A stretch of 64,000 bases of DNA from positions 883,183 through 947,182 of the forward strand of contig NZ_WTYB01000001.1 of NCBI RefSeq assembly GCF_009828055.1, read 5' to 3'. Shown one piece after another: positions 1 to 64,000 of the stretch (positions within the stretch are counted from its first letter, which is position 1; each line of letters opens with the position of its first letter). Source of the DNA: Erythrobacter ramosus (lineage in GTDB: Bacteria; Pseudomonadota; Alphaproteobacteria; Sphingomonadales; Sphingomonadaceae). The position numbers were made by a program, and so were the translations under genes. The notes beneath the pieces are model-generated. The model did no database searches. It was given only the letters and a program-made list of their open reading frames with translations, and was not told where the DNA came from.

Positions 1-1584
1 GAGCGCGCGGCGCGAGGCGAGCTTGGGGAACTCGCGGGTCGCGCGCGGGTGATCGGCCTCCAGCAACCCGCGCTCGATCCGGCTCAATAGGCCGATGGCG
101 CGGATCGTGTGCTCGTCGACCGTGTAGTGGTGATACATGTCGAACTGCATCTGCGCGACGACCCGGCCAAAGTCGGGCACGAAGCGGCCGAACACCCCAG
201 CCTCGTTCATCCAGCGCAGTGCGGTTTCGGGGTCTTTGCGGCCTGATAGCAGATCGAGGAACAGCGCATTGGCGCGCTTGTCGCGGCGCAGCTTGCCATC
301 GATCAGCTTGGCATCGCGCCCGGCCTGCCGCATGGTTTCGGGGTGGACTTCCAGCCCCTCGGCCTCGGCCAGCTGGAACACTTCGATCAGGCGGACGGGA
401 TCGGCGCGGAACCAGTCATCCCCCGGCGCCCGCAGCCGTCCGCCTTCGACGGTATAGCCCTTGAACATCCGCGGCCGCTGGGTCCAGCCAGCAAAGAACC
501 CGGTGCGCGGGCGCTTCTTGGCGAATTCCTCATCGAGGTGCGCGAGGAACACACCGGTCAGGCTGCCGACGCGTTTCACTTGCAGGAAATAGTACTGCAT
601 GAACCGCTCGACCGCGCTCTTGCCGGGACGGTCTGCGAACTGCATCCGCTCGGCCACGGCGCGCTGCAAGTCGAAGGTCAGGCGGTCTTCGGCGCGATCC
701 GTGATGAGATGCATGTGGCAGCGCACCGCCAGCAGAAACCCTTCGGCGCGGCGGAAGCTGCGATACTCGTTGGCCGTCAGCAGGCCGACATCGACCAGCT
801 GCGCGCCATTATCGACGCGGTGGATATACTTGCCGATCCAGTACAGCGTCTGGAGATCGCGTAAGGCGCCCTTGCCTTCCTTGATATTGGGTTCGACCAC
901 ATAGCGGCTGTCACCCATGCGCTTGTGCCGCGCATCGCGTTCGGCGAGCTTTTGCGTCAGGAACTGCCGCTCGCTGCCCTTGACGACATCGTTCCAGAAC
1001 CGGGCGCGCAATTCTTCGTACAGCGCCTGTTCGCCCCACACCAACCGGCTTTCGAGCAAGGCGGTGCGGATGGTGAGATCCTCCTTCGCCATGCGCACCG
1101 TATCGGCGACCGTGCGGCTCGAATGGCCGACCTTGAGACCGAGATCCCACAGCAGATAGAGCATCGTCTCGATCACTTGCTCGCACCATGGCGCGCGCTT
1201 GCCCGGGGTGATGAAGGCGACGTCGACGTCCGAATGGGGCGCCATCTCGGCCCGCCCGTAGCCGCCAACCGCGAGGATCGCGAGCCGTTCGGCCTGAGTG
1301 GCGTTGGGGGCAGGGTAGATATGCGTGGTGACGTGATCGTGGATCACCCTGAGCAGCTGATCCATCAGGAAGCTGAAGCCGCCGGTGACATCGTGCCCGG
1401 CCGAAGGCGTTTCGGCCAACCGCCGGGCGAGTTCCGCCCGCCCCGCGTCCAGCGCATCGCGCAGCGCCTTGACGATCGCAGGGCGCGCACGTTCCCCGTC
1501 TGCCTCATGCAAGGCAGCGATTTCCTCGGCCAGCGCGCGCCGATCAATGATCGCGCGCTGGCCGGGGACTCTTCTGGGACTCAC
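1..1584 (-). CDS. glnD: [Protein-PII] uridylyltransferase GlnD, 3' end beyond window
   Basis: Bifunctional uridylyltransferase/uridylyl-removing enzyme that modifies PII proteins and so reports cellular nitrogen status. The minus frame is open from a GTG at 1584 through base 1 (528 codons); the family is usually about 900 residues, so the remaining HD portion and the C-terminal ACT domains lie outside the window. The nucleotidyltransferase signature GGYGRAEMAPHSDVDV is at residues 107-122, and an HD-domain stretch reading HHYTVDEHT lies near residue 485. The GTG start is seven bases past the stop of the acyl-CoA ligase gene at 1592, so the two are probably co-transcribed. No in-frame ATG offers a better start close by. 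Identification is secure; the start is moderately sure. Confidence 0.93.
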   Translation of the reverse strand, partial: MSPRRVPGQRAIIDRRALAEEIAALHEADGERARPAIVKALRDALDAGRAELARRLAETPSAGHDVTGGFSFLMDQLLRVIHDHVTTHIYPAPNATQAERLAILAVGGYGRAEMAPHSDVDVAFITPGKRAPWCEQVIETMLYLLWDLGLKVGHSSRTVADTVRMAKEDLTIRTALLESRLVWGEQALYEELRARFWNDVVKGSERQFLTQKLAERDARHKRMGDSRYVVEPNIKEGKGALRDLQTLYWIGKYIHRVDNGAQLVDVGLLTANEYRSFRRAEGFLLAVRCHMHLITDRAEDRLTFDLQRAVAERMQFADRPGKSAVERFMQYYFLQVKRVGSLTGVFLAHLDEEFAKKRPRTGFFAGWTQRPRMFKGYTVEGGRLRAPGDDWFRADPVRLIEVFQLAEAEGLEVHPETMRQAGRDAKLIDGKLRRDKRANALFLDLLSGRKDPETALRWMNEAGVFGRFVPDFGRVVAQMQFDMYHHYTVDEHTIRAIGLLSRIERGLLEADHPRATREFPKLASRRAL

Positions 1585-1591
1585 GAGTGGC

Positions 1592-3307
1592 TCACGCGGC
1601 GACAGCCTCGGCGGTGAAGCGGGCCTTGACCGTGCGCTTGTCGATCTTCTGGGTGCCGAGGCGCGGCAGGGCCTCGCTGGTGAACCAGATGTGCTGTTCG
1701 AGCGGCACCTTGAAGGGCGCAATCCGTTCGAGCAGGAACGCGCGCAGTTCGGCAGGCGTGATCGCCGGATGGCCGTCCTTCATCGCATAGACCGCCGCTG
1801 GCACCTCGCCGAAGCGTTCGTCCGGCAGGCCGAACACCGAACATTCGCCGACATCGTCATGGGCGTAGATCGCGTCCTCAACTTCTATGCACGAGATGTT
1901 CTCACCGCCGCGGATGATGATGTCCTTCTTGCGGTCGACGATGAACAGGTAGGCGTCTTCGTCGAGATAGCCGAGGTCGCCGGTGCGGAAGTAGCCATTG
2001 TCGGTGAAGGCGGCCTTGGTGGCTTCCTCGTTCTTCCAGTAGCCGCGGAAATTGGCGACAGAGCGAATGCAGACCTCGCCCACCTGACCCTGCGGCAGTG
2101 CACTGCCAAGGTCATCGAGGATCGCGAGATCGACCAGCGGCTTGCTGGCGCGGCCCGTCGAACCGGGCTTGGCGAGGTAGTTCTCGTTGAAATTGCCGCA
2201 GCCCACTGCGTTGGTTTCGGTGAGGCCGTAGCCGAGCAGCGGGAAGCCGCCGGGGAAGGCTTCCTTGATCCGGGTGACGTGTTCAACCGGACGCGGCGCT
2301 CCGCCTGCGGCGAAGCTTTTGCAGGCCGACAGGTCGTAATTGGCGCGGTCCGGGTGGTTGGCGATTTCGTAGCTCATCAGCGGCACGCCGACGAAATAGG
2401 AGACCTTTTCCTCCGCCATCAGCCGGATCGCGAGGCCCGCGTCCCACTTGGGCATCAACACCAGCTTGCGTGCGATGGCGAAGCTTTGCAGGAACAGCGG
2501 CACTTCGCCGGTCACATGGAACAGCGGCACGGCAACCAGCGCGCAAGGCTGATCGGTGATGACCTCACCCCCGCTTTCGAGATGCACCTTGGCCATCGCC
2601 GACTGCGCGACATAGTTCATCACGCCGTTCACCACGCCGCGATGATCGGACCAGGCGCCCTTGGACTTGCCCGTCGAACCCGAGGTATAGAGGATCGTCG
2701 CAATGTCATCCGGGCCAAGCTGGCCCAGCATGGCCATGGCTGCGCTGGTGCCCTGCGGAAGCGCCCAAGTGTTGGCGAGGCCTTCGGACGGGGCATTGCC
2801 ATGGGTGAACAGCACGATCTTGGCCGGATGGGCATGACCCTCAAGCCGCGCGGCGCGGCCTTCGTCGGCCAGCAGCAGTTTGGCTTCGGCCAGATCGAGC
2901 CCGTAGGCCAGCTCATCACCCGACGAGAACCCGTTGAGCAGCGTCGCGCAGCCGCCGACCATCAGGATGCCCATATAGGCAATCATCCAGTTGGCCGAAT
3001 TGCGCGCGGCCAGCCCGATGCGGTCGCCCTTGGCGATGCCGTGGTGCTTTACCAGCCCTTCGGCGACACAGGTCGCGGCTGCATAGGCTTCGCCAAAAGT
3101 CAGGCGGATGTCGCCATCGACCAGAAACGGCAGATCCTTGTTCTGGTTGGAGAAGTGGGCGAAATAATGCGCGAGGCTCGGCGGGGCGCCAGCGAAGGCG
3201 GGCATCGTCACACCGTCACGGGTGAAGGGCACGGTGGCGAACGGCTGGCCTTCAGCGGTGAGGCCGGTGATGATCGCTTCGAGCGCATTGTCCAGCTGGG
3301 TGGGCAT
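1592..3307 (-). CDS. Class I acyl-CoA ligase (AMP-binding family)
   Basis: Adenylate-forming enzyme expected to activate a carboxylic acid with ATP and pass it to CoA. It carries the phosphate-binding loop YTSGSTGKSKG near residue 208, the adenine-binding motif YGLTETNAVG near 357, the hinge stretch YFRTGDLGYLDED near 437 and a C-terminal lysine segment TQKIDKRTVK near 552. At 571 residues it is a normal length. An ATG at 3307 is preceded by AGAGGAAC at good spacing, so I prefer it to longer in-frame starts at 3328 and 3457. It is divergent from lgt and directly upstream of glnD. Substrate cannot be read from sequence; fatty or aromatic acids are both possible. Confidence 0.88.
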   Translation of the reverse strand: MPTQLDNALEAIITGLTAEGQPFATVPFTRDGVTMPAFAGAPPSLAHYFAHFSNQNKDLPFLVDGDIRLTFGEAYAAATCVAEGLVKHHGIAKGDRIGLAARNSANWMIAYMGILMVGGCATLLNGFSSGDELAYGLDLAEAKLLLADEGRAARLEGHAHPAKIVLFTHGNAPSEGLANTWALPQGTSAAMAMLGQLGPDDIATILYTSGSTGKSKGAWSDHRGVVNGVMNYVAQSAMAKVHLESGGEVITDQPCALVAVPLFHVTGEVPLFLQSFAIARKLVLMPKWDAGLAIRLMAEEKVSYFVGVPLMSYEIANHPDRANYDLSACKSFAAGGAPRPVEHVTRIKEAFPGGFPLLGYGLTETNAVGCGNFNENYLAKPGSTGRASKPLVDLAILDDLGSALPQGQVGEVCIRSVANFRGYWKNEEATKAAFTDNGYFRTGDLGYLDEDAYLFIVDRKKDIIIRGGENISCIEVEDAIYAHDDVGECSVFGLPDERFGEVPAAVYAMKDGHPAITPAELRAFLLERIAPFKVPLEQHIWFTSEALPRLGTQKIDKRTVKARFTAEAVAA

Positions 3308-3515
3308 GCGGTGATGTTCCTCTCTCATTGTTGTTGCGGCCGTCCAGCCGGGGTGCGACCCACGTCCGAATTGCCTATCCCATTCCGCCCGGCGATCCCG
3401 CGCCCCTTCCCCTACCCCGGATGCTGTGCCAGAAGCGCCAGCGCGACCGGGGCCCAAACTTGTTCGCTTCGGGCCCGCCGATACGGCATCTCATTGTCAA
3501 TAAGAGGTTCGCTCC

Positions 3516-4394
3516 GTGCTGTCACTACTTGCCGCAAGCATCCCTGCCGATCCGATCTACTGGACGTCTTTCGGCCTCAAACCGGGGATCGAACTCGGGT
3601 TCTTTACCCTGCGGTTCTATTCGCTTGCTTACCTGATCGGGGTGATCTTTGCCTATTGGCACACCTCCAAGATGCTGAAGCAGCCCGGCGCGCCGATGGC
3701 GCAGCGCCATGCCGACGATCTGTTCTTCTACTGCACGCTCGGGGTGATTCTCGGCGGGCGGCTGGGCTACGCGATGTTCTACGATCAGAGCCTGTGGACC
3801 GGCTTTTCGGGCGATGGCTTCGTGACATGGAAGCTGCTGCGGCTGTGGGACGGCGGGATGAGCTTCCACGGCGGCCTTGCCGGGGTGACGCTGGCGATGG
3901 CCTATGTGGCGTGGCGCGATAAGCTCAATTTCATCCGCGTGGTCGATTACGTCAGCGTCGGGGTGCCGATGGGGATGCTGCTCGGCCGGTTGGCGAACTT
4001 CGTCAATGGCGAGCTCTGGGGCCGGGTCAGCGATGTGCCCTGGGCGATGGTCTTCCCGCGCGCCGGCGATTTCCCGCGTCATCCCAGCCAGCTCTATCAA
4101 GCGGGGCTTGAAGGGCTGGCGATGCTGGTCATCATGATGGCGCTGTTCTGGTTCACCCGTGCGCGGTATCGGCCCGGCCTGTTGGCGGGGGTCTTCACCA
4201 CCGGCATGGGGGTGTCGCGCTTCGTGAACGAATTTTTCCGCGAGCCGGATCAACAACTGGCTGACTTTGCGGCCCGAACCGGGCTATCGATGGGACAATG
4301 GCTGACTATACCGCTAATCCTGACTGGGTTGATTGTCGTGCTCTACGCGCTGCGGAAGAAGCCGCTGGCGGCGGGGATCAGCGCGCCAGCTTAA
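3516..4394 (+). CDS. lgt: Prolipoprotein diacylglyceryl transferase Lgt
   Basis: Inner-membrane enzyme that moves the diacylglyceryl group of phosphatidylglycerol onto the lipobox cysteine of prolipoproteins, the first step of lipoprotein maturation. The 292-residue product has about seven hydrophobic segments. It shows the HGG of the essential loop (SFHGG near residue 114) and the Lgt signature [14 protein letters not shown] near residues 155-169. The next gene, encoding the MidA-like methyltransferase, follows directly in another frame, and its longest possible reading would overlap the end of lgt. Several likely lipoproteins in this window (25591 and 43742) would be substrates. Confidence 0.95.
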
Positions 4395-4459
4395 GCGACG
4401 GCGCAGCAGTCTGGCGCAGTGCGCTCAGGCTGATCGATCCGAAGCCCGAAACCGAAAGT

Positions 4460-6394
4460 GTGGCGCGCCCCGCGCCGGATCCGGCCGCACGTGCTGCGGC
4501 CGAGGCACAGGCGCGCGAACTGGCGAAGGCCGAAGCCCGCGCCCGGAGCGAAGCCGCTGCCCGTGCCAAAGCCGAAGAACTCGCCCGCGCCAAGACCGAA
4601 GTCGAGGAACGCGCCCGCGCGCTGAAGGAAGCCCGTGCGCGCGAGAAGGAGGAGGCTGAGGCCAGAGCCGCTGCCGAACGCGAAGCCCGCGAGAAAGCCG
4701 CCGCCGAAGCGCGTGCTCGCAAGCAGGCGGAAGCCGAAGCCCGCGCGCGTGCCGAGGCCGAGACCCGCGCCAAGGCCGCCGAGGAAGCGCGGCTGCGCAA
4801 GGAAGCCAAGGCCCGCGAAATCGCCGAGGCCAAGGCCCGTGCCGAAGCCGAAGAACAGGCCCGCCGCGAGGCTGAAGCCGCTGCCGCTGCCGCCAAGGCC
4901 GCCGCCGAGGAAGCCGCCCGCCGCGAAGCCGAAGAACGTGCCCGCGCCGAAGCCGAAGCGCGCGCCAAGGCCGAAGAAGACGCCCGTCTGAAGAAGGAAG
5001 CCGAAGCCCGGGCCAAGGCAGAGGCCAAGGCCCGTGCCAAGGCAGAAGCTGAAGCCAAGGCCAAGGCCGAGGCGGAGGAAAAGGCCCGGCTCGCCGCCGA
5101 AGCCAAGGCCCGCGCCGAAGCAGAAGCGAAAGCCAAGGCCGAAGCCGAGGAAGCCGCCCGTCTCGCCGCCATCGAAGCCGCGCGCCTCGCCGCCGAGGAA
5201 CAGGCGCGCCGCGAGGCCGAAGAAGCCGCCGCCGCTGAAGCTGCGCGCCTCGCTGCTGAAGCCGCCGCCGCCGAGGCCGCAGCCCGCGCCGAGGCCGAGG
5301 CCAAGGCTGCCGAACAGGCGCGGCTCGAAGCCGAAGTCCTCGCCCGCGCGAATGTCGATGTTCCTGCCACGCTCAAACGCCTGATCCGCGAGGCCGGCCC
5401 GATCAGCCTCGCGCAGTACATGGGCGAATGCAACGCGCGCTATTACGCCAGCCGCGATCCCTTAGGCGAGCAGGGCGATTTCATCACCGCGCCCGAAGTC
5501 AGCCAGATGTTCGGTGAGCTGATCGGGCTTTGGCTGGTGGACCTGTGGGTCCGCATGGGCAGCCGCAAGCGCATCCATTATGTTGAGCTTGGCCCCGGTC
5601 GCGGGACGCTGGCGAAGGACGCGCTGGCAGCGGCGCGGCGCTATGATTTCGCGCCGGAGATTCACTTTGTCGAAACCTCGGCGAGCCTGCGGAAGATCCA
5701 GCGCGAGGCCTTCCCCGATTGCCACCACCACCACGACATTTCGACCTTGCCCGACGATGCCCCGCTGCTGATCGTCGCCAATGAATTCTTCGACGCGCTG
5801 CCGGTGCATCAACTGATGCGATCCGCCGATGGCTGGTTTGACCGGTTGGTTGGGCTCGACGGCGAGGACTTTATCTTCACGGCGGGCAAGCAGCGGATGG
5901 ATCATCTGGTGCCCGCCAGCTGGGTGACAGCGGCGCAAGGCGCGATGATCGAGACCAGCCCCGCCGCGGTCGCACTGATGGCTGAGATCGCGCGGCGGTT
6001 GAAGGAACAGGGCGGCGCGGCGCTCGTCATCGATTACGGCCACATGGAACTGCGCTCAGGCTCAACGATGCAGGCGCTGAAGTCGCACAAGAAGGTCGAT
6101 ATCTTCGCGCATCCCGGCGATTCCGATCTCACCGCGCACGTCGATTTCGAACTGCTCCAGCAGGTGGCTGCTGATAACGGCGCGGATGTGATGGGTCTGA
6201 CCTATCAGGGCGAGTGGCTGCGCCAGATGGGGATCGATACGCGGATGGAGGCGCTCCAGCGCCGCAACCCTTACGAGAAGGACAAGATCAAGCGGCAGCG
6301 TGACCGGCTGGTCGAGGATTCGCAGATGGGCACCTTGTTCAAGGTGCTCGGGATATGTGGGCGGCGCTGGCCGTACGGGGTGGGGTTCGATTGA
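4460..6394 (+). CDS. MidA/NDUFAF7-type methyltransferase with ~300-residue charged helical N-terminus
   Basis: SAM-dependent methyltransferase of the MidA/NDUFAF7 family (COG1565); the mitochondrial member methylates an arginine of a complex I subunit. The catalytic part starts near residue 305 and holds ELGPGRGT (SAM site), [16 protein letters not shown] and [11 protein letters not shown]. Ahead of it run nearly 300 residues made almost only of A, E, R and K, as in a TolA-like or single-alpha-helix rod; family members normally lack this. The frame has no ATG, GTG or TTG between 4460 and the catalytic domain, so the rod appears to be really joined to it. Possible starts are the GTG at 4460 used here, a CTG at 4430, or an ATG at 4298 that would overlap lgt by 97 bases. 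Function is sure, start is not. Confidence 0.75.
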
Positions 6395-6813
6395 TGATGC
6401 GACTGCGGCGGATGATACTCGTTGCCGGGCTGGCGCTGGCGGTGCCTGCCAGCGCGGCCGAACCGGTCTCGGGACGCTGGCTGACGGCCGAAAAGGACGC
6501 GGTGATCCTGATCGCGCCTTGCGGCAAGACGATGTGCGGCACGATCGAGAAGTTCCTCACCCCCCAACCGCAAGGCAACGATCAGCGCGACGTCAACAAC
6601 CCCGATCCGGCCAAGCGCAAACGCCGCCTGCTGGGCAGCGCTATCCTCACGGCCTTCACGGCGGATGGTGATGTGTGGCGCGGCCAGATCTACGATCCGA
6701 AAAGCGGCAAGAGCTACCGCTCGGTGATCCGCCGCAAGGGGACAGGCGTGCTGGAGGTGAAGGGCTGCATTGGGCCGTTCTGTCAGACGCAGGTGTGGAA
6801 GAAGGCGGGTTGA
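6394..6813 (+). CDS. DUF2147-family secreted protein
   Basis: A 139-residue exported protein. The N-terminus [20 protein letters not shown] is a typical signal peptide ending near ASAAE. The mature part matches the DUF2147 pattern: SGRWLT at the start, an APCGKTMCGTIE segment, a middle stretch on relatives of WRGQIYDPKSGKSY, and a closing LEVKGCIGPFCQTQVW with two cysteines. The ATG overlaps the stop of the methyltransferase gene as TGATG, so the two are translationally coupled; a second ATG at 6397 would serve equally. Function of the family is unknown. Confidence 0.85.
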   Translation: MMRLRRMILVAGLALAVPASAAEPVSGRWLTAEKDAVILIAPCGKTMCGTIEKFLTPQPQGNDQRDVNNPDPAKRKRRLLGSAILTAFTADGDVWRGQIYDPKSGKSYRSVIRRKGTGVLEVKGCIGPFCQTQVWKKAG

Positions 6814-6820
6814 GCCTAAG

Positions 6821-6851
6821 CCGTCATCCCGGATCAAGTCCGGGACGACGG
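6821..6851. repeat. Palindromic repeat / bidirectional terminator-like hairpin
   Basis: Stem CCGTC-A-TCCCGGA, loop TCAAG, return TCCGGGA-C-GACGG, so 12 of 13 positions pair. It lies between the convergent DUF2147 gene and the ABC importer gene and includes the last codons and stop of the latter. It resembles the intergenic palindromes seen elsewhere in this window and in sphingomonads generally. Confidence 0.75.
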
Positions 6852-8380
6852 AGGGATTTGCCCAATTCCGCCGCCGCTGCCTTCGGGGTCAGCTTCTTGG
6901 CATCCTCGCGGTCCACCGCAAGGTTCGCCTCGCGCATCGCTTCGACGCTGATTGCGCCCAGCAGCGGTTCGAGCGCGGCGATCACGCCCTTGTCTTCGGC
7001 GATGCGGGGGGAGAGCATGAGCAGCGCATCATAGCTCGGCAGCGCGCCCTTGGGGTCGGCCAGCACCACCAGCTTGTCCGCCGCGATCCGCCCGTCCGAG
7101 GTGTAGGCGCTGATCACATCCGCCTCGCCCGAAGCCAGCGCGTTATACATGAAGGTCGGCGCGAAATTGCGCGATTGGCCGAACCGCAGACCATAGGCAT
7201 CGCGCACTGCCAGCCATTCGGGCCGCTCGAAGAATTCGGGGTCCCCGCCCACGGTGAGCTGCGGCGCCTTGCCAACCAGATCGGTGAGCGAGGTGACGCC
7301 CAGCTCCTTCGCCCGGTCGCCGCGCATCGCGAAGGCATAGGCGTTCTCGAATCCGAGGCGGCCCAGCACCTTCACCCCGTTCTGTCGCCACTCCCAGTCG
7401 CGGATCGTTTCATACATCGCCTCCCGGCCGGGGTTGTCAGCGCGCTTGAGATAATTCGTCCAGATCGTCCCGGTGTAATCGACCGAGATGTCGATGCTGG
7501 AGGAGGCAACGGCGGAATGCACCACCGCGCTTCCCAATCCGTCGCGATATTCCACGGCATAGCCCGCCGCCTCCAGCCGGGCGCCGATCAGCTGGGCGAG
7601 GATATATTGCTCGGAGAATTGCTTGGAGGCGATGACGATGCGGCGTTCGTCGCTCCCCGTGCTTTGCGCCCAGAGCGCGGCGAGGATGCCGAGGGCGACC
7701 ACCGCCATCCCGCCAAAGGTCATCCAGCGCGAGCGCTTGGCCAGCCCGACTTCGATCACCCAAAGGAGGTTATCCGCCGCCAGCGCCAGCCCTGCGCTCG
7801 CCACGCATCCGGCCAGCACCAGCGCCCAGTTCTGGGTCTGAAGGCCCGCGAAGATCGGATCGCCAAGGCTCGGCTGGCCGATGGTGGTGGCCAGCGTTGC
7901 CGCGCCGATGGTCCAGACGCTCGCAGTGCGAATACCCGCCATGATGAAGGGGGCGGACAGCGGCGCTTCGACCAGCACCAGCTTCTGCCACTTGGTCATG
8001 CCGACGCCGTCGGCGGCCTCCAGCACGCCCTCGTCGAGATTGGCCTGCGCCGTCACCGCGTTGCGCAGGATCGGCAGCAGCGCATAGAGCGTCAGCGCCA
8101 TCAGCGCGGGCAGGAACCCGAGCGTCGGCAGCCCCTCGCCAAACACGGCGCGCAAGGACAGCAACAGCGGGAAGAACAGTGCGAGCAAAGCCAGCGCAGG
8201 AATGGTCTGGACGAGGCTCGCAAGGCTCAGGGCAAGACGCGAGACTATGGCAGAGCGGCTCGCCCACACCGCCATCGGCAGGGCGATGAGCATGGCAAGG
8301 CCAATCGCGCTGGCCGACAACACCACGTGCGCGGCGAGCTTGTCACCCAGGCCGGGGAGGATGTCCCAGATGTCCTGCAT
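6824..8380 (-). CDS. Betaine/choline-type ABC transporter permease fused to substrate-binding domain
   Basis: A 518-residue fusion of an OpuC/ProW-like permease (about five membrane segments, residues 10-245) and a glycine betaine-type binding domain (about residues 248-510). The EAA loop of the permease is around EAADGVGMTKWQKLVLVEAP, and the binding domain opens with the characteristic IVIASKQFSEQYILAQLIG. The binding part has no separate signal peptide because the last membrane helix delivers it to the periplasm. Its start overlaps the stop of the ATPase gene at 8380 by one base. Likely ligands are quaternary amines used as osmoprotectants or carbon source. The last eight codons are formed by the palindromic repeat at 6821-6851. 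Confidence 0.88.
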   Translation of the reverse strand: MQDIWDILPGLGDKLAAHVVLSASAIGLAMLIALPMAVWASRSAIVSRLALSLASLVQTIPALALLALFFPLLLSLRAVFGEGLPTLGFLPALMALTLYALLPILRNAVTAQANLDEGVLEAADGVGMTKWQKLVLVEAPLSAPFIMAGIRTASVWTIGAATLATTIGQPSLGDPIFAGLQTQNWALVLAGCVASAGLALAADNLLWVIEVGLAKRSRWMTFGGMAVVALGILAALWAQSTGSDERRIVIASKQFSEQYILAQLIGARLEAAGYAVEYRDGLGSAVVHSAVASSSIDISVDYTGTIWTNYLKRADNPGREAMYETIRDWEWRQNGVKVLGRLGFENAYAFAMRGDRAKELGVTSLTDLVGKAPQLTVGGDPEFFERPEWLAVRDAYGLRFGQSRNFAPTFMYNALASGEADVISAYTSDGRIAADKLVVLADPKGALPSYDALLMLSPRIAEDKGVIAALEPLLGAISVEAMREANLAVDREDAKKLTPKAAAAELGKSLRRPGLDPG

Positions 8381-9162
8381 CAGCCTTGTGCTTCCATCGC
8401 CGCGAGCCGTTCGGCTTGATGCCGCGGCACGGCGACGAGGCGCTGCGCCACTACTCCGCCCGCGCCGGCCAGCAGCGCGCGGGGGGTTTCGTCGGCGACC
8501 AGCTGGCCCTTGTCCATCACCAGCACCCGGTCTGCCAGCAGCAGCGCTTCGGCCATGTCATGCGTCACCATCACTGTGGTCAGTCCCAGCGCATCGTGCA
8601 GTTCGCGCACTTTGCGGCCCAGCGCGTCGCGGGTGACAGGGTCGAGCGCGCCGAAGGGTTCGTCCATCAGCAGCAGCTCTGGCCCTCCTGCTAGCGCGCG
8701 GGCCACGCCGACCCGCTGGCGCTGACCGCCGCTGAGTTCGTCGGGCATCCGGGTGGCGTAGGCCGGGTCAAGCTCGACCAGCGCGAGCAGTTCGGCGATC
8801 TGCTGCGGGGCGAGTTTCTCCCCGGCAAGGCGCGGGCCGATGGCGATGTTCTCGGCGACCGAGAAATGCGGGAACAGCCCGATGCCCTGAAACACATAGC
8901 CGACCCGGCGGCGCAGATGCGCAGGCTTGAGCCCCGCCACATCCTCGCCTGCAAACAGCACCCGGCCCTCGGACGGCTTGACCAGCGTGTTGACCGTTTT
9001 CAGCAGCGTCGACTTGCCCGAGCCTGACGCGCCCACCAGCGCCACGAAACTGCCCGGCGCCAGATCGCAGGTCACGCCGGCCCCCAATGCTCCCACCGCC
9101 GTGACCTCGCCAAAGCGGCAGATCACCCCGTCGAACCGGAGCAGGGGTGAAGGCATCGTCAT
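8380..9162 (-). CDS. ABC transporter ATP-binding protein (betaine/choline type)
   Basis: ATPase subunit that powers the importer encoded just downstream. The 260-residue protein has a Walker A GASGSGKST near residue 44, a Q-loop VFQGIGLFPHFS, the signature ELSGGQRQRVGVARAL, Walker B LLLMDEPFGALDP and the switch histidine in MVTHDM. It lacks a C-terminal CBS pair, unlike the ProV class. The stop is shared in a TGATG overlap with the permease start, so stoichiometric production is likely. An ATG six bases inside the chosen start is also usable. Confidence 0.92.
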   Translation of the reverse strand: MTMPSPLLRFDGVICRFGEVTAVGALGAGVTCDLAPGSFVALVGASGSGKSTLLKTVNTLVKPSEGRVLFAGEDVAGLKPAHLRRRVGYVFQGIGLFPHFSVAENIAIGPRLAGEKLAPQQIAELLALVELDPAYATRMPDELSGGQRQRVGVARALAGGPELLLMDEPFGALDPVTRDALGRKVRELHDALGLTTVMVTHDMAEALLLADRVLVMDKGQLVADETPRALLAGAGGVVAQRLVAVPRHQAERLAAMEAQG

Positions 9163-9276
9163 GGGCGGCCATGATTAGCGAGGTTAGGCGCGCCGCGCCA
9201 GCGCCAGCGATTGGCCTTTCGCCGATGGCTTGCTATGCGACATCACAGAACAATCATTACACCCGCAGGACATAAA

Positions 9277-10443
9277 ATGCGCGCGACCCCCGATTTCGAC
9301 TTCCACCTTGGCGAGGCCGCGGAGATGATCCGCGACACCACCGCGCGCTTCGCGGACGAGCAGATCGCGCCGCTGGCCGAACGCACCGATCGCGAAGACC
9401 GCTTCCCGCGCGAATTGTGGGAGCCGATGGGGGCTTTGGGCCTGCACGGCATCACCGTGGAAGAGGAATGGGGCGGGTTGGGGCTGGGCTACCTTGAGCA
9501 CGTGATCGCGGTCGAGGAAGTGTCGCGGGCGAGCGCCTCGGTTGGCCTCAGCTACGGCGCGCATTCCAACCTCTGCCTCAACCAGATCCGCCGCTGGGGG
9601 GATGATGAGCAGAAGGCGAAGTATCTCCCCAAGCTGATCTCGGGCGAACACGTCGGGTCGCTGGCGATGTCCGAGGCAGGCGCGGGCAGCGACGTGGTCT
9701 CGATGAAGCTCAAGGCCGATGCGGTGCAGGGCGGCTATGTGCTGAACGGCACCAAGTTCTGGATCACCAACGCGCCCGAGGCCGATACGCTGGTAGTCTA
9801 TGCCAAGACCGACGGCCACGCCGGATCGCGCGGGATCACCGCCTTCCTGATCGAGAAAGGCGATGAAGGCTTCGCCATCGGCCAGAAGATTTCCAAGGTC
9901 GGGATGAAGGGCTCACCCACCGCCGAGCTGGTGTTCAGCGATTGCTTCGTGCCGGAAGACCGCATCATGGGCCCGATCAACGGCGGGGTCGGCGTGCTGA
10001 TGAGCGGGCTCGATTACGAGCGCGTCGTGCTCGCTGGATTGCAGCTCGGGATCATGCAGGCGTGCCTCGACACGGTGATCCCCTACCTGCGCGAGCGGAC
10101 GCAGTTCGGCAAACCCATCGGCAGCTTCCAGCTGATGCAGGCCAAGGTCGCCGACATGTACGTCGCACTGCAATCGGCCCGTGCCTACACCTACGCGGTC
10201 GCCAAGGCGTGTGACGCGGGGCAGACGACGCGCTTCGATGCTGCGGGGGTGATTTTGCTCGCGAGCGAGAACGCCTTCAAGGTCGCGGCGGAAAGCGTGC
10301 AGGCGCTGGGCGGTGCGGGCTACACCACCGACTGGCCGGTCGAGCGGTATATGCGCGATGCGAAGCTGCTCGACATCGGCGCGGGGACGAACGAGATCCG
10401 CCGGATGCTGATCGGGCGCGAATTGATCGGGGCGGCAGGATGA
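9277..10443 (+). CDS. ivd: Isovaleryl-CoA dehydrogenase
   Basis: Flavoenzyme of the acyl-CoA dehydrogenase family that oxidises isovaleryl-CoA to 3-methylcrotonyl-CoA in leucine breakdown. The 388-residue protein shows MSEAGAGSDVVSM and the FWITN segment of the flavin site, the region GLDYERVVLAG that holds the glutamate used as base in isovaleryl-CoA dehydrogenases, and the C-terminal GAGTNEIRR. The ATG at 9277 has AGGA six bases ahead and is preferred to a 22-codon upstream extension. The next gene overlaps its stop, and mccB, the next leucine pathway enzyme, follows, which supports this assignment over other acyl-CoA dehydrogenases. Confidence 0.9.
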   Translation: MRATPDFDFHLGEAAEMIRDTTARFADEQIAPLAERTDREDRFPRELWEPMGALGLHGITVEEEWGGLGLGYLEHVIAVEEVSRASASVGLSYGAHSNLCLNQIRRWGDDEQKAKYLPKLISGEHVGSLAMSEAGAGSDVVSMKLKADAVQGGYVLNGTKFWITNAPEADTLVVYAKTDGHAGSRGITAFLIEKGDEGFAIGQKISKVGMKGSPTAELVFSDCFVPEDRIMGPINGGVGVLMSGLDYERVVLAGLQLGIMQACLDTVIPYLRERTQFGKPIGSFQLMQAKVADMYVALQSARAYTYAVAKACDAGQTTRFDAAGVILLASENAFKVAAESVQALGGAGYTTDWPVERYMRDAKLLDIGAGTNEIRRMLIGRELIGAAG

Positions 10444-10745
10444 GCACCGACGAAGATTACGTCTATGACCAGGCCAGCGGCGAATGGATGGCCGCGTCCG
10501 AACTTGCGGCCAAGCAGGCGGCGGAAAACGCCGTCGAGGTGCGCGATGCGGTCGGCAACCTGCTCGCTGACGGCGATGCGGTGACGCTGATCAAGGACCT
10601 TGAGGTCAAGGGCGCGGGCCAGACGCTGAAGCAAGGCACGCTGATCAAGTCGATCCGCTTGACCGGCGACGCGCAGGAGATCGACTGCAAATATCCCGGC
10701 ATCAAGGGACTGGTGCTGCGGGCCGAGTTTGTGCGCAAGCGCTAA
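10440..10745 (+). CDS. PhnA/YjdM C-terminal-domain protein
   Basis: A 101-residue protein whose second half follows the PhnA (YjdM) C-terminal domain: [19 protein letters not shown], then [10 protein letters not shown] and [20 protein letters not shown]. Full PhnA proteins carry an N-terminal zinc ribbon with paired cysteines; here that part is replaced by a short acidic stretch with no cysteine pairs. The start overlaps the ivd stop as ATGA, and mccB begins ten bases after its stop, so it sits inside a leucine-degradation operon. Its role is unknown; despite the family name there is no phosphonate gene nearby. Confidence 0.8.
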
Positions 10746-10755
10746 GGACGACACG

Positions 10756-12363
10756 ATGACCGCCCCCACCCTCACCACCAAACTCGACCGCGAGAGCCCT
10801 GAGGCGAAGGCGCGGTTTGCGCATAACCACGCGCTCGCAGCCGATCTGCGCGCCCGTGTCGCCGAAGCCGCGCTGGGCGGCACGGAAAAATCCCGCGAGC
10901 GCCATGTGTCGCGCGGCAAGCTGTTGCCCCGCGAGCGGGTGGAGCGGCTGCTCGATCCCGGCTCGCCCTTTCTTGAGATCGGGCAACTCGCCGCCAACGG
11001 CATGTACGAAGGCGACGTCAACGGCGCTTCGATCATCTGCGGCGTGGGCCGCGTCTCGGGGCGGCAGTGCATGATCGTGTGCAATGACGCGACCGTGAAG
11101 GGCGGCACCTACTATCCGATGACGGTCAAGAAGCACCTGCGCGCGCAAGAGATTGCGCAGGAGAACCGCCTGCCGTGCATCTACCTCGTCGATAGCGGCG
11201 GCGCAAACCTGCCGCATCAGGCGGAGGTCTTCCCCGATCGCGACCACTTTGGGCGGATCTTCTTCAATCAGGCCAACATGAGCGCGCTCGGCATTCCGCA
11301 GATCGCCTGCGTGATGGGGAGCTGCACCGCGGGCGGCGCTTATGTGCCCGCCATGTCGGACGAGAGCGTGATTGTCCGCAATCAGGGCACGATCTTCCTC
11401 GCCGGGCCGCCCTTGGTGAAGGCGGCGACGGGCGAGGAAATCACCGCCGAAGACCTCGGCGGCGGCGATTTGCACGCCAAGAAATCGGGCGTGGTCGATC
11501 ACCTCGCCGAGAATGACGAGCACGCGCTCACCATCGTTCGGGACATCGTCAGCCACCTCGGCGCGAACACCGGGGCGGCGAAAGACATCGCGCTGAAAGA
11601 CCCCCGCCCGCCCAAGTTCGATGCCGAAGACCTCTACGCCCTCATCCCCGAGGATGTGCGTGCGCCCTATGACGTCAAGGAAGTGATCGCGCGGCTGGTC
11701 GACGGTAGCGAGTTCCACGAGTTCAAGGCGCATTACGGCACCACGCTCGTCTGCGGTTTCGCCCACATCTGGGGGATGCCGGTCGCGATCCTCGCCAACA
11801 ACGGCGTGCTGTTCAGCGAAAGCGCGCAGAAGGGCGCGCATTTCATCGAACTCGCCTGCCAGCGCCGCATTCCGCTGCTGTTCCTCCAGAACATCTCCGG
11901 CTTCATGGTCGGCGGGAAGTACGAGGCGGAGGGCATCGCCAAGCATGGCGCGAAGCTGGTCACCGCCGTTGCCACCGCGACCGTCCCCAAGGTCACCGTG
12001 GTGATCGGCGGCAGCTTTGGCGCGGGCAATTACGGGATGTGCGGGCGGGCCTATTCGCCGCGTTTCATGTTCACCTGGCCCAATGCGCGGATCTCGGTGA
12101 TGGGCGGGGAGCAGGCGGCGAGCGTCCTCGCCACCGTCCACCGCGATGCCGACAGCTGGACGCCCGATCAGGCCGAGGCCTTCAAGGCCCCGATCCGCCA
12201 GAAATACGAGGACGAAGGCAACCCCTACTACGCCACCGCCCGCCTGTGGGACGACGGGGTGGTCGATCCGGTGCAGACCCGCGATGTGCTGGGGCTTGCG
12301 CTCGCAGCGTGCCTGGAGGCTCCGATTGCCGAGCGGCCGGCGTTTGGGGTGTTCCGGATGTGA
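10756..12363 (+). CDS. mccB: Methylcrotonoyl-CoA carboxylase beta subunit (carboxyltransferase)
   Basis: Carboxyltransferase subunit that carboxylates 3-methylcrotonyl-CoA in leucine breakdown, using biotin carried by the alpha subunit. The 535-residue protein has the acyl-CoA carboxyltransferase fold: [36 protein letters not shown] and, in the C-terminal half, [11 protein letters not shown] and [16 protein letters not shown], which fit MccB better than propionyl-CoA carboxylase. The start codon is 11 bases after the preceding gene. The biotin-bearing alpha subunit and the HMG-CoA lyase usually encoded next are not in this window; a palindromic repeat follows instead, so the pathway is split on the chromosome. 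Confidence 0.9.
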
Positions 12364-12370
12364 CCATCCC

Positions 12371-12457
12371 CGTCACCCTGAACTCGTTTCAGGGTCCATT
12401 TCACCGTCGCCACAGCGGGTGAGGGGGCATGGATGCTGAAACAAGTTCAGCATGACG
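12371..12457. repeat. Composite inverted repeat (sphingomonad intergenic type)
   Basis: Two related arms, 12371-12398 and 12431-12457, each carry an internal palindrome built on CTGAACTYGTTTCAG and also pair with each other over about 27 bases, ending in CGTCA on the outside. The spacer is about 32 bases. It probably ends the mccB transcript and is one copy of a family also seen at 31064 and 62178. Confidence 0.75.
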
Positions 12458-12549
12458 AGCCCGGGAACGATTGAAACCCTCCCCCGCCCCCTTGCGTACC
12501 TAACCCAAGTTAAGCCACAAGGGTCAAGCCTTTGGGAGGGGCGCACCGC

Positions 12550-13191
12550 TTGCACAAACCATTGAACACCGCGCACGTGCGCAAGCCCACGCTGCTTTCG
12601 CGCATCGTGCGGCGGATCATTCTGGCCATCTGGTATGCGCGGGGGTGGAGGATCGATTCCCCTTTGCCCAAGCACCTCAAGAAATATGTGCTGGCGGGCG
12701 CGCCGCATACCTCGAACTGGGATTTCGTGTTCTTTACCGGCGCGACGCATGAGGAAGGCGTGAAGCCCAACTTCATGGGCAAGCACACGCTGTTCCAGGG
12801 GATCATGAAGAACTTCATGCTCGATATGGGCGGCATCCCGGTTGACCGCACCGCCAAGGCCAATGCCACCGAACAGGTCGCGGCTGAATTCGCCGCGCGC
12901 GATGAACTCGCGCTGGTGATCGCCTGTGAAGGCACCCGCAAGTCGGACGGCAAGTGGCGCTCTGGCTTCTACCATATCGCCCGCGCGGCGAATGTTCCGA
13001 TCGTCCCTGCCTTTGCCGATAACGCCGCCAAGATTGTCAGCTTCGGCCCGCCGATGCTCCCGACCGGGAACTACGGCGAGGACCTGCTGAAAATCGCCGA
13101 ATGGTTCCGCGCCAAGCTGCCCGATTACGAGCGGTTCAAGGTGCTGGAACAGCAGGCGCGCGACATTATTGCCGGAAAGAACGATGTTTGA
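12550..13191 (+). CDS. PlsC-like 1-acylglycerol-3-phosphate acyltransferase family protein
   Basis: Predicted acyl-group transferase for phospholipid or other glycerolipid synthesis. The catalytic HX4D motif is HTSNWD and the substrate site is CEGTRK, followed by a RSGFYHIARAANVPIVPAF stretch as in this family. At 213 residues it is shorter than typical PlsC (about 240). No ATG is available; I use a TTG at 12550 with GGGAGGGG eight bases ahead, and an earlier TTG at 12532 is possible. Its last eight bases overlap the DUF1295 gene, suggesting a joint lipid-related role. It is probably not the housekeeping PlsC, which normally has a longer N-terminal membrane segment. Confidence 0.8.
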   Translation: MHKPLNTAHVRKPTLLSRIVRRIILAIWYARGWRIDSPLPKHLKKYVLAGAPHTSNWDFVFFTGATHEEGVKPNFMGKHTLFQGIMKNFMLDMGGIPVDRTAKANATEQVAAEFAARDELALVIACEGTRKSDGKWRSGFYHIARAANVPIVPAFADNAAKIVSFGPPMLPTGNYGEDLLKIAEWFRAKLPDYERFKVLEQQARDIIAGKNDV

Positions 13192-13981
13192 ACTGCTTGC
13201 CCTGAATGCCGCGATCCTGCTGGTGCTGGTGCTGATCCAGTGGGCCATCAGTGTGAAGATCGACGACGTCAGCTTCATCGACGCCTTCTGGGGCGCAGGG
13301 ATGGCGATCCTTGCGGTGGCGAGCTGGCTGCACGTGCCGGGCGGTCCCGGCGCGCTGGCGACGCTGATCATGCTGATGACCGCGGCCTGGGGCTTTCGGC
13401 TCGGCGGTTATCTGTTCCTGCGCTGGCGCAAGGAAGGCGAGGACAAGCGCTACAAGATGATCCTCAAGAAGGATCGTGAGGCCGGGAACTTCGCCCGCGC
13501 TGCGCTCACCCGCGTGTGGCTGATGCAGGCGGTGCTGCTGTTCGCGGTCTCCAGCCCGGCGCAGGTTGGCATTCTGGCGAGCGGTGCGCCCGCCCCGATC
13601 CCGTCGCTGGCATGGGCCGGTTTCGCCCTGTGGAGCATCGGCGTGTTCTTCGAATGGGTCGGCGACTGGCAGTTGACCCGCTTCAAGGCCGATCCCGCCA
13701 ATCACGGCAAGGTGCTCGACACCGGGCTGTGGCGTTACACCCGCCACCCCAATTACTTTGGCGATTTTGCCGCATGGTGGGGCATCTGGCTCGCCTGCGC
13801 GGCGGCCGGTTGGTGGTACGCGCTGGCGACGATCATCGGCCCGCTGTTCCTCAGCTTCACGCTCACCAAATGGTCGGGCGTCACCCTGCTGGAGAAGGGC
13901 TTGGACAAGACCAAGGGCGACAAATACGCTGATTACAAGCGGCGCACCTCGGCGTTTTTCCCCATGCCGCCCCGCAGCTGA
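13184..13981 (+). CDS. DUF1295 membrane protein (steroid 5-alpha-reductase-like)
   Basis: A 265-residue integral membrane protein with about six or seven hydrophobic segments. The C-terminal motif GLWRYTRHPNYFGDFAAWWG is the hallmark of DUF1295, a branch of the steroid 5-alpha-reductase/isoprenylcysteine methyltransferase superfamily; the conserved RHPNYFG lies near residue 190. Members of the wider family reduce or methylate lipid-like substrates with NADPH or SAM, but the substrate here is unknown. The ATG at 13184 lies inside the acyltransferase gene with GGAAAG ahead, so the two are coupled. Confidence 0.85.
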   Translation: MFELLALNAAILLVLVLIQWAISVKIDDVSFIDAFWGAGMAILAVASWLHVPGGPGALATLIMLMTAAWGFRLGGYLFLRWRKEGEDKRYKMILKKDREAGNFARAALTRVWLMQAVLLFAVSSPAQVGILASGAPAPIPSLAWAGFALWSIGVFFEWVGDWQLTRFKADPANHGKVLDTGLWRYTRHPNYFGDFAAWWGIWLACAAAGWWYALATIIGPLFLSFTLTKWSGVTLLEKGLDKTKGDKYADYKRRTSAFFPMPPRS

Positions 13982-14119
13982 AACCGCGGCGAATCCCGCG
14001 CTTTCATGGCCTTCCCGCTCATGGCCCCCGTGCTGCGCCGCACAAAAATCGACAAGCGGCACTTTATGCCCGCGCAAAGCTGGCCTATGTTGGCTTCCGC
14101 GCAAGGAGGCGCGAGCGAG

Positions 14120-14758
14120 ATGCCATTGAACCAGACGGCCCGGGAAGCCGAGCGCGAGCGGATCGCGCGCCATGTGCTCGATCTGGTCAAGGAGCGCGGC
14201 TCGGAAATCCCGTGGACCGTCGCTATGGCCGAAAGCGGGCTGACCCGTGCGCGGTTCGAAGCGTTGTTTGCCGATTACGACGATATGTTCGATGCGGTCG
14301 CGCAGACCTGGCTCGCCCCGCAGTTGCAGGTGATGGAAGAGGTGCTCGCCACCACTCTGCCGCCGCCCCGCAAGATGTACGAATTCTTCCGCCGCCGCTT
14401 CGTGATCTCGCAGGAGCGGTTCCGCGCCGATCCGCAGTTTTTCAGCATCCTGTGCGAAATGGGCGCGGCCAATTTCGAACGGGTGCGCTCCTATGTCGAC
14501 CTCGCCGATCACTACCTGTGCGAACTGATCGCCGAAGCGCAGGCTGATGGCTATTTCGCCGGGCTGGAGATTGATGAGGCCTTGTCGATGATCAATCAGA
14601 TGGTCACGGTCTACACCATGCCCGATGCGCTGATCTATCTCGGTGACAAGCTGTCCGAGAAGAAGCTGGCGCGGATTGTCGACACGATGTTTATCGGCTT
14701 GTCGGGTGAGGCCGGGGCCGATGCCTCGGGCGTGAACACGCTGAAGGTTGCGTCCTGA
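14120..14758 (+). CDS. TetR/AcrR-family transcriptional regulator
   Basis: A 212-residue, mostly helical protein with a TetR-like layout: an N-terminal helix rich in charged residues (REAERERIARHVLDLVKERG), then a helix-turn-helix part ending in FEALFADYDDMFDAV near residue 55, followed by a helical ligand domain. The match in the DNA-binding region is degenerate, so this is a family-level call. The ATG at 14120 is ten bases after a strong AAGGAGG, which excludes a 38-codon upstream extension. It stands alone; the genes it controls are not evident, though the lipid genes immediately upstream are candidates. Confidence 0.7.
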   Translation: MPLNQTAREAERERIARHVLDLVKERGSEIPWTVAMAESGLTRARFEALFADYDDMFDAVAQTWLAPQLQVMEEVLATTLPPPRKMYEFFRRRFVISQERFRADPQFFSILCEMGAANFERVRSYVDLADHYLCELIAEAQADGYFAGLEIDEALSMINQMVTVYTMPDALIYLGDKLSEKKLARIVDTMFIGLSGEAGADASGVNTLKVAS

Positions 14759-14895
14759 ACGTTTGCCGTCGCAGCGGCTTTCCTACGCGCGGTTGACCTG
14801 ACACTATTGCAGGCATGACCAGCCGCCAGACCCGCGCAGCCTTGCCCTATTCGCGCAGGTCGCCGGGGGCAGGTTTTTCGGTTCTGGACAGTGTC

Positions 14896-15414
14896 TCATG
14901 TGTCTCCAACAGCCGCCCACCAATCCGCGGAGGGATCGTCGCTCCCCCGCGCACCGCGGCGCTGCAAGCCATCGAACAGCCCGCCTTCCAGCTGCATTGT
15001 CGCAGGCGCAGTGCGGTTCCAGTCCATGACATAGAGCCGCTCGGCGATCTGCCAGCGTCCGTCGCGCTTCGCCAGCGTGTCGAGATAGCGCCCGCCGACC
15101 ACCAGCTCGATCTCGCCATCGGGTGTCGGGATGATGTGGAGGGCGACGCAGTTGGTCTCGGCCCGCGCGGTCAGGCCCGCGATCCGGATCACGGTGTTGC
15201 TGATATTGTGCTGGGTCAGCCGCATCGAGCCGAGGCCCGCCATCAGCCCGGGGATCACCTCGGCGATGGGCTTCGCGCCGTCACCATAGTCGATCAGGGC
15301 ATCAGGCGTGAACACTGCGGCGAGCTGTTCGGGATCGCAACGGTCGATCCCGCGGCAATAGAGCGCAAGGGTTTCGGCAATGGCGAGCCGGTCGGCGAGT
15401 TCGATCATGTCCAT
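14896..15414 (-). CDS. SnoaL-like (NTF2-fold) domain protein
   Basis: A 172-residue protein of the SnoaL_4 type: it opens with ADRLAIAETLALYCRGIDRCDPEQL, has FTPDALIDYGDG and closes the fold with GGRYLDTLAKRDGRWQIAERLYVMDW. Such small alpha-plus-beta barrel proteins act as dehydratases, cyclases or isomerases, or just bind hydrophobic ligands; catalytic residues cannot be fixed from sequence. It is read in the same direction as the M50-type peptidase gene, 60 bases downstream of it. Confidence 0.78.
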   Translation of the reverse strand: MDMIELADRLAIAETLALYCRGIDRCDPEQLAAVFTPDALIDYGDGAKPIAEVIPGLMAGLGSMRLTQHNISNTVIRIAGLTARAETNCVALHIIPTPDGEIELVVGGRYLDTLAKRDGRWQIAERLYVMDWNRTAPATMQLEGGLFDGLQRRGARGSDDPSADWWAAVGDT

Positions 15415-15474
15415 GGCGCTGTTCTAACCGCTCGGCGCAGCCGGCGGGACTGCCCAAAGCGTCAGCGCTTGGGT

Positions 15475-16260
15475 CTACCTGCGCGGGTCGCGCTTGAATT
15501 GCAGCACGTTGGCGGGAAGCTTGCGGGGCGGCGGGCGCAACCGGTGTTCGGCCAGCGCATACTTGAGCGCGGCGCCCACCATGACGCCCGAGATCAACAG
15601 GATCACCCCGGCCCAGAACCAGTGCGGCAGGCCCAACGCGGCTTCGATCTGTCCGGTGTCCGACATCATCGCCTGTCCGTCGATCATGCCCTGCTCGGTA
15701 AACAGGTAGCCCCAATCGCGCAGCATGGACATGGCACCGAGCACGCCCAGGAATTGCAGGCTGAAGCGCGCAAAGCTGGGGGAGGCTCGCCATGCGATCA
15801 GGCCAAGGATCCCGGCGACCAATGGCAGCACCCACAACCCCGTGAGCGAGCGTACCCAGATCAGCACGCTGCCCAAGATCACCGCCGCAGACAGCCACAG
15901 CACCGGTCGCCACGCCTTGGGATGGGCGCTGGCGACGATCAGCAGCGCGCCCACCGCGCTCGGCGCAATCGGGCCGCCTGCTGCAATGGCGGCATGGGTG
16001 AAGCGCGATGCCTCGCCCGAAACCTGGCTCTCGGCCACGCCCGAGCCATTGGGGAAGATCATCAGCTGCTCGAAATGCTGGCCGAGCAGCATCGCGGTGA
16101 GGCCGTGACCCATTTCGTGGAACCACGTCGTCAGGATTGCGAAGGGGTAGATGAGGTAAGTGCCGAACGGCAGTGCGGGCAGCATCGTCACCACCAGACC
16201 GGCGACGACCAGCCGCCCGATGGCCTCACCCTGTGAGCCGGGAGTGACGAGTGGCTGCAT
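15475..16260 (-). CDS. M50-type membrane metallopeptidase-like protein
   Basis: A 261-residue membrane protein with the zinc motif HEMGH near residue 49 in its second hydrophobic segment and four or more further membrane segments. This fits the M50B-like group (PF13398), intramembrane-type peptidases related to site-2 proteases. No PDZ domain is present. The start codon is five bases downstream of the stop of the AI-2E gene, so both are probably on one transcript. The substrate is unknown. Confidence 0.8.
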   Translation of the reverse strand: MQPLVTPGSQGEAIGRLVVAGLVVTMLPALPFGTYLIYPFAILTTWFHEMGHGLTAMLLGQHFEQLMIFPNGSGVAESQVSGEASRFTHAAIAAGGPIAPSAVGALLIVASAHPKAWRPVLWLSAAVILGSVLIWVRSLTGLWVLPLVAGILGLIAWRASPSFARFSLQFLGVLGAMSMLRDWGYLFTEQGMIDGQAMMSDTGQIEAALGLPHWFWAGVILLISGVMVGAALKYALAEHRLRPPPRKLPANVLQFKRDPRR

Positions 16261-16265
16261 CCTGC

Positions 16266-17408
16266 TCAGTCCGCCGCCGCCGGGGAGGCGTGGACGTGGC
16301 CGTGCACATCGACCCGGATCGCGTCGCGTTCGGCCGCCTCGAGATCCTGATCGCGCTGTTCGCGCAGGATCGACCAGCTCGCGAGGAACAGGCCCGCCAC
16401 CAGTGGCCCGAGCACGATGCCCGAAAAGCCGACGAAGCTGATCCCGCCCAACGTGGTGATGAGGATGATCCAGTCAGGGATCCCGGTATCACGGCCGACC
16501 AGAATCGGGCGCAGCACATTGTCGGCCGACGAGATGACGAAGAAGCCGGTCAGCAGCACGAACAGCCCCTGCCAAGTCTCGCCCGTAATCAGCAAATACA
16601 GCCCGGCCGGCACCCACACTGCGCCCGATCCGATCACCGGGACGAGCGCGAAGATCGCCATGATGACGCCGAACAGCAGCGCCGAAGGCACACCTGCAAT
16701 CATCAAGGTCACCGTCCCGAGTGCGCCCTGCACCAGCGCGACGACGCCGGTGCCCTTGATCGTGGCGCGCACGATGCCCAGGAACCGCTCGGCCAGCCGG
16801 TCAGCGATGCTGCGTTCGACCGGGACAGCGCAGAGCACGGTGCGCCCGATCCGCTCGCCATCGCGCAGCAGGAAGAACATCACATACAGCGCCACGCCGA
16901 AGGAGAGGAAGAAGCTCAGCGCCCCGCTACCGATCGAGACGGCCTGCGATGCGATCATCCCGGCGCTTTCGGTGAGCAGTTCCTGCAAGCGCGTCTGCAC
17001 CATCGCGATATCGGCCCAGCCACTGCGATCCACCGCTTCGCGCGCGAACTGCGGCAGCCGCGTGTAAACCGTATCGAACAGCGCCGCGAGGTCGACTGGC
17101 TGCTGTTGCAGCGTGGTGACCAGCACAAAGGCCTGCTGAATCACCATCGAGGCGACCCATGCCGCGGGCACCAGCACCAGGATGAAGATAATCAGCAGCG
17201 ACAGCCCGGCGGCCGGATTGCGCCGCCCGCGCAGGCGCCGCAGCACATTGCGATAGAGCGGCTGGAACATGATCGCCGCCAGCCCCGCCCACAGCAAAGG
17301 CTGGGCGAAGGGATAGATCACCACCGCCATTAGCAGAGTGACGACCGCGAGGATGATCAGGAAGCTGGCCTGTTGCAGTTCCTCGGTACGGTGGGGCTGG
17401 GTCGCCAT
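16266..17408 (-). CDS. AI-2E family transporter
   Basis: A 380-residue polytopic inner-membrane protein of the AI-2E (PerM/TqsA) family, with a hydrophobic N-terminal pair, a soluble central segment and a C-terminal group of helices carrying GVPSALLFGVIMAIFALVPV and LTGFFVISSADNVLRPILVG. Some family members export autoinducer-2, others act as sodium-proton exchangers, so the substrate cannot be stated. It begins 13 bases after the gyrB stop and is followed at once by the peptidase gene, so it may ride on the gyrB transcript. Confidence 0.87.
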   Translation of the reverse strand: MATQPHRTEELQQASFLIILAVVTLLMAVVIYPFAQPLLWAGLAAIMFQPLYRNVLRRLRGRRNPAAGLSLLIIFILVLVPAAWVASMVIQQAFVLVTTLQQQPVDLAALFDTVYTRLPQFAREAVDRSGWADIAMVQTRLQELLTESAGMIASQAVSIGSGALSFFLSFGVALYVMFFLLRDGERIGRTVLCAVPVERSIADRLAERFLGIVRATIKGTGVVALVQGALGTVTLMIAGVPSALLFGVIMAIFALVPVIGSGAVWVPAGLYLLITGETWQGLFVLLTGFFVISSADNVLRPILVGRDTGIPDWIILITTLGGISFVGFSGIVLGPLVAGLFLASWSILREQRDQDLEAAERDAIRVDVHGHVHASPAAAD

Positions 17409-17421
17409 TGATGCTCCGGAT

Positions 17422-20028
<2,607 letters not shown>

Positions 20029-20118
20029 TCATATAGGGCTTGCGCGGCGGAAACCCAACTGCGGGAGGCCCGCAAGCGCCGCTTTTCCACGAGTGTTCAG
20101 TGCGCTTGGTCGAGCAGT

Positions 20119-20877
20119 TCAGAACGCGGGACGGAAATGCACTGTGCCGCGCCACATGGTCGCATCGAACAGCGGCATTATTCCGGCGCGGGTGGCCTCG
20201 TCGAACTGGGTGACGTGGCAGGCCGCGGCCGCCTTGGCGGCGTCCAGATCGGCGGGGGTGTAGGGTATGGTTTCGGTCAACAGCGCCGGATCGGTTGTGG
20301 CCCATTGTGCCATTTCCGGCACCGGCGGCAGGCGACCGGCCGGGATGCCGACATAGAGCAGTTTCGGGCGCTCGGCGGCGGGCATCGCTTGCACGATTTG
20401 GGTGGTTAGCGCACTCACCATGCGGTGATCAGCATGGCCATAGCCGCCATCCGGCCCCCAGGTGAGGATCAGATCGGACAGGGCGAACTGCTCCTTGAAC
20501 GCCGCTGCCAGCGCCCGCGCGGGGCTGCCTTCCTGATGCGCGGCAAGTCCCAGTTTGCCATCGGGATGCTCGGCCCCCAGCAAGGTCGAGACGCCCAGCG
20601 CCTCGACAGCACACCACGCTTCAGCAATGCGCCGCTCTGCCAGTGCGGCACCCGGCGAAAGGCGCGAAACGCCCGGCCCGGCATCGCCAGCGGTCGCGTA
20701 GTAGATGGCAACATCCACCCCCTGCCGCGCCAGCGCGGCTATTGCAGGGGCCATCGGCAATTCGTCATCCGGATGGGCCAGCACCACCAGCACGCGTTGC
20801 GGCTCTGCCGGCGCATTCTGCCCTTGTGCCGGGGAGAGCGCCAACGCTCCGAGCGTGATCGTGATTGCGGTGCGCAT
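20119..20877 (-). CDS. Secreted LmbE/PIG-L-family deacetylase
   Basis: Predicted zinc-dependent N-acetyl-sugar (or related) deacetylase. The zinc motif HPDDE is near residue 42 and the second metal site GHADH lies in the middle. The N-terminus MRTAITITLGALALSPAQGQ is a signal peptide, so the enzyme works outside the cytoplasm, unlike mycothiol-type MshB. The ATG at 20877 has GAGGGAGAGG just ahead and is far better than longer in-frame starts. At 252 residues it has family length. It lies 96 bases upstream of gyrB in the same direction. The substrate is unknown. Confidence 0.85.
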   Translation of the reverse strand: MRTAITITLGALALSPAQGQNAPAEPQRVLVVLAHPDDELPMAPAIAALARQGVDVAIYYATAGDAGPGVSRLSPGAALAERRIAEAWCAVEALGVSTLLGAEHPDGKLGLAAHQEGSPARALAAAFKEQFALSDLILTWGPDGGYGHADHRMVSALTTQIVQAMPAAERPKLLYVGIPAGRLPPVPEMAQWATTDPALLTETIPYTPADLDAAKAAAACHVTQFDEATRAGIMPLFDATMWRGTVHFRPAF

Positions 20878-20962
20878 TATGTGCCTCTCCCTCGCCGCGC
20901 TTCCTGCCACTTGTGCGAGCCAATGCGCAAATCCTTTGCGCCGCGCCCGCCGCTGATTATGC

Positions 20963-22525
20963 ATGGCCCCCATGAGCCACGACATGATGATGAGCCGCCT
21001 CGCCGAACCCTTCGGCAGCTTCCCCGACATCCTGATGGAATGGTCGCGCATCAAGGGCGATGACCTCGCGCTGATCGACGAAAAGCGGGAGGTTTACTGG
21101 GCGGAACTTGTCGGGCTGGTCGAGCGGCTGGCGGCGCGGTTGGTGGAGACGGGGTTGCAACGCGGGCAATCGGTCGCGATCCTCGGCACCTCCACGGTCG
21201 AATATGCGCTGGTGTTCCTTGCCGCGATGCGTGCAGGCGGCGTGGCTGCTCCGCTGACCACCAGCGCCTCGCCTGAACAGCTTGAGGGGATGGCGAAGGA
21301 TTCGGGCGCGATCCATCTGTTCATCGATGCGGCCAAGGCGGCGGAACTCGGCACCGACTTCATGGCTGACCTGATCCGCGTGCCGCTGGAAAACATCGAT
21401 CAGTGGATGGCCCCTCCGGGCACCCGCGCGCCCTCCTTCGTGCCGGAGCCGAAAGACCCGTTCAACATCATCTATTCCTCTGGCACGACCGGCATTCCCA
21501 AGGGCATCGTCCATTCGCACCAGATGCGCTGGCGGCAGTTCGCGCCGACTGCTCTGAGTTACCTCGGCGCCGGGATCGAGGTGCGCTCGCTCGCTTCGAC
21601 CCCCCTCTATTCAAACACCACCATGGTCGCCTTCCTGCCGGTGCTGCTGGCGGGGGGCTGCGTGCGGGTGATGGGCAAGTTCGATTGCGCCAAATGGCTT
21701 GGGCATGCGCAGTCCGACCGCACGACGATCACCATGCTGGTGCCGGTGCAATATCAGCGGCTGATGGATTTCGAGCGCTTCGATGATTTTGACCTGACGA
21801 GCCTGAAAATCAAATACTGCACCTCCGCGCCGTTCTCAGCCGAATTGAAACGCGAAGTCCTCAAGCGGATGCCCGGCGGGTTGATCGAGATCTATTCGAT
21901 GACCGAGGGCGGCGTGGTGTGCCTGCTCGCGGCGCACGAATTCCCCGACAAGCTCCATACCGTGGGTCGCCCCGCGCCGGGGAGCGAGTTGAAGGTGCTC
22001 GACGACGAAGACCGCGAAGTGCCGCCCGGCACCCCCGGCAACATGGTTGGCCGCAGCCTCACCATGATGAGCGGCTACAAGAACCGCCCGGACAAGACCG
22101 CTGAAGCGCAGTGGATTGACCCCGCCACGGGCGAGGCGTGGATGCGGATGGGGGACATCGGCCGAGTGGACGCGGAAGGCTTCGTCGAGCTGGTGGGCCG
22201 CGCCAAGGACATGATCATCTCGGGCGGGTTCAACATCTATCCCTCCGATCTCGAAGCCGAATTGTGCAGGGAGCCCGGCGTCGCCGAGGCGGCGGTGGTC
22301 GGAATGCCGTCGCGCAAGTGGGGGGAGAGCCCGGTTGGCTTCGTGGTGTTGAAGGACGGCGCTTGCGATGCGGCGACCATTATGGCGGCGGTGAACGCGC
22401 GGCTTGGCAAGACCCAGCGCCTCGCCGCGCTGCACCCGATTGCGGAAATGCCGAGGAGCCATATCGGCAAGCTGCTCAAGACCGATCTGCGCGAAGTGGC
22501 GGCACGGTTAGGCGGGGTAGAATAG
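20963..22525 (+). CDS. Class I acyl-CoA ligase / AMP-dependent synthetase
   Basis: Second adenylate-forming ligase of the window, 520 residues. It has the phosphate loop IIYSSGTTGIPKGIVHSHQ near residue 170, IEIYSMTEGG for adenine, MGDIGRVDAEGF in the hinge and GRAKDMIISGGFNIYPSDLE after it, ending with the catalytic lysine segment PRSHIGKLLKTDLRE. The pattern fits medium-chain or aromatic acyl-CoA ligases. It is only distantly similar to the ligase at 1592. Several ATGs in a row (20963, 20972, 20984) make the exact start uncertain, and none has a clear ribosome site. A terminator follows at 22544. Confidence 0.87.
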   Translation: MAPMSHDMMMSRLAEPFGSFPDILMEWSRIKGDDLALIDEKREVYWAELVGLVERLAARLVETGLQRGQSVAILGTSTVEYALVFLAAMRAGGVAAPLTTSASPEQLEGMAKDSGAIHLFIDAAKAAELGTDFMADLIRVPLENIDQWMAPPGTRAPSFVPEPKDPFNIIYSSGTTGIPKGIVHSHQMRWRQFAPTALSYLGAGIEVRSLASTPLYSNTTMVAFLPVLLAGGCVRVMGKFDCAKWLGHAQSDRTTITMLVPVQYQRLMDFERFDDFDLTSLKIKYCTSAPFSAELKREVLKRMPGGLIEIYSMTEGGVVCLLAAHEFPDKLHTVGRPAPGSELKVLDDEDREVPPGTPGNMVGRSLTMMSGYKNRPDKTAEAQWIDPATGEAWMRMGDIGRVDAEGFVELVGRAKDMIISGGFNIYPSDLEAELCREPGVAEAAVVGMPSRKWGESPVGFVVLKDGACDAATIMAAVNARLGKTQRLAALHPIAEMPRSHIGKLLKTDLREVAARLGGVE

Positions 22526-22543
22526 CGGGGCCCCAAAACAACT

Positions 22544-22575
22544 CGGCCCGGCTCCTCAAGAGAGGAACCGGGCCG
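22544..22575 (+). terminator. Hairpin terminator after the acyl-CoA ligase gene
   Basis: A 14-base stem, CGGCCCGGCTCCTC against GAGGAACCGGGCCG with one mismatch, and an AAGA loop, begins 18 bases after the stop codon. It lacks a clear U-run, and it separates the ligase gene from the convergent 27-codon gene at 22629. Confidence 0.65.
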
Positions 22576-22628
22576 CTGTAGGCTTTCGCTAAGTTGCTCG
22601 CGTTACACGATATCTGGGGCTTGAGGCC

Positions 22629-22712
22629 CTAGACAATAAACGTGTTGAACGCGGTGCCGCTGATGGCAACGGCGAGCAGCAAGGCGATAACCTTTTCGCT
22701 GATCATGTTCAT
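22629..22712 (-). CDS. 27-residue hydrophobic small protein
   Basis: A short gene encoding MNMISEKVIALLLAVAISGT followed by AFNTFIV. The hydrophobic middle could cross the membrane once or act as an uncleaved signal peptide. The ATG is preceded by AGGGAAACCCGAACC, an acceptable ribosome site, and the reading frame ends in TAG within 84 bases. It stands isolated between a terminator and a long non-coding stretch, which argues for a real unit, and the codons are GC-biased at the third position like its neighbours. Function is unknown. Confidence 0.5.
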   Translation of the reverse strand: MNMISEKVIALLLAVAISGTAFNTFIV

Positions 22713-22934
22713 GGTTCGGGTTTCCCTGTTTTGTTGTTGTTTGGGAGTCCGGGCAATCGGGGGGAGGGGGAGAGGACTGCCCGGACCGGAACATCATATA
22801 CAAAGCTTCGCGTAATATTCAATTATCCATAAGACTGAAAATAATTCATCACCGCAATCGAAAAAGGCAATCACCGGGGCGTCGGCCCGCGGCGAGGCGC
22901 CTCGATGTGTTGTGATCTGGGGAATGAGCGGCTT

Positions 22935-22981
22935 GAGACGCGGCCACCTTTTAAAGGGGGGGAGGGCGGTGGCCGCGTCTC
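22935..22981. repeat. Strong inverted repeat in a non-coding stretch
   Basis: A perfect 14-base stem, GAGACGCGGCCACC against GGTGGCCGCGTCTC, with a 19-base loop. It lies in the roughly 500 bases between 22713 and 23224, where I see no credible gene, only GC-rich sequence with further short palindromes (for example around GTCCGGC). It could be a repeat-family member or an RNA hairpin; there is no U-run on either side. Confidence 0.55.
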
Positions 22982-23224
22982 GTTCGCTGCATGTCCGGCG
23001 CTGGGCCGGACGGAGACAGGGCAGGAGGGCCAAGCAGGGGGGGAGCGCCGGCCGCTCCTGCCCGTCAGGCAGGCAGGCAACGGGTCCGTGTTCGGATGCC
23101 GCACCCGGGCGATGGCTCCACATGGAAGAATGCCGGTTTGGAGAGAGGGGCCCGGCAACGCATCGCTCGATCGGCGAAGTGGTGTTGCGCAGGTCCTAAT
23201 TCAAATGAGAAAACACCAAGGTTA

Positions 23225-23241
23225 GTTGCAAGACTTGCAAC
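23225..23241. promoter_or_regulatory. Perfect operator-like palindrome
   Basis: GTTGCAAG-A-CTTGCAAC is a perfect eight-base inverted repeat around one central base, the form of a dimeric regulator site. It sits between the non-coding stretch and the terminator behind urcA, so a target gene is not obvious. Confidence 0.35.
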
Positions 23242-23264
23242 AGGCGGCGTCTCAGCCTGAATCA

Positions 23265-23296
23265 AAACGGCCGCCAGATCGCTCTGGCGGCCGTTT
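23265..23296. terminator. Bidirectional rho-independent terminator at urcA
   Basis: A perfect stem ACGGCCGCCAGA / TCTGGCGGCCGT with a four-base TCGC loop, flanked by AAAA on the left and TTCGTTT on the right. Read on the minus strand it ends in TTTTGATT, about 22 bases past the urcA stop. Confidence 0.85.
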
Positions 23297-23318
23297 CGTT
23301 TCAGAGGTTTGACGTGCC

Positions 23319-23645
23319 TTAGTTGGCGGCGACGGTGCGGCCGCTGCGGGCCTGCTGCATCATTGCAACCCGCTCGACTTCGGCGAGCGCAACGGTGCGG
23401 GCTTCGGCGACGCACTTGCTGTCGACCGAGGTGCGGCCGGTGCTGTAGCGGCCAGCGGCTTCGACGGTGCAGGCCTGACGCAGCTTGGCATCGATGCGTG
23501 CTTCGAGCGCGGCGCGGCCTTCCGGCGTGGTCACGTCGACATCGCCATAGGCAATGCGAACGGTCACGGTCTGGTCAGCTACCGGCTCTGCGGCAACGGG
23601 CGCTGCGACGGCGGCGAGGGCGATCAGGGGGAGAATGAAACGCAT
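23319..23645 (-). CDS. UrcA family protein
   Basis: A 108-residue exported protein with a signal peptide (MRFILPLIALAAVAAPVAA) and the UrcA pattern: VRIAYGDVDVTTPEGRAALEARI followed by two cysteines (RQACTVEA and DSKCVAEA) likely to form a disulfide. UrcA proteins are frequent in sphingomonads and caulobacters, but their role is not known. It is monocistronic, ended by the terminator at 23265. Confidence 0.88.
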   Translation of the reverse strand: MRFILPLIALAAVAAPVAAEPVADQTVTVRIAYGDVDVTTPEGRAALEARIDAKLRQACTVEAAGRYSTGRTSVDSKCVAEARTVALAEVERVAMMQQARSGRTVAAN

Positions 23646-23912
23646 GGGGGAACTCCGATTTTGAGAGAGGGTGTCGGTAGAACGATGCCGCTGACCGGCA
23701 TTCGGTTGCTGTTTGAAACTCTGGTGCAGTGCACAAGAATAATGTGCAAATGCGAAAGGCGTAGAATTGGTTCCAAAGATTGCAACGAAACCGGGCGCAT
23801 TTTTCGGGAACCCGTTGAAAATGCAGCGCCACTTTTATGCTGCGCTGCAAAATCACCGGCGCACGGCGCGGCGATGCTGGACACAGGGGGGCGTGCTTCG
23901 TAATCCGCCGCC

Positions 23913-25514
23913 ATGAGCGCGCACCCTTCAAGCCCCCCAGCGGGCGATTCTGCCGTCCCCGAATCGATCCTGATCGTCGATTTCGGGTCCCAGGTGACGC
24001 AGTTGATCGCGCGCCGTGTCCGTGAGGCGGGGGTTTATTCCGAGATTGCTCCCTTCACGCAGGCCGATGCCGCGTTCCGGCGGATGCAGCCCAAGGGCAT
24101 TATCCTGTCAGGCTCACCTGCGAGCGTTCCCGAAGACGGCAGCCCCCGCGCGCCGCAATCCCTGTTCGATGCGGGCCTGCCGATCCTTGGCATCTGCTAT
24201 GGCCAGCAGGTGATGAGCCACCAACTGGGCGGCGAAGTGCGGCCCGGCCATGAAACCGGTGAAGGCGGCGAATTCGGCCGCGCTTTCCTGACCGTCACCG
24301 GTGAATGTTCGCTGTTCAACGGCTTGTGGGAGGTGGGGGAGCGCCATCAGGTCTGGATGAGTCACGGCGACAAGGTCACCCAGTTCGCGCCTGGCTTCGA
24401 AATCGTCGCCACGTCTGACGGTGCGCCCTTTGCGGTGATCGCGGATGAAGCGCGCAAGTTCTACGGCACCCAGTTCCACCCCGAGGTGGTCCACACACCC
24501 GATGGCGGCCGGCTGATCGCCAATTTCGTGCGCCATGTCTGCGGCCTGAGGGGCGACTGGACCATGGCCGAGTTCCGCAAAACCAAGATCGCGGAAATCC
24601 GCGCGCAGGTCGGCGATAAACGAGTCATCTGCGGATTGTCTGGTGGCGTCGATTCGGCGGTCGCGGCGGTGCTGATCCACGAAGCCATCGGCGACCAGCT
24701 GACCTGCGTCTTCGTCGACCACGGTCTCATGCGTATGAACGAGGCGGAACAGGTCGTGACTCTGTTCCGCGACCACTACAATATCCCGCTGGTGCACGTG
24801 GAAGCCGAAGAGCTGTTCCTCGGCGGGCTTGCAGGCCTCACCGACCCTGAGGCCAAGCGCAAGTTCATCGGCAAGACCTTCATTGATGTGTTCGAGACCG
24901 AGGCCAAGAAGATCGGCGGCGCCGATTTCCTCGCACAGGGCACGCTCTATCCTGACGTGATCGAATCGGTCAGCTTCACCGGCGGGCCGAGCGTCACGAT
25001 CAAGAGCCACCACAATGTCGGCGGTCTGCCCGAACGCATGAACATGCAACTGGTCGAACCCTTGCGCGAATTGTTCAAGGACGAGGTGCGCGATCTCGGG
25101 CGCGAGCTGGGCCTGCCACCTGCCTTCGTCGGCCGCCACCCCTTCCCCGGCCCCGGCCTCGCAATCCGCATCCCCGGCGAAGTCACCAAGGAACGCTGCG
25201 ACATCCTGCGCAAGGCTGACGCGATCTACCTTGAGGAAATCCGCAATGCGGGCCTCTATGATGCGATCTGGCAGGCCTTTGCGGTGCTGTTGCCGGTCAA
25301 GACCGTCGGCGTGATGGGTGATGCGCGCACCTATGATTCGGTCTGCGCGCTGCGGGCCGTCACCTCGACCGACGGGATGACCGCGGATGTCTTCCCCTAT
25401 GACGCTGGGTTCCTGACCCGCGTCGCCACGCGCATCGTCAACGAGGTGCAGGGCATCAACCGGGTGGTCTATGACTATACGTCGAAGCCGCCGGGCACGA
25501 TCGAGTGGGAGTAG
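23913..25514 (+). CDS. guaA: GMP synthase (glutamine-hydrolysing)
   Basis: Converts XMP to GMP with ATP and glutamine, the last step of guanine nucleotide synthesis. The 533-residue protein has the class I amidotransferase domain with the nucleophile in GICYGQQ (about residue 95) and the catalytic His-Glu in QFHPEVVHT, then the ATP pyrophosphatase loop SGGVDSAV near residue 243 and the C-terminal dimerisation domain ending [13 protein letters not shown]. Start is the ATG at 23913; it has no strong ribosome site, but the 15-residue lead into ILIVDFGSQ is normal for the group. Confidence 0.97.
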
Positions 25515-25590
25515 GGCAAGCGCCCCCTTCCGGCCGCGCGGCAAATCGCATATCTGTCGCCCAGTCTTTTCTGCATCAAGGGTATTGCCT

Positions 25591-26232
25591 GTGACAAACC
25601 TCCGCTCTCTTACCCTTGCTGCCGCCTTCGCGCTGGGCCTTTCAGCCTGCGCAGAGCCTGCCGTCGATGCCTCGCAAGATAAGGCCACCGACGCAGCGCC
25701 GCTGACCGAGGGCGACTGGGCGCTCGATCCGACAGGTTCGCGCCTGTCCTATGTCAGCATCAAGGCGGGCGAGGTGGCTGAGGCTAACCGCTTCGACAAG
25801 CTATCGGGCAGCGTTGCGGCGGACGGCACGGCGACGCTCGATATCGACCTCGCCTCGGTCAACACCGGGGTCGACATCCGTAATGAGCGGATGCGTGAGA
25901 TCTTCTTCGGCGTGGCCGAAAACCCTAAGGCGACCGTGACGGCCAAGCTCGACCCGGCGGCGTTTGCGGGGTTGGCGGTGGGCCAGTCGCTCACCCGGCC
26001 ATTGAAGGCCAGCGTGGCGATCAAGGGTGCGACCAGCGATATTGAGACCGAGGTGCTGGTCACCCGCGCTTCGGCTGACCGGGTGACCGTGGTGCCGACC
26101 GCGCCGGTCATCATCTCGACCGATATGTTCGGCCTGACCGATGAACTCGGCGAATTGCGTGCACTGGCCCAATTGCCCTCGATCACGCCCGCCGTGCCGG
26201 TGACCTTCACCCTGTCGTTCAAGCGCGGCTGA
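25591..26232 (+). CDS. YceI-family lipoprotein
   Basis: A 213-residue lipoprotein: a GTG start at 25591 with AAGGG ahead, a signal peptide, and the lipobox LSAC, so the mature protein starts at cysteine 19. The rest is a YceI lipocalin-like barrel (GDWALDPTGSRLSYVSIKAGE, then LDIDLASVNTGVDIRNERM and a late FGLTDELGELRALAQLPS) that in relatives binds isoprenoid lipids. Acylation by the Lgt encoded at 3516 would be the first processing step. It follows guaA in the same direction 76 bases on, but with its own ribosome site. Confidence 0.85.
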   Translation: MTNLRSLTLAAAFALGLSACAEPAVDASQDKATDAAPLTEGDWALDPTGSRLSYVSIKAGEVAEANRFDKLSGSVAADGTATLDIDLASVNTGVDIRNERMREIFFGVAENPKATVTAKLDPAAFAGLAVGQSLTRPLKASVAIKGATSDIETEVLVTRASADRVTVVPTAPVIISTDMFGLTDELGELRALAQLPSITPAVPVTFTLSFKRG

Positions 26233-26263
26233 GGCGGAACTTTTGCTTCAATTCAGTAGGCTT

Positions 26264-26288
26264 GCGCTGGATCAATGCGATCCGGCGC
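26264..26288. terminator. Hairpin after the YceI gene
   Basis: GCGCTGGATC and GATCCGGCGC pair over ten bases with one mismatch around AATGC, starting 32 bases past the stop. No U-run follows, so the terminator role is tentative. The remaining bases up to the gene at 26501 show nothing else. Confidence 0.4.
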
Positions 26289-26500
26289 GCGCCCGCGCAT
26301 GACCTGACGTGCCGGGCAGTGGGCGAGCGGGCCGATCCCACCGCATCCCCGCCGCCCGGCGACCCTTCAAGAATCGCACGCAACCTGACGCTACGGCGTG
26401 GGGCCATGTGCCGCGCTCTCCTCAAAAGCGGGCTTGAAAGCGCGGCGCAACTCGGCTTGTCTCCCGCGCAAACACGCATTCCAACGGGAGAGACCACGCC

Positions 26501-27475
26501 ATGAAGACCGCCATCACCGAAATGTTCGGCATCCAGCACCCCATCATTCAGGGCGGGATGCACTATGTCGGGTTCGCCGAGATGGCGGCGGCGGTCTCGA
26601 ACGCCGGGGGGCTCGGGATCATCACCGGCCTCACGCAGGGCACGCCCGAGAAGCTCGCGAACGAGATCGCGCGCTGCAAGGACATGACCGACAAGCCGTT
26701 CGGCGTGAACCTCACCATCCTGCCGACCCTGACCCCGCCCGACTATCCCGGGCTGGTCAAGGCCGTGATCGACGGCGGGGTGAAGGTGGTGGAGACCGCC
26801 GGGCGCAACCCGGTCGATCTGCTGCCTGCGTTGAAAGACGCCGGGATCAAGGTGATCCACAAGTGCACCTCTGTGCGACACTCGCTCAAGGCGCAGGCGA
26901 TCGGCTGCGATGCGGTGAGCGTCGACGGGTTCGAATGCGGCGGCCATCCGGGCGAGGACGATGTGCCCAACTTCATCCTGCTGCCGCGCGCGGCGGACGA
27001 ACTGGAAATCCCCTTTGTCTCAAGCGGCGGCATGGCCGACGGGCGCAGCCTTGTGGCTAGCCTCGCGATGGGCGCGCAGGGGATGAACATGGGCACGCGC
27101 TTCATCGCCACCAAGGAAGCCCCGGTGCACGAGAACGTGAAGCAGGCGATCCTTGCGGCCAGCGAACTCGACACCCGCCTCGTCATGCGCCCGCTGCGCA
27201 ACACCGAACGTGTGCTCAACAATGCTGCGGTCGAGCGCCTGATCATCAAGGAGAAGGAGCTGGGCGATGCCATCACAATTCAGGACATCCTGCCCGAAGT
27301 CGCCGGGGTTTACCCCAAGATCATGATGGAAGGCACGATGGATGCAGGCGCATGGAGCTGCGGGATGGTCGCCGGGTTGATCCACGACATCCCGACCTGT
27401 CAGGAACTGATCGACCGGATCATGCTCCAAGCCGAGGAAATCATCGCCCGGATGAACGCGATGGCGCGCGGCTGA
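26501..27475 (+). CDS. Nitronate monooxygenase-like flavoprotein (NPD family)
   Basis: FMN-dependent TIM-barrel enzyme of the 2-nitropropane dioxygenase/nitronate monooxygenase superfamily, 324 residues. It has the opening PIIQGGMHYVGFAEMAAAVS, GGLGIITGLT, the segment VDGFECGGHPGED with the conserved HPG, and SSGGMADGRSL for the FMN phosphate. In relatives it oxidises nitronates or works as an NAD(P)H-dependent flavin oxidoreductase or enoyl reductase, so the exact reaction is open. GGGAG is seen ten bases ahead of the ATG. Confidence 0.87.
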   Translation: MKTAITEMFGIQHPIIQGGMHYVGFAEMAAAVSNAGGLGIITGLTQGTPEKLANEIARCKDMTDKPFGVNLTILPTLTPPDYPGLVKAVIDGGVKVVETAGRNPVDLLPALKDAGIKVIHKCTSVRHSLKAQAIGCDAVSVDGFECGGHPGEDDVPNFILLPRAADELEIPFVSSGGMADGRSLVASLAMGAQGMNMGTRFIATKEAPVHENVKQAILAASELDTRLVMRPLRNTERVLNNAAVERLIIKEKELGDAITIQDILPEVAGVYPKIMMEGTMDAGAWSCGMVAGLIHDIPTCQELIDRIMLQAEEIIARMNAMARG

Positions 27476-27541
27476 GCCGACTGCACCGGCGTGACGGTTG
27501 GGAGCCGCTCGCGCCGGTGATCTACCCGCCGGGCGGGCCGA

Positions 27542-28027
27542 TCAGCCTTCGCCGCCCTCGTTCGATTTCACGCGGGTGTAAGGCACGAAATCCTCGAAAA
27601 ACACCGCGCCGGTGAAAAAGCCCAGCACCCGGTCGACCGTGGTCATCTGGTCGAGCCTGCACAATTCGCTCGCGTTGAAGCGCTGTGTGACCAGCGCGTC
27701 ATCATCGTCGATCTGATCGGGATCGCGGGTGCGCTGGACGTAGATCGTGTTGCCCGAGCCATAGACATAGGCGGTGCGATCAATGGTCGTCATGCGCTGG
27801 CTGGGCAGGCTGCGGATGCAGCGCACCGGCTCACCTGCGACGCGGCCCTCGATCAGCTTGGCAAGGCGCGCTTCGCCCTTTGTCGGCGGCGCAGCTTCGG
27901 CGGTGGTTTCGGTTTCGACATCGGGCACGCTCTGGCCTTCGGCGTCCTGCGCAGCGAGCGGGCTGAGGCACAGGCCCGTCAGCGCGAGCGGCAGAGCGGC
28001 GATAAAGGCAGGACGAAAACGGTTCAT
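27542..28027 (-). CDS. Hypothetical exported protein
   Basis: A 161-residue protein not recognised as a family member. The N-terminus MNRFRPAFIAALPLALTGLC is a signal peptide ending near PLAAQ. An acidic, threonine-rich stretch follows, then a segment LIEGRVAGEPVRCIRSLPSQ that resembles a motif found in many sphingomonad secreted proteins, plus two cysteines (VRCIRS and SELCRLD) likely to be paired. The ATG at 28027 with GAGGATCG ahead is preferred to an upstream ATG at 28105. The zinc finger gene lies 74 bases upstream in the same direction. Confidence 0.7.
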   Translation of the reverse strand: MNRFRPAFIAALPLALTGLCLSPLAAQDAEGQSVPDVETETTAEAAPPTKGEARLAKLIEGRVAGEPVRCIRSLPSQRMTTIDRTAYVYGSGNTIYVQRTRDPDQIDDDDALVTQRFNASELCRLDQMTTVDRVLGFFTGAVFFEDFVPYTRVKSNEGGEG

Positions 28028-28101
28028 GGGGCGATCCTCGCATTCAGGGATACAGCACTCGTACAGCACAGCCTGCCTTAACCGCCGCTGAGCGCGCCGG
28101 T

Positions 28102-28362
28102 TCAACTGTGTGCGGCGCTGGCGCCTGAGGCGATATCCGGCAGGTCCGCCTGATCCGCACCGTCGGCCGGACCACCGCGCAACACAAAGCGGCGATCACA
28201 ATAGCCGCAATCGACATAGCCATGCTCGTCGATCTCAAGGAACACGCGCGGATGGCCGAGCGCGGAGGGGCGATAGCCGGCGCGGGCGCGGATGCCGCTG
28301 GCCCCGTCGCAGGAAACGCGCCGCGTATCGACCAGCAGGACTTCGGGAGGAGGAATGCTCAT
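28102..28362 (-). CDS. zf-CHCC zinc finger protein (NDUFS6-like)
   Basis: An 86-residue protein with the CHCC zinc-binding pattern: SCDG, GHPRVFLEIDEHGYVDCGYCDRR, giving Cys, His and the CGYC pair. This family (PF10276) is the bacterial counterpart of the complex I accessory subunit NDUFS6 and is widespread in alphaproteobacteria. Family length is usually 60-80 residues, so this copy is complete. It stands between an exported-protein gene and the divergent ABC ATPase gene. No complex I genes are in this window, although the MidA/NDUFAF7-like enzyme at 4460 belongs to another complex I accessory family. Confidence 0.85.
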   Translation of the reverse strand: MSIPPPEVLLVDTRRVSCDGASGIRARAGYRPSALGHPRVFLEIDEHGYVDCGYCDRRFVLRGGPADGADQADLPDIASGASAAHS

Positions 28363-28434
28363 GGCGCTTGCCGATACAGGGCGCCGCGCCTGAGTTCAAT
28401 TGCCTTTGCAGGCGCGTTTGCCTAGGCGGGAGCC

Positions 28435-29388
28435 ATGTCAGCCGAACCCGCCATCCGCATCGACAATCTCGTGAAACGCTACGCCCCGGCCAAGGGCGCG
28501 AACGGCACCGTCACCGCAGGCAAGCTGGCGCTCGGCGGGGTGAGCTTCGATGTGCCCGAAGGCTCGATCTTCGGCCTGCTCGGCCCCAATGGCGCGGGCA
28601 AATCGACGCTGATCAACATCCTCGCCGGGCTGGTCAACAAGACCTCCGGCAGCGTCGACATCTGGGGTTTCGACATTGATCGCAACCGTCGTAATGCCAG
28701 CCGCTCGATCGGGATCGTCCCGCAGGAAATCGTATTCGATCCCTTCTTCACGCCGTTCGAAGTGCTGGAGAATCAGGCGGGGTTCTACGGCATCGCCGCC
28801 GCCTTGCGCCGCTCCGAAGCGCTGCTGGAGGCCGTGCGGCTCGCCGACAAGCGTAATGCCTATGCCCGGACGCTGTCAGGCGGGATGAAGCGCCGGCTGC
28901 TGGTGGCGAAGGCAATGGTCCATTCCCCACCCATTCTGGTGCTGGATGAACCCACCGCCGGGGTCGATGTCGATCTGCGCCGTCAGCTGTGGGAGCTGGT
29001 CAGCGAATTGAACCGCGACGGCGTAACCGTGGTGCTGACCACCCATTACCTCGAAGAGGCCGAGGAGCTGTGTGACCGCATCGCGATCATCAACAACGGC
29101 CAGTTGATCGCCAACAAGCCTACGCGCGAGTTGGTCGACATGGCGCGCGAGAAGATCGTCACCGTCACCACCGCGCAAGACCTCGCCTCGGCCCCTGCGC
29201 ATGAGGCTTTCGTCAAGGTGCAATGGGATGGCGCGTGCGGGGTTGAGGTGACCTATGACAAGGACCGCCTCAGTGCAGGTCAGGTGCTGGGGATCCTTCA
29301 GGCGCAGGGCCTGACGGTGGAGGACGTTACCACCCGCGAAGCCGATCTTGAGGATGTGTTCGTCCAACTGACCGCCAGCGCTGGCTGA
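28435..29388 (+). CDS. ABC-2-type transporter ATP-binding protein
   Basis: A 317-residue ATPase with Walker A GPNGAGKST, signature TLSGGMKRRLLVAKAM, Walker B ILVLDEPTAGVD and the switch histidine in LTTHYLEEAEE. The C-terminal 90 residues resemble the extension of drug or polysaccharide exporters of the ABC-2 (NodI/CcmA/YadG) class. The usual permease gene does not follow: the next gene is nadB, only 53 bases away. The cognate membrane subunit must be elsewhere or the export function is lost. Confidence 0.87.
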   Translation: MSAEPAIRIDNLVKRYAPAKGANGTVTAGKLALGGVSFDVPEGSIFGLLGPNGAGKSTLINILAGLVNKTSGSVDIWGFDIDRNRRNASRSIGIVPQEIVFDPFFTPFEVLENQAGFYGIAAALRRSEALLEAVRLADKRNAYARTLSGGMKRRLLVAKAMVHSPPILVLDEPTAGVDVDLRRQLWELVSELNRDGVTVVLTTHYLEEAEELCDRIAIINNGQLIANKPTRELVDMAREKIVTVTTAQDLASAPAHEAFVKVQWDGACGVEVTYDKDRLSAGQVLGILQAQGLTVEDVTTREADLEDVFVQLTASAG

Positions 29389-29441
29389 ACACGCCGCGCA
29401 TCCCGCTTGCCGACCGCGCAATTGCACGTCATGGCAAGCGG

Positions 29442-31043
29442 ATGGCGATGGAAGATGGCTTGCAACAGGCGCATGATGTTGTCGTGATCGGCTCGGGCGC
29501 GGCGGGGCTGACCGCGGCGCTGGCGCTGGCCGAAACGCGCCGCGTCCTGGTGCTGGCGAAGGGCTCGCTCACCGGCGGATCGACTGCCTGGGCGCAGGGC
29601 GGGATCGCCGCTGTGCTCGACACCGGCGACACCTTCGAAAATCATGTGCGCGATACGATGGTGGCCGGCGCTGGCCTCAATGACCTTGCCACGGTCGAAT
29701 TCGTGATCGAGCGCGCGCCTCAGTCCATCGACCGGTTGTGCGAACTGGGCGTGCCGTTCAACCGCGACGCGGACAGCCTCCACCTGACGCGCGAGGGCGG
29801 CCATTCGCACCGCCGGATCGTCCATGTCGATGACGCGACCGGATGGGCGGTGCAATCGGCGCTGGTCAAGGCGGCGGAGGCGAACCCGAACATCACGCTC
29901 CTGCCGGGCCGCACCTGCATCGACTTCATCACCGACCGCCACCGCGAGCACTTCTCCGCCGCGGGCCGCGTGTGGGGCGTCTATGCGCTGGACGAGGCGA
30001 CCGGGCGCGTCGAACGCCATGTCGCGCGTGCCACCATCCTTGCGACCGGCGGTGCAGGCCGCGTCTACCAGTTCTCCACCGCCCCGCGCGGCGCGACGGG
30101 GGACGGGATTGCGATGGCATGGCGGGCGGGCGCGCGGGTCTCCAATATGGAGATGATGCAGTTCCACCCGACCTGCCTCTACAATCTCGACGTCAAAAAC
30201 TTCCTCATCACCGAGGCCGTGCGGGGCGAGGGTGGGCATCTGCTCCACCCCGAAACAGGCCGCCGCTTCATGGTCGATTACGACCCCGAGCGGATGGAGC
30301 TTGCCCCCCGCGATGTGGTCGCCCGCGCGATCGACGACCAGATCAAGCGTTTTGGCTTGGATTACGTCCATCTCGATATCAGCCACCAGCCCGCCGACTT
30401 CGTGAAGGGCCACTTCCCGACGATCTACGAGAAGCTGATGGGCCTCGGCATCGACATGACGACCCAGCCGATCCCGGTCGTGCCTGCGCAGCACTACACC
30501 TGCGGCGGTGTGGTGGTCGGCCTCGACGCGCGCACCGATGTGCCGGGGCTGTGGGCGGCGGGCGAATGCACCGAAAGCGGTCTCCACGGCGCGAACCGGC
30601 TGGCGTCGAACAGCCTGCTGGAATGCTTCGTCTTCGGCGAGGCGGCGGCGCAGGACATCCTCGCGCGCTGGGACAGCCTTGAGGACGTCCCTGCCATCCT
30701 GCCGTGGGACGAAAGCCGCGTGACCGACTCCGACGAAGAGGTGGTGATCAAACAGAACTGGACCGAAATCCGCCGCTTCATGTGGAACTACGTCGGCATC
30801 GTCCGCACCACCAAGCGCCTGGAACGCGCCGCGAGCCGGATCGAACTGCTGAAGCGCGAGGTCGAGGATTACTACGGCGCGTTCAGGGTGACGACCGACC
30901 TCATCGAACTGCGCAACCTGCTGCAATCGGCGGAGTTGATCGTGACGTCAGCCCTCAAACGCAAGGAGAGCCGGGGGCTGCACTATACGCTGGATTATCC
31001 GGCGCTGGCGGATGAGCCGAGGGATACGGTGCTGGTGCCGTAG
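29442..31043 (+). CDS. nadB: L-aspartate oxidase
   Basis: FAD enzyme that oxidises L-aspartate to iminoaspartate, the first committed step of NAD synthesis from aspartate. The 533-residue protein has the dinucleotide fold VVIGSGAAGLTAALALAE, GSTAWAQGGIAAV, the active-site region with FHPTCLYN and TEAVRGEGGHLL, and GECTESGLHGANRLASNSLL. The quinolinate genes nadA and nadC that are often adjacent are not here. A second ATG six bases on is an alternative start. Confidence 0.93.
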   Translation: MAMEDGLQQAHDVVVIGSGAAGLTAALALAETRRVLVLAKGSLTGGSTAWAQGGIAAVLDTGDTFENHVRDTMVAGAGLNDLATVEFVIERAPQSIDRLCELGVPFNRDADSLHLTREGGHSHRRIVHVDDATGWAVQSALVKAAEANPNITLLPGRTCIDFITDRHREHFSAAGRVWGVYALDEATGRVERHVARATILATGGAGRVYQFSTAPRGATGDGIAMAWRAGARVSNMEMMQFHPTCLYNLDVKNFLITEAVRGEGGHLLHPETGRRFMVDYDPERMELAPRDVVARAIDDQIKRFGLDYVHLDISHQPADFVKGHFPTIYEKLMGLGIDMTTQPIPVVPAQHYTCGGVVVGLDARTDVPGLWAAGECTESGLHGANRLASNSLLECFVFGEAAAQDILARWDSLEDVPAILPWDESRVTDSDEEVVIKQNWTEIRRFMWNYVGIVRTTKRLERAASRIELLKREVEDYYGAFRVTTDLIELRNLLQSAELIVTSALKRKESRGLHYTLDYPALADEPRDTVLVP

Positions 31044-31063
31044 GGCGCTGGACTAACCCAGAT

Positions 31064-31155
31064 CCGTTTGCCCTGAGCTTGTCGAAGGGCTGCTTTTCAC
31101 TTCGGACCGTGGCCTGGAAGAAAGTGCAGTGCTTCGGCAAGCTCAGCACGAACGG
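31064..31155. repeat. Composite inverted repeat after nadB
   Basis: Arms 31064-31090 and 31129-31155 are inverted copies (outer CCGTT, inner CTGAGCTTGYCGAAG), matching at about 22 of 27 positions, with a 38-base spacer. The design equals that of the repeat at 12371, though the core sequence differs (CTGAGCTTGTCGAAG). It probably terminates nadB. Confidence 0.75.
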
Positions 31156-31239
31156 AAGTTAGGGCTTTTCCAGTAGTTCGGTCGCGGTTCATCTTACGCG
31201 ACATAGCCACGCGCTGACACACTCCAAAAGGGCGCACCG

Positions 31240-32178
31240 ATGACAAGAGTTCTGGGTTTTCTTTGCCTTGCCGCGCTGAACGCCGCCCCCCTCGCCGCCC
31301 AAGACCCCGCCCCATCCGAAAACGCCTCAGAGAATTCGATCGTCGTCACCGCGCAGCGCTCCGGCGCGCCGATGTGGACCATTGATACCCCCACCGGCAC
31401 CATCATCCTCGTCGGCGAGATTCGGGCGATTCCCAAGACCACCCCGTGGGAGCCTGCGCGGCTGGAGGAGGCCACCAAGCAGGCGGACCGCGTGATCCTC
31501 GGCGCGCGGCCCAAGATTTCTCCCGGCGATGTGCTGCGGCTGATCTTCAGCGGTTCCAAGTTCACCAAGCTGCCCGACAAGACCGTGGCCAGCGAGTATC
31601 TGACGGCTGACCAATGGGCGCGCCTCGAAGCGCTCGGCACCGCGCATGAGGAGGATTACGCCCGCCAATCCTTCCTGCTCACCTCCTTCCAGATGCTGCG
31701 CAAGGAACTTCGCTTTAACCGCGACACCGCCGATGAACCCTCGGACGTGGTCAGCAAGGCGGCGGACAAGGCCAAGGTGCCGACCACCCGCGCCGCCACG
31801 CTGCGGGGCGAGGACATCATCGACAACCTCGCCGATGCGCCCCCTGCCGCGCATATCCCCTGCCTCAATGCCGCGATGGACGCGGTCGAGGCTGGCCCCG
31901 ACATCGTCGAAAAGCGCGCGGCGGACTGGCGGCGCTACGATATTCCCTCGGTGATGGCGAACCCGCTGGAAAGCGCGCTCGGCCAGTGCTGGCCCTGGGC
32001 GGACGAGACTTTGGGTAGTGAACTCAGGACCATCTGGGTCGACAGCATCGCTAACGCCAGCACGGCCAAGGGCACAACCCTCGCCGTTGTCCCCTTGCGG
32101 GTGTTGGCGGAAAGCGGCGGAGTGCTTGACCAATTGGACGCGCGCGGCTTCGATATCGCCGGACCCGAATGGAAGTGA
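31240..32178 (+). CDS. TraB/GumN-family protein
   Basis: A 312-residue exported protein (signal peptide MTRVLGFLCLAALNAAPLAA). The pattern WTIDTPTGTIILVGEIRAIP, then ADRVILGARPKISPG and a late TTLAVVPLRVLAESGGVLDQLDARG matches the TraB/GumN family, where the late segment usually reads as G-H-L-x-G-x-x-G-hydrophobic-L. The canonical GxxH near the N-terminus (normally GTIHxLP) is replaced by GEIRAIP, so a putative metal-binding histidine is missing. The ribosome site is weak. Function of the family in bacteria is unclear. Confidence 0.75.
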   Translation: MTRVLGFLCLAALNAAPLAAQDPAPSENASENSIVVTAQRSGAPMWTIDTPTGTIILVGEIRAIPKTTPWEPARLEEATKQADRVILGARPKISPGDVLRLIFSGSKFTKLPDKTVASEYLTADQWARLEALGTAHEEDYARQSFLLTSFQMLRKELRFNRDTADEPSDVVSKAADKAKVPTTRAATLRGEDIIDNLADAPPAAHIPCLNAAMDAVEAGPDIVEKRAADWRRYDIPSVMANPLESALGQCWPWADETLGSELRTIWVDSIANASTAKGTTLAVVPLRVLAESGGVLDQLDARGFDIAGPEWK

Positions 32179-32212
32179 CCATGCGGGCCTGACCAGAGGA
32201 TCTGCCCGCACC

Positions 32213-33103
32213 ATGCCCACCGTCACCACGCCCAACACCGGCATCGAGATTTTCTACGAGGATCGCGGAAACCCCGAAGCCGAGGTGATCCTGCTGGTGA
32301 TGGGCCTCGGCGCGCAGATGACGCTATGGCCGGACGAGTTGGTCGCCGCGCTGGTCGGCGACGGGTTCCGGGTGATCCGCTACGACAACCGCGACATTGG
32401 CCTCAGCCAGAAGTTCGAAGGCAAGCGTGCGCCCAGCTTGCCGGTGCAGGTGCTGCGCAAGAAGATCGGGTTCCCGGCCAAGGTGCCCTATAGCCTCAAG
32501 GACATGGCCGATGATGGGATCGGGCTGCTCGACGCGCTCGGGATTGCGCGTGCGCATATCGTCGGCGCGTCGATGGGCGGGATGATCGCGCAGCTGATGG
32601 CGGTGCATCATGGCGAGCGGCTGGCGAGCCTCACCTCGATCATGTCGACCACCGGCAATGGCAAGCTCCCCCAGGCGGAAAAGCACGCGATTGACGCGCT
32701 GGTGGCTCCGATCCAGAGCATGGAAGAGGAATCGCTGGTCGCCCACGGGCTCAACATCGCCAAGAATATCGGCAGCCCCGGCTATCCCTTCGATCCCGAC
32801 CAGCAGCGCGAGCGGGTGCTGCTCAACATGCGCCGCTCGGTCTACCCGGCGGGCCTGCCGCGCCAGCTCGCCGCGATCATCGACGATGGCTGCCGCCGTT
32901 CGCGCCTTGCGAATGTCACCGTGCCGACACTGGTGATGCACGGCGAGGCTGATCCGCTGGTCAAGCTGGAGGCGGGCGAGGATACCGCCAAGCACATCTC
33001 GGGCGCGCGGCTGGTGACGATTCCGGGCTGGGGCCACGATTTGCCCATCGCCCTGATCCCGCGCATCGCCAGCGAAATCGCCGGTCACGCGCGCGGGCAA
33101 TAG
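32213..33103 (+). CDS. Alpha/beta hydrolase
   Basis: A 296-residue hydrolase fold protein with the nucleophile elbow GASMGG near residue 119, the acid in HGEADPLVKLE and the catalytic histidine in GWGHDLP. The oxyanion region is VMGLGAQM. This is the pattern of the epoxide hydrolase/aclacinomycin-methylesterase-like group, so ester or lactone hydrolysis is likely, but the substrate is not deducible. The ATG at 32213 has AGAGGA 12 bases ahead and lies 34 bases after the TraB gene stop. Confidence 0.87.
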   Translation: MPTVTTPNTGIEIFYEDRGNPEAEVILLVMGLGAQMTLWPDELVAALVGDGFRVIRYDNRDIGLSQKFEGKRAPSLPVQVLRKKIGFPAKVPYSLKDMADDGIGLLDALGIARAHIVGASMGGMIAQLMAVHHGERLASLTSIMSTTGNGKLPQAEKHAIDALVAPIQSMEEESLVAHGLNIAKNIGSPGYPFDPDQQRERVLLNMRRSVYPAGLPRQLAAIIDDGCRRSRLANVTVPTLVMHGEADPLVKLEAGEDTAKHISGARLVTIPGWGHDLPIALIPRIASEIAGHARGQ

Positions 33104-33137
33104 GGCCGCGTTCGCACTTGCGAAGGGATTTCCTTTG

Positions 33138-33170
33138 GGGCGCGCCCGATAGGCTGTTAAGGGCGCGCCC
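33138..33170 (+). promoter_or_regulatory. Paired palindromes next to the ABC-F start codon
   Basis: Two identical copies of the self-complementary GGGCGCGCCC (33138-33147 and 33161-33170) flank 13 bases, and the second ends directly at the ATG. In RNA they can pair with each other in a ten-base stem that would cover the ribosome entry region, which suggests translational control of the ABC-F gene. Confidence 0.4.
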
Positions 33171-35036
33171 ATGCTTACAATCGACGGTGTCACAGTGCGG
33201 CTTGGCGGCCGGGCCATTCTTGAACGCGCCAGCGCAACCGTGCCGGTGGGCGCGCGCGTCGGCCTGATCGGCCGCAATGGTGCGGGCAAGTCCACGCTGA
33301 TGAAGGCGCTGATCGGCGAGATCGAGCCGGATGACGGCGAAATCAGCAAGCCCGCCCGCGCCAAGATCGGCTATATCGCGCAGGAAGCCCCCAGCGGCTC
33401 CAAGACGCCCGAAGAGGTCGTGCTGGCCTCCGCCACCGAACGCGCGGAATTGCTGGCAGAGCTGGAAACCTGCACCGACATGGACCGGATGGGCGATGTC
33501 CACGAACGCCTGCTGGCGATCGACGCCTATTCCGCCCCGGCGCGCGCGGCCAAGATCCTCAATGGTCTCGGCTTTGACGAGGAGATGCAGCAACGCCCGG
33601 TCGACAGCTTCTCGGGCGGCTGGAAGATGCGCATTGCCTTGGGTGCGCTGCTGTTTTCCGAGCCTGACATCCTGCTGCTCGACGAGCCCAGCAACCACCT
33701 CGACCTCGAAGCGACGCTGTGGCTGGAGAACTTCCTCAAGTCCTACCCCGCCACGCTGGTGGTGATCAGCCATGAGCGCGACCTGCTCAACAAGGTGGTC
33801 GATCACATCCTGCACCTGCAAGGCGGGCAGCTGACGCTCTATCCGGGCGGGTACGATGCCTTCGAGAAACAGCGGGCCGAACGCGCCGCGCAGCTCGCCG
33901 CAGCCAAGGCTTCGCAGGATGCCCAGCGCGCGCGGCTTCAGGATTACGTCGCCCGCAATTCCGCTCGCGCCTCGACCGCCAAGCAGGCGCAATCGCGCGC
34001 CAAGATGCTCGCCAAGATGCAGCCGATTGCGGCGCTGATGGAAGACCCCTCGTTGACCTTCGACTTCCCCGATCCTTCCGAACTCAAATCGCCGATGATC
34101 ACGCTCGATCACGCGGCGGTCGGTTACGGCGAGGCGCCGCCGATCCTGAAGCGGCTCAATTTCCGCATCGATGCCGATGACCGGATCGCGCTCTTGGGCC
34201 GCAACGGCAATGGCAAGACCACGCTGGCGCGGCTGCTCGCTTCGCAGCTTGTCCCGGCGGAGGGCGAGGTCAACGCGCCTGGTAAGCTCAAGGTCGGATA
34301 CTTCACCCAGTATCAGGTCGAAGAACTGGCGGGTGAGGATACCCCGCTCGATCTGATGAACCGCGCGATGGAAGGCGCCGCCCAAGGCGCGATCCGCGCG
34401 CAATTGGGGCGGTTCGGCTTCTCCGGCCCGCGCGCGAACCAGCGGGTCGACAAGCTGTCCGGCGGCGAACGTGCGCGGCTGGCGCTGGCGCTGATCACCC
34501 GCGATGCGCCGCATCTGCTGATCCTCGACGAGCCGACCAACCACTTGGACGTCGATGCGCGTGAGGCGCTGATCCAGGCGCTCAACAATTATTCGGGCGC
34601 GGTGATTCTCATCAGCCACGATCGCCACATGGTCGAGTTGACAGCGGACCGCCTGATCCTTGTCGATAACGGGACGGCGCGCGAATATGCTGGCAGCATG
34701 GAGGACTACATCGACTTCATCCTGAGCCGGAACCAGCCCAAAGGGGCGCGCGACGGCAAAGCCAAGGGCGCGAAGGGCGGGGCATTGGCGGGCACGGATT
34801 TGCGCGCCGCCCAATCGGACCTCAGCAAAGCCGAAGCCGCCATCGCTCGCCTGTCAGCCGAGGTGGAACAGCTCGACAGCGAGATTCTCGCGCTGAGCGC
34901 GAAGGCGGGCGGGCAGGCTGGCAGCGCGATGCAGGCCCTGCTGACGAAGCGTGCGCGGGCGGCCGATTCTCTGGCCGAAGCGGAACAAAGCTGGCTGGCA
35001 GCCGGAACCATGCTTGAGGCGATCGGGCAGGTCTGA
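33171..35036 (+). CDS. ABC-F family ATPase
   Basis: A 621-residue soluble protein with two ABC domains and no membrane segments: Walker A GRNGAGKSTLMK and GRNGNGKTTLAR, signatures SFSGGWKMRIALG and KLSGGERARLALA, Walker B LLLDEPSNHLD and LILDEPTNHLD, and a charged linker between the domains. The C-terminal 90 residues form a coiled coil, as in the Uup/YheS group. ABC-F proteins act on ribosomes, relieving stalled translation or protecting from drugs; Uup may also affect DNA. Which subgroup this belongs to needs a tree. Confidence 0.9.
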   Translation: MLTIDGVTVRLGGRAILERASATVPVGARVGLIGRNGAGKSTLMKALIGEIEPDDGEISKPARAKIGYIAQEAPSGSKTPEEVVLASATERAELLAELETCTDMDRMGDVHERLLAIDAYSAPARAAKILNGLGFDEEMQQRPVDSFSGGWKMRIALGALLFSEPDILLLDEPSNHLDLEATLWLENFLKSYPATLVVISHERDLLNKVVDHILHLQGGQLTLYPGGYDAFEKQRAERAAQLAAAKASQDAQRARLQDYVARNSARASTAKQAQSRAKMLAKMQPIAALMEDPSLTFDFPDPSELKSPMITLDHAAVGYGEAPPILKRLNFRIDADDRIALLGRNGNGKTTLARLLASQLVPAEGEVNAPGKLKVGYFTQYQVEELAGEDTPLDLMNRAMEGAAQGAIRAQLGRFGFSGPRANQRVDKLSGGERARLALALITRDAPHLLILDEPTNHLDVDAREALIQALNNYSGAVILISHDRHMVELTADRLILVDNGTAREYAGSMEDYIDFILSRNQPKGARDGKAKGAKGGALAGTDLRAAQSDLSKAEAAIARLSAEVEQLDSEILALSAKAGGQAGSAMQALLTKRARAADSLAEAEQSWLAAGTMLEAIGQV

Positions 35037-35103
35037 TTCTGCTGCCCTCGCGCGGCGCCGCACCCGTCCGCCGCGCAACAATCCTATCGCGGGCCATGCA
35101 AAA

Positions 35104-35156
35104 GATTCACGGGTGGATTCGAATGATTCAATCACCATATTTTTCTTCACAGATTC
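35104..35156. promoter_or_regulatory. Cluster of CcrM-type GANTC sites upstream of nrdA
   Basis: GATTC occurs at 35104, 35116, 35125 and 35152. Six further GANTC sites follow before nrdA (35180, 35280, 35292, 35377, 35493 and 35526), ten in about 500 bases where 1-2 would be expected. CcrM methylates GANTC in alphaproteobacteria and GcrA uses such sites for cell-cycle control. The AT-rich stretch 35121-35160 is the probable promoter region. I see no clear NrdR box. Confidence 0.5.
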
Positions 35157-35343
35157 AATTTGGGGCTTGCGGCCTGCGCGACTCAAGCTTGGTCCACGCG
35201 TCGCGGGTTGGGCACAGGTCTGACACGGGCCTGAAACCGACCCGTCATGGTAACTAAGTGCTTAAACGCCCGTTGACGGGAGTCCCGCAGTGATTCATCA
35301 TCTAGTGGTTCGGCGCTGATCGGACCCCCAAGCCTTGGTGAAA

Positions 35344-35530
35344 CGTCCCCGCCCCGTGGGAGGGCAGACGAAGATCGATTCGCCCCGGCCCACAGGTTCG
35401 TATCACGCCGCAAATGGGACCAACCGATGCGTCAACAGGCCCGGCAACCGGGTAGCCTGTTGGCAAGTCTGTGGACCAACCGGTATAGAACAGAATCAGA
35501 ACATGGCCCCTTGCGTCCATGGTCTGATTC
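35344..35530 (+). promoter_or_regulatory. Structured 5' leader of nrdA
   Basis: Nested helices stand out in the transcript: CGTC-CCCGCCC with GGGAGGG-CA-GACG (35344-35370), GGCCCACAG with CTGTGGACC (35387-35395 and 35469-35477), inside it CAACAGGC with GCCTGTTG (35433-35462), and lastly GAATCAGAACATGG with CCATGGTCTGATTC (35493-35530, 13 of 14). The last hairpin ends 11 bases before AGGGG of the ribosome site. GGACCAACCG also occurs twice. It is either a regulatory leader or a small RNA. It does not fit the cobalamin, 6S or RNase P consensus that I know. Confidence 0.45.
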
Positions 35531-35551
35531 GGGGGACAACAGGGGCTTCAG

Positions 35552-37582
35552 ATGGATTTCAAGGCGAGCGAAAACGTGCCCAGTGATGCGGTGACTAGCG
35601 ATGTGACGAACGAACTGGATGCGGGCGTGATTGCCGAGACGTCCGTGAAGGATGAAAAGGCGGTAAGCATGAACAAGATCGATATGGGCTCGGATGCCCT
35701 GATCGCGGCCAAAGCCGGTGAGGCGCTGGCCGGTGCCATGGCCGAAGCCGCCAAGTCCGAGGCGCCTGACAGCAAGACCGTCAACGCCCGGCGCTTCACC
35801 GTTGTCACCGACAACACCCGTGACGCGCGCCTCACCGATTTCGGCAAGGAAACGCTGACCGATCGCTACCTGCTCCCCGGCGAGAATTATCAGGACCTCT
35901 TCGCCCGCGTGGCCGATGCCTACGCCGATGATGAGGCTCACGCCCAGCGGCTCTATGACTACATCTCGAAGCTGTGGTTCATGCCCGCCACGCCGGTGCT
36001 GTCGAACGGCGGCACGCACCGCGGCTTGCCGATTTCGTGCTATCTCAACTCGGTTGAGGACAGCCTGGAAGGGATCGTCAACACCTGGAATGAAAACGTC
36101 TGGCTGGCATCAAAGGGCGGCGGGATCGGCACCTATTGGGGCAATGTCCGCGGCATCGGCGAACCGGTCGGCCTCAACGGCAAGACCTCGGGCATCATTC
36201 CCTTCGTGCGCGTGATGGACTCGCTGACGCTGGCGATTTCGCAGGGCTCGCTGCGGCGCGGGTCGGCCGCGTGCTATCTCGACATCAGCCACCCGGAGAT
36301 CGAGGAGTTCCTCGAAATCCGCAAGCCTTCGGGCGACTTCAACCGCAAGGCGCTGAACCTGCACCATGGCGTGCTGGTTACCGACGATTTCATGAACGCG
36401 GTCCGCGAAGGCACCGAGTTCCAGCTGCGCTCGCCCCGCGATGGTTCGGTGCGGCAGACAGTCGATGCCCGTTCGCTGTTCCAGAAGCTGGTCGAAACGC
36501 GGCTTGCCACTGGTGAGCCCTACATCGTCTTCAACGACACCGTGAACCGCATGATGCCCAAGCATCACCGCGATCTCGGCCTCAAGGTCTCGACCTCGAA
36601 CCTGTGCTCGGAAATCACCCTGCCGACCGGCATCGACCACTTGGGCAATGACCGCACCGCGGTGTGCTGCCTGTCGTCGCTCAACCTGGAAACCTGGGAA
36701 GAGTGGAAGGGCGACAAGCAGTTCATCGAGGACGTCATGCGCTTCCTCGACAACGTCCTGCAGGACTATATCGACCGCGCGCCGGACGAGATGGCCCGTG
36801 CCAAGTACTCCGCCGCGCGCGAGCGCAGCGTGGGCCTCGGCGTGATGGGCTTCCACTCCTATCTCCAGCAGAAGAGCGTCGCTTTCGAAAGCGCGATGGC
36901 CAAGGCGCTGAACCTTCAGATGTTCAAGCACATCCATGCCAAGGCGTGCGAGGCTTCGATGCTGCTGGCGCAGGAGCGCGGGCCGTGTCCTGACGCTGCC
37001 GATATGGGCGCGATGGAGCGCTTCAGCTGCAAGATGGCGATTGCGCCGACCGCGTCGATCTCGATCATCTGCGGCGGCACCTCGGCCTGCATCGAGCCGA
37101 TCCCGGCCAATATCTACACTCACAAGACGCTGTCGGGCAGCTTCATCGTCAAGAACCCGTACCTTGAAAAGGTGCTCGACAAGAAGTCGAAGAACTCGAC
37201 CAATGTCTGGAACTCGATCCTTGAACGGGGCGGCTCGGTCCAGCACCTCGATTTCCTCACCACCGAGGAAAAGGCGACCTTCAAGACCAGCTTCGAGATC
37301 GACCAGCGCTGGCTGCTCGAATTCGCGGCCGACCGCACGCCGTACATCGATCAGGCCCAGTCGCTGAACCTGTTCATCCCGGCCGATGTCGACAAGTGGG
37401 ACCTGATGATGCTGCACTACCAGGCGTGGGAGCGCGGCATCAAGTCGCTCTACTACCTCCGCTCCAAGAGCGTGCAGCGCGCCGGTTTCGTCGGCGGGGT
37501 TGAGGCGGACAACACCTCCGAACTCGCCAAGATCGAACTCAGTGCCGAGACCGATTACGAGGAATGCCTGAGCTGCCAGTAG
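35552..37582 (+). CDS. nrdA: Ribonucleoside-diphosphate reductase class I, alpha subunit
   Basis: Catalytic subunit making deoxyribonucleotides for DNA synthesis. The 676-residue protein has the active-site region PISCYLNSVEDSLEG, the substrate-site cysteines with TSNLCSEI and AVCCLSSLNLE, PTASISIICGGTSACIEPI near the C-terminus, and the closing redox pair EECLSCQ. The N-terminal ATP cone usual for the E. coli protein is not evident; the first 80 residues are a variable acidic and alanine-rich lead. Start is the ATG at 35552 with AGGGG nearby; an in-frame ATG at 35669 with AAGGCGG is a real alternative. nrdB follows after one small gene. Confidence 0.95.
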   Translation: MDFKASENVPSDAVTSDVTNELDAGVIAETSVKDEKAVSMNKIDMGSDALIAAKAGEALAGAMAEAAKSEAPDSKTVNARRFTVVTDNTRDARLTDFGKETLTDRYLLPGENYQDLFARVADAYADDEAHAQRLYDYISKLWFMPATPVLSNGGTHRGLPISCYLNSVEDSLEGIVNTWNENVWLASKGGGIGTYWGNVRGIGEPVGLNGKTSGIIPFVRVMDSLTLAISQGSLRRGSAACYLDISHPEIEEFLEIRKPSGDFNRKALNLHHGVLVTDDFMNAVREGTEFQLRSPRDGSVRQTVDARSLFQKLVETRLATGEPYIVFNDTVNRMMPKHHRDLGLKVSTSNLCSEITLPTGIDHLGNDRTAVCCLSSLNLETWEEWKGDKQFIEDVMRFLDNVLQDYIDRAPDEMARAKYSAARERSVGLGVMGFHSYLQQKSVAFESAMAKALNLQMFKHIHAKACEASMLLAQERGPCPDAADMGAMERFSCKMAIAPTASISIICGGTSACIEPIPANIYTHKTLSGSFIVKNPYLEKVLDKKSKNSTNVWNSILERGGSVQHLDFLTTEEKATFKTSFEIDQRWLLEFAADRTPYIDQAQSLNLFIPADVDKWDLMMLHYQAWERGIKSLYYLRSKSVQRAGFVGGVEADNTSELAKIELSAETDYEECLSCQ

Positions 37583-37666
37583 GCGCTCACGGCCGGGGCG
37601 CGGGTGGGCATCGGGCCCGCACCGCGCCCGCGGCCGCCGCATCATCGTTCACAGGGGACCACACAC

Positions 37667-37852
37667 ATGAATCTGCCGTTTGTCATGGGCGTTATCGGGC
37701 TGATCGTCAGCGCCGTCTTCGCCTTCAACGCGTGGCGCGAACTCAAGCGCAACGTCGAGGGCCATTCGCGCAACGCCGCCATGATCCACGTGGCGATGGT
37801 GTCGATGTTCGTGCCCTTCTGCATCTACGTCGTCATCGCCTACGCGCCCTGA
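37667..37852 (+). CDS. Small two-helix membrane protein between nrdA and nrdB
   Basis: A 61-residue protein with hydrophobic segments at about residues 4-22 and 40-58 and a short charged turn between them. The ATG is nine bases after AGGGGA. The gene is in the 338-base gap between nrdA and nrdB and in the same direction, so it must be on the nrd transcript. I do not recognise a family. The codons look native (GC-rich third positions). Confidence 0.65.
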   Translation: MNLPFVMGVIGLIVSAVFAFNAWRELKRNVEGHSRNAAMIHVAMVSMFVPFCIYVVIAYAP

Positions 37853-37920
37853 CGCCGCCGTGAATCCGGAAGCGCGCGCGCTTCGTATCTGCTATTCTCA
37901 TTCGTTCTAGGAGACCGCCC

Positions 37921-38967
37921 ATGTCGCTTCTCGAAGCCCGCTCGACCTACAAGCCCTTCCAGTATCCCTGGGCCTATGACTTCTGGAAGCGCCAGCAGCA
38001 GATCCACTGGATGCCCGAAGAAGTGCCCTTGGGCGAAGATTGCCGCGACTGGGCGCAGAAGATCACCGAGAACGAGCGTAACCTGCTCACCCAGATCTTC
38101 CGCTTCTTCACCCAGGCCGATGTCGAGGTGCAGAACTGCTATCACGAAAACTATGGCCGGGTGTTCAAGCCGACCGAAGTGAAGATGATGCTCGCCGCCT
38201 TCTCCAACATGGAGACGGTGCACATCGCGGCCTATTCGCACCTGCTCGACACCATCGGGATGCCCGAGAGCGAGTATTCCGCCTTCCTCGAATATGAGGA
38301 AATGAAGGACAAGCACGACTTCCTCCAGACCTTCAACGTCGAAAGCGACGAGGATATCGCCCGCACGCTCGCCGTGTTCGGCGGCTTCACCGAAGGGCTC
38401 CAGCTGTTCGCCAGCTTCGCCATGCTGATGAACTTCCCGCGCTTCAACAAGATGAAGGGCATGGGCCAGATCGTCAGCTGGTCGGTGCGCGACGAATCGC
38501 TGCACTGCGAAGGCATCATCAAGCTGTTCCACACCTTCTGCGAGGAACGCCAGTGCCTCACCAAGGCGGTGAAGGAAGACCTGATCGACATCTGCCAGAA
38601 GACCGTGCGTCTGGAAGACAACTTCATCGACCTCGCCTTCGAAATGGGCCCGATCAACGGCATGAGCGCCAAGGAGATCAAGCGCTACATCCGCTACATC
38701 GCCGACTGGCGCCTGAAGCAGCTCGGCCTGCAAGAGATCTACATGATCGAAGAACACCCCCTCCCGTGGCTCGCGCCGCTGCTGAACGGGGTGGAGCACG
38801 CCAACTTCTTCGAAACCCGCGCGACCGAATATTCGAAGGGCGCCACAAGGGGTGATTGGAACACCGTGTGGTCGTCGTTTGATAAGCGGCAGAAGGCCAA
38901 GGCTGTGAACGAGGATGGGGTTGAGGTGCCCGAGATCGGTCTGTTTGGGGCTGAGGCTGCGGAGTAA
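37921..38967 (+). CDS. nrdB: Ribonucleoside-diphosphate reductase class I, beta subunit
   Basis: Radical-carrying subunit with a dinuclear metal centre that works with NrdA. The 348-residue sequence is a helical ferritin-like fold with the conserved ligand segments NMETVHIAAYS, the mid-protein GGFTEGLQLFASFAML and SWSVRDESLHCEG, and the family-typical C-terminal tail. The E-x-x-H and D-E-x-x-H ligands are present. The ATG has TAGGAG eight bases ahead. The product together with NrdA is the only ribonucleotide reductase in the window. Confidence 0.95.
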   Translation: MSLLEARSTYKPFQYPWAYDFWKRQQQIHWMPEEVPLGEDCRDWAQKITENERNLLTQIFRFFTQADVEVQNCYHENYGRVFKPTEVKMMLAAFSNMETVHIAAYSHLLDTIGMPESEYSAFLEYEEMKDKHDFLQTFNVESDEDIARTLAVFGGFTEGLQLFASFAMLMNFPRFNKMKGMGQIVSWSVRDESLHCEGIIKLFHTFCEERQCLTKAVKEDLIDICQKTVRLEDNFIDLAFEMGPINGMSAKEIKRYIRYIADWRLKQLGLQEIYMIEEHPLPWLAPLLNGVEHANFFETRATEYSKGATRGDWNTVWSSFDKRQKAKAVNEDGVEVPEIGLFGAEAAE

Positions 38968-39041
38968 AAAATGATTGGCCATGCAAGTTGAACGGCTGGG
39001 CGAAAATTTCGCATAGTTTTCCACTGTTTTAAGCGCGACTC

Positions 39042-39070
39042 TTGACATGCCAGCTCAATAAGTCTCTATC
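39042..39070 (+). promoter_or_regulatory. Candidate sigma-70-type promoter of the low-GC patch
   Basis: TTGACA at 39042-39047 is followed after 17 bases by TCTATC, a partial -10. It stands upstream of the small gene at 39153. Confidence 0.3.
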
Positions 39071-39152
39071 CCCAGTCAGGGGATGGCGGTGTCTTTGGCA
39101 TTGACTCATGCTGGCTTCGCCTCTAGGGGGCCGCGCTTTCGTGGGAGCTAAC

Positions 39153-39374
39153 GTGTCAAATTCATGGACAGATCGGGTGCTCTACCACGGGTACGAGGCA
39201 GCCAAAGAAAGCTGGATGTGGGTAATCGTTGGGCGCTTTGCTCGCGGTAATACCGCTGTGCAAGATGGGCAGGGTCTCGATAAGGACGACATTGATAGTC
39301 TACGTGCTCGCGCCGCGCGATCATTTGATCGCCTAGATAAGTCCCTGAGGCGCAATGGATCTGTCTCAAGATAA
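39153..39374 (+). CDS. Hypothetical small protein in a low-GC patch
   Basis: A 73-residue soluble, basic and helical protein of no family I recognise. The GTG at 39153 has GGGAG six bases ahead and is preferred to the upstream ATG at 39108. It holds an aromatic N-terminal part (WTDRVLYHGYEAAKESWMWV) and an acidic-basic C-terminal helix. The patch from about 39140 to 40010 has a GC content near 45-50% against roughly 65% around it, and codons rare in the neighbours (AGA, ATA, TTA) are common. Together with the gene after it, this suggests acquisition by transfer. Confidence 0.5.
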   Translation: MSNSWTDRVLYHGYEAAKESWMWVIVGRFARGNTAVQDGQGLDKDDIDSLRARAARSFDRLDKSLRRNGSVSR

Positions 39375-39395
39375 CACTTGCTTCGGGGCGCAGCG

Positions 39396-40000
39396 ATGAG
39401 TTTGGGGGACTACGAGGAAATCTTGACGGAAATCGCCTCAGAATGGGGCGTTGCCGAGGAAGAAATAAAACTCGCAGAACAAATCCACCACAAGGTAGTG
39501 CTACCTGCCATCAAAGAACTTCGCTATGCAGGCCGCCGCCTCGCAGATGCTCTTGGTGCAATAGCGCGTGGCGCGCCTGCAACTGAAGTCAAGGACTTGA
39601 TTGCAGATGCGCGGTTCCGTTGCCACTGTGCTCGTCATGATGTAATCGACGCTTCATTGCTCAAGATTGCGATTGATTAGACCTTGCGCTTGAAAAGCTA
39701 GGGCATGAAGCTGTACTCGGCGCGTTCCCAAAATACTCAGAACTACTTCAGTTGGTCCACGATACGCAGGGCCACATTGCAAGCGCTCGCAATAAGCGGG
39801 AGCACCGTTACGATATCTACGAAGAACTCCAAAAAGCACAATTCCCTAACCTAATTGCTAAATTTATGGAGTTTCAGTCTAGCGAGCCTCTCATGAAGAG
39901 AATTGCTGCCAAAACAAAGCTACACAGATATGGGGCTTACGCAATTGGGGCTGCAGGTCTTGTAATCGGTCTTGTCGGAGTTGCCCTATCCTTAGGCTGA
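39396..40000 (+). pseudogene. Frameshifted hypothetical gene with C-terminal membrane helix
   Basis: Frame one runs from ATG 39396 to TAG 39680 (94 residues). The next frame is open from 39677 to 40000 and continues in a matching style (LDLALEKLGHEAVLGAFPKY onward) with no start of its own until 39752. One base missing at about 39677 would rejoin them into a roughly 201-residue protein: a helical soluble part and a C-terminal hydrophobic segment (AYAIGAAGLVIGLVGVALSL). No slippery heptamer is seen, so a mutation or sequencing error is likelier than programmed shifting. I do not recognise the family. Confidence 0.55.
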
Positions 40001-40234
40001 CGCATCGGACAAAGCGAATGCGGCTACCATTCAGCAATGTCGAGTCAGCGAAAGGCATGATTGCCTTCAAGCCCATTTCTGCGCCGACTGACCATTGAAC
40101 ACGTGTTTGACCTGGGGGGACATGGCGCTTCGTTATCTGCGCGTGGCGAACAAATGATGCCAAGAACGACATGAGCCACGTCGAGTTCGTCGCCCTGTGC
40201 CAGCGCGTCGTCGCGCATCACGAGCCACCACCCC

Positions 40235-40380
40235 CGTCCCGGGCTTGACCCGGGACCCCGCTCCCTTCTGCACCGATGAAAGCGAAAGCGAAAGCGGGGC
40301 CCCGGGGCGGGCCCGGGGCGGGGGGGAGGGGACGGTGGCACCCAGCCGCTCTAGGTCCCAGCTTTCGCTGGGATGACGAA
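40235..40380. repeat. Inverted-repeat pair with GC-rich spacer upstream of the DUF1294 gene
   Basis: The left palindrome, CCCGGGCTTGACCCGGG type at about 40237-40255, and the right one, GGTCCCAGCTTTCGCTGGGA at 40354-40373 followed by TGACG, are two members of the local repeat family in opposite orientation. Between them lie an AAGCGA triplication and a G-rich run. The remaining bases from 40001 to 40450 hold no clear gene; no attachment site is evident. Confidence 0.6.
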
Positions 40381-40449
40381 CGCGGGGCGGATGATGGCCG
40401 AGCGCCCCAATCAACCCTTCGGCAACCCATCCCGCGCTACGCCGCGCGC

Positions 40450-40746
40450 ATGGCTCCGCTGCAAACCCTGCTCTCCCTCGCCAACATCATCACCGCGCTC
40501 GCCGTGATGAATTTCCTCGCCTTTGCCGCTTTCGGCCTCGACAAGGCGCGGGCCGAGCAGGGGGCTTGGCAGATCCGGGAGGAGACCTTGCTCCAGCTGG
40601 CGTTCTTTGGCGGGACGCTCGGCGCCTATGCGGGGCGGGCGGTGTTTCGGCACAAGACGAGGAAGCAGCCGTTCTGCGGGCGGCTGCATTTTATCGCCGG
40701 GCTGCAATTGTGCATGGCGGTGTTTCTGGTGGTGTTCCTGTGGTGA
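40450..40746 (+). CDS. DUF1294 small membrane protein
   Basis: A 98-residue protein with about three hydrophobic segments and the DUF1294 hallmark: MNFLAFAAFGLDKARA, WQIREETLLQLAFFGGTLGA and the basic FRHKTRKQPF motif near residue 70. The function of the family is unknown. ATG 40450 gives the normal family length; an earlier in-frame extension reads through the repeat region and looks non-native. Confidence 0.8.
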   Translation: MAPLQTLLSLANIITALAVMNFLAFAAFGLDKARAEQGAWQIREETLLQLAFFGGTLGAYAGRAVFRHKTRKQPFCGRLHFIAGLQLCMAVFLVVFLW

Positions 40747-40771
40747 CCCCCGCCGACCTGCGCGCCGGAAC

Positions 40772-40785
40772 TTGACCTCGATCAA
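40772..40785. promoter_or_regulatory. FNR/CRP-type box
   Basis: TTGACCTCGATCAA matches the FNR/FixK consensus TTGAT-N4-ATCAA with one difference. It lies 54 bases before the YdcH-like gene at 40839 and may link it to oxygen or redox control. Confidence 0.45.
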
Positions 40786-40838
40786 GTACGCCGGCGGTGC
40801 GAGCGGCTAGGCAGATGTCATCACCTAGGGAGAACACC

Positions 40839-41093
40839 ATGTCCGCGCACACCCCCAACGAACTCGCCGATGTCTTTCCGGACAATGCCGACGCGCTCCA
40901 CCAGCTCAAGCTGACCGATGCGCATTTCGCCCGGCTGGCCGAGCAGCATCACACAGTGAACCGCGAAATCCACCGGATCGAAACCGAGATCGACGCCGCG
41001 AGCGACGACCGGCTTGAAGCGCTCAAGAAAGAACGGCTGCATCTGCTGGACGAAATCGCCGCGATGCTGGAAGCCGCGCCGGACGCGGTCTAG
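40839..41093 (+). CDS. DUF465 / YdcH-like small protein
   Basis: An 84-residue helical protein matching DUF465: a hydrophobic-acidic opening, FARLAEQHHTVNREIHRIE near the middle and LKKERLHLLDEIAAML as the closing coiled coil. The family is small, cytoplasmic and of unknown function. The ATG at 40839 has TAGGGAGAA about nine bases ahead. The FNR-like site at 40772 suggests that this gene responds to oxygen. Confidence 0.82.
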   Translation: MSAHTPNELADVFPDNADALHQLKLTDAHFARLAEQHHTVNREIHRIETEIDAASDDRLEALKKERLHLLDEIAAMLEAAPDAV

Positions 41094-41159
41094 CACCCAC
41101 GGGCTTGTGCGGGCGGGGTATGAGGCGATGCTCCGCCTGCAACCCCGCAGAGGCCGATG

Positions 41160-41336
41160 CTAATCCTCGACCCCGCCATCATCACGCGGAGTGGTGCGCC
41201 GGTCCGTGCCGGTGCGGCGATCGCCCTTGCGGCGGTCAGGCCCGTCAAACGGCACCTGCGCCTTTCGCCGATCACTCTGCCGCCGCCCCCCACCGGAAGG
41301 GTCCGCCGCTGGCTTATCGCTGTCACTCTCGCTCAT
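41160..41336 (-). CDS. Small DRR-repeat basic protein, hypothetical
   Basis: A 58-residue protein rich in the tripeptide DRR (QSDRRKAQ, PDRRKGDRRT, GTDRRTTPR), with no membrane segment. The ATG at 41336 follows GAGAGGTGG at good spacing, and no overlapping gene competes. The composition is unusual and the sequence is likely disordered. It is antisense to nothing obvious and stands between two plus-strand genes. No function is known to me. Confidence 0.45.
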   Translation of the reverse strand: MSESDSDKPAADPSGGGRRQSDRRKAQVPFDGPDRRKGDRRTGTDRRTTPRDDGGVED

Positions 41337-41486
41337 CGCCACCTCTCTCGGGCGAGAAGATATCACTATGATCCAGAATTTCCTAATCCTTACTGACAGT
41401 TCCACCAATCGGCTTGGCCCCGGGGCCGTGAGCCGCTAGGGCGCCGCGCGACAACGCAAAGCGCGCGCGCAGGGGTTTGAACACCG

Positions 41487-42410
41487 GTGACCGACAAGCT
41501 GAACCATCTGCCGCCTCGTTCCGGGGCGGACACGCCTGATCTCTCGAAGGCCGAAGTGCTGATCGAGGCGCTGCCCTATTTCCAGCGCTATGCCGGGCGC
41601 ACCTTCGTGGTGAAATATGGCGGCCACGCGATGGGCGATCCCGAAGCCGCGCGCGACTTTGCCGAGGATATCGTGCTGCTGAAGGCAGTCGGCATCAACC
41701 CGGTGGTGGTGCATGGCGGCGGCCCGCAGATCGGCCAGATGCTGAAGCGGCTGGGGGTGGAGAGCACCTTCGTCGATGGGCTGCGCGTCACCGATGAAGC
41801 CACGGCCAAGGTCGCCGAAATGGTGCTGTCGGGCGCGATCAACAAGGAGCTGGTCGGCTGGATCGCGGCCGCTGGCGGCAAGGCGATCGGGATCTCGGGC
41901 AAGGATGGCGGGATGGTGACCGCGCGCAAGGTCAGCCGCACCACGCGCGATCCTGACAGCAATATCGAACAGGTGGTCGACCTGGGCTTCGTGGGCGAGC
42001 CTGCGGCCGTCGATACCAGCGTGATCGACACCATGGTGGCCGCCGGGATGATCCCGGTGATCGCACCGATTGCGCCGGGCGCGGACGGGGCGACCTACAA
42101 TATCAATGCCGACACGATGGCAGGCGCGATTGCGGCGGCGTTGGGCGCGGCGCGCTTGTTCCTGCTGACCGACGTGCCGGGCGTGCTGGGGGCCGATGGT
42201 ACGCTGCTGACCGACCTCACCCCCGCCGACATCGCCAAGCTGCGCGAAGACGGCGTGATCCGCGGCGGCATGGTGCCCAAGCTCGAAACCTGCGTCACCG
42301 CGGTGCAATCCGGCTGCGAGGCGGCGGTGGTGCTCGACGGCCGTGTGGGCCATGCGATGCTGCTCGAATTCTTCACCGCGCGCGGGGCCGGCACGCTGGT
42401 GCGCGCGTGA
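41487..42410 (+). CDS. argB: Acetylglutamate kinase
   Basis: Phosphorylates N-acetylglutamate in arginine synthesis. The 307-residue product has the amino-acid-kinase fold with VVKYGGHAM and [11 protein letters not shown] at the start, then [14 protein letters not shown] and the ATP-binding area [13 protein letters not shown] near the C-terminus. The start is a GTG at 41487 with AGGGG 11 bases ahead; there is no ATG before conserved sequence. The long N-terminal region resembles arginine-sensitive forms, though inhibition cannot be read from the sequence. A perfect inverted repeat at 42434 follows. Confidence 0.94.
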
Positions 42411-42433
42411 CCGGGAACTGAGTTGTAGCGCGA

Positions 42434-42457
42434 GGCGTATTAACGAGCTAATACGCC
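42434..42457. terminator. Perfect inverted repeat between argB and the YggT gene
   Basis: GGCGTATT and AATACGCC form an eight-base perfect stem with an eight-base loop 24 bases past the argB stop. No U-run follows, so it may be an operator rather than a terminator. Confidence 0.4.
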
Positions 42458-42524
42458 TGCCAAGGGACATCACCGGGCGCGAGGGCCACACAGGCCTGCG
42501 CCTTCGCAACGGAAATGGATCGCA

Positions 42525-42806
42525 ATGACTGACGCACTTTTCCAGATACTCTCCATGATCATCAGCACCGCCAACATGCTGCTGATCATCTGGTTCATCA
42601 TCGGGCTGCTGTTCGCGTTCAACGTGGTGAGCCCCAGCAACCAGTTCGCCTATGCGGTGCATGATGCGCTGAGCCGCTTGTTCGAGCCCGCCCTGCGCCC
42701 GATCCGCAAGGTCATGCCCGATACCGGCGCGATCGACTTTTCGCCGATGGTGTTCCTGATGATCCTCAACGCGGTCGGCTACATCCTGCAAGGCGCCGTG
42801 CGCTGA
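42525..42806 (+). CDS. YggT family membrane protein
   Basis: A 93-residue protein with two membrane segments and the YggT pattern: [17 protein letters not shown], then [20 protein letters not shown] and [13 protein letters not shown]. The typical RPxRRxxP core is present as RPIRKVMP. YggT proteins are linked to chloroplast or cell-division-associated organisation in other bacteria. It shares a TGATG overlap with folD, so the two are coupled. Confidence 0.88.
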
Positions 42807-43702
42807 TGGGGGAAGCGGCGCTGATCGACGGCAAGGCGTTTGCGGCCAATCTGCGCGCCCGGATCGGCGCGCTGGCGGCGGACTTTGCGCAAACGACCGG
42901 GCGGCGTCCGGGGCTTGCGGTGGTGCTGGTCGGCGAAGATCCGGCGAGCCAGGTCTATGTCGGCGCCAAAGCGCGCGCGTGCGAGGAAGCCGGGATCGCC
43001 AGCTTCGAACACCGCCTGCCCGCTGAAACCAGCGAAGCGGAATTGCTGGCGCTGGTCGAGCGGCTGAACCGTGATGATGCAGTTGACGGCATTCTGGTGC
43101 AGATGCCGCTGCCGAACGGGCTGGACGAACAGGCAGTGATCGCCGCGATCAGCCCGGACAAGGATGTCGACGGGTTCCATGTCATCAACGCCGGGCGGCT
43201 GAGCGTCGGCCAGCCGGGCTTCGTTCCCTGCACCCCGCTGGGTTGCATCATGCTGCTCAAAGACCGTCTGGGCGATCTGTCAGGGCTGGAGGCGGTGGTG
43301 ATCGGCCGGTCGAACATTGTCGGGAAGCCGATGGCGCAGCTGCTGGTGGACGCGAACGCGACCGTCACCGTGGCGCATAGCCGCACGAAGAACCTCGCCG
43401 AGGTCGTCCGCCGCGCCGATATCGTGGTCGCGGCCGTGGGTCGGCCCGAGATGGTGCGCGCCGACTGGATCAAGCCGGGTGCAAGCGTCATCGACGTCGG
43501 CATCAACCGCCTGCCGATTGAAGAGGGCAAGACCAAGGGGCGGTTGGTGGGCGATGTCGCCTTTGCCGAAGTGAGCGCGGTCGCAGGCGCGATTACGCCG
43601 GTGCCGGGCGGGGTCGGGCCGATGACGATTGCGGTGCTGCTGCGCAACACGCTGGTCGCCGCGCATGGTCACGCCGGACTGGCGCCACCCGAGGGCTTGT
43701 AA
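42806..43702 (+). CDS. folD: Bifunctional methylene-THF dehydrogenase/cyclohydrolase FolD
   Basis: Interconverts one-carbon units on tetrahydrofolate. The 298-residue protein has the catalytic region [20 protein letters not shown] with the key lysine, [25 protein letters not shown] for NADP binding, and [13 protein letters not shown] near the end. Its ATG overlaps the YggT gene stop. Family length and motifs are normal. Confidence 0.96.
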
Positions 43703-43741
43703 CGCGCTCGCCCTTCGACAAGCGCGGGGCAAGCGGATAGA

Positions 43742-44530
43742 ATGCGCCCCATGATCAGATCCGCGCCCGCACTCCTTGGATTCGCCGCCCTTTCCCTCGC
43801 TCTATCCGCCTGCGCGGGTGGCGGGGGGCCGCCCAAGCCCAGTCGCCGCGCGGTGGAGCAGATCAACCGGGTTCTGACCGTAGCGCCAGGCGCTGCGCAG
43901 CCCAGCACCATCGTTGCCACCGAAGCCGCCTTCTCGCGCGCTGCACGCGAGCGTGGGCAGTGGACCGCGTTCAAGATGTTCGCCGCGCCCGGCGCCTTGC
44001 TCCACGGCGCAAACGGCCCCTTCCCGATCGAACCCTGGCTCGCCACGCAGACCGATCCGCCTGCCGCCGTGCAGTGGGACGCGCGCGTTGTCGCGATGAG
44101 CTGTGACGGGGCGCTGGCGGTGAGCAAGGGCCGCTACCGCGATCCCGAGGGCAAGGTTGGCAGTTTCGTCACCGTGTGGGAGCGGCAGGCGGATAATACC
44201 TATCGCTACACCTTCGATGTCGGCGGCGATGATGTGCCGCAGCCTCCGCCGAGGAAGCCGGTGCAAGAGGGCGATATCGTCGTTACCGAAATCGACGCCG
44301 TGACCGGCCTCGTCGCGACCTGTCCGCGCGGCTCCGCTGGCACGCCCCCGCCGCCTGCCATCCCGATCGGCGAAGACGGCAAGGCCGACGCCAAGCTGTC
44401 GCGCGACGGCACGCTGCGTTGGCGTTGGGAGCACCGGGCGGATGGCACGCGTTTTGTGGCGGCGGATTATTACTATCAGGGCCGCTGGGTCACCGCGATC
44501 GAACAAAGCCTTGTGCCGACCGGCGATTGA
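43742..44530 (+). CDS. Lipoprotein with NTF2-like domain, hypothetical
   Basis: A 262-residue lipoprotein: signal peptide with lipobox LSAC near residue 23, then an NTF2/DUF4440-like fold (SRAARERGQWTAFKMFAAPG, WDARVVAMSCDGALAVSKG, GSFVTVWERQADNTYRYTFD) and a C-terminal extension with a poly-proline stretch and RWRWEHRADGTRFVAADYYY. No named function exists. The gene follows folD by 39 bases in the same direction. Confidence 0.75.
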   Translation: MRPMIRSAPALLGFAALSLALSACAGGGGPPKPSRRAVEQINRVLTVAPGAAQPSTIVATEAAFSRAARERGQWTAFKMFAAPGALLHGANGPFPIEPWLATQTDPPAAVQWDARVVAMSCDGALAVSKGRYRDPEGKVGSFVTVWERQADNTYRYTFDVGGDDVPQPPPRKPVQEGDIVVTEIDAVTGLVATCPRGSAGTPPPPAIPIGEDGKADAKLSRDGTLRWRWEHRADGTRFVAADYYYQGRWVTAIEQSLVPTGD

Positions 44531-44578
44531 TGTGAGGGGCGCGGAACTCTCCCCCCATCGACCTGCGAAACCCCTGCC

Positions 44579-45208
44579 ATGGTGCTGACCGAACTCTTCC
44601 TATCCGCCTTCGTCACCCTGTTCGTGGTGATCGACCCGCCGGGGTGCGCGCCGATCTATGCCGGGCTGACCAAGGGCGCGACGCCGCAACAGGCGCGCAG
44701 CATGGCGCTGCGGGCGACGTGGATCGCCTCGATCATCCTGCTGATCTTCGCGCTGTTCGGGCAGGAATTGCTGGGCGCGCTGCATATTGAGCTGAACTCG
44801 TTCCGCATCGCGGGTGGGTTGATGCTGTTCTTCATCGCGTTCGACATGGTGTTCGAAAAGCGCACCCAGCGCCGCGAAGAACGTGCCGAAAAAATCGCCG
44901 CGACCCCGGAGATCGAGGATGTGTCGGTCTTCCCGATGGCGATGCCGATGCTCGCCGGACCGGGCGCGATTGCGGCGATCATGTTGCTGATGAACGAAGC
45001 CGAAGGCTGGCCCGAGATGTTCGAAGTGCTCGCTGCGCTGGCCGCCGTGCTGGCGATCACGGCGGCGGCGCTGGTGGCGGCAGGCCCGCTGATCCGGCTG
45101 CTGGGCGACAAGGTCGAAGCGGTCATCACCCGCCTGCTCGGCGTGTTGCTGGCCGCGCTCGCGGCGCAATATGTGATCGACGGGCTGAAGGGCAGCTTCG
45201 GACTGTAG
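44579..45208 (+). CDS. MarC family integral membrane protein
   Basis: A 209-residue protein with about six membrane segments. MarC features are VVIDPPGCAPIYAGLTKG, FRIAGGLMLFFIAFDMVF and MAMPMLAGPGAIAAIMLL. MarC was once named for drug resistance but its role is not settled. The gene ends 221 bases before the Ter island. The gap holds a candidate promoter at 45363 for that island. Confidence 0.9.
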   Translation: MVLTELFLSAFVTLFVVIDPPGCAPIYAGLTKGATPQQARSMALRATWIASIILLIFALFGQELLGALHIELNSFRIAGGLMLFFIAFDMVFEKRTQRREERAEKIAATPEIEDVSVFPMAMPMLAGPGAIAAIMLLMNEAEGWPEMFEVLAALAAVLAITAAALVAAGPLIRLLGDKVEAVITRLLGVLLAALAAQYVIDGLKGSFGL

Positions 45209-45362
45209 ACGCAGGGCGAAGGGGACGGCACTCGCCGTCATCCAGCGCCATTCGGGGCACAAGGTCAAGAGAATTGGCCGACGCTGTCACCCTCGCGCAA
45301 TGCCTTAATGAAAGCGTAATGATATCAGCAGTAACTCCCCCGTGACCCCCTCGGGCGCTGGG

Positions 45363-45391
45363 TTGACACCCCTCTGGCCTTCGGGGATATC
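45363..45391 (+). promoter_or_regulatory. Candidate promoter of the Ter island
   Basis: A consensus TTGACA at 45363-45368 is followed after 17 bases by GATATC (45386-45391). It stands 39 bases before the first island gene (terZ). No other close match to a -35 occurs in this gap. Confidence 0.4.
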
Positions 45392-45429
45392 CCAACTTGG
45401 GACAGACAGCACAATCGCGTGGGGGATCA

Positions 45430-46011
45430 GTGGGAATTTCGCTTCAGAAGAGCCAGTCGGTCAGCCTCGCCAAAGAGGCGCCCAACGGGTTGACGCAGAT
45501 CAGCCTGGGTGTGGGCTGGGATGTGGCCAAGAAGGGCTTCTTCGGCGGCCTGCTCGGCGGTGGGGGCGATATCGACCTTGATGCCTCGTGCATCACTTTC
45601 GATGCGGACAAGACCGTGCTGGAATCCGTGTGGTTCGGCAAGCTGACCAACGCCTCGGGCACGATCCGCCACAGCGGCGACAATCTGACGGGTGAGGGCG
45701 ACGGGGATGACGAAAGCATCGCCATCCAGCTCGACCGGCTCGACAGCAAGGTCGAATATCTCGTCCTCACCGTGAACAGCTTCCGCGGGCAGACCTTCGA
45801 CAAGGTCGCTAATGCGTTCGGCCGGGTGGTCGACAAGCGCAGCGGCAAGGAATTGGCGCGGTTCGACATTTCGGATTCCGGCTCGCACACCGGGCTGATC
45901 CTCGCGAGCCTGTCGCGCAACGGCGGGCAGTGGGACTTCAAGGCAATCGGGGAACGCACCGGCGGGCGCACCGTCCATGACCTGACGGCACCGGCCCGCG
46001 CGATCCTCTGA
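45430..46011 (+). CDS. terZ: TerZ/TerD-family protein
   Basis: A 193-residue TerD-superfamily protein. It resembles enterobacterial TerZ closely over KNQTVSL-like start, then IDLDASC with a VWFGKL segment, [16 protein letters not shown] (two acidic clusters that bind calcium in relatives) and LTVNSFRGQTF, LARFDIS. The glycine-rich GFFGGLLGGGG insertion is typical of TerZ. The GTG at 45430 has GGGGGA nearby. It opens the island and is followed by a TerD-like/TerA fusion. Confidence 0.9.
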   Translation: MGISLQKSQSVSLAKEAPNGLTQISLGVGWDVAKKGFFGGLLGGGGDIDLDASCITFDADKTVLESVWFGKLTNASGTIRHSGDNLTGEGDGDDESIAIQLDRLDSKVEYLVLTVNSFRGQTFDKVANAFGRVVDKRSGKELARFDISDSGSHTGLILASLSRNGGQWDFKAIGERTGGRTVHDLTAPARAIL

Positions 46012-46071
46012 TTGGCCGCAGCGCTCGACTGCGCCGCACCCTTCCTTCCATCTTTAGCCGGAGCCAGTCGT

Positions 46072-47256
46072 ATGCAGCTGCAACGTGGGGAAAAACGCTC
46101 CCTCGCCGATCTCGGAGTTGGCTCGCAATGCGAGGTCAAGGTCGAGTTCGGGATGGACGGGATCGATATTGCCGCCTTCGGGCTCGAGCCGGGACAGAAG
46201 ATCGGCGATGACCGCTATGTCGTGCTGTTCTCCAACCCTGCCACCCCCGGCGGCGAAGTGCGGATGACCAGCAGCGGCAACGCAGCCAGCTTTGCGCTCG
46301 ATCTCGACCGGCTGCCCGCGAGCATCGACCGGATCGTGTTCACCGCCACCCATGATAGCCGCGCGGTGGGCGAATCCCGTCCGCTGATGGTGAGCATTGA
46401 TGGCGGAAAGGCGAGCTTCGATGCCGCCGCCGCGCTCACCAACGAAAAGGCGGTGATGCTGGCAGAGATTTACCGCCATTCCTCCGGCTGGAAGCTGGGC
46501 ACGATTGCGGCCGGGTTTGCTGGCGGGTTGGGCGCGCTGATCGGGCATTTCGGCGGCGAAGTGGACGAGCCTGCACCTGCGCCGGCGCCTCCGCCGCCGC
46601 CTCCGGCACCGCCTCCACCGCCACCCCCGCCGCCTCCGCCCGCAGCGCCGGTCAGCCTGAAGAAGATCAGCCTCGACAAGGGCAATTCCACAGTCAGCCT
46701 GAAGAAGCAGGGCACCAGCTTCGGCGAGATCGTGCTCAACCTGAACTGGACCGCGCGGACCCAGAAGAAGGGCTTCTTCGGGGGATCGCAGCAGCTTGAT
46801 CTTGATCTGGGCGTGATCTTCGAACTGGCCGATGGCATGGGCGCAGGCTGTATCCAGGCGCTGGGCCGCAGCTTTGGCGCCTATAACCAGCCGCCCTTCA
46901 TCGAGCTGTCGGGCGACGACCGCACCGGCGCTGTTGCCGCTGGCGAGACGATCCGCGTTAACGGCCAGTATTTCGACTATATCCGCCGCATCGGCGTGTT
47001 CGCGCTGATCTATGAGGGTGCGCCCAACTGGGCCGAGACCGATGGGGTCGTCCGGCTCAACATTCCGGGCCAGCCTGAAATCGAGGTGCGGATGGACGAA
47101 ACCGGCAGCCGTGAACGGCTCTGCGGGATCGCCACGATCGACAATGTCGGCGGCGAGCTCAAGATGAGCCGGTTGATGCGCTTCTATTCCAGCCAGAAAC
47201 CCTTTGCCGAGGATATCGGCGTCTATCTTCAGTGGACGCGCGGCAGTAAGGACTGA
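46072..47256 (+). CDS. terA: TerD-like domain fused to TerA-like domain
   Basis: A 394-residue two-domain protein. Residues about 1-165 are a diverged TerD-like domain (VKVEFGMDGIDIAAFGLEPG, AVMLAEIYRHSSGWKLGTIA). A proline-rich linker (about 25 prolines and alanines) follows, and residues about 195-394 match TerA (LDLDLGVIFELADG, GRSFGAYNQPPFIELSGDDR, RRIGVFALIYEGAPNWAETD, GIATIDNVGGELKMSR). The ATG at 46072 has GGAG nine bases ahead. The linker probably lets the two halves move freely. TerA proteins are conserved in ter operons, but the activity is unknown. Confidence 0.88.
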   Translation: MQLQRGEKRSLADLGVGSQCEVKVEFGMDGIDIAAFGLEPGQKIGDDRYVVLFSNPATPGGEVRMTSSGNAASFALDLDRLPASIDRIVFTATHDSRAVGESRPLMVSIDGGKASFDAAAALTNEKAVMLAEIYRHSSGWKLGTIAAGFAGGLGALIGHFGGEVDEPAPAPAPPPPPPAPPPPPPPPPPPAAPVSLKKISLDKGNSTVSLKKQGTSFGEIVLNLNWTARTQKKGFFGGSQQLDLDLGVIFELADGMGAGCIQALGRSFGAYNQPPFIELSGDDRTGAVAAGETIRVNGQYFDYIRRIGVFALIYEGAPNWAETDGVVRLNIPGQPEIEVRMDETGSRERLCGIATIDNVGGELKMSRLMRFYSSQKPFAEDIGVYLQWTRGSKD

Positions 47257-47300
47257 GCAACAAGACTGCCGTATCACACGGCCAGAAGGATGATTTTTCG

Positions 47301-48353
47301 ATGTTGAAACACTTCGGCGGTTCGCTGCTGTTTACGGCCTTCGGCCTTGCACTGGGCGGCTGGTACGGCTGGGGGCTGACCGGCACCATTGATGGCATGC
47401 TGGGGATCGTGTGGATTTGCGCGGTGCTTGCGGTGCTGGAAGTGTCGCTGTCGTTCGATAACGCCGCGGTGAACGCCTCGGTTCTGAAGGACATGGACCC
47501 GGTCTGGCAGCAGCGCTTCCTGACCTGGGGGATCGCGATTGCGGTGTTCGGGATGCGGATCGTGTTCCCGTTGGTGATCGTGATGGTTGCAGCCTCACTC
47601 GGCCCGATTGAGGCGATGAAGCTCGCTCTGAATGAACCGACCGAATATCAGCGCATCGTCAGCGAAGCGCATATTGGCCTGATGGGCTTTGGCGGCGCGT
47701 TCCTCGGGATGGTGGGCCTCAAGTACTTCTTCGATTCCGACAAGGAAGTGAACTGGATCGACGCGATTGAACGCCCGCTGGCGAAGGTCGCCGATATTGA
47801 GGCGATTGCTATCGGGCTGGTGCTCGCTGGCACCTGGGCGACGTCGACCATGCTCGCCGATGCCGACGCGCTGACCTTCATCATCGCCGCAATTGCCGGT
47901 CTGCTGACCTATCTCGGCGTGGAGATCATCAACCACCTGCTCGAACCGCCCACGCCGACCACCGGCGATGTCGCCAAGGCGGGCTTCGGCGCGTTCCTCT
48001 ATCTCGAAGTGCTGGATGCCAGCTTCTCGTTCGACGGGGTGATCGGGGCCTTCGCGCTCACCAACAATCTCATCATCATTGCCATCGGTCTGGGGATCGG
48101 CGCGATGTTCGTGCGGTCGATGACGATCTTCCTCGTGCGCAAGGGCACGATGTCGGAATATCGCTATCTCGAACACGGCGCCTTCTATGCGATCATGGCG
48201 CTGGCGGTGATCATGTACATCAACACCTTTGCGCACATCCCCGAAGTCATCACCGGCCTGATCGGCGCGGTGTTGATCGGCCTCGCGTTCTGGTCGTCGG
48301 TGCGCTGGAACAAGGCCAACCCTGACGGGGAGCCTGAAGACGCGTTGGCCTGA
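47301..48353 (+). CDS. DUF475 membrane protein (TerC superfamily)
   Basis: A 350-residue polytopic membrane protein with about nine hydrophobic segments. The conserved acidic intramembrane motifs LEVSLSFDNAAVNASVLKDM and LEVLDASFSFDGVIGAFAL fit DUF475, a TerC-superfamily relative in which such Asp-containing motifs sit in the membrane; the superfamily is proposed to move metal ions such as manganese. The ATG has AGAAGGA about 11 bases ahead. It takes the position of TerC in the island. Confidence 0.87.
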   Translation: MLKHFGGSLLFTAFGLALGGWYGWGLTGTIDGMLGIVWICAVLAVLEVSLSFDNAAVNASVLKDMDPVWQQRFLTWGIAIAVFGMRIVFPLVIVMVAASLGPIEAMKLALNEPTEYQRIVSEAHIGLMGFGGAFLGMVGLKYFFDSDKEVNWIDAIERPLAKVADIEAIAIGLVLAGTWATSTMLADADALTFIIAAIAGLLTYLGVEIINHLLEPPTPTTGDVAKAGFGAFLYLEVLDASFSFDGVIGAFALTNNLIIIAIGLGIGAMFVRSMTIFLVRKGTMSEYRYLEHGAFYAIMALAVIMYINTFAHIPEVITGLIGAVLIGLAFWSSVRWNKANPDGEPEDALA

Positions 48354-48431
48354 TCGGCGGCGCAACATTCATCTTGGGTTGCGGCCGGGGCAGTCCCGGT
48401 CGCTGCCAGACTTGGGAAAGGAAGACGGATT

Positions 48432-49010
48432 ATGGCTATCTCACTGTCAAAGGGTGGCAATGTCAGCCTGTCGAAGGAAGCCCCCGGGCTTGACCGCATC
48501 ATGGTTGGCCTCGGCTGGGACGTGCGTGCGACCGACGGTAAGGATTTCGACCTCGATGCGTCGGCGTTCCTGTGCGCGGCGGGCGGCAAGGTCCGCAACG
48601 ACACCGATTTCTGCTTCTACAACAACAAGAACGTCGCCGGCGGCGCGGTCATCCATCAGGGCGACAACCGCACCGGCGAAGGTGACGGCGATGACGAGCA
48701 GATCGAGATCACCCTTTCGAAGATGCCCGCCGATGTCGATAAGGTCGCTGTGGTGGTGACGATCTACAATGGCGACGAGAACGGCCAGACCTTCGGCCAG
48801 GTCTCCAACGCCTTCATCCGTCTGGTCGACGCCAACAACAACAACGAAGTCGTGCGCTATGACCTGTCGGAAGACGCTTCGGTCGAAACCGCGATGATCC
48901 TCGGCGAAGTCTATCGCCACGGGGCGGAATGGAAGTTCCGCGCGGTTGGTCAAGGCTTCAAGGGCGGGCTCGGCCCGCTCGCGGCGCATTTCGGCGTCAA
49001 TGTCGGCTAA
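48432..49010 (+). CDS. terD: TerD family calcium-binding stress protein
   Basis: A 192-residue canonical Ter[45 protein letters not shown] and, at the end, [20 protein letters not shown]. The [12 protein letters not shown] acidic loop holds the calcium site of the family. AAAGGAAG lies nine bases before the ATG. It is about 60% identical by eye to the following gene product, a tandem duplication. Confidence 0.93.
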
Positions 49011-49077
49011 AGGCTTGGGTGCGCGGTCGGGGCAGGTGCCCGGGCCGCGCGCCACTTAACACAGGGAAGCACAGAAT

Positions 49078-49659
49078 ATGGCGGTTTCGCTCAGCAAGGG
49101 CGGCAATGTCTCTCTGTCGAAGGAAGCTCCGGGGCTGAATGCGGTCGTGGTCGGGCTCGGCTGGGACGTGCGGCGCACCGATGGCGCGGCGTTCGATCTC
49201 GATGCCTCGGCCTTCGTGATCGGCGCCAATGACAAGGTGCTCTCGGACGCGCATTTCATCTTCTACAACAACAAGACCTCGCCCGATGGCGCGGTGGTCT
49301 ACAGCGGCGACAACCGCACCGGCGACGGCGATGGCGATGACGAGACGATCCGCATCGACTTCAGCAAGCTCTCGCCCGATGCCAAAAAGGTCGTGATCGC
49401 GGTCACCATCCATGATGGCGAAATCAACGGGCAGAACTTCGGCTCGGTGCAGAACGCCTTTGCGCGCGTGACCAACGTGGCCGATGGCAAGGAGCTCGCC
49501 CGCTACGACCTGTCCGAAGATGCTTCGATGAACGTCGCGATGATCTTCGTCGAACTTTATCGCGGCAATGCAGGCGACATCAAGGTCAAGGCGATCGGCG
49601 AAGGCTGGCGCAGCGGGCTTGCGGGTCTGGCAGGCGCGATGGGTGTCAACATCGGCTGA
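49078..49659 (+). CDS. terE: TerD/TerE family protein
   Basis: A 193-residue close copy of the preceding TerD with [48 protein letters not shown] and [14 protein letters not shown]. It keeps all of the acidic calcium-loop residues. AGGGAAG lies ahead of the ATG. In enterobacteria, TerD and TerE are similarly paired; the terE name here rests on position and similarity only. Confidence 0.85.
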
Positions 49660-49678
49660 GCCGGGACGGGACGCGGCC

Positions 49679-50848
49679 ATGCAACCTGCCCAGCCCGGTC
49701 AGCGCGTGTCTGTCAGCGCCAAGGCTGACTGCCGCATCCGTCTGCAAGGGCCGGAAGGCCAGCGCATCGCTATTGCGGCGATCGGGACAGGTGGGGGCCA
49801 GAGCGGGCGCGTGCTCGCCTTTGAACGGATTGATCCGCAGCACTGGCATATGGACGGCATGGCCGAGTTGGAAGGCGACTTTGAAATCGTCGCCTATGTC
49901 ATGGATGATCGCCACGGCGGCTTTGCCAACGCTGCCTATCCGATCCACATGGAGGTGGACGGCACCACCCACGTGATGCCCCCACCGACCGAACAACTCG
50001 CCGCCGTGATCCTCGCCGAGGTCTATACCCGCAATGGCGAGCGGCGGATGAAGCTGTCGAACGAGGGCTTCACCTTCGGGATCGACGCCTATGTGAGGGC
50101 GCGCAATCTCGGCTCGGTGACGGTGCCGTTCCGCAATGTGCCGGATGTGCCACCGCCCGGAAATCATGGAGGCAATGGGCCCATCCCGCATCCTGATGGG
50201 CGCGGGCATAACCGCCCCAAGCCGGTGCCGGGCCAGCTGATCGGTTCGGGCAGCGGCGTGCTGATCGCGCCCGATCTGATCGTCACCAATGCCCATGTGG
50301 TCGAGGACGGCCAGCGTTTCGAGGTCGGCCCCGCGCGCGATTCCGGCGTCGTGCTGGCGGTCGATGCCCAGCACGATCTGGCGCTGCTGCGCTGCCAGAC
50401 TGCGGGCGCGCCGCTGCCGCTCCGGATCGGATCGCCGCTGTTTCTGGGTGAGGATATCATGGCCGCGGGCTTCCCGCTGATCGACGTGCTGGGGGCCGAT
50501 CTCAAGGTCACCACCGGCAATGTCTCGGGCCTCACGGGCGGGGGCGGGGACATCTCGCGCTTCCAGTTCAGCGCGCCAATTGGCTCGGGCTCGTCGGGCG
50601 GGGCGATCATCGACGAGTTCGGTAATCTGGTCGGCATCACTTCGGCGAGCCTCGCGCATGACAATATGCGCAACCGTGGGTCGATCTCCGAGAACGTCAA
50701 TTTCGGCATCCGCGCTGCGATGGTGTTCGAGATGGTAGCGGCGGCGGGGGCAGACCTGCCGCCGATCGCGATCTCGACCGATAACGTGCGCCGCAATGTC
50801 GTGGGGCGGGCGCGCAGTGCGGTGGTCAGCATCATCATCCATGCCTGA
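49679..50848 (+). CDS. TerD-like domain/trypsin-type serine protease fusion
   Basis: A 389-residue protein with two parts. Residues about 1-165 read like a diverged TerD domain (VIAYV-like strand FEIVAYVMDDRHGGFANAAY, then AAVILAEVYTRNGERRMKLS), without the acidic calcium loop. A glycine-proline linker follows, and residues about 185-380 are a trypsin-fold protease with the triad in TNAHVV (His), DAQHDLALLR (Asp) and IGSGSSGGAIID (Ser). No signal peptide is present, so it acts in the cytoplasm. It begins 17 bases after the terE stop and overlaps the next gene by eight bases, linking sensors and biosynthetic block. Confidence 0.85.
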   Translation: MQPAQPGQRVSVSAKADCRIRLQGPEGQRIAIAAIGTGGGQSGRVLAFERIDPQHWHMDGMAELEGDFEIVAYVMDDRHGGFANAAYPIHMEVDGTTHVMPPPTEQLAAVILAEVYTRNGERRMKLSNEGFTFGIDAYVRARNLGSVTVPFRNVPDVPPPGNHGGNGPIPHPDGRGHNRPKPVPGQLIGSGSGVLIAPDLIVTNAHVVEDGQRFEVGPARDSGVVLAVDAQHDLALLRCQTAGAPLPLRIGSPLFLGEDIMAAGFPLIDVLGADLKVTTGNVSGLTGGGGDISRFQFSAPIGSGSSGGAIIDEFGNLVGITSASLAHDNMRNRGSISENVNFGIRAAMVFEMVAAAGADLPPIAISTDNVRRNVVGRARSAVVSIIIHA

Positions 50849-51983
50849 TCCGGTGCAGGATTGCGTGACGGTCGACCTGCCGACCGGACGGCTGGTGCTG
50901 CGCGGGGTTGCGCCCGAGCGTGTCGCCGAGCTGTGCGATTTTGCCGCCAGGGCCAATCCCAAGCGTGGGTTCCTGATCGTCTCGCGGGTGTTGGGCCGCC
51001 ACCTCCCCACGCCGCCGCAAGCATTGCGCGCGACCGCTGACGCACTCGCCGCGCAAATCCCCGGCGACCTGCCGGGGCCGGTGCTGTTCTGCGGCATGGC
51101 GGAGACCGCGACGGGCCTTGCGCAAAGCGTGTGGGCAGCATGGCGCGCGCGGCACCCGGATGCTGCCAGCGCCTATATCCAGAGCAGCCGCCAGATCGCG
51201 GCGGGCGCGCGCATCCTCACCCGGTTCGAGGAAGGCCACAGCCACGCCGCCTCGCACATGGTGCAGGTGAGCGCGGAGATCGAACCCATACTCGCCGCCG
51301 CGCGCAGCCTCGTGATCGTCGATGATGAAAGCAGCACCGGCAGCACCTTTGTCGAAGCGGCTGAGGCGCTGGTAGCCGCCTTGCCGCAGATCGCGGCGGT
51401 GCATTGCGCCAGCCTGACCGATTGGAGCGCGGGTGGGTTCCTGTTGCGGATGCCGCGTCCCGCTGCGGCCCATTCCTTGATCGCCGGGACGCTCGAATGG
51501 ACGCCGGGGGCAGGGCAAGCTGCCGCCACACTCGCGCCCGCCGCCAACCGCCACGGCACGGCGACTGCCACCGGAATGCGCAGCCGTACCGGCCTGCTCG
51601 CGCCCGAGGCCGCCGACCGCGCCCCCCTCACCGCCACGCCGGGTGAACGGGTGCTGGTGCTGGGCGATGGCGAGCACGCCTATGAATCGCTGCGCATCGC
51701 CGAAGACCTCGCCGCGCTGGGGGCTATCACCGCCGTCCAGTCGATCACCCGCACGCCCGCGCTGATCGGCCACGCAATGCAAAGCGTCACCACGCTCACG
51801 GACGCCTATGGCTCGGGCGCGATGTGCCATGTCTATAACCTCCTCGCGCACCGGCCCGACCGGATCGTCATCGCTGCGGAGATTGCGGGGGCGCAAGCCG
51901 ACGAGTTGGCGCGCTGGGTCGCTGAAGCGGGTAGCACGGCGATGGTGGAACTGGCGCTATGCCGCTACGGGGCGCAGGCATGA
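50841..51983 (+). CDS. Phosphoribosyltransferase-TRSP domain protein of the Ter biosynthetic block
   Basis: A 380-residue protein with an N-terminal phosphoribosyltransferase domain, whose PRPP loop VIVDDESSTGSTFVEA is near residue 160, and a C-terminal part resembling the TRSP domain (VLVLGDGEHAYESLRIAEDL, SVTTLTDAYGSGAMCHVYNL). In published comparative work on Ter systems such proteins are predicted to join a base-like moiety to PRPP, starting a nucleoside-like compound. The ATG lies within the protease gene and its own stop overlaps the HAD gene by ATGA. Confidence 0.85.
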   Translation: MPDPVQDCVTVDLPTGRLVLRGVAPERVAELCDFAARANPKRGFLIVSRVLGRHLPTPPQALRATADALAAQIPGDLPGPVLFCGMAETATGLAQSVWAAWRARHPDAASAYIQSSRQIAAGARILTRFEEGHSHAASHMVQVSAEIEPILAAARSLVIVDDESSTGSTFVEAAEALVAALPQIAAVHCASLTDWSAGGFLLRMPRPAAAHSLIAGTLEWTPGAGQAAATLAPAANRHGTATATGMRSRTGLLAPEAADRAPLTATPGERVLVLGDGEHAYESLRIAEDLAALGAITAVQSITRTPALIGHAMQSVTTLTDAYGSGAMCHVYNLLAHRPDRIVIAAEIAGAQADELARWVAEAGSTAMVELALCRYGAQA

Positions 51984-52729
51984 CCATCCGCCCGCTCATT
52001 CTGGCCGACCTTGACGACAGCCTGTTCCAGACGCGGCCCAAGTGCGGCGATTGGCCGGATGATACGCTGCGGCTGATGAGCCGCCTCGTCGATGGCAGCC
52101 CCAGCGGCTATGCCACTCCGCCGCAGCAGGGGCTGATGGCGTGGCTGGCGCATGGCGAGGTGGTGCCCGTCACCGCGCGCAGCCGCGAGGTGCTGTCGCG
52201 GGTCGATATCGCGCAGGCCCCGGCGATCTGCGCCAATGGCGGCTGCATCCTGATGGCGGACGGCACACCCGATCCAGTCTGGCACCGCCACCTTGAGGCT
52301 CAGGCGCAGGCCGGGATCACACCCGGCGCGCTCTATCCCGAACTCATCGCCGGTCTGGACGGCGAGGCGTTCCGGCACTGGATCGTCAGCGAGGACGGGC
52401 TCGATCTCTACTGTGTCATCAAGAGCAACCACGGCGATGTCCCCGCGCTCACCGCCGTGGCCGAGGCGCTCAAGCCGCGTCTTCCCCAAGGCTGGCGCAT
52501 CCACGCCAATGGCAACAACCTCGCCTTCCTGCCCCCGTGGCTGAGCAAGCGGGCAGCGGTGCGGTATATGCTGGAACAGGTCCGCTGCGTCACGCCCGAA
52601 CGCCCGGTGATCGGCATCGGCGATAGCTGGTCGGATGCGGGCTTCCTTGACCTCACCGACATGGCGATGATCCCGACCCAGGCGCAGCTGTGGCAGCACA
52701 TCGCGCGCGGGCATGAGTGGATCGATTGA
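51980..52729 (+). CDS. HAD-superfamily hydrolase of the Ter block
   Basis: A 249-residue haloacid-dehalogenase-type phosphatase. Motif I is LADLDDSLFQT near residues 10-20, the lysine motif and motif IV GIGDSWSDAGFLDLTDMAM near 213. A cap domain lies between. It would remove a phosphate from an intermediate of the predicted metabolite. The start overlaps the preceding stop by ATGA, and the next gene begins ten bases after its stop, so the block is translated together. Confidence 0.85.
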   Translation: MTIRPLILADLDDSLFQTRPKCGDWPDDTLRLMSRLVDGSPSGYATPPQQGLMAWLAHGEVVPVTARSREVLSRVDIAQAPAICANGGCILMADGTPDPVWHRHLEAQAQAGITPGALYPELIAGLDGEAFRHWIVSEDGLDLYCVIKSNHGDVPALTAVAEALKPRLPQGWRIHANGNNLAFLPPWLSKRAAVRYMLEQVRCVTPERPVIGIGDSWSDAGFLDLTDMAMIPTQAQLWQHIARGHEWID

Positions 52730-52739
52730 GGGTTTGGCC

Positions 52740-53813
52740 ATGACCCTGTTCCACGGCTCCTACGCCCCCGAGGACGTGACCTTCCTGCTGAAGCCCGCAG
52801 CCATCGGCCTCACAGGCGTGCGCGCCAAGGAGGCGCTGATCCAGTCGGGGGCGCGGCATTATTCGGAAATGCTGTCGGAGGAGCGGCTGCCGGATCAGCG
52901 CTATCTCGATCTCTACCACGCCGCGCTGGCGAGGAATGGTGGGCGGCTCAGGGGCGACGTCGCGGCGCTGGCCGACGCGATTGCCGCGCGGCCTGAGACT
53001 GCTCAAAGCAGCACGATCATCTCGCTCGCCCGGGCAGGCACGCCCATCGGCGTGCTGCTGCGGCGCGCCTTGCTGCGGCGCGGGGTGGAGGCGGTGCATT
53101 ACTCGGTCAGCATCATCAGGGGGCGCGGGATCGACCGCGTGGCACTCGCCCACATCGCCGCCGCACGCGGGACAGCGGACGCGGTGTTCGTTGACGGTTG
53201 GACCGGCAAGGGTGCGATCACCGGGGAGCTGGAAGCGAGCCTCGGCGACGGCAGCACCGGCTTTGCCCCCTTCCTCGCGGTGGTGGCTGACCCGGCGGGT
53301 TGCGCTTCATTGGCGGCGACGGCGGAAGACTATCTCATCCCCTCGGGCATCCTCGGCGGGATCGTGTCCGGGCTGGTCAGCCGCTCGGTGCTGAGCGACG
53401 CGCTGGTGGGCGAGGGCGACTTCCACGCCTGCCGCCACCTTACGGAATTCGCCGCAGCCGACCAATCGCGCGCCTTCATCGCCGCCGTCGAGGCCGCTGC
53501 ACCTTCGGCCCAACCCCACCCCGGTTGGACCGCCGCAGGGGCCCGCCAGAGCCGCCTTGCCTGCGAGACGCTGATCGCCAGCCTGATGGACGAATTCGCC
53601 GTGACGGACCGCAACCGCATCAAGCCCGGCATCGCCGAAGCCACCCGCGCTGTCCTGCGCCGCGTGCCCAAGGCCGTACTCGTGCGCGACAAGGATGACG
53701 CGGAAGTTGCGCATTTGCTTCATCTTGCCACACAAACCGGGGTAAGTGTGCATCAACGGGAACTAGGCAACTATCGCGCCGTAACTGTGATTGCGAAAGC
53801 AGGAGACGTGTGA
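52740..53813 (+). CDS. StiP/PRTase-PELOTA protein of the Ter block
   Basis: A 357-residue protein annotated in databases as a cysteine protease StiP-family member; the N-terminal two-thirds look like a phosphoribosyltransferase (IISLARAGTPIGVLLRR and the PRPP-like VFVDGWTGKGAITGEL), and the last 50 residues resemble the PELOTA RNA-binding domain (AVLVRDKDDAEVAHLLHLAT, then QRELGNYRAVTVI). Whether it is a transferase or peptidase is not settled; I favour the transferase fold. Its stop overlaps the next start as TGATG. Confidence 0.8.
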   Translation: MTLFHGSYAPEDVTFLLKPAAIGLTGVRAKEALIQSGARHYSEMLSEERLPDQRYLDLYHAALARNGGRLRGDVAALADAIAARPETAQSSTIISLARAGTPIGVLLRRALLRRGVEAVHYSVSIIRGRGIDRVALAHIAAARGTADAVFVDGWTGKGAITGELEASLGDGSTGFAPFLAVVADPAGCASLAATAEDYLIPSGILGGIVSGLVSRSVLSDALVGEGDFHACRHLTEFAAADQSRAFIAAVEAAAPSAQPHPGWTAAGARQSRLACETLIASLMDEFAVTDRNRIKPGIAEATRAVLRRVPKAVLVRDKDDAEVAHLLHLATQTGVSVHQRELGNYRAVTVIAKAGDV

Positions 53814-54727
53814 TGACGAAAGCGGTCGAACTCGGCGCGACGCTCTATATCCCGGTGCAGCACCCGCGCCTTGCGGAGGTGCTGGCGGGCGACAATCCCG
53901 ATCTGCGTTCAGTGGTGATCTGCCTTGAGGATTCGCTGCACGAGGCCGAGGTGGGCGCGGCGCAGGATGTGTTCTGCGCGACGCTCCGGGCGCTGGAGGC
54001 CGCGCCCCCGGCGCTGATCGCCTATACCCGCCCGCGCAATCCCGAGATGCTGACCTGGATGCAGGCCCAGCCGGGGATTGAGCGGCTGGCCGGTTTCGTC
54101 CTGCCCAAGATCACAACCGCCAATCTGGCGGACTGGCTGGCGCGGCTGGAAAATCCTCAGCATGGGATCATGCCCACCATTGAAAGCGCCGAGGCGTTTG
54201 ACCGTGCGGCGCTGACCGCGATGGCCCGCGCGCTCGAACCGCTGGGTAGCCGCGTCCATGCGGTCAGGATCGGCGGGAACGACATCCTTAACCTGCTCGG
54301 CGTGCGCCGCTCGCGCACCCGCACCGCCTATGACGGCCCGCTCGGTTTGGCGATCGCCACCATGGCGAGCGTGTTCCTGCCCGAAGGCATGGCACTGTCC
54401 GCTCCGGTGTTTGAGCATTACGCGCAAAGCGATCTGCTGCGCGAAGAGGTCGCACGCGATCTGGAGCATGGCCTGCTGACCAAGACCGCGATCCATCCGG
54501 TGCAGGTCGGCATCATCCACGAAGCGCTGCGCCCCTCGGCGAGCGAAGCGGATGAAGCCCGCGCGATCCTCGCCCGAGAAGCGCGGGCGGTGTTCAGCCA
54601 CGGCGGCAGCATGTGCGAGCCGACCACCCACGCGCGCTGGGCCGCAGGCGTGCTTGACCGCGCCGAGGTCCATGGCTTGCGCGGTGCGGCCCCCGGCGTT
54701 TCCGAACAGCCGACGCGGGTCGCCTGA
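53813..54727 (+). CDS. HpcH/HpaI aldolase / CitE-like protein of the Ter block
   Basis: A 304-residue TIM-barrel lyase related to citrate lyase beta subunit. Typical segments are LRSVVICLEDSLHEAEVG (with the metal-binding Glu-Asp), GFVLPKITTANL, IMPTIESAEAFDR and KTAIHPVQVGIIHEAL. The family cleaves or joins carbon-carbon bonds with a metal and a CoA or pyruvate partner; in Ter islands a contribution to the metabolite is proposed. The ATG at 53813 overlaps the preceding stop. Confidence 0.85.
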   Translation: MTKAVELGATLYIPVQHPRLAEVLAGDNPDLRSVVICLEDSLHEAEVGAAQDVFCATLRALEAAPPALIAYTRPRNPEMLTWMQAQPGIERLAGFVLPKITTANLADWLARLENPQHGIMPTIESAEAFDRAALTAMARALEPLGSRVHAVRIGGNDILNLLGVRRSRTRTAYDGPLGLAIATMASVFLPEGMALSAPVFEHYAQSDLLREEVARDLEHGLLTKTAIHPVQVGIIHEALRPSASEADEARAILAREARAVFSHGGSMCEPTTHARWAAGVLDRAEVHGLRGAAPGVSEQPTRVA

Positions 54728-54734
54728 CGCTGTC

Positions 54735-55706
54735 GTGACCGCGATCACCAAACGGCGCCACGCCGAACTGGCCGGGCAGGCGATGAAATATGTCGCCGAA
54801 CTGCTGCTGATCGAGCCGCTGAGTCCGGCCTTCGATCACAAGCTCGAAGCAATTGAGGCGCTGGGCCGGGATGAAATCGCGCAGCTTTCCGCGCGCCACG
54901 CGGGCAGCCTCGCCCATGTCGCACCGCCGCCGACCGGGGGGATCGCCCGCGCGATTATGGGGCTGCGCAACCTTGCTGAAAGCCTCGAACCGCTGCGGCA
55001 GGGTAATTTGGCTGGCAATTTGGCCGGCGGGGCCAAGCGCTTCGGCCTGATCCCGGCCAAACCCGACCCCAAGGCCTATTTCCGCCGCTACCGCGAGGCG
55101 CAGGGCGAGATCGAGGCTGCGCTGGCTGCGCTGACCCGCGAGCGTGATGCGCTGATCCGCGCCAATGTCACCTTGGAGTCCGAGCAGGCCGGGCTGACGC
55201 CGCTGATCGCCACGCTCAGCGAGCACGCGCTATTCGCCGAGGAAATCGCGCTCACTCTCACCGCCCGCGCTGAGGCGCTCGCCGCGCGTGAGCCGATGAA
55301 GGCGCGGCGGCTGCAATCGGATGTGCTCCACACCGTCCAGACCCGGCTGCGCGACATTGCCGAGGCCCGCGCGCTTGCCATGCAGGCCGCCGCTCTGCGC
55401 GAGATCGTCAGCGCCACCAACACCCGGCTGATCGAAGGCATTGATCAGGCGACTGCCACTATGGTGCTGGTGCTGCGCACCGCCATTGAAGCGGCGCGGC
55501 TGATTGCGAGCCAAGAGCTGGTGCTTGACGGGATTGCCAGCCTGCGCCGCGCGGCGAGCAATCTGATCGCGGAGGATGATCCCGTCAGCACGGACGCCGG
55601 TGCCGAAGCCTTGCAGTCGGCCTTTGCCAAGCTCTACGATGCGCTCGACCGGCTCGACACTGAACGCGCGGGCAGCGCGGCGCGCTTGGCCGATCCGGCG
55701 CGTTAA
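54735..55706 (+). CDS. TelA-like toxic-anion resistance protein
   Basis: A 323-residue largely coiled-coil protein of the TelA type (KlaA/TelA, PF05816): helical bundle with RREAQGEIEAALAALTRERD-like segments, AREPMKARRLQSDVLHTVQT and LIEGIDQATATMVLVLRTAI. TelA proteins are linked to tellurite resistance and cell-shape protection in other bacteria. The GTG at 54735 is eight bases after the previous stop; an ATG at 54783 is the alternative. No ribosome site is strong for either. Confidence 0.8.
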   Translation: MTAITKRRHAELAGQAMKYVAELLLIEPLSPAFDHKLEAIEALGRDEIAQLSARHAGSLAHVAPPPTGGIARAIMGLRNLAESLEPLRQGNLAGNLAGGAKRFGLIPAKPDPKAYFRRYREAQGEIEAALAALTRERDALIRANVTLESEQAGLTPLIATLSEHALFAEEIALTLTARAEALAAREPMKARRLQSDVLHTVQTRLRDIAEARALAMQAAALREIVSATNTRLIEGIDQATATMVLVLRTAIEAARLIASQELVLDGIASLRRAASNLIAEDDPVSTDAGAEALQSAFAKLYDALDRLDTERAGSAARLADPAR

Positions 55707-55779
55707 GGTGGCGCTTGCCGGGGTGTGGTGTTAGGACGACACGCCGGATAAGCGCCGGTCAATGGAGACGTGACGGTTC

Positions 55780-56256
55780 GTGGGCCTGTTTGATTCGATC
55801 CGGAAGATATTTGCGGCGCCTGAGCCGGGGGCGGACCCCGCGCCCGCCGCTGCGCCGCCCGCGAACCGCAAGCCCGCGTTCGATTATGATGACCAGCGCG
55901 TGCCCACCGGCGCGCGGGACAAGATCCGCACGATCCTTTCCAGCCTCGCCGAAGTTGAAGGCATGATGGACCGCGAACAGGTGCAGGCCGTCAGCCGCAC
56001 CGAGATCGAGCTGATGCGCGACGAGCACCTGCCCAAGCTGGTCAAAAGCTACATCGACATCCCCAGCGCCCACCGCGCCGAAATCTTCCGCAAGACTGGC
56101 AAGTCGGCGAGTTTCATCCTCGAAGAAAGCCTAGGCACCATGCAGGCCCGGATCGACGAGATCGCCCGCAATCTGGCGCAGCACGATCTCGACGCTTTCT
56201 CCAGCAACGCGGCCTTCATCAGCCGCCGCTATAGCGACAACGATCCGTTCCGGTGA
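55780..56256 (+). CDS. Small helical XpaC-like protein of the Ter island
   Basis: A 158-residue soluble protein opening with MGLFDSIRKIFAAPEP, a proline-alanine linker, and then a four-helix region (IELMRDEHLPKLVKSYIDIP, SASFILEESLGTMQARIDEI, LDAFSSNAAFISRRYSDND). The last part reminds me of the XpaC C-terminal domain, which often sits beside TelA, but the similarity is a guess from pattern. The GTG at 55780 is the only usable start. It is the last gene of the island, 73 bases past TelA. Confidence 0.65.
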   Translation: MGLFDSIRKIFAAPEPGADPAPAAAPPANRKPAFDYDDQRVPTGARDKIRTILSSLAEVEGMMDREQVQAVSRTEIELMRDEHLPKLVKSYIDIPSAHRAEIFRKTGKSASFILEESLGTMQARIDEIARNLAQHDLDAFSSNAAFISRRYSDNDPFR

Positions 56257-56260
56257 GGCT

Positions 56261-56548
56261 TCAGGCCCAGTCGCCCAGCAGTGGGGTGAACTCGTCCACC
56301 CGGATCAGCTGCCACACCCCGCCGGTGAGGTAGGGATCGTCCGCCAGAATGGCGCGCGCCGCCGCTTCGTCTGCCGCCTTCACGATCAGCAATGAGCCGA
56401 TGATTAGCCCGTCGCTGCGCTTCAACGGGCCAACGATCACGAAATGCTCGGCATTGGCATGGACGAACTCAAGGTGCGCCGGGCGATGGATTGCGCGCAG
56501 GCGGCCGCCGTCTTCGCCGTCGCGGCAGTGGAAGCAGAACATACGCAT
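56261..56548 (-). CDS. YciI-family protein
   Basis: A 95-residue protein of the YciI/DGPF-like ferredoxin-like fold: MRMFCFHCRDGEDGGRLRAI, HRPAHLEFVHANAEHFVIVG and a late GVWQLIRVDEFTP. The conserved histidine-aspartate pair is partly visible (AHLEFV). It is convergent with the Ter island and ends four bases from it. The start is the ATG at 56548; ribosome site is weak. Enzymatic role is uncertain. Confidence 0.78.
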   Translation of the reverse strand: MRMFCFHCRDGEDGGRLRAIHRPAHLEFVHANAEHFVIVGPLKRSDGLIIGSLLIVKAADEAAARAILADDPYLTGGVWQLIRVDEFTPLLGDWA

Positions 56549-56700
56549 GATTGAAAGGCCCCCGGTGGTCGCGAGCCCAAGGCTAACCGCGCAAGCTGCG
56601 GCGGGCAAGCGGGGCGTTGCAAAACCCGCGCTTGAAGCGCAGCCTTAGCGCGTTCAGAGGGCCGGGCATTCTCCCCGCGAATCGTTTCAGGTGAAACCAG

Positions 56701-59700
56701 ATGGCTGACTACTCCGCTGCCCCCAGCATCGACCGTACGGACCTGCGCCGTGCGTACCGGCAGGAGGAAGAGGCCTGCATCGCCGAGCGGCTGGATCAGG
56801 CCGCCCCGGCCGCGCGGGCGCACGCCGCCGCTGCAGGTCTGGCGATCGATCTGATCGAAGGCGCGCGCGGCAAGAAGGCGAGCGGGATTGACGCTTTCCT
56901 CCAGCAATACGGCCTCGATACCGAGGAAGGCATCGCGCTGATGTGCCTCGCCGAAGCGCTGCTGCGCGTGCCCGACGCGGCCACTGCCGATGCGCTGATC
57001 CGCGACAAGATCGGCAGCATCGAATGGGGCGAGCATCTGGGCGAAAGCTCCTCGACCTTCGTCAATGCTGCGACCTTCTCGCTGATGCTGACCGGCGAAG
57101 TGCTCGATCCGCCCGATGCCCGCCAGCGCGGGATGGGTTCTGTGTTGAAACGCGCGATGAACCGGCTGGGCGAGCCGGTGATCCGCACGGCCACTGGTCA
57201 GGCGATGAAGATCCTTGGCGGGCAGTTCGTGTTCGGCCGGGATATCGACGAGGCCCTGAAGCGCGCAGCACCGGAACGCGCGCGCGGGATCACGCATAGC
57301 TTCGATATGCTGGGCGAGGCGGCGATGACTTTCGCCGATGCCGAGAGGTATCGGCAGGCCTATGAAGCGGCACTAAACCGGTTGGCGCGCGAAGCCGGCG
57401 CAGGGGTGGCCGGATCGCCGGGGATTTCGGTCAAGCTCTCCGCGCTGCATCCCAAATACACCTTCTTCCACGCCGACGCGGCGCGGGCCGCGATGGTGCC
57501 GGTGATCAAGGCGCTCGCGGTGCGGGCGCGCGATGCCGATATCCACTTCACCATCGACGCCGAAGAGGCCGAGCGGCTGGAGCTCAGCCTCGACATTATC
57601 GAGGAGCTGGTTGCCGATGACGATCTGTTCCGCCGCCCCGATGGCAGCCGATGGGAGGGCTTCGGGCTCGCCATCCAGGCCTACCAGAAGCGCGGCGTTG
57701 CCGTATGCGACTGGGCGGGGAAGCTGGCGCGGCGGCATGGCCGCAAGCTGTTCGTCCGGCTGGTCAAGGGCGCCTATTGGGACAGCGAGGTGAAGCTGGC
57801 GCAAGTGGGCGGCTACAGCGATTACCCGGTGTTCACCCGCAAGGTCGCGACCGATGTCAGCTACCTCGCCTGCGCCGCACGCCTGTTCGAGCACGCCGAT
57901 GTGATCCGCCCGGCCTTCGCCACGCACAATGCGTACACGATTGCGGCGATCAAGCATCTCAGCGAGGGTAAGGCGTTCGAGTTCCAGCGCCTGCATGGCA
58001 TGGGCGAGGAAGTCTACGACGCGCTCCACGCGCTCGAAGGCAATCAGCGCACCCCGGTGCGCATTTACGCGCCGGTCGGCGGGCACAAGGAATTGCTCGC
58101 CTATCTGGTGCGCCGATTGCTCGAGAACGGAGCGAACACCAGCTTCGTCAACCGCATGGGCGACGCCGATATTCCGGCGACCGAACTGGTCGGCGATCCG
58201 GTCGCGGAACTTGCTGGGCTCAGCCCGCGCCGCAATCCGGCGATCCCCTTGCCGAAGGACATCTTCGGCGCGCGTGCCAACAGCGCCGGGATCGACCTCA
58301 GCGATCCCCTCGTGCGTGAGCCGCTGATGGCGCGGTTGAAGCTGCTCGAAGATGTCCACTGGCGGGCCGAGCCGACCTTCCCGGCGGCCATCGCGGGCGA
58401 GATCGCGCCGATCACCAAGCCGCATGATCCCGCCGCCGTCATCGGCACCCGCCGCGATGCGACTGCGGAAGAGGTCGAGGCCGCCTTCACCCGCGCCGCC
58501 GCGATCCAGCCCGGCTGGGACGCGCTGGGCGGCGAGGCACGGGCGCTGTTGCTGGAAGAAGCGGCTGACCTGTTCGAGGCGCACGCGGCGGAGTTCCTCA
58601 GCCTGTGCCAGCGCGAGGCGGGCAAGACACTGCTCGATTCCGTGCTTGAACTGCGCGAGGCGGTCGATTTCCTGCGCTATTATGCGCAAGGCGCGCGCCA
58701 GCAATTCGGTGCGCCGACGATCCTGCCGGGGCCGACGGGCGAGGAGAACTCGCTCGCGCTCCACGGACGCGGGGTGTTTGCGACAATTTCGCCGTGGAAC
58801 TTCCCGCTGGCGATCTTCATCGGCATGGCCTCGGCTGCGCTGGCGGCAGGCAACACGGTGATCGCCAAGCCCGCCGAACAGACCCCGCTGATCGCCGCTC
58901 TCGCCGTCAAGCTGTGCCACGAGGCCGGCATTCCGCCCGAGGCGCTGCAATTGCTGCCCGGCGCGGGGGTAGTCGGCCAGATGATCACCGCCGATCCGCG
59001 CCTCGCGGGCGTTGCCTTCACCGGCTCGACCGACACCGCGCGCGCGATCAACCGCGCGCTCGCCAATCGCGACGGGCCGATCGCCACGCTGATCGCCGAG
59101 ACCGGCGGGCAGAACGCAATGATCGTCGACAGCTCCGCGCTGCCCGAACAGGTGGTGCGCGATGTGCTCGCCAGCAGCTTCCAGAGCGCGGGGCAGCGCT
59201 GTTCGGCGCTGCGGGTGCTCTACCTTCAGGACGACATAGTGGGGCCGATGCTGGCAATGATCCGCGGCGGGTTCGAGGCGCTGCATGTCGGCGATCCGGC
59301 TGATCTTGCCACCGATGTCGGCCCGGTGATCGACGAGGATGCCAAGGCGCTGCTCGAAGCCCATGTGGCCGATTGCACCGCGCGCGGCCTGCCGGTCACG
59401 CGCCTGCCGCTGCCGCCAGAGACCGCCAAGGGCTGCTTCGTCGCGCCGACCATTGTTGAACTCGGCTCGATCCGCGATCTGACGCGCGAACATTTCGGCC
59501 CGATCCTCCACATCGTGCGCTTCAAGGCAGGTGAGCTGGCGCAGGTGGTCGATGACATCAACGCCGTGGGCTACGGCCTCACGCTCGGCCTCCACAGCCG
59601 CATCGCGGAAACGCGGCGCTTCGTGCAGGCCCACGCCCGCGTCGGCAACTTCTACGTCAACCGCAACCAGATCGGCGCGGTGGTCGAAAGCCAGCCGTTC

Positions 59701-59835
59701 GGCGGGGAGGGCCTGTCCGGCACCGGGCCGAAAGCGGGCGGCCCGCACTACCTCGCGCGCTTCGCGACCGAGCGGGTGATGACCATCGACACCACGGCGG
59801 CCGGGGGGAACGCGAGCCTGCTGGCGGCGGGATGA
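56701..59835 (+). CDS. putA: Bifunctional proline dehydrogenase/glutamate-semialdehyde dehydrogenase
   Basis: Oxidises proline to glutamate in two steps. The 1044-residue protein has the PRODH barrel (KLFVRLVKGAYWDSEVK near residue 352, AFATHNAYT, HKELLAYLVRRLLENGANTS) and an aldehyde dehydrogenase half with TIAET-like ETGGQNAMIVD near residue 800 and the active cysteine in SAGQRCSAL near residue 834. The 1200-plus-residue trifunctional forms start with a ribbon-helix-helix repressor domain, missing here, so it is not self-regulated by that route. AGGTGA lies six bases ahead of the ATG. Its stop overlaps the next start. Confidence 0.95.
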   Translation: MADYSAAPSIDRTDLRRAYRQEEEACIAERLDQAAPAARAHAAAAGLAIDLIEGARGKKASGIDAFLQQYGLDTEEGIALMCLAEALLRVPDAATADALIRDKIGSIEWGEHLGESSSTFVNAATFSLMLTGEVLDPPDARQRGMGSVLKRAMNRLGEPVIRTATGQAMKILGGQFVFGRDIDEALKRAAPERARGITHSFDMLGEAAMTFADAERYRQAYEAALNRLAREAGAGVAGSPGISVKLSALHPKYTFFHADAARAAMVPVIKALAVRARDADIHFTIDAEEAERLELSLDIIEELVADDDLFRRPDGSRWEGFGLAIQAYQKRGVAVCDWAGKLARRHGRKLFVRLVKGAYWDSEVKLAQVGGYSDYPVFTRKVATDVSYLACAARLFEHADVIRPAFATHNAYTIAAIKHLSEGKAFEFQRLHGMGEEVYDALHALEGNQRTPVRIYAPVGGHKELLAYLVRRLLENGANTSFVNRMGDADIPATELVGDPVAELAGLSPRRNPAIPLPKDIFGARANSAGIDLSDPLVREPLMARLKLLEDVHWRAEPTFPAAIAGEIAPITKPHDPAAVIGTRRDATAEEVEAAFTRAAAIQPGWDALGGEARALLLEEAADLFEAHAAEFLSLCQREAGKTLLDSVLELREAVDFLRYYAQGARQQFGAPTILPGPTGEENSLALHGRGVFATISPWNFPLAIFIGMASAALAAGNTVIAKPAEQTPLIAALAVKLCHEAGIPPEALQLLPGAGVVGQMITADPRLAGVAFTGSTDTARAINRALANRDGPIATLIAETGGQNAMIVDSSALPEQVVRDVLASSFQSAGQRCSALRVLYLQDDIVGPMLAMIRGGFEALHVGDPADLATDVGPVIDEDAKALLEAHVADCTARGLPVTRLPLPPETAKGCFVAPTIVELGSIRDLTREHFGPILHIVRFKAGELAQVVDDINAVGYGLTLGLHSRIAETRRFVQAHARVGNFYVNRNQIGAVVESQPFGGEGLSGTGPKAGGPHYLARFATERVMTIDTTAAGGNASLLAAG

Positions 59836-60539
59836 TGGGGCAGCGGATCAAAGTCGCCAGCTACAACATCCACAAGGGCATCGGGACCGACCGCCAGCGC
59901 GATCCCGCGCGCATTCTCAAGGTGCTGGCCGAGGTCGATGCGGATATCGTCTGCTTGCAGGAGGCGGACCTCAGGTTCGGCAAGCGCACCGGCGTGCTCC
60001 CGGCGTTCATGATCGCCAGCCACACCGATTACGTGCCCGTGCCGCTCGACGTGCAGCACGATTCGATGGGGTGGCACGGCAATGCGATCCTGGTGAAGCG
60101 CCACATCAGCATCGACGCGCATGACATCATCCACATCCCCTGCCTTGAGCCGCGCGGGGTGGTGACGGCGACCTTGGGGATCGGCGGGGCGAGCGTCAGC
60201 GTGTTCGGCATGCATCTCGACCTGTCGGGCCTGTGGCGCGTCCGGCAAGCCCGCGCGATTGCCGCGCTGGGTGAGGCCGCCCGGCAGCAGCATCCCACGG
60301 TGCTGATGGGCGACATCAATGAATGGCGCGCCAATGCGGGATGTTTCCGCGAGTTCGGCAAGCATTTCACCGTTCTCGACCCCGGCCCCAGCTTCCACAG
60401 CCAGCGCCCCATCGGGCGGCTCGACCGGATCATGCATTGCGACCGGCTGGTGATGCGCAGCTGCGGCGTGCACCGCAGCGCGCTGTCCGCGACTGCGTCG
60501 GATCATCTGCCTGTGTGGGCGGAGTTCACGGTGGGGTAA
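59832..60539 (+). CDS. Endonuclease/exonuclease/phosphatase-family protein
   Basis: A 235-residue metal-dependent phosphohydrolase fold: VASYNIHKGIGTD (Asn), IVCLQEADLRF (Glu), FGMHLDLSG, VLMGDINEWR (Asp/Asn) and ASDHLPVWAEF (Asp-His) mark the catalytic shell. It may cleave nucleic acid, phosphoinositide-like or sphingomyelin-like substrates. The ATG overlaps the putA stop by ATGA, but a functional tie to proline use is unclear. Confidence 0.86.
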   Translation: MMGQRIKVASYNIHKGIGTDRQRDPARILKVLAEVDADIVCLQEADLRFGKRTGVLPAFMIASHTDYVPVPLDVQHDSMGWHGNAILVKRHISIDAHDIIHIPCLEPRGVVTATLGIGGASVSVFGMHLDLSGLWRVRQARAIAALGEAARQQHPTVLMGDINEWRANAGCFREFGKHFTVLDPGPSFHSQRPIGRLDRIMHCDRLVMRSCGVHRSALSATASDHLPVWAEFTVG

Positions 60540-60586
60540 TCTGCTCTGCGCGACAACGGTGGCGGAATCACGGAAGGAGAGCGGTG

Positions 60587-60973
60587 ATGAGAATGTCCGC
60601 CAGCGCCATGCTGCTTGCAGGGCTGATGATCACGGCGAGCGCGCAGGCCGAGCAGCCACAAATGCGCGTGAGGCCTGCCGAGACGCCAACGCCCGCGCCG
60701 TCACCCGGCGATACCTATGGCCTGCCCGGCGCCCCGACCGAACGCGCGCTACGCGCCCGCGCCAATCTCGAAGCTCTGCTTCAGGGCCGCATCTATACCA
60801 ACGACCTTTCGCCGCAGGACTTGCAGGACGTGCTCGATTTCGAGCGCATGGCGCGGGGTGCCTACCCCGACAATCGCACTTTTCAGCAGCAATGCATCGA
60901 CGAGGAAGTGCGCCGCAACGGCGGCAACCCGACTCAGCTCGCATGGCAGGTGATCCGGCTGAAGTGCCAATAG
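60587..60973 (+). CDS. Hypothetical exported protein
   Basis: A 128-residue protein with a signal peptide (MRMSASAMLLAGLMITASAQ) and a proline-threonine-rich stretch, then a compact helical part (LEALLQGRIYTNDLSPQDLQ) and two cysteines (QQQCIDEE, RLKCQ) that likely form a disulfide. The ATG at 60587 lies seven bases after GGAAGGAGA, a very strong ribosome site, so the upstream in-frame extension is excluded. No family recognised. Confidence 0.72.
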   Translation: MRMSASAMLLAGLMITASAQAEQPQMRVRPAETPTPAPSPGDTYGLPGAPTERALRARANLEALLQGRIYTNDLSPQDLQDVLDFERMARGAYPDNRTFQQQCIDEEVRRNGGNPTQLAWQVIRLKCQ

Positions 60974-61024
60974 GCGCGGGCGGCGGGCTGGGTGCAAATG
61001 GGTAGGAAACTGCCATCCACTCCT

Positions 61025-61201
61025 CGTCGCCCCGTGCTTGACACGGGGTTTGGCCTTCTTTTTCCGCCGCCGGGTTACTTGGCTATGGAAGTTCGCGTTG
61101 ATTGAGGCGGAGAACCCCGGTTGGGACGACCTCTGGGACCAGTGGTTCGCGCCCGATACAGAGCAGAAGTAGCCAAGCCCCGTGTCAAGCACGGGGCGAC
61201 G
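61025..61201. repeat. MITE-like element with 30-base terminal inverted repeats
   Basis: The left arm 61025-61054 and right arm 61172-61201 are inverted copies matching at 29 of 30 bases; each also has an internal CCCCGTG-CTTGA-CACGGGG palindrome. The 117-base core holds a 24-codon reading frame (TTG 61098 to TAG 61172) that ends inside the right arm. It fills the gap between the gene ending at 60973 and dcd; the rest of this gap shows nothing. Confidence 0.7.
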
Positions 61202-61370
61202 ATGGAAGGAATGTCTACTCCGGGATCGCTTCCCGCACGATAGTTCCCATCCCATGCCCATCCAAATCGGGCATGACCTTTCCACCTTCCGCGCGGGCGA
61301 CGCTAAGGCGAGAGGGGATATGTTTCTGCCCACTCTTGCCCCGCACCCGCGCATCGGGAATCCCTCACAC

Positions 61371-61925
61371 ATGGCGATTCTCTCCGATAAATGGATCCGT
61401 ACCCAAGCGCTCGAACATGGCATGATCGAGCCTTTCGTCGAGGCCCAGCGGCGCGACGGGGTGATTTCCTATGGGCTGTCGTCCTACGGCTATGACGCCC
61501 GCGTCGCGCCGGAATTCAAGATCTTCACCAATGTCGACAGCTCGGTGGTCGATCCCAAGCAGTTCGATCCGAGGAGCTTCGTCGACCGGGAGACCGACGT
61601 CTGCATCATCCCGCCCAATTCCTTCGCGCTCGCCCGCACGGTCGAGTATTTCCGCGTCCCGGAAGATGTGCTGGTGATCTGCCTCGGCAAATCGACCTAT
61701 GCGCGCTGCGGGATCATCGTGAATGTCACCCCGCTGGAACCGGGCTGGGAGGGGCACGTGACGCTGGAGTTCAGCAACACCACGCCGCTGCCCGCGAAAA
61801 TCTACGCCAATGAAGGCGCGTGCCAGTTCCTGTTCCTCAAGGGTAACGAACGCTGCGAGACCAGCTATAAGGACCGCGCGGGCAAATATATGGGTCAGCG
61901 CGGGGTGACGCTGCCCCGGCTCTAG
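61371..61925 (+). CDS. dcd: dCTP deaminase
   Basis: Deaminates dCTP to dUTP, feeding dTMP synthesis. The 184-residue protein has the trimer-forming start ([18 protein letters not shown]), the glutamate-containing catalytic region [20 protein letters not shown] and [15 protein letters not shown]. It is the monofunctional type by length. The ATG at 61371 fits family starts ([10 protein letters not shown]); longer frames reach back into the repeat and are rejected. Confidence 0.95.
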
Positions 61926-62080
61926 TCGTGTGCGATACCGGCGCGCTTTCCTACACGCCGGGCAAGGCATAGCGTTGCGGCCATGATCTGCTCCTCGCCC
62001 CGACCGGGGTTGTCACCCCCTCCCCCCCCGGCATGGCGAATCTGTCAATTTCGTTTTTCGGGAACAAAGCATTGTATTTA

Positions 62081-62094
62081 CGAGAATATTCTCG
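62081..62094. promoter_or_regulatory. Perfect AT-rich palindrome upstream of the oxidoreductase gene
   Basis: CGAGAATATTCTCG is a perfect 14-base palindrome in the 350-base gap between dcd and the oxidoreductase gene at 62276. It could be an operator for a dimeric regulator. The gap also has the TTGACA array at 62106 and the repeat at 62178. Confidence 0.35.
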
Positions 62095-62105
62095 GTTTTC
62101 CTCGC

Positions 62106-62129
62106 TTGACACCCTGTCAACTTTGTCAA
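62106..62129. promoter_or_regulatory. Array of three TTGACA half-sites
   Basis: Three copies of the hexamer TTGACA/TGTCAA (62106, 62115, 62124) are separated by exactly three bases, one inverted relative to the other two. The first pair forms a 15-base palindrome. Regular spacing suggests an operator for a multimeric regulator of the oxidoreductase gene, or of a divergent one. Confidence 0.4.
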
Positions 62130-62177
62130 CTTCGATTAGGCAGTCCGACGTGTCGAAGCGAGGGTCCCATCAAGGCT

Positions 62178-62266
62178 CTGTTCGCCCTGACCTTGTCGAA
62201 CGGCGACTTTTCCTCTTCAACGCAAACAGCAGCAGGTCAGTGCTTCGATACGCTCAGCACCAACAG
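62178..62266. repeat. Composite inverted repeat in the oxidoreductase gene leader
   Basis: Arms 62178-62204 and 62240-62266 are inverted copies (CTGTTSG outside, CTGASC-TT/AT-CGAA inside) at about 20 of 27 positions. The right arm ends nine bases before the ATG at 62276, next to AGAGGT. It is a third member of the family at 12371 and 31064. Confidence 0.65.
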
Positions 62267-62275
62267 AGGTAAGAC

Positions 62276-63454
62276 ATGACGACACCCCGCGAATTCGACA
62301 TCATCGTCTACGGCGCAACCGGGTACACCGGGCGGCTGGTGGCGGAATATCTCGCCCACCATTACGGTAGCCGCGAGGACGGCCCGAAGTGGGCAATGGC
62401 AGGCCGCAGCCTCGCCAAGCTGGAGGAAGTGCGCGACCTGATCGGCGCGCCGGCCTCGACCCCGCTGGTGGTCGCCAATGCCGATGACAGCGCCGATCTG
62501 GAAGCGATGTGCGCGCGTACCAAGGTCGTGCTGACCACTGTCGGCCCGTACCAGCTCTACGGTGACAAGCTGGTCGCGGCCTGCGTCAAAACCGGCACCG
62601 ATTACGCCGACCTGTGCGGCGAACCGGCCTGGATGGCCGAGAAGATCGCCGAGCATCAGGCCGCCGCCGAAGCCAGCGGCGCGCGCATCTGCTTCTCGTC
62701 CGGGTTCGATTCGATCCCGTTCGACCTCGGCGTGATGATGACCCAGAAGGCGTGCGTCGCAAAGTTCGGCAAGCCCGCGCCGCGCATCCGTGGCCGCGTG
62801 CGTGCAATGCAGGGCACCTTCTCGGGCGGCACCGCCGCGAGCCTTGGTGCGACGATGAAAGCGGCGGCGAAAAGCCCCTCGCTCATCAACGTGCTGCGGA
62901 ATCCCTTTGCGCTGACGCCGGGGTTTGAAGGGCCGGACCAGCCCTCGGGCATGATCCCTGCCCACGAGGAAGACCTCGGCAAGTGGTCGGCGCCCTTCGT
63001 GATGGCGCCGATCAACACCAAGAACGTGCATCGCACCAACTTCCTGCTCGGCCATCCGTACGGAACCGACTTCAAGTATGACGAGATGATGCTGACCAGC
63101 CCCGGCGATGCGGGCCGGGCGGCGGCCAATGCGGCGCTGGAGTTCATGAAGAACCCGTTCGGCTCCAAGCCGCCCAAGCCCGGCGAAGGCCCGACCAAGG
63201 AAGAGCGTGAGAACGGCTTCTACGATGTCGTCTTCGTCGCTGACATGGCCGATGGCGGGCGCCTGCAATTCGGGGTCAAGGGCCGGTACGATCCGGGCTA
63301 TGGTTCGACCAGCCGGATGCTTTCCGAGACCGGCATTGCGCTGCTCAGCTGCACCAAGCCGGGCGGGATCGGGACGCCGGGGAGCTTCCTCGGCGAGGAT
63401 CTGGTGAAGCGGCTCGAAGAGCACGCCGAACTGACCTTCGCGGTTGAGGCCTGA
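62276..63454 (+). CDS. Saccharopine dehydrogenase NADP-binding domain oxidoreductase
   Basis: A 392-residue protein with the N-terminal Rossmann segment IIVYGATGYTGRLVAEYLAH (GATGYTGR loop), VVLTTVGPYQLYGDKLVAACVKTG, CGEPAWM and a later GTFSGGTAASL. This is the family of saccharopine dehydrogenase-like and trans-acting enoyl reductases (mycobacterial Rv2449c and human SCCPDH are examples). The substrate is unknown; a lipid- or polyketide-related double bond is possible. The right arm of a repeat lies in its leader, and a terminator follows at 63466. Confidence 0.87.
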   Translation: MTTPREFDIIVYGATGYTGRLVAEYLAHHYGSREDGPKWAMAGRSLAKLEEVRDLIGAPASTPLVVANADDSADLEAMCARTKVVLTTVGPYQLYGDKLVAACVKTGTDYADLCGEPAWMAEKIAEHQAAAEASGARICFSSGFDSIPFDLGVMMTQKACVAKFGKPAPRIRGRVRAMQGTFSGGTAASLGATMKAAAKSPSLINVLRNPFALTPGFEGPDQPSGMIPAHEEDLGKWSAPFVMAPINTKNVHRTNFLLGHPYGTDFKYDEMMLTSPGDAGRAAANAALEFMKNPFGSKPPKPGEGPTKEERENGFYDVVFVADMADGGRLQFGVKGRYDPGYGSTSRMLSETGIALLSCTKPGGIGTPGSFLGEDLVKRLEEHAELTFAVEA

Positions 63455-63465
63455 GGCACAAAAAA

Positions 63466-63492
63466 GGGGCAGCCGGTGATCCCGGCTGCCCC
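63466..63492. terminator. Bidirectional rho-independent terminator
   Basis: A perfect 11-base stem GGGGCAGCCGG / CCGGCTGCCCC lies between the convergent oxidoreductase and TonB-receptor genes. AAAAAA precedes it on the left, so on the minus strand it ends in a T-run and terminates the receptor gene well. Confidence 0.85.
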
Positions 63493-63522
63493 TGATTGCG
63501 ACCCTTGCGCGGTGCGGTGGCC

Positions 63523-64000
63523 TCAGAAGCTGAGGCGCACGCTCGCGCGGAAGTTGCGGCCCACCAGCGGCACGAAGTCCTTGGTGAAGCTCGCATGGCG
63601 GCGACCGTTGACATCGAAGATGTTGTCGGCGGCCAGCTGCACAGTGACGTTCTGGTTATCAGCCAGCGGACGCCAGGCGATCAGCGCGTTGACCAAAGTG
63701 AAGCTGTCCGTTGGCGTTTCGAACACAGTCGTGCGGTCCTGCTTGTCGAACCATTGCACTTCGCCGCGCACGTCGAAAGCGCCGGTCTGTGCTTCCAACG
63801 CGCCGAGCAGGCTCAGCGGCGGGATGCGCGGCACGGCGGTGCCATCGGCCAGTTCCGCCTCGACATAGGAGGCACGCAGATCGGTGATCAGGCGGAAGCC
63901 TTCGCCGTCGATGATCGGATAGTTTACGTCGGCTTCGATCCCGAAGAAGTCGGCATCCTGCTGGAGGTATTGGAAGACCGGCAGATCGTCCTCTTCCTCG
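63523..64000 (-). CDS. TonB-dependent receptor, C-terminal part (5' end beyond window)
   Basis: The minus frame is open from the right edge down to a stop at 63523 and encodes the last 159 residues of an outer-membrane beta-barrel. Signs are YLQQDADFFGIEADVNYPII-like strand sequence, PRIPPLSLLGALEAQT, TLVNALIAWRPLAD and the ending DNIFDVNGRR-HASF-FRASVRLSF with a C-terminal phenylalanine, all typical of TonB receptors. An acidic stretch (EEEDDLP) in an outer loop occurs in zinc-type and other metal receptors, but the ligand is not deducible from this end. Confidence 0.9.
   Translation of the reverse strand, partial: EEEDDLPVFQYLQQDADFFGIEADVNYPIIDGEGFRLITDLRASYVEAELADGTAVPRIPPLSLLGALEAQTGAFDVRGEVQWFDKQDRTTVFETPTDSFTLVNALIAWRPLADNQNVTVQLAADNIFDVNGRRHASFTKDFVPLVGRNFRASVRLSF

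What the first reader, a model, noticed from the sequence alone, without database searches (positions are those of the whole stretch)
45430..56256. Complete-looking Ter stress island with sensor, membrane and biosynthetic modules
Twelve consecutive same-strand genes, several overlapping by 1-8 bases, encode three TerD-type proteins, a TerD-like/TerA fusion, a DUF475/TerC protein, a TerD-like/trypsin protease, and a block PRTase-TRSP, HAD, StiP/PELOTA, CitE-like aldolase, then TelA and an XpaC-like protein. Comparative genomics (Anantharaman, Iyer and Aravind, 2012) predicts that such sets sense metals with calcium-binding TerD and make a nucleoside-like metabolite; no product has been identified to my knowledge. 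This island has the core of that pathway in one unit, so it is a tractable case to learn what it makes.
Basis: partly seen in the sequence, partly recalled or inferred. Interest (0 to 1): 0.75.

Follow-up and report, generated by a model that had tools for sequence, protein, structure and literature searches.

The report
Ter stress operon missing its ATP-grasp
This is a real member of a known but unexplained bacterial stress-response system (the Ter system); in this bacterium and its sampled relatives it lacks one of the predicted metabolite-making enzymes and is wrapped around an older metal-transport-type gene, which makes it a useful natural test of which steps the unknown metabolite needs.

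Summary
In detail: twelve same-strand genes at about 45430-56256 form one Ter operon, and most domain labels are confirmed. "Complete" does not hold. The genome has no Ter-type ATP-grasp (its only PF15632 match is in an 1117-aa ORF elsewhere) and no TerB. Sister operons carry the ATP-grasp gene exactly between the second TerD and the TerD-like/trypsin gene; 9 of 9 Erythrobacter operons read across this junction lack it, yet the genes tested are under purifying selection (dN/dS 0.07-0.29). The "island" is two blocks (45209-47291, 48354-56256) flanking a DUF475/TerC-type gene that 10 of 11 fetched ter-less relatives keep alone at the same site. StiP, named a cysteine protease in Pfam and plasmid records, models as a phosphoribosyltransferase fold plus an L7Ae/PELOTA-like domain; its Cys is not strictly conserved. 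The TerD-like/trypsin gene keeps its catalytic triad in 38 of 38 operons and usually lies just before the PRTase. The XpaC label is not supported. The product remains unknown. Best reading: a known kind of system in a reduced, lineage-specific form. The ATP-grasp is probably a late or optional step, and the resident transporter gene is the hub.

The parts
45209..47291 (+). block A: TerD0 (45430-46011) and TerD/TerA-like fusion (46072-47256); absent from ter-less relatives
   Evidence: Pfam TerD; window aligns to 10 ter-less loci only up to 45199-45209 and again from 47279-47300
45430..46011 (+). TerD-type protein, 193 aa, GTG start (length matches most Erythrobacter relatives)
46072..47256 (+). 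TerD-like domain, proline-rich linker, second half TerA-like (the TerA name is recalled, Pfam shows TerD only)
47301..48353 (+). DUF475/TerC-family membrane protein; resident gene kept alone at this site in 10 of 11 fetched ter-less Erythrobacter
48354..56256 (+). block B: TerD1 to the small last gene; absent from ter-less relatives
48432..49010 (+). TerD-type protein
   Evidence: E 1e-83
49078..49659 (+). TerD-type protein
   Evidence: E 2e-71
49660..49678 (+). 19-base junction where 8 of 8 sister operons carry the ATP-grasp gene (about 1 kb); nothing remains here
49679..50848 (+). degenerate TerD-like domain fused to HtrA/trypsin-like protease with intact His-Asp-Ser triad
50841..51983 (+). 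PRTase_2 (canonical DDExxTGxT PRPP loop, APRT-like fold) plus TRSP domain
51980..52729 (+). HAD-IIB-like phosphatase
52713..53813 (+). StiP: phosphoribosyltransferase fold plus L7Ae/PELOTA-like RNA-binding domain
53813..54727 (+). CitE/HpcH-like C-C bond lyase
54735..55706 (+). TelA
   Evidence: matched within ORF 54552-55706

Best explanation
This is a Ter-dependent stress-response operon in a reduced, Erythrobacter-specific form. Shown: twelve genes in one direction with the biosynthetic core (canonical PRTase, HAD, StiP = second PRTase-fold protein with an RNA-binding-like domain, CitE-like lyase), TerD genes, a TerD-like protease, a DUF475/TerC membrane protein and TelA. Shown: the Ter ATP-grasp gene is absent from exactly one junction in all sampled Erythrobacter operons, while the other genes tested stay under purifying selection. 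Shown: the DUF475 gene in the middle is resident and is kept without the rest in most ter-less relatives. Inferred: under envelope or metal stress the PRTase, HAD and CitE-like enzymes make a small phosphoribosyl-derived compound; StiP makes, binds or regulates it; the TerD proteins, which keep the acidic motifs usually read as metal-binding, sense the compound or the metal; they act on the DUF475/TerC transporter and TelA at the membrane. Inferred: the ATP-grasp normally adds a late decoration, so this lineage makes a simpler product that still works with its own TerD set. Inferred: the TerD-like protease acts in the cytosol as a switch that matures or removes a pathway protein.
For: Domain identities. 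Folds: StiP model pLDDT 93; Foldseek hits headed by HGPRT/XGPRT (E about 1e-4, prob 1.00), VIA best Z 10.1 with rmsd 3.4 over 148 residues; 6 of 6 ordinary Pribosyltran proteins scanned (chosen because they were weak StiP hits) also match the StiP profile (E 1e-6 to 4e-4, below its cut-off). PRTase_2 model Z 12.7 to APRT, rmsd 3.2 over 168. ATP-grasp: TerD2-stop to protease-stop distance 1170-1204 bp in 9 of 9 Erythrobacter operons against 2114-3643 bp in 8 of 8 sister operons that carry it; in 10 of 10 ter+ Erythrobacter genomes PF15632 matches only ORFs of 1108-1246 aa, the size of carbamoyl-phosphate synthase. Tree of PRT+HAD+StiP+CitE: the 9 form one clade (100/100), sister to 9 ATP-grasp+ operons (95/97); the order ATPgrasp-protease-PRTase also occurs in Pseudomonas and Burkholderia. 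Selection: dN/dS 0.07-0.29 for ten gene segments in four comparisons (TerD0, TerDA and TerD2 not done). Core: StiP 103, PRTase 102, HAD 101, CitE 92, ATP-grasp 60 of 103 operons within the fetched flanks. Protease triad kept in 38 of 38. Resident DUF475: 10 of 11 fetched ter-less loci, tree.
Against: No chemistry, ligand, expression or phenotype was measured. An ATP-grasp outside PF15632 could act in trans. 'Late or optional' is an inference from loss; the loss could instead have changed or ended the biosynthetic role, the enzymes being kept for another task. StiP's PRPP-like loop (D-G-W-T-G-K-G) is shorter than canonical and lacks the second acidic residue, so it may not be an enzyme; its Foldseek matches cover part of the model only (TM-score 0.2-0.3 by query length, about 0.35-0.54 by target). 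The Cys of the protease reading is nearly invariant (90% or more of 25 rows). Of 24 further genomes whose loci lacked the ATP-grasp, 3 have a strong match elsewhere (L085, L089, L159), and three more (those of L129, L146, L155) have weaker matches in ORFs of 299-409 aa of unclear identity.
Confidence: 0.6

Rival explanations
1. The ATP-grasp step is still done, by an unlinked ligase of another family, so this lineage makes the same full product as other Ter systems.
For: Only PF15632 was searched; bacterial genomes hold other ATP-grasp enzymes. CitE-like and PRTase genes are kept under selection.
Against: The gene is absent from the operon in 9 of 9 members of the clade read across the junction and the only PF15632 matches are in ORFs of 1108 aa or more. 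In other Ter operons the gene is kept beside the pathway in 60 of 103.
Confidence: 0.2
2. The block acts on RNA or as a nucleotide-sensing regulator rather than as a pathway: StiP is a PyrR-like PRTase-fold RNA-binding sensor with a PELOTA/L7Ae-type domain, and PRTase_2/HAD change the pool of a nucleotide that StiP reads.
For: VIA matches to PyrR (Z 9.7) tie with HPRT (Z 10.1); the C-terminal part matches L7Ae chains at E 0.002-0.04 and weaker; the StiP loop lacks the second acidic residue present in PRTase_2.
Against: Fold similarity shows no function; HAD, CitE and (elsewhere) ATP-grasp are metabolic enzymes. No RNA target or structured leader was found (Rfam: no match in the window at gathering scores).
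Confidence: 0.25
3. Mainly a metal or tellurite resistance unit: the DUF475/TerC transporter and TerD proteins do the work, and the biosynthetic block is a passenger.
For: In Klebsiella and E. coli K-12 terZ-F alone give tellurite resistance (PMC8115787, passages read). DUF475 stands alone in most ter-less relatives.
Against: Block B genes are kept under purifying selection, and PRTase, HAD and StiP are together in 101 of 103 operons.
Confidence: 0.15
4. Origin rival: ter-less Erythrobacter lost two blocks around DUF475, rather than ter+ strains gaining them.
For: DUF475 of ter+ and ter-less strains forms one clade (98/91) in which the two groups are not cleanly separated (best tree: 3 changes for ter+, 2 for ter-less; starred branches force only 1); same MarC/PutA site; no base-composition anomaly.
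Against: 9 of 10 ter-less rows form one clade (91/90), so one loss or a few gains fit equally. Operon and DUF475 trees differ for L047/L051, although a shared clade is not rejected (p-AU 0.061). No relic of ter genes was seen at the site in ter-less strains; the one stray match is 47 bases in L068, away from the site.
Confidence: 0.5

Closest known systems
Ter-dependent stress response systems (Anantharaman, Iyer and Aravind 2012; not held, known here through passages of PMC5512222, PMC7824862 and PMC8115787)
   Same: TerD, TerC-type membrane protein, TelA, two PRTases, HAD, StiP-PELOTA, CitE-like lyase in one neighbourhood
   Different: no ATPgrasp_Ter, no TerB in the genome; the TerC place is taken by a DUF475 gene that is resident at the site; a TerD-like/trypsin gene is built in
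Ter operons of Croceicoccus, Sphingobium, Sphingomonas plasmid pIC081B and Asticcacaulis (L081-L083, L086, L087) and of unnamed family members (L046, L047, L051)
   Same: nearly the same order: TerD-TerDA-DUF475-TerD-TerD-[ATP-grasp]-protease-PRTase-HAD-StiP-CitE-TelA-small gene
   Different: they carry the ATP-grasp; 6 of these 8 also have a DUF4236-type or related gene between protease and PRTase, which the window lacks; except L047/L051 their DUF475 is distant
Enterobacterial ter locus (Klebsiella, E. coli plasmids)
   Same: StiP relatives in 2568 of 72,556 plasmid records, first among them by count Klebsiella and Escherichia; biosynthetic cluster beside ter genes
   Different: biosynthetic block on the opposite strand from TerD genes; ATP-grasp mostly present; tellurite resistance was tested there, not here
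Type I phosphoribosyltransferases (HPRT, PyrR, APRT)
   Same: fold of StiP (HPRT/PyrR) and of PRTase_2 (APRT)
   Different: StiP has a shortened loop and an extra L7Ae-like domain; substrates unknown

Membership tests
Ter-dependent stress response system | TerD proteins with conserved acidic motifs | tested here: met
   invariant D/G-rich motifs across 12 rows including three window copies; that they bind calcium is recalled
Ter-dependent stress response system | TerC-type membrane protein | tested here: met
   TerC 77.5 bits (cut-off 27.8) and DUF475 363 bits
Ter-dependent stress response system | TelA | tested here: met
   107 bits, cut-off 30
Ter-dependent stress response system | PRTase_2-TRSP, HAD, StiP-PELOTA, C-C lyase | tested here: met
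   the HAD by family and motifs, not by its own Pfam hit
Ter-dependent stress response system | ATPgrasp_Ter (PF15632) | tested here: not met
   only an 1117-aa ORF elsewhere matches; the junction has no room for it; present in sister operons
Ter-dependent stress response system | TerB (PF05099) | tested here: not met
   no match in the genome; 4 of 14 control genomes ring
Ter-dependent stress response system | vWA proteins (TerF, TerY type) | not tested
   none seen among the twelve genes; genome not searched
Ter-dependent stress response system | a nucleoside-like product; resistance to tellurite, phage or colicin | not testable with these tools
   needs bench work
StiP as cysteine protease | strictly conserved catalytic cysteine | tested here: not met
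   no Cys among the invariant columns of 25 rows, though C240 is nearly invariant; the H[AG]C motif was found in 90 and missing in 13 of 103 domain sequences
Phosphoribosyltransferase superfamily (StiP) | type I PRTase fold and PPi/PRPP-like loops | tested here: met
   the PRPP loop is divergent
XpaC / Halogen_Hydrol (PF10112) | profile match of gene 55780-56256 | tested here: not met
   0 of 11 members; no match at E 10 in the genome at this place; remote kinship not excluded
Known anti-phage systems (PADLOC) | match to a PADLOC protein | tested here: not met
   10 of the 12 proteins were scanned (not 48432-49010 and 55780-56256): only protease-domain matches to RT-Protease_XI and Avs1b, which I read as generic

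The most novel reading that the evidence does not exclude
Erythrobacter keeps a working Ter system without the ATP-grasp, so the signal's core is made by PRTase_2, HAD, StiP and CitE alone and the ATP-grasp only decorates it; Ter systems of different lineages would then use a family of related signals matched to their own TerD sensors. The TerD-like/trypsin protein is a built-in proteolytic switch, and the operon is organised around a pre-existing metal transporter, which is the real effector.
Probability: 0.25. Interest if true: 0.65.

Novelty: new variant of a known kind. Interest (0 to 1): 0.42.

Why it matters
The product of the Ter pathway has been a prediction since 2012, while Ter-type genes are common on plasmids of clinical genera (StiP relatives in 2568 of 72,556 plasmid records). 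A lineage that keeps the other biosynthetic genes under selection but has dropped the ATP-grasp narrows which steps make the core, gives a simpler set to reconstitute, and allows a direct product comparison with ATP-grasp+ sister operons of nearly the same layout. The StiP result also means that a widely used record name (cysteine protease StiP) probably points to the wrong chemistry.

Tried and rejected
Complete pathway: rejected, ATPgrasp_Ter and TerB absent. Recent foreign island by base composition: not supported (block A 63.8% and block B 67.0% G+C against 63.7% upstream and 65.7% downstream). Metal riboswitch before DUF475: no Rfam match in the window at gathering scores. Promoters and terminators: 1 and 5 pattern matches, no more than in shuffles (1.6 and 5.8), so no internal break in transcription can be argued either way. 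Known anti-phage system: no specific match. StiP versus PRTase_2 by profile comparison: hhalign probability 0.8%, E 0.07, so the two PRTase-fold proteins are not close relatives. XpaC and a PDB relative for the last gene: nothing convincing (best PDB E 0.057). First DUF475 tree had four solo genes read on the wrong strand; repeated correctly, also leaving out four rows (L134, L147, L152, L158). One early gene-order table dropped overlapping HAD and CitE calls and two operons; the counts used are those. Literature: the 2012 paper is not held. Searches (listed: 25 of 55, 30 of 60, 15 of 109, 40 of 45, 12 of 16, 12 of 1180 and 7 of 7 papers) showed no title or abstract start that names the product or an ATP-grasp-less Ter operon; only passages of PMC7824862, PMC8115787, PMC9933665, PMC5512222, PMC7159879, PMC13092281 and PMC12839542 were seen. 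Whether the 2012 paper already describes the TerD-trypsin fusion or ATP-grasp-less operons could not be checked.
Full report
What is there. The window lies in contig C2 of a 3.24-Mb genome. Twelve + strand ORFs run from 45397 to 56256. Start codons chosen from relatives' lengths and neighbouring stops (inference): 45430, 46072, 47301, 48432, 49078, 49679, 50841, 51980, 52713 or 52740, 53813, 54735, 55780. Pfam confirms TerD (four proteins), DUF475/TerC, Trypsin_2, PRTase_2+TRSP, StiP+PELOTA_1, C-C_Bond_Lyase/HpcH_HpaI and TelA. The HAD identity rests on its family: at E 0.1, 8 of 16 members hit Hydrolase_3 and 10 of 16 hit S6PP, the window's own copy neither; the DxDD motif is in 98 of 101 and GDSxxD in 101 of 101. 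The last gene is conserved beside TelA but has no recognised family.

The missing enzyme. Pfam names PF15632 as the ATP-grasp in the biosynthetic pathway with the Ter operon. The own genome has one match, in an 1117-aa ORF on another contig, most likely carbamoyl-phosphate synthase (judged by size only). In nine of the 24 other ter genomes searched, a strong ATP-grasp match lies within the ter locus. In eight sister operons it sits exactly between the second TerD (in L082 with a further TerD/TerA-like gene) and the TerD-like protease: L046, L047, L051, L081, L082, L083, L086, L087. The distance from TerD stop to protease stop is 2114-3643 bp there and 1170-1204 bp in 9 of 9 Erythrobacter operons read across the junction. 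Ten of ten ter+ Erythrobacter genomes have no other PF15632 match than ORFs of 1108-1246 aa. On a tree of PRTase+HAD+StiP+CitE (28 rows, 1216 columns) the nine form one clade (100/100), sister to nine ATP-grasp+ operons (95/97); Pseudomonas (L093) and one of two Burkholderia rows (L102) share the ATPgrasp-protease-PRTase order. Four further rows of that tree lack the ATP-grasp too (L044, L055, L090, L143), and the label needs four changes, so absence has arisen more than once. Loss at the base of the Erythrobacter operon is the simplest reading. The genes tested are not decaying: dN/dS is 0.07-0.29 in ten gene segments against four relatives (TerD0, TerDA and TerD2 not done).

How common is this. 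Among 103 StiP operons held (25 found by profile search, 75 from a motif-seeded scan after removing 5 duplicates, two met at the MarC-PutA site, and the window), StiP is in 103, PRTase in 102, HAD in 101, CitE-like in 92, ATP-grasp in 60, the trypsin-type protease in 38 and DUF475 in 29. Of 24 genomes re-searched because their loci lacked it, three have a strong ATP-grasp match outside the fetched flank or on another contig (L085, L089, L159), and three have weaker matches in ORFs of 299-409 aa (L129, L146, L155). Within it, PRTase+HAD+StiP are the fixed core, and the ATP-grasp is the most often missing biosynthetic enzyme. In the sampled order, 14 of 396 genomes pass the StiP cut-off, in the phylum sample 12 of 398, and 3 of 37 genus members match PELOTA. 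StiP relatives are in 2568 of 72,556 plasmid records and 3 of 50,697 phage records.

StiP. Pfam and plasmid records call it a cysteine protease. The predicted structure (pLDDT 93) matches 6-oxopurine phosphoribosyltransferases and PyrR: Foldseek E about 1e-4 with probability 1.00, though the TM-scores are modest (0.2-0.3 by query, about 0.35-0.54 by target); VIA Z 10.1, rmsd 3.4, 148 aligned. Six of six ordinary PRTases scanned, picked from the weak hits of the genome searches, match both Pribosyltran and, below cut-off, the StiP profile. [quoted passage not shown] StiP carries an [AV]RAGxPxG loop (100 of 103) and D-[GS]-W-x-[GA]-K-G in place of the canonical PRPP loop; the latter is in 103 of 103, but the scan was seeded on it, so the fair figure is 25 of 25 for the invariant D, W, K and G. 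PRTase_2 has the canonical DDExxTGxT in 99 of 102 and an APRT-like fold (Z 12.7). The C-terminal part of StiP matches L7Ae chains (best E 0.002). For the protease name speaks that C240 is nearly invariant in 25 rows; against it, the motif is missing in 13 of 103.

The protease. Its N-terminal part is a TerD relative (12 of 13 members hit TerD at E up to 1, best 3e-9; hhalign 98.1%, 92 columns) that lacks the acidic motifs of TerD in the window copy (seen in the sequence). The His-Asp-Ser triad is present in 38 of 38 operons; in 31 of 38 the gene lies within 400 bp of the PRTase domain. In six of the other seven an extra gene lies between them, with a DUF4236 domain in the two full-length copies scanned and a shorter relative in L051; in the seventh (L147) it is a TerD/TerA-like gene. 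The window has no match to the DUF4236-type gene.

The site. Thirteen MarC-PutA loci of the genus were fetched. Two proved ter+ without ATP-grasp (L072, L073). Of the eleven ter-less ones, ten read MarC - DUF475 - YciI-like - PutA (the YciI name from the window copy), and one (L071) holds unrelated metabolic genes and no DUF475. The window aligns to the ten up to about 45209, again over about 47292-48353 (DUF475, 84-87% identity; flanks 79-85%), and again from about 56257. So ter genes form two blocks around DUF475. DUF475 of nine ter+ and ten ter-less strains forms one clade (98/91), next to L047/L051 (87/81) and a solo gene of another genus (100/100); six other ATP-grasp+ operons have a distant DUF475. 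A shared clade of the Erythrobacter and L047/L051 operons is not rejected (p-AU 0.061). Gain and loss remain open.

How it most likely works. From established knowledge of the families (recalled unless cited): a PRTase makes a phosphoribosyl compound, HAD removes a phosphate, a CitE-like lyase cuts or joins a C-C bond, an ATP-grasp ligates an acid to an amine. One overview assigns signal synthesis to PRTases and HAD, sensing to TerB and TerD, transport to TerC and sub-membrane roles to TelA (PMC7824862, passage). TerC relatives are reported to metalate exported enzymes (PMC10550928, abstract start in the listing). In Klebsiella terZ-F alone restores or gives tellurite resistance and how the biosynthetic cluster connects is called unclear (PMC8115787, passages). 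I infer that the Erythrobacter form makes a simpler signal and couples it to the resident DUF475 transporter. None of this is shown.

Verdict. An ordinary kind of system in an instructive reduced form.

Noticed in passing
L071:1601-12612: In one ter-less genome (G022) the MarC-PutA gap holds about 11 kb of unrelated metabolic genes (amidohydrolase/PD40, bile-acid symporter-like, acyl-CoA dehydrogenase, aldehyde dehydrogenase, GST, PNP-type phosphorylase) and no DUF475, so the site may be a variable spot.
   Followed up: partly
L046:6436-7521, L083:7012-8067, L051:7251-8078: Sister operons hold an extra gene with a DUF4236 start domain (a shorter relative without it in L051) between protease and PRTase; absent from the window.
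   Followed up: partly
L082 (Sphingomonas sp. IC081 plasmid pIC081B): An operon of nearly this layout, with ATP-grasp, lies on a plasmid, a possible vehicle.
   Followed up: no
window 56261-56548 (-): YciI-like gene conserved between the ter site and PutA in the window and in ten ter-less loci.
   Followed up: partly
G014, G001 and window: MarC is 100% identical between the window and ter-less G014, while PutA is 86% identical; ter+ G001 has MarC 99% and PutA 97%: a hint of recombination near the site.
   Followed up: no
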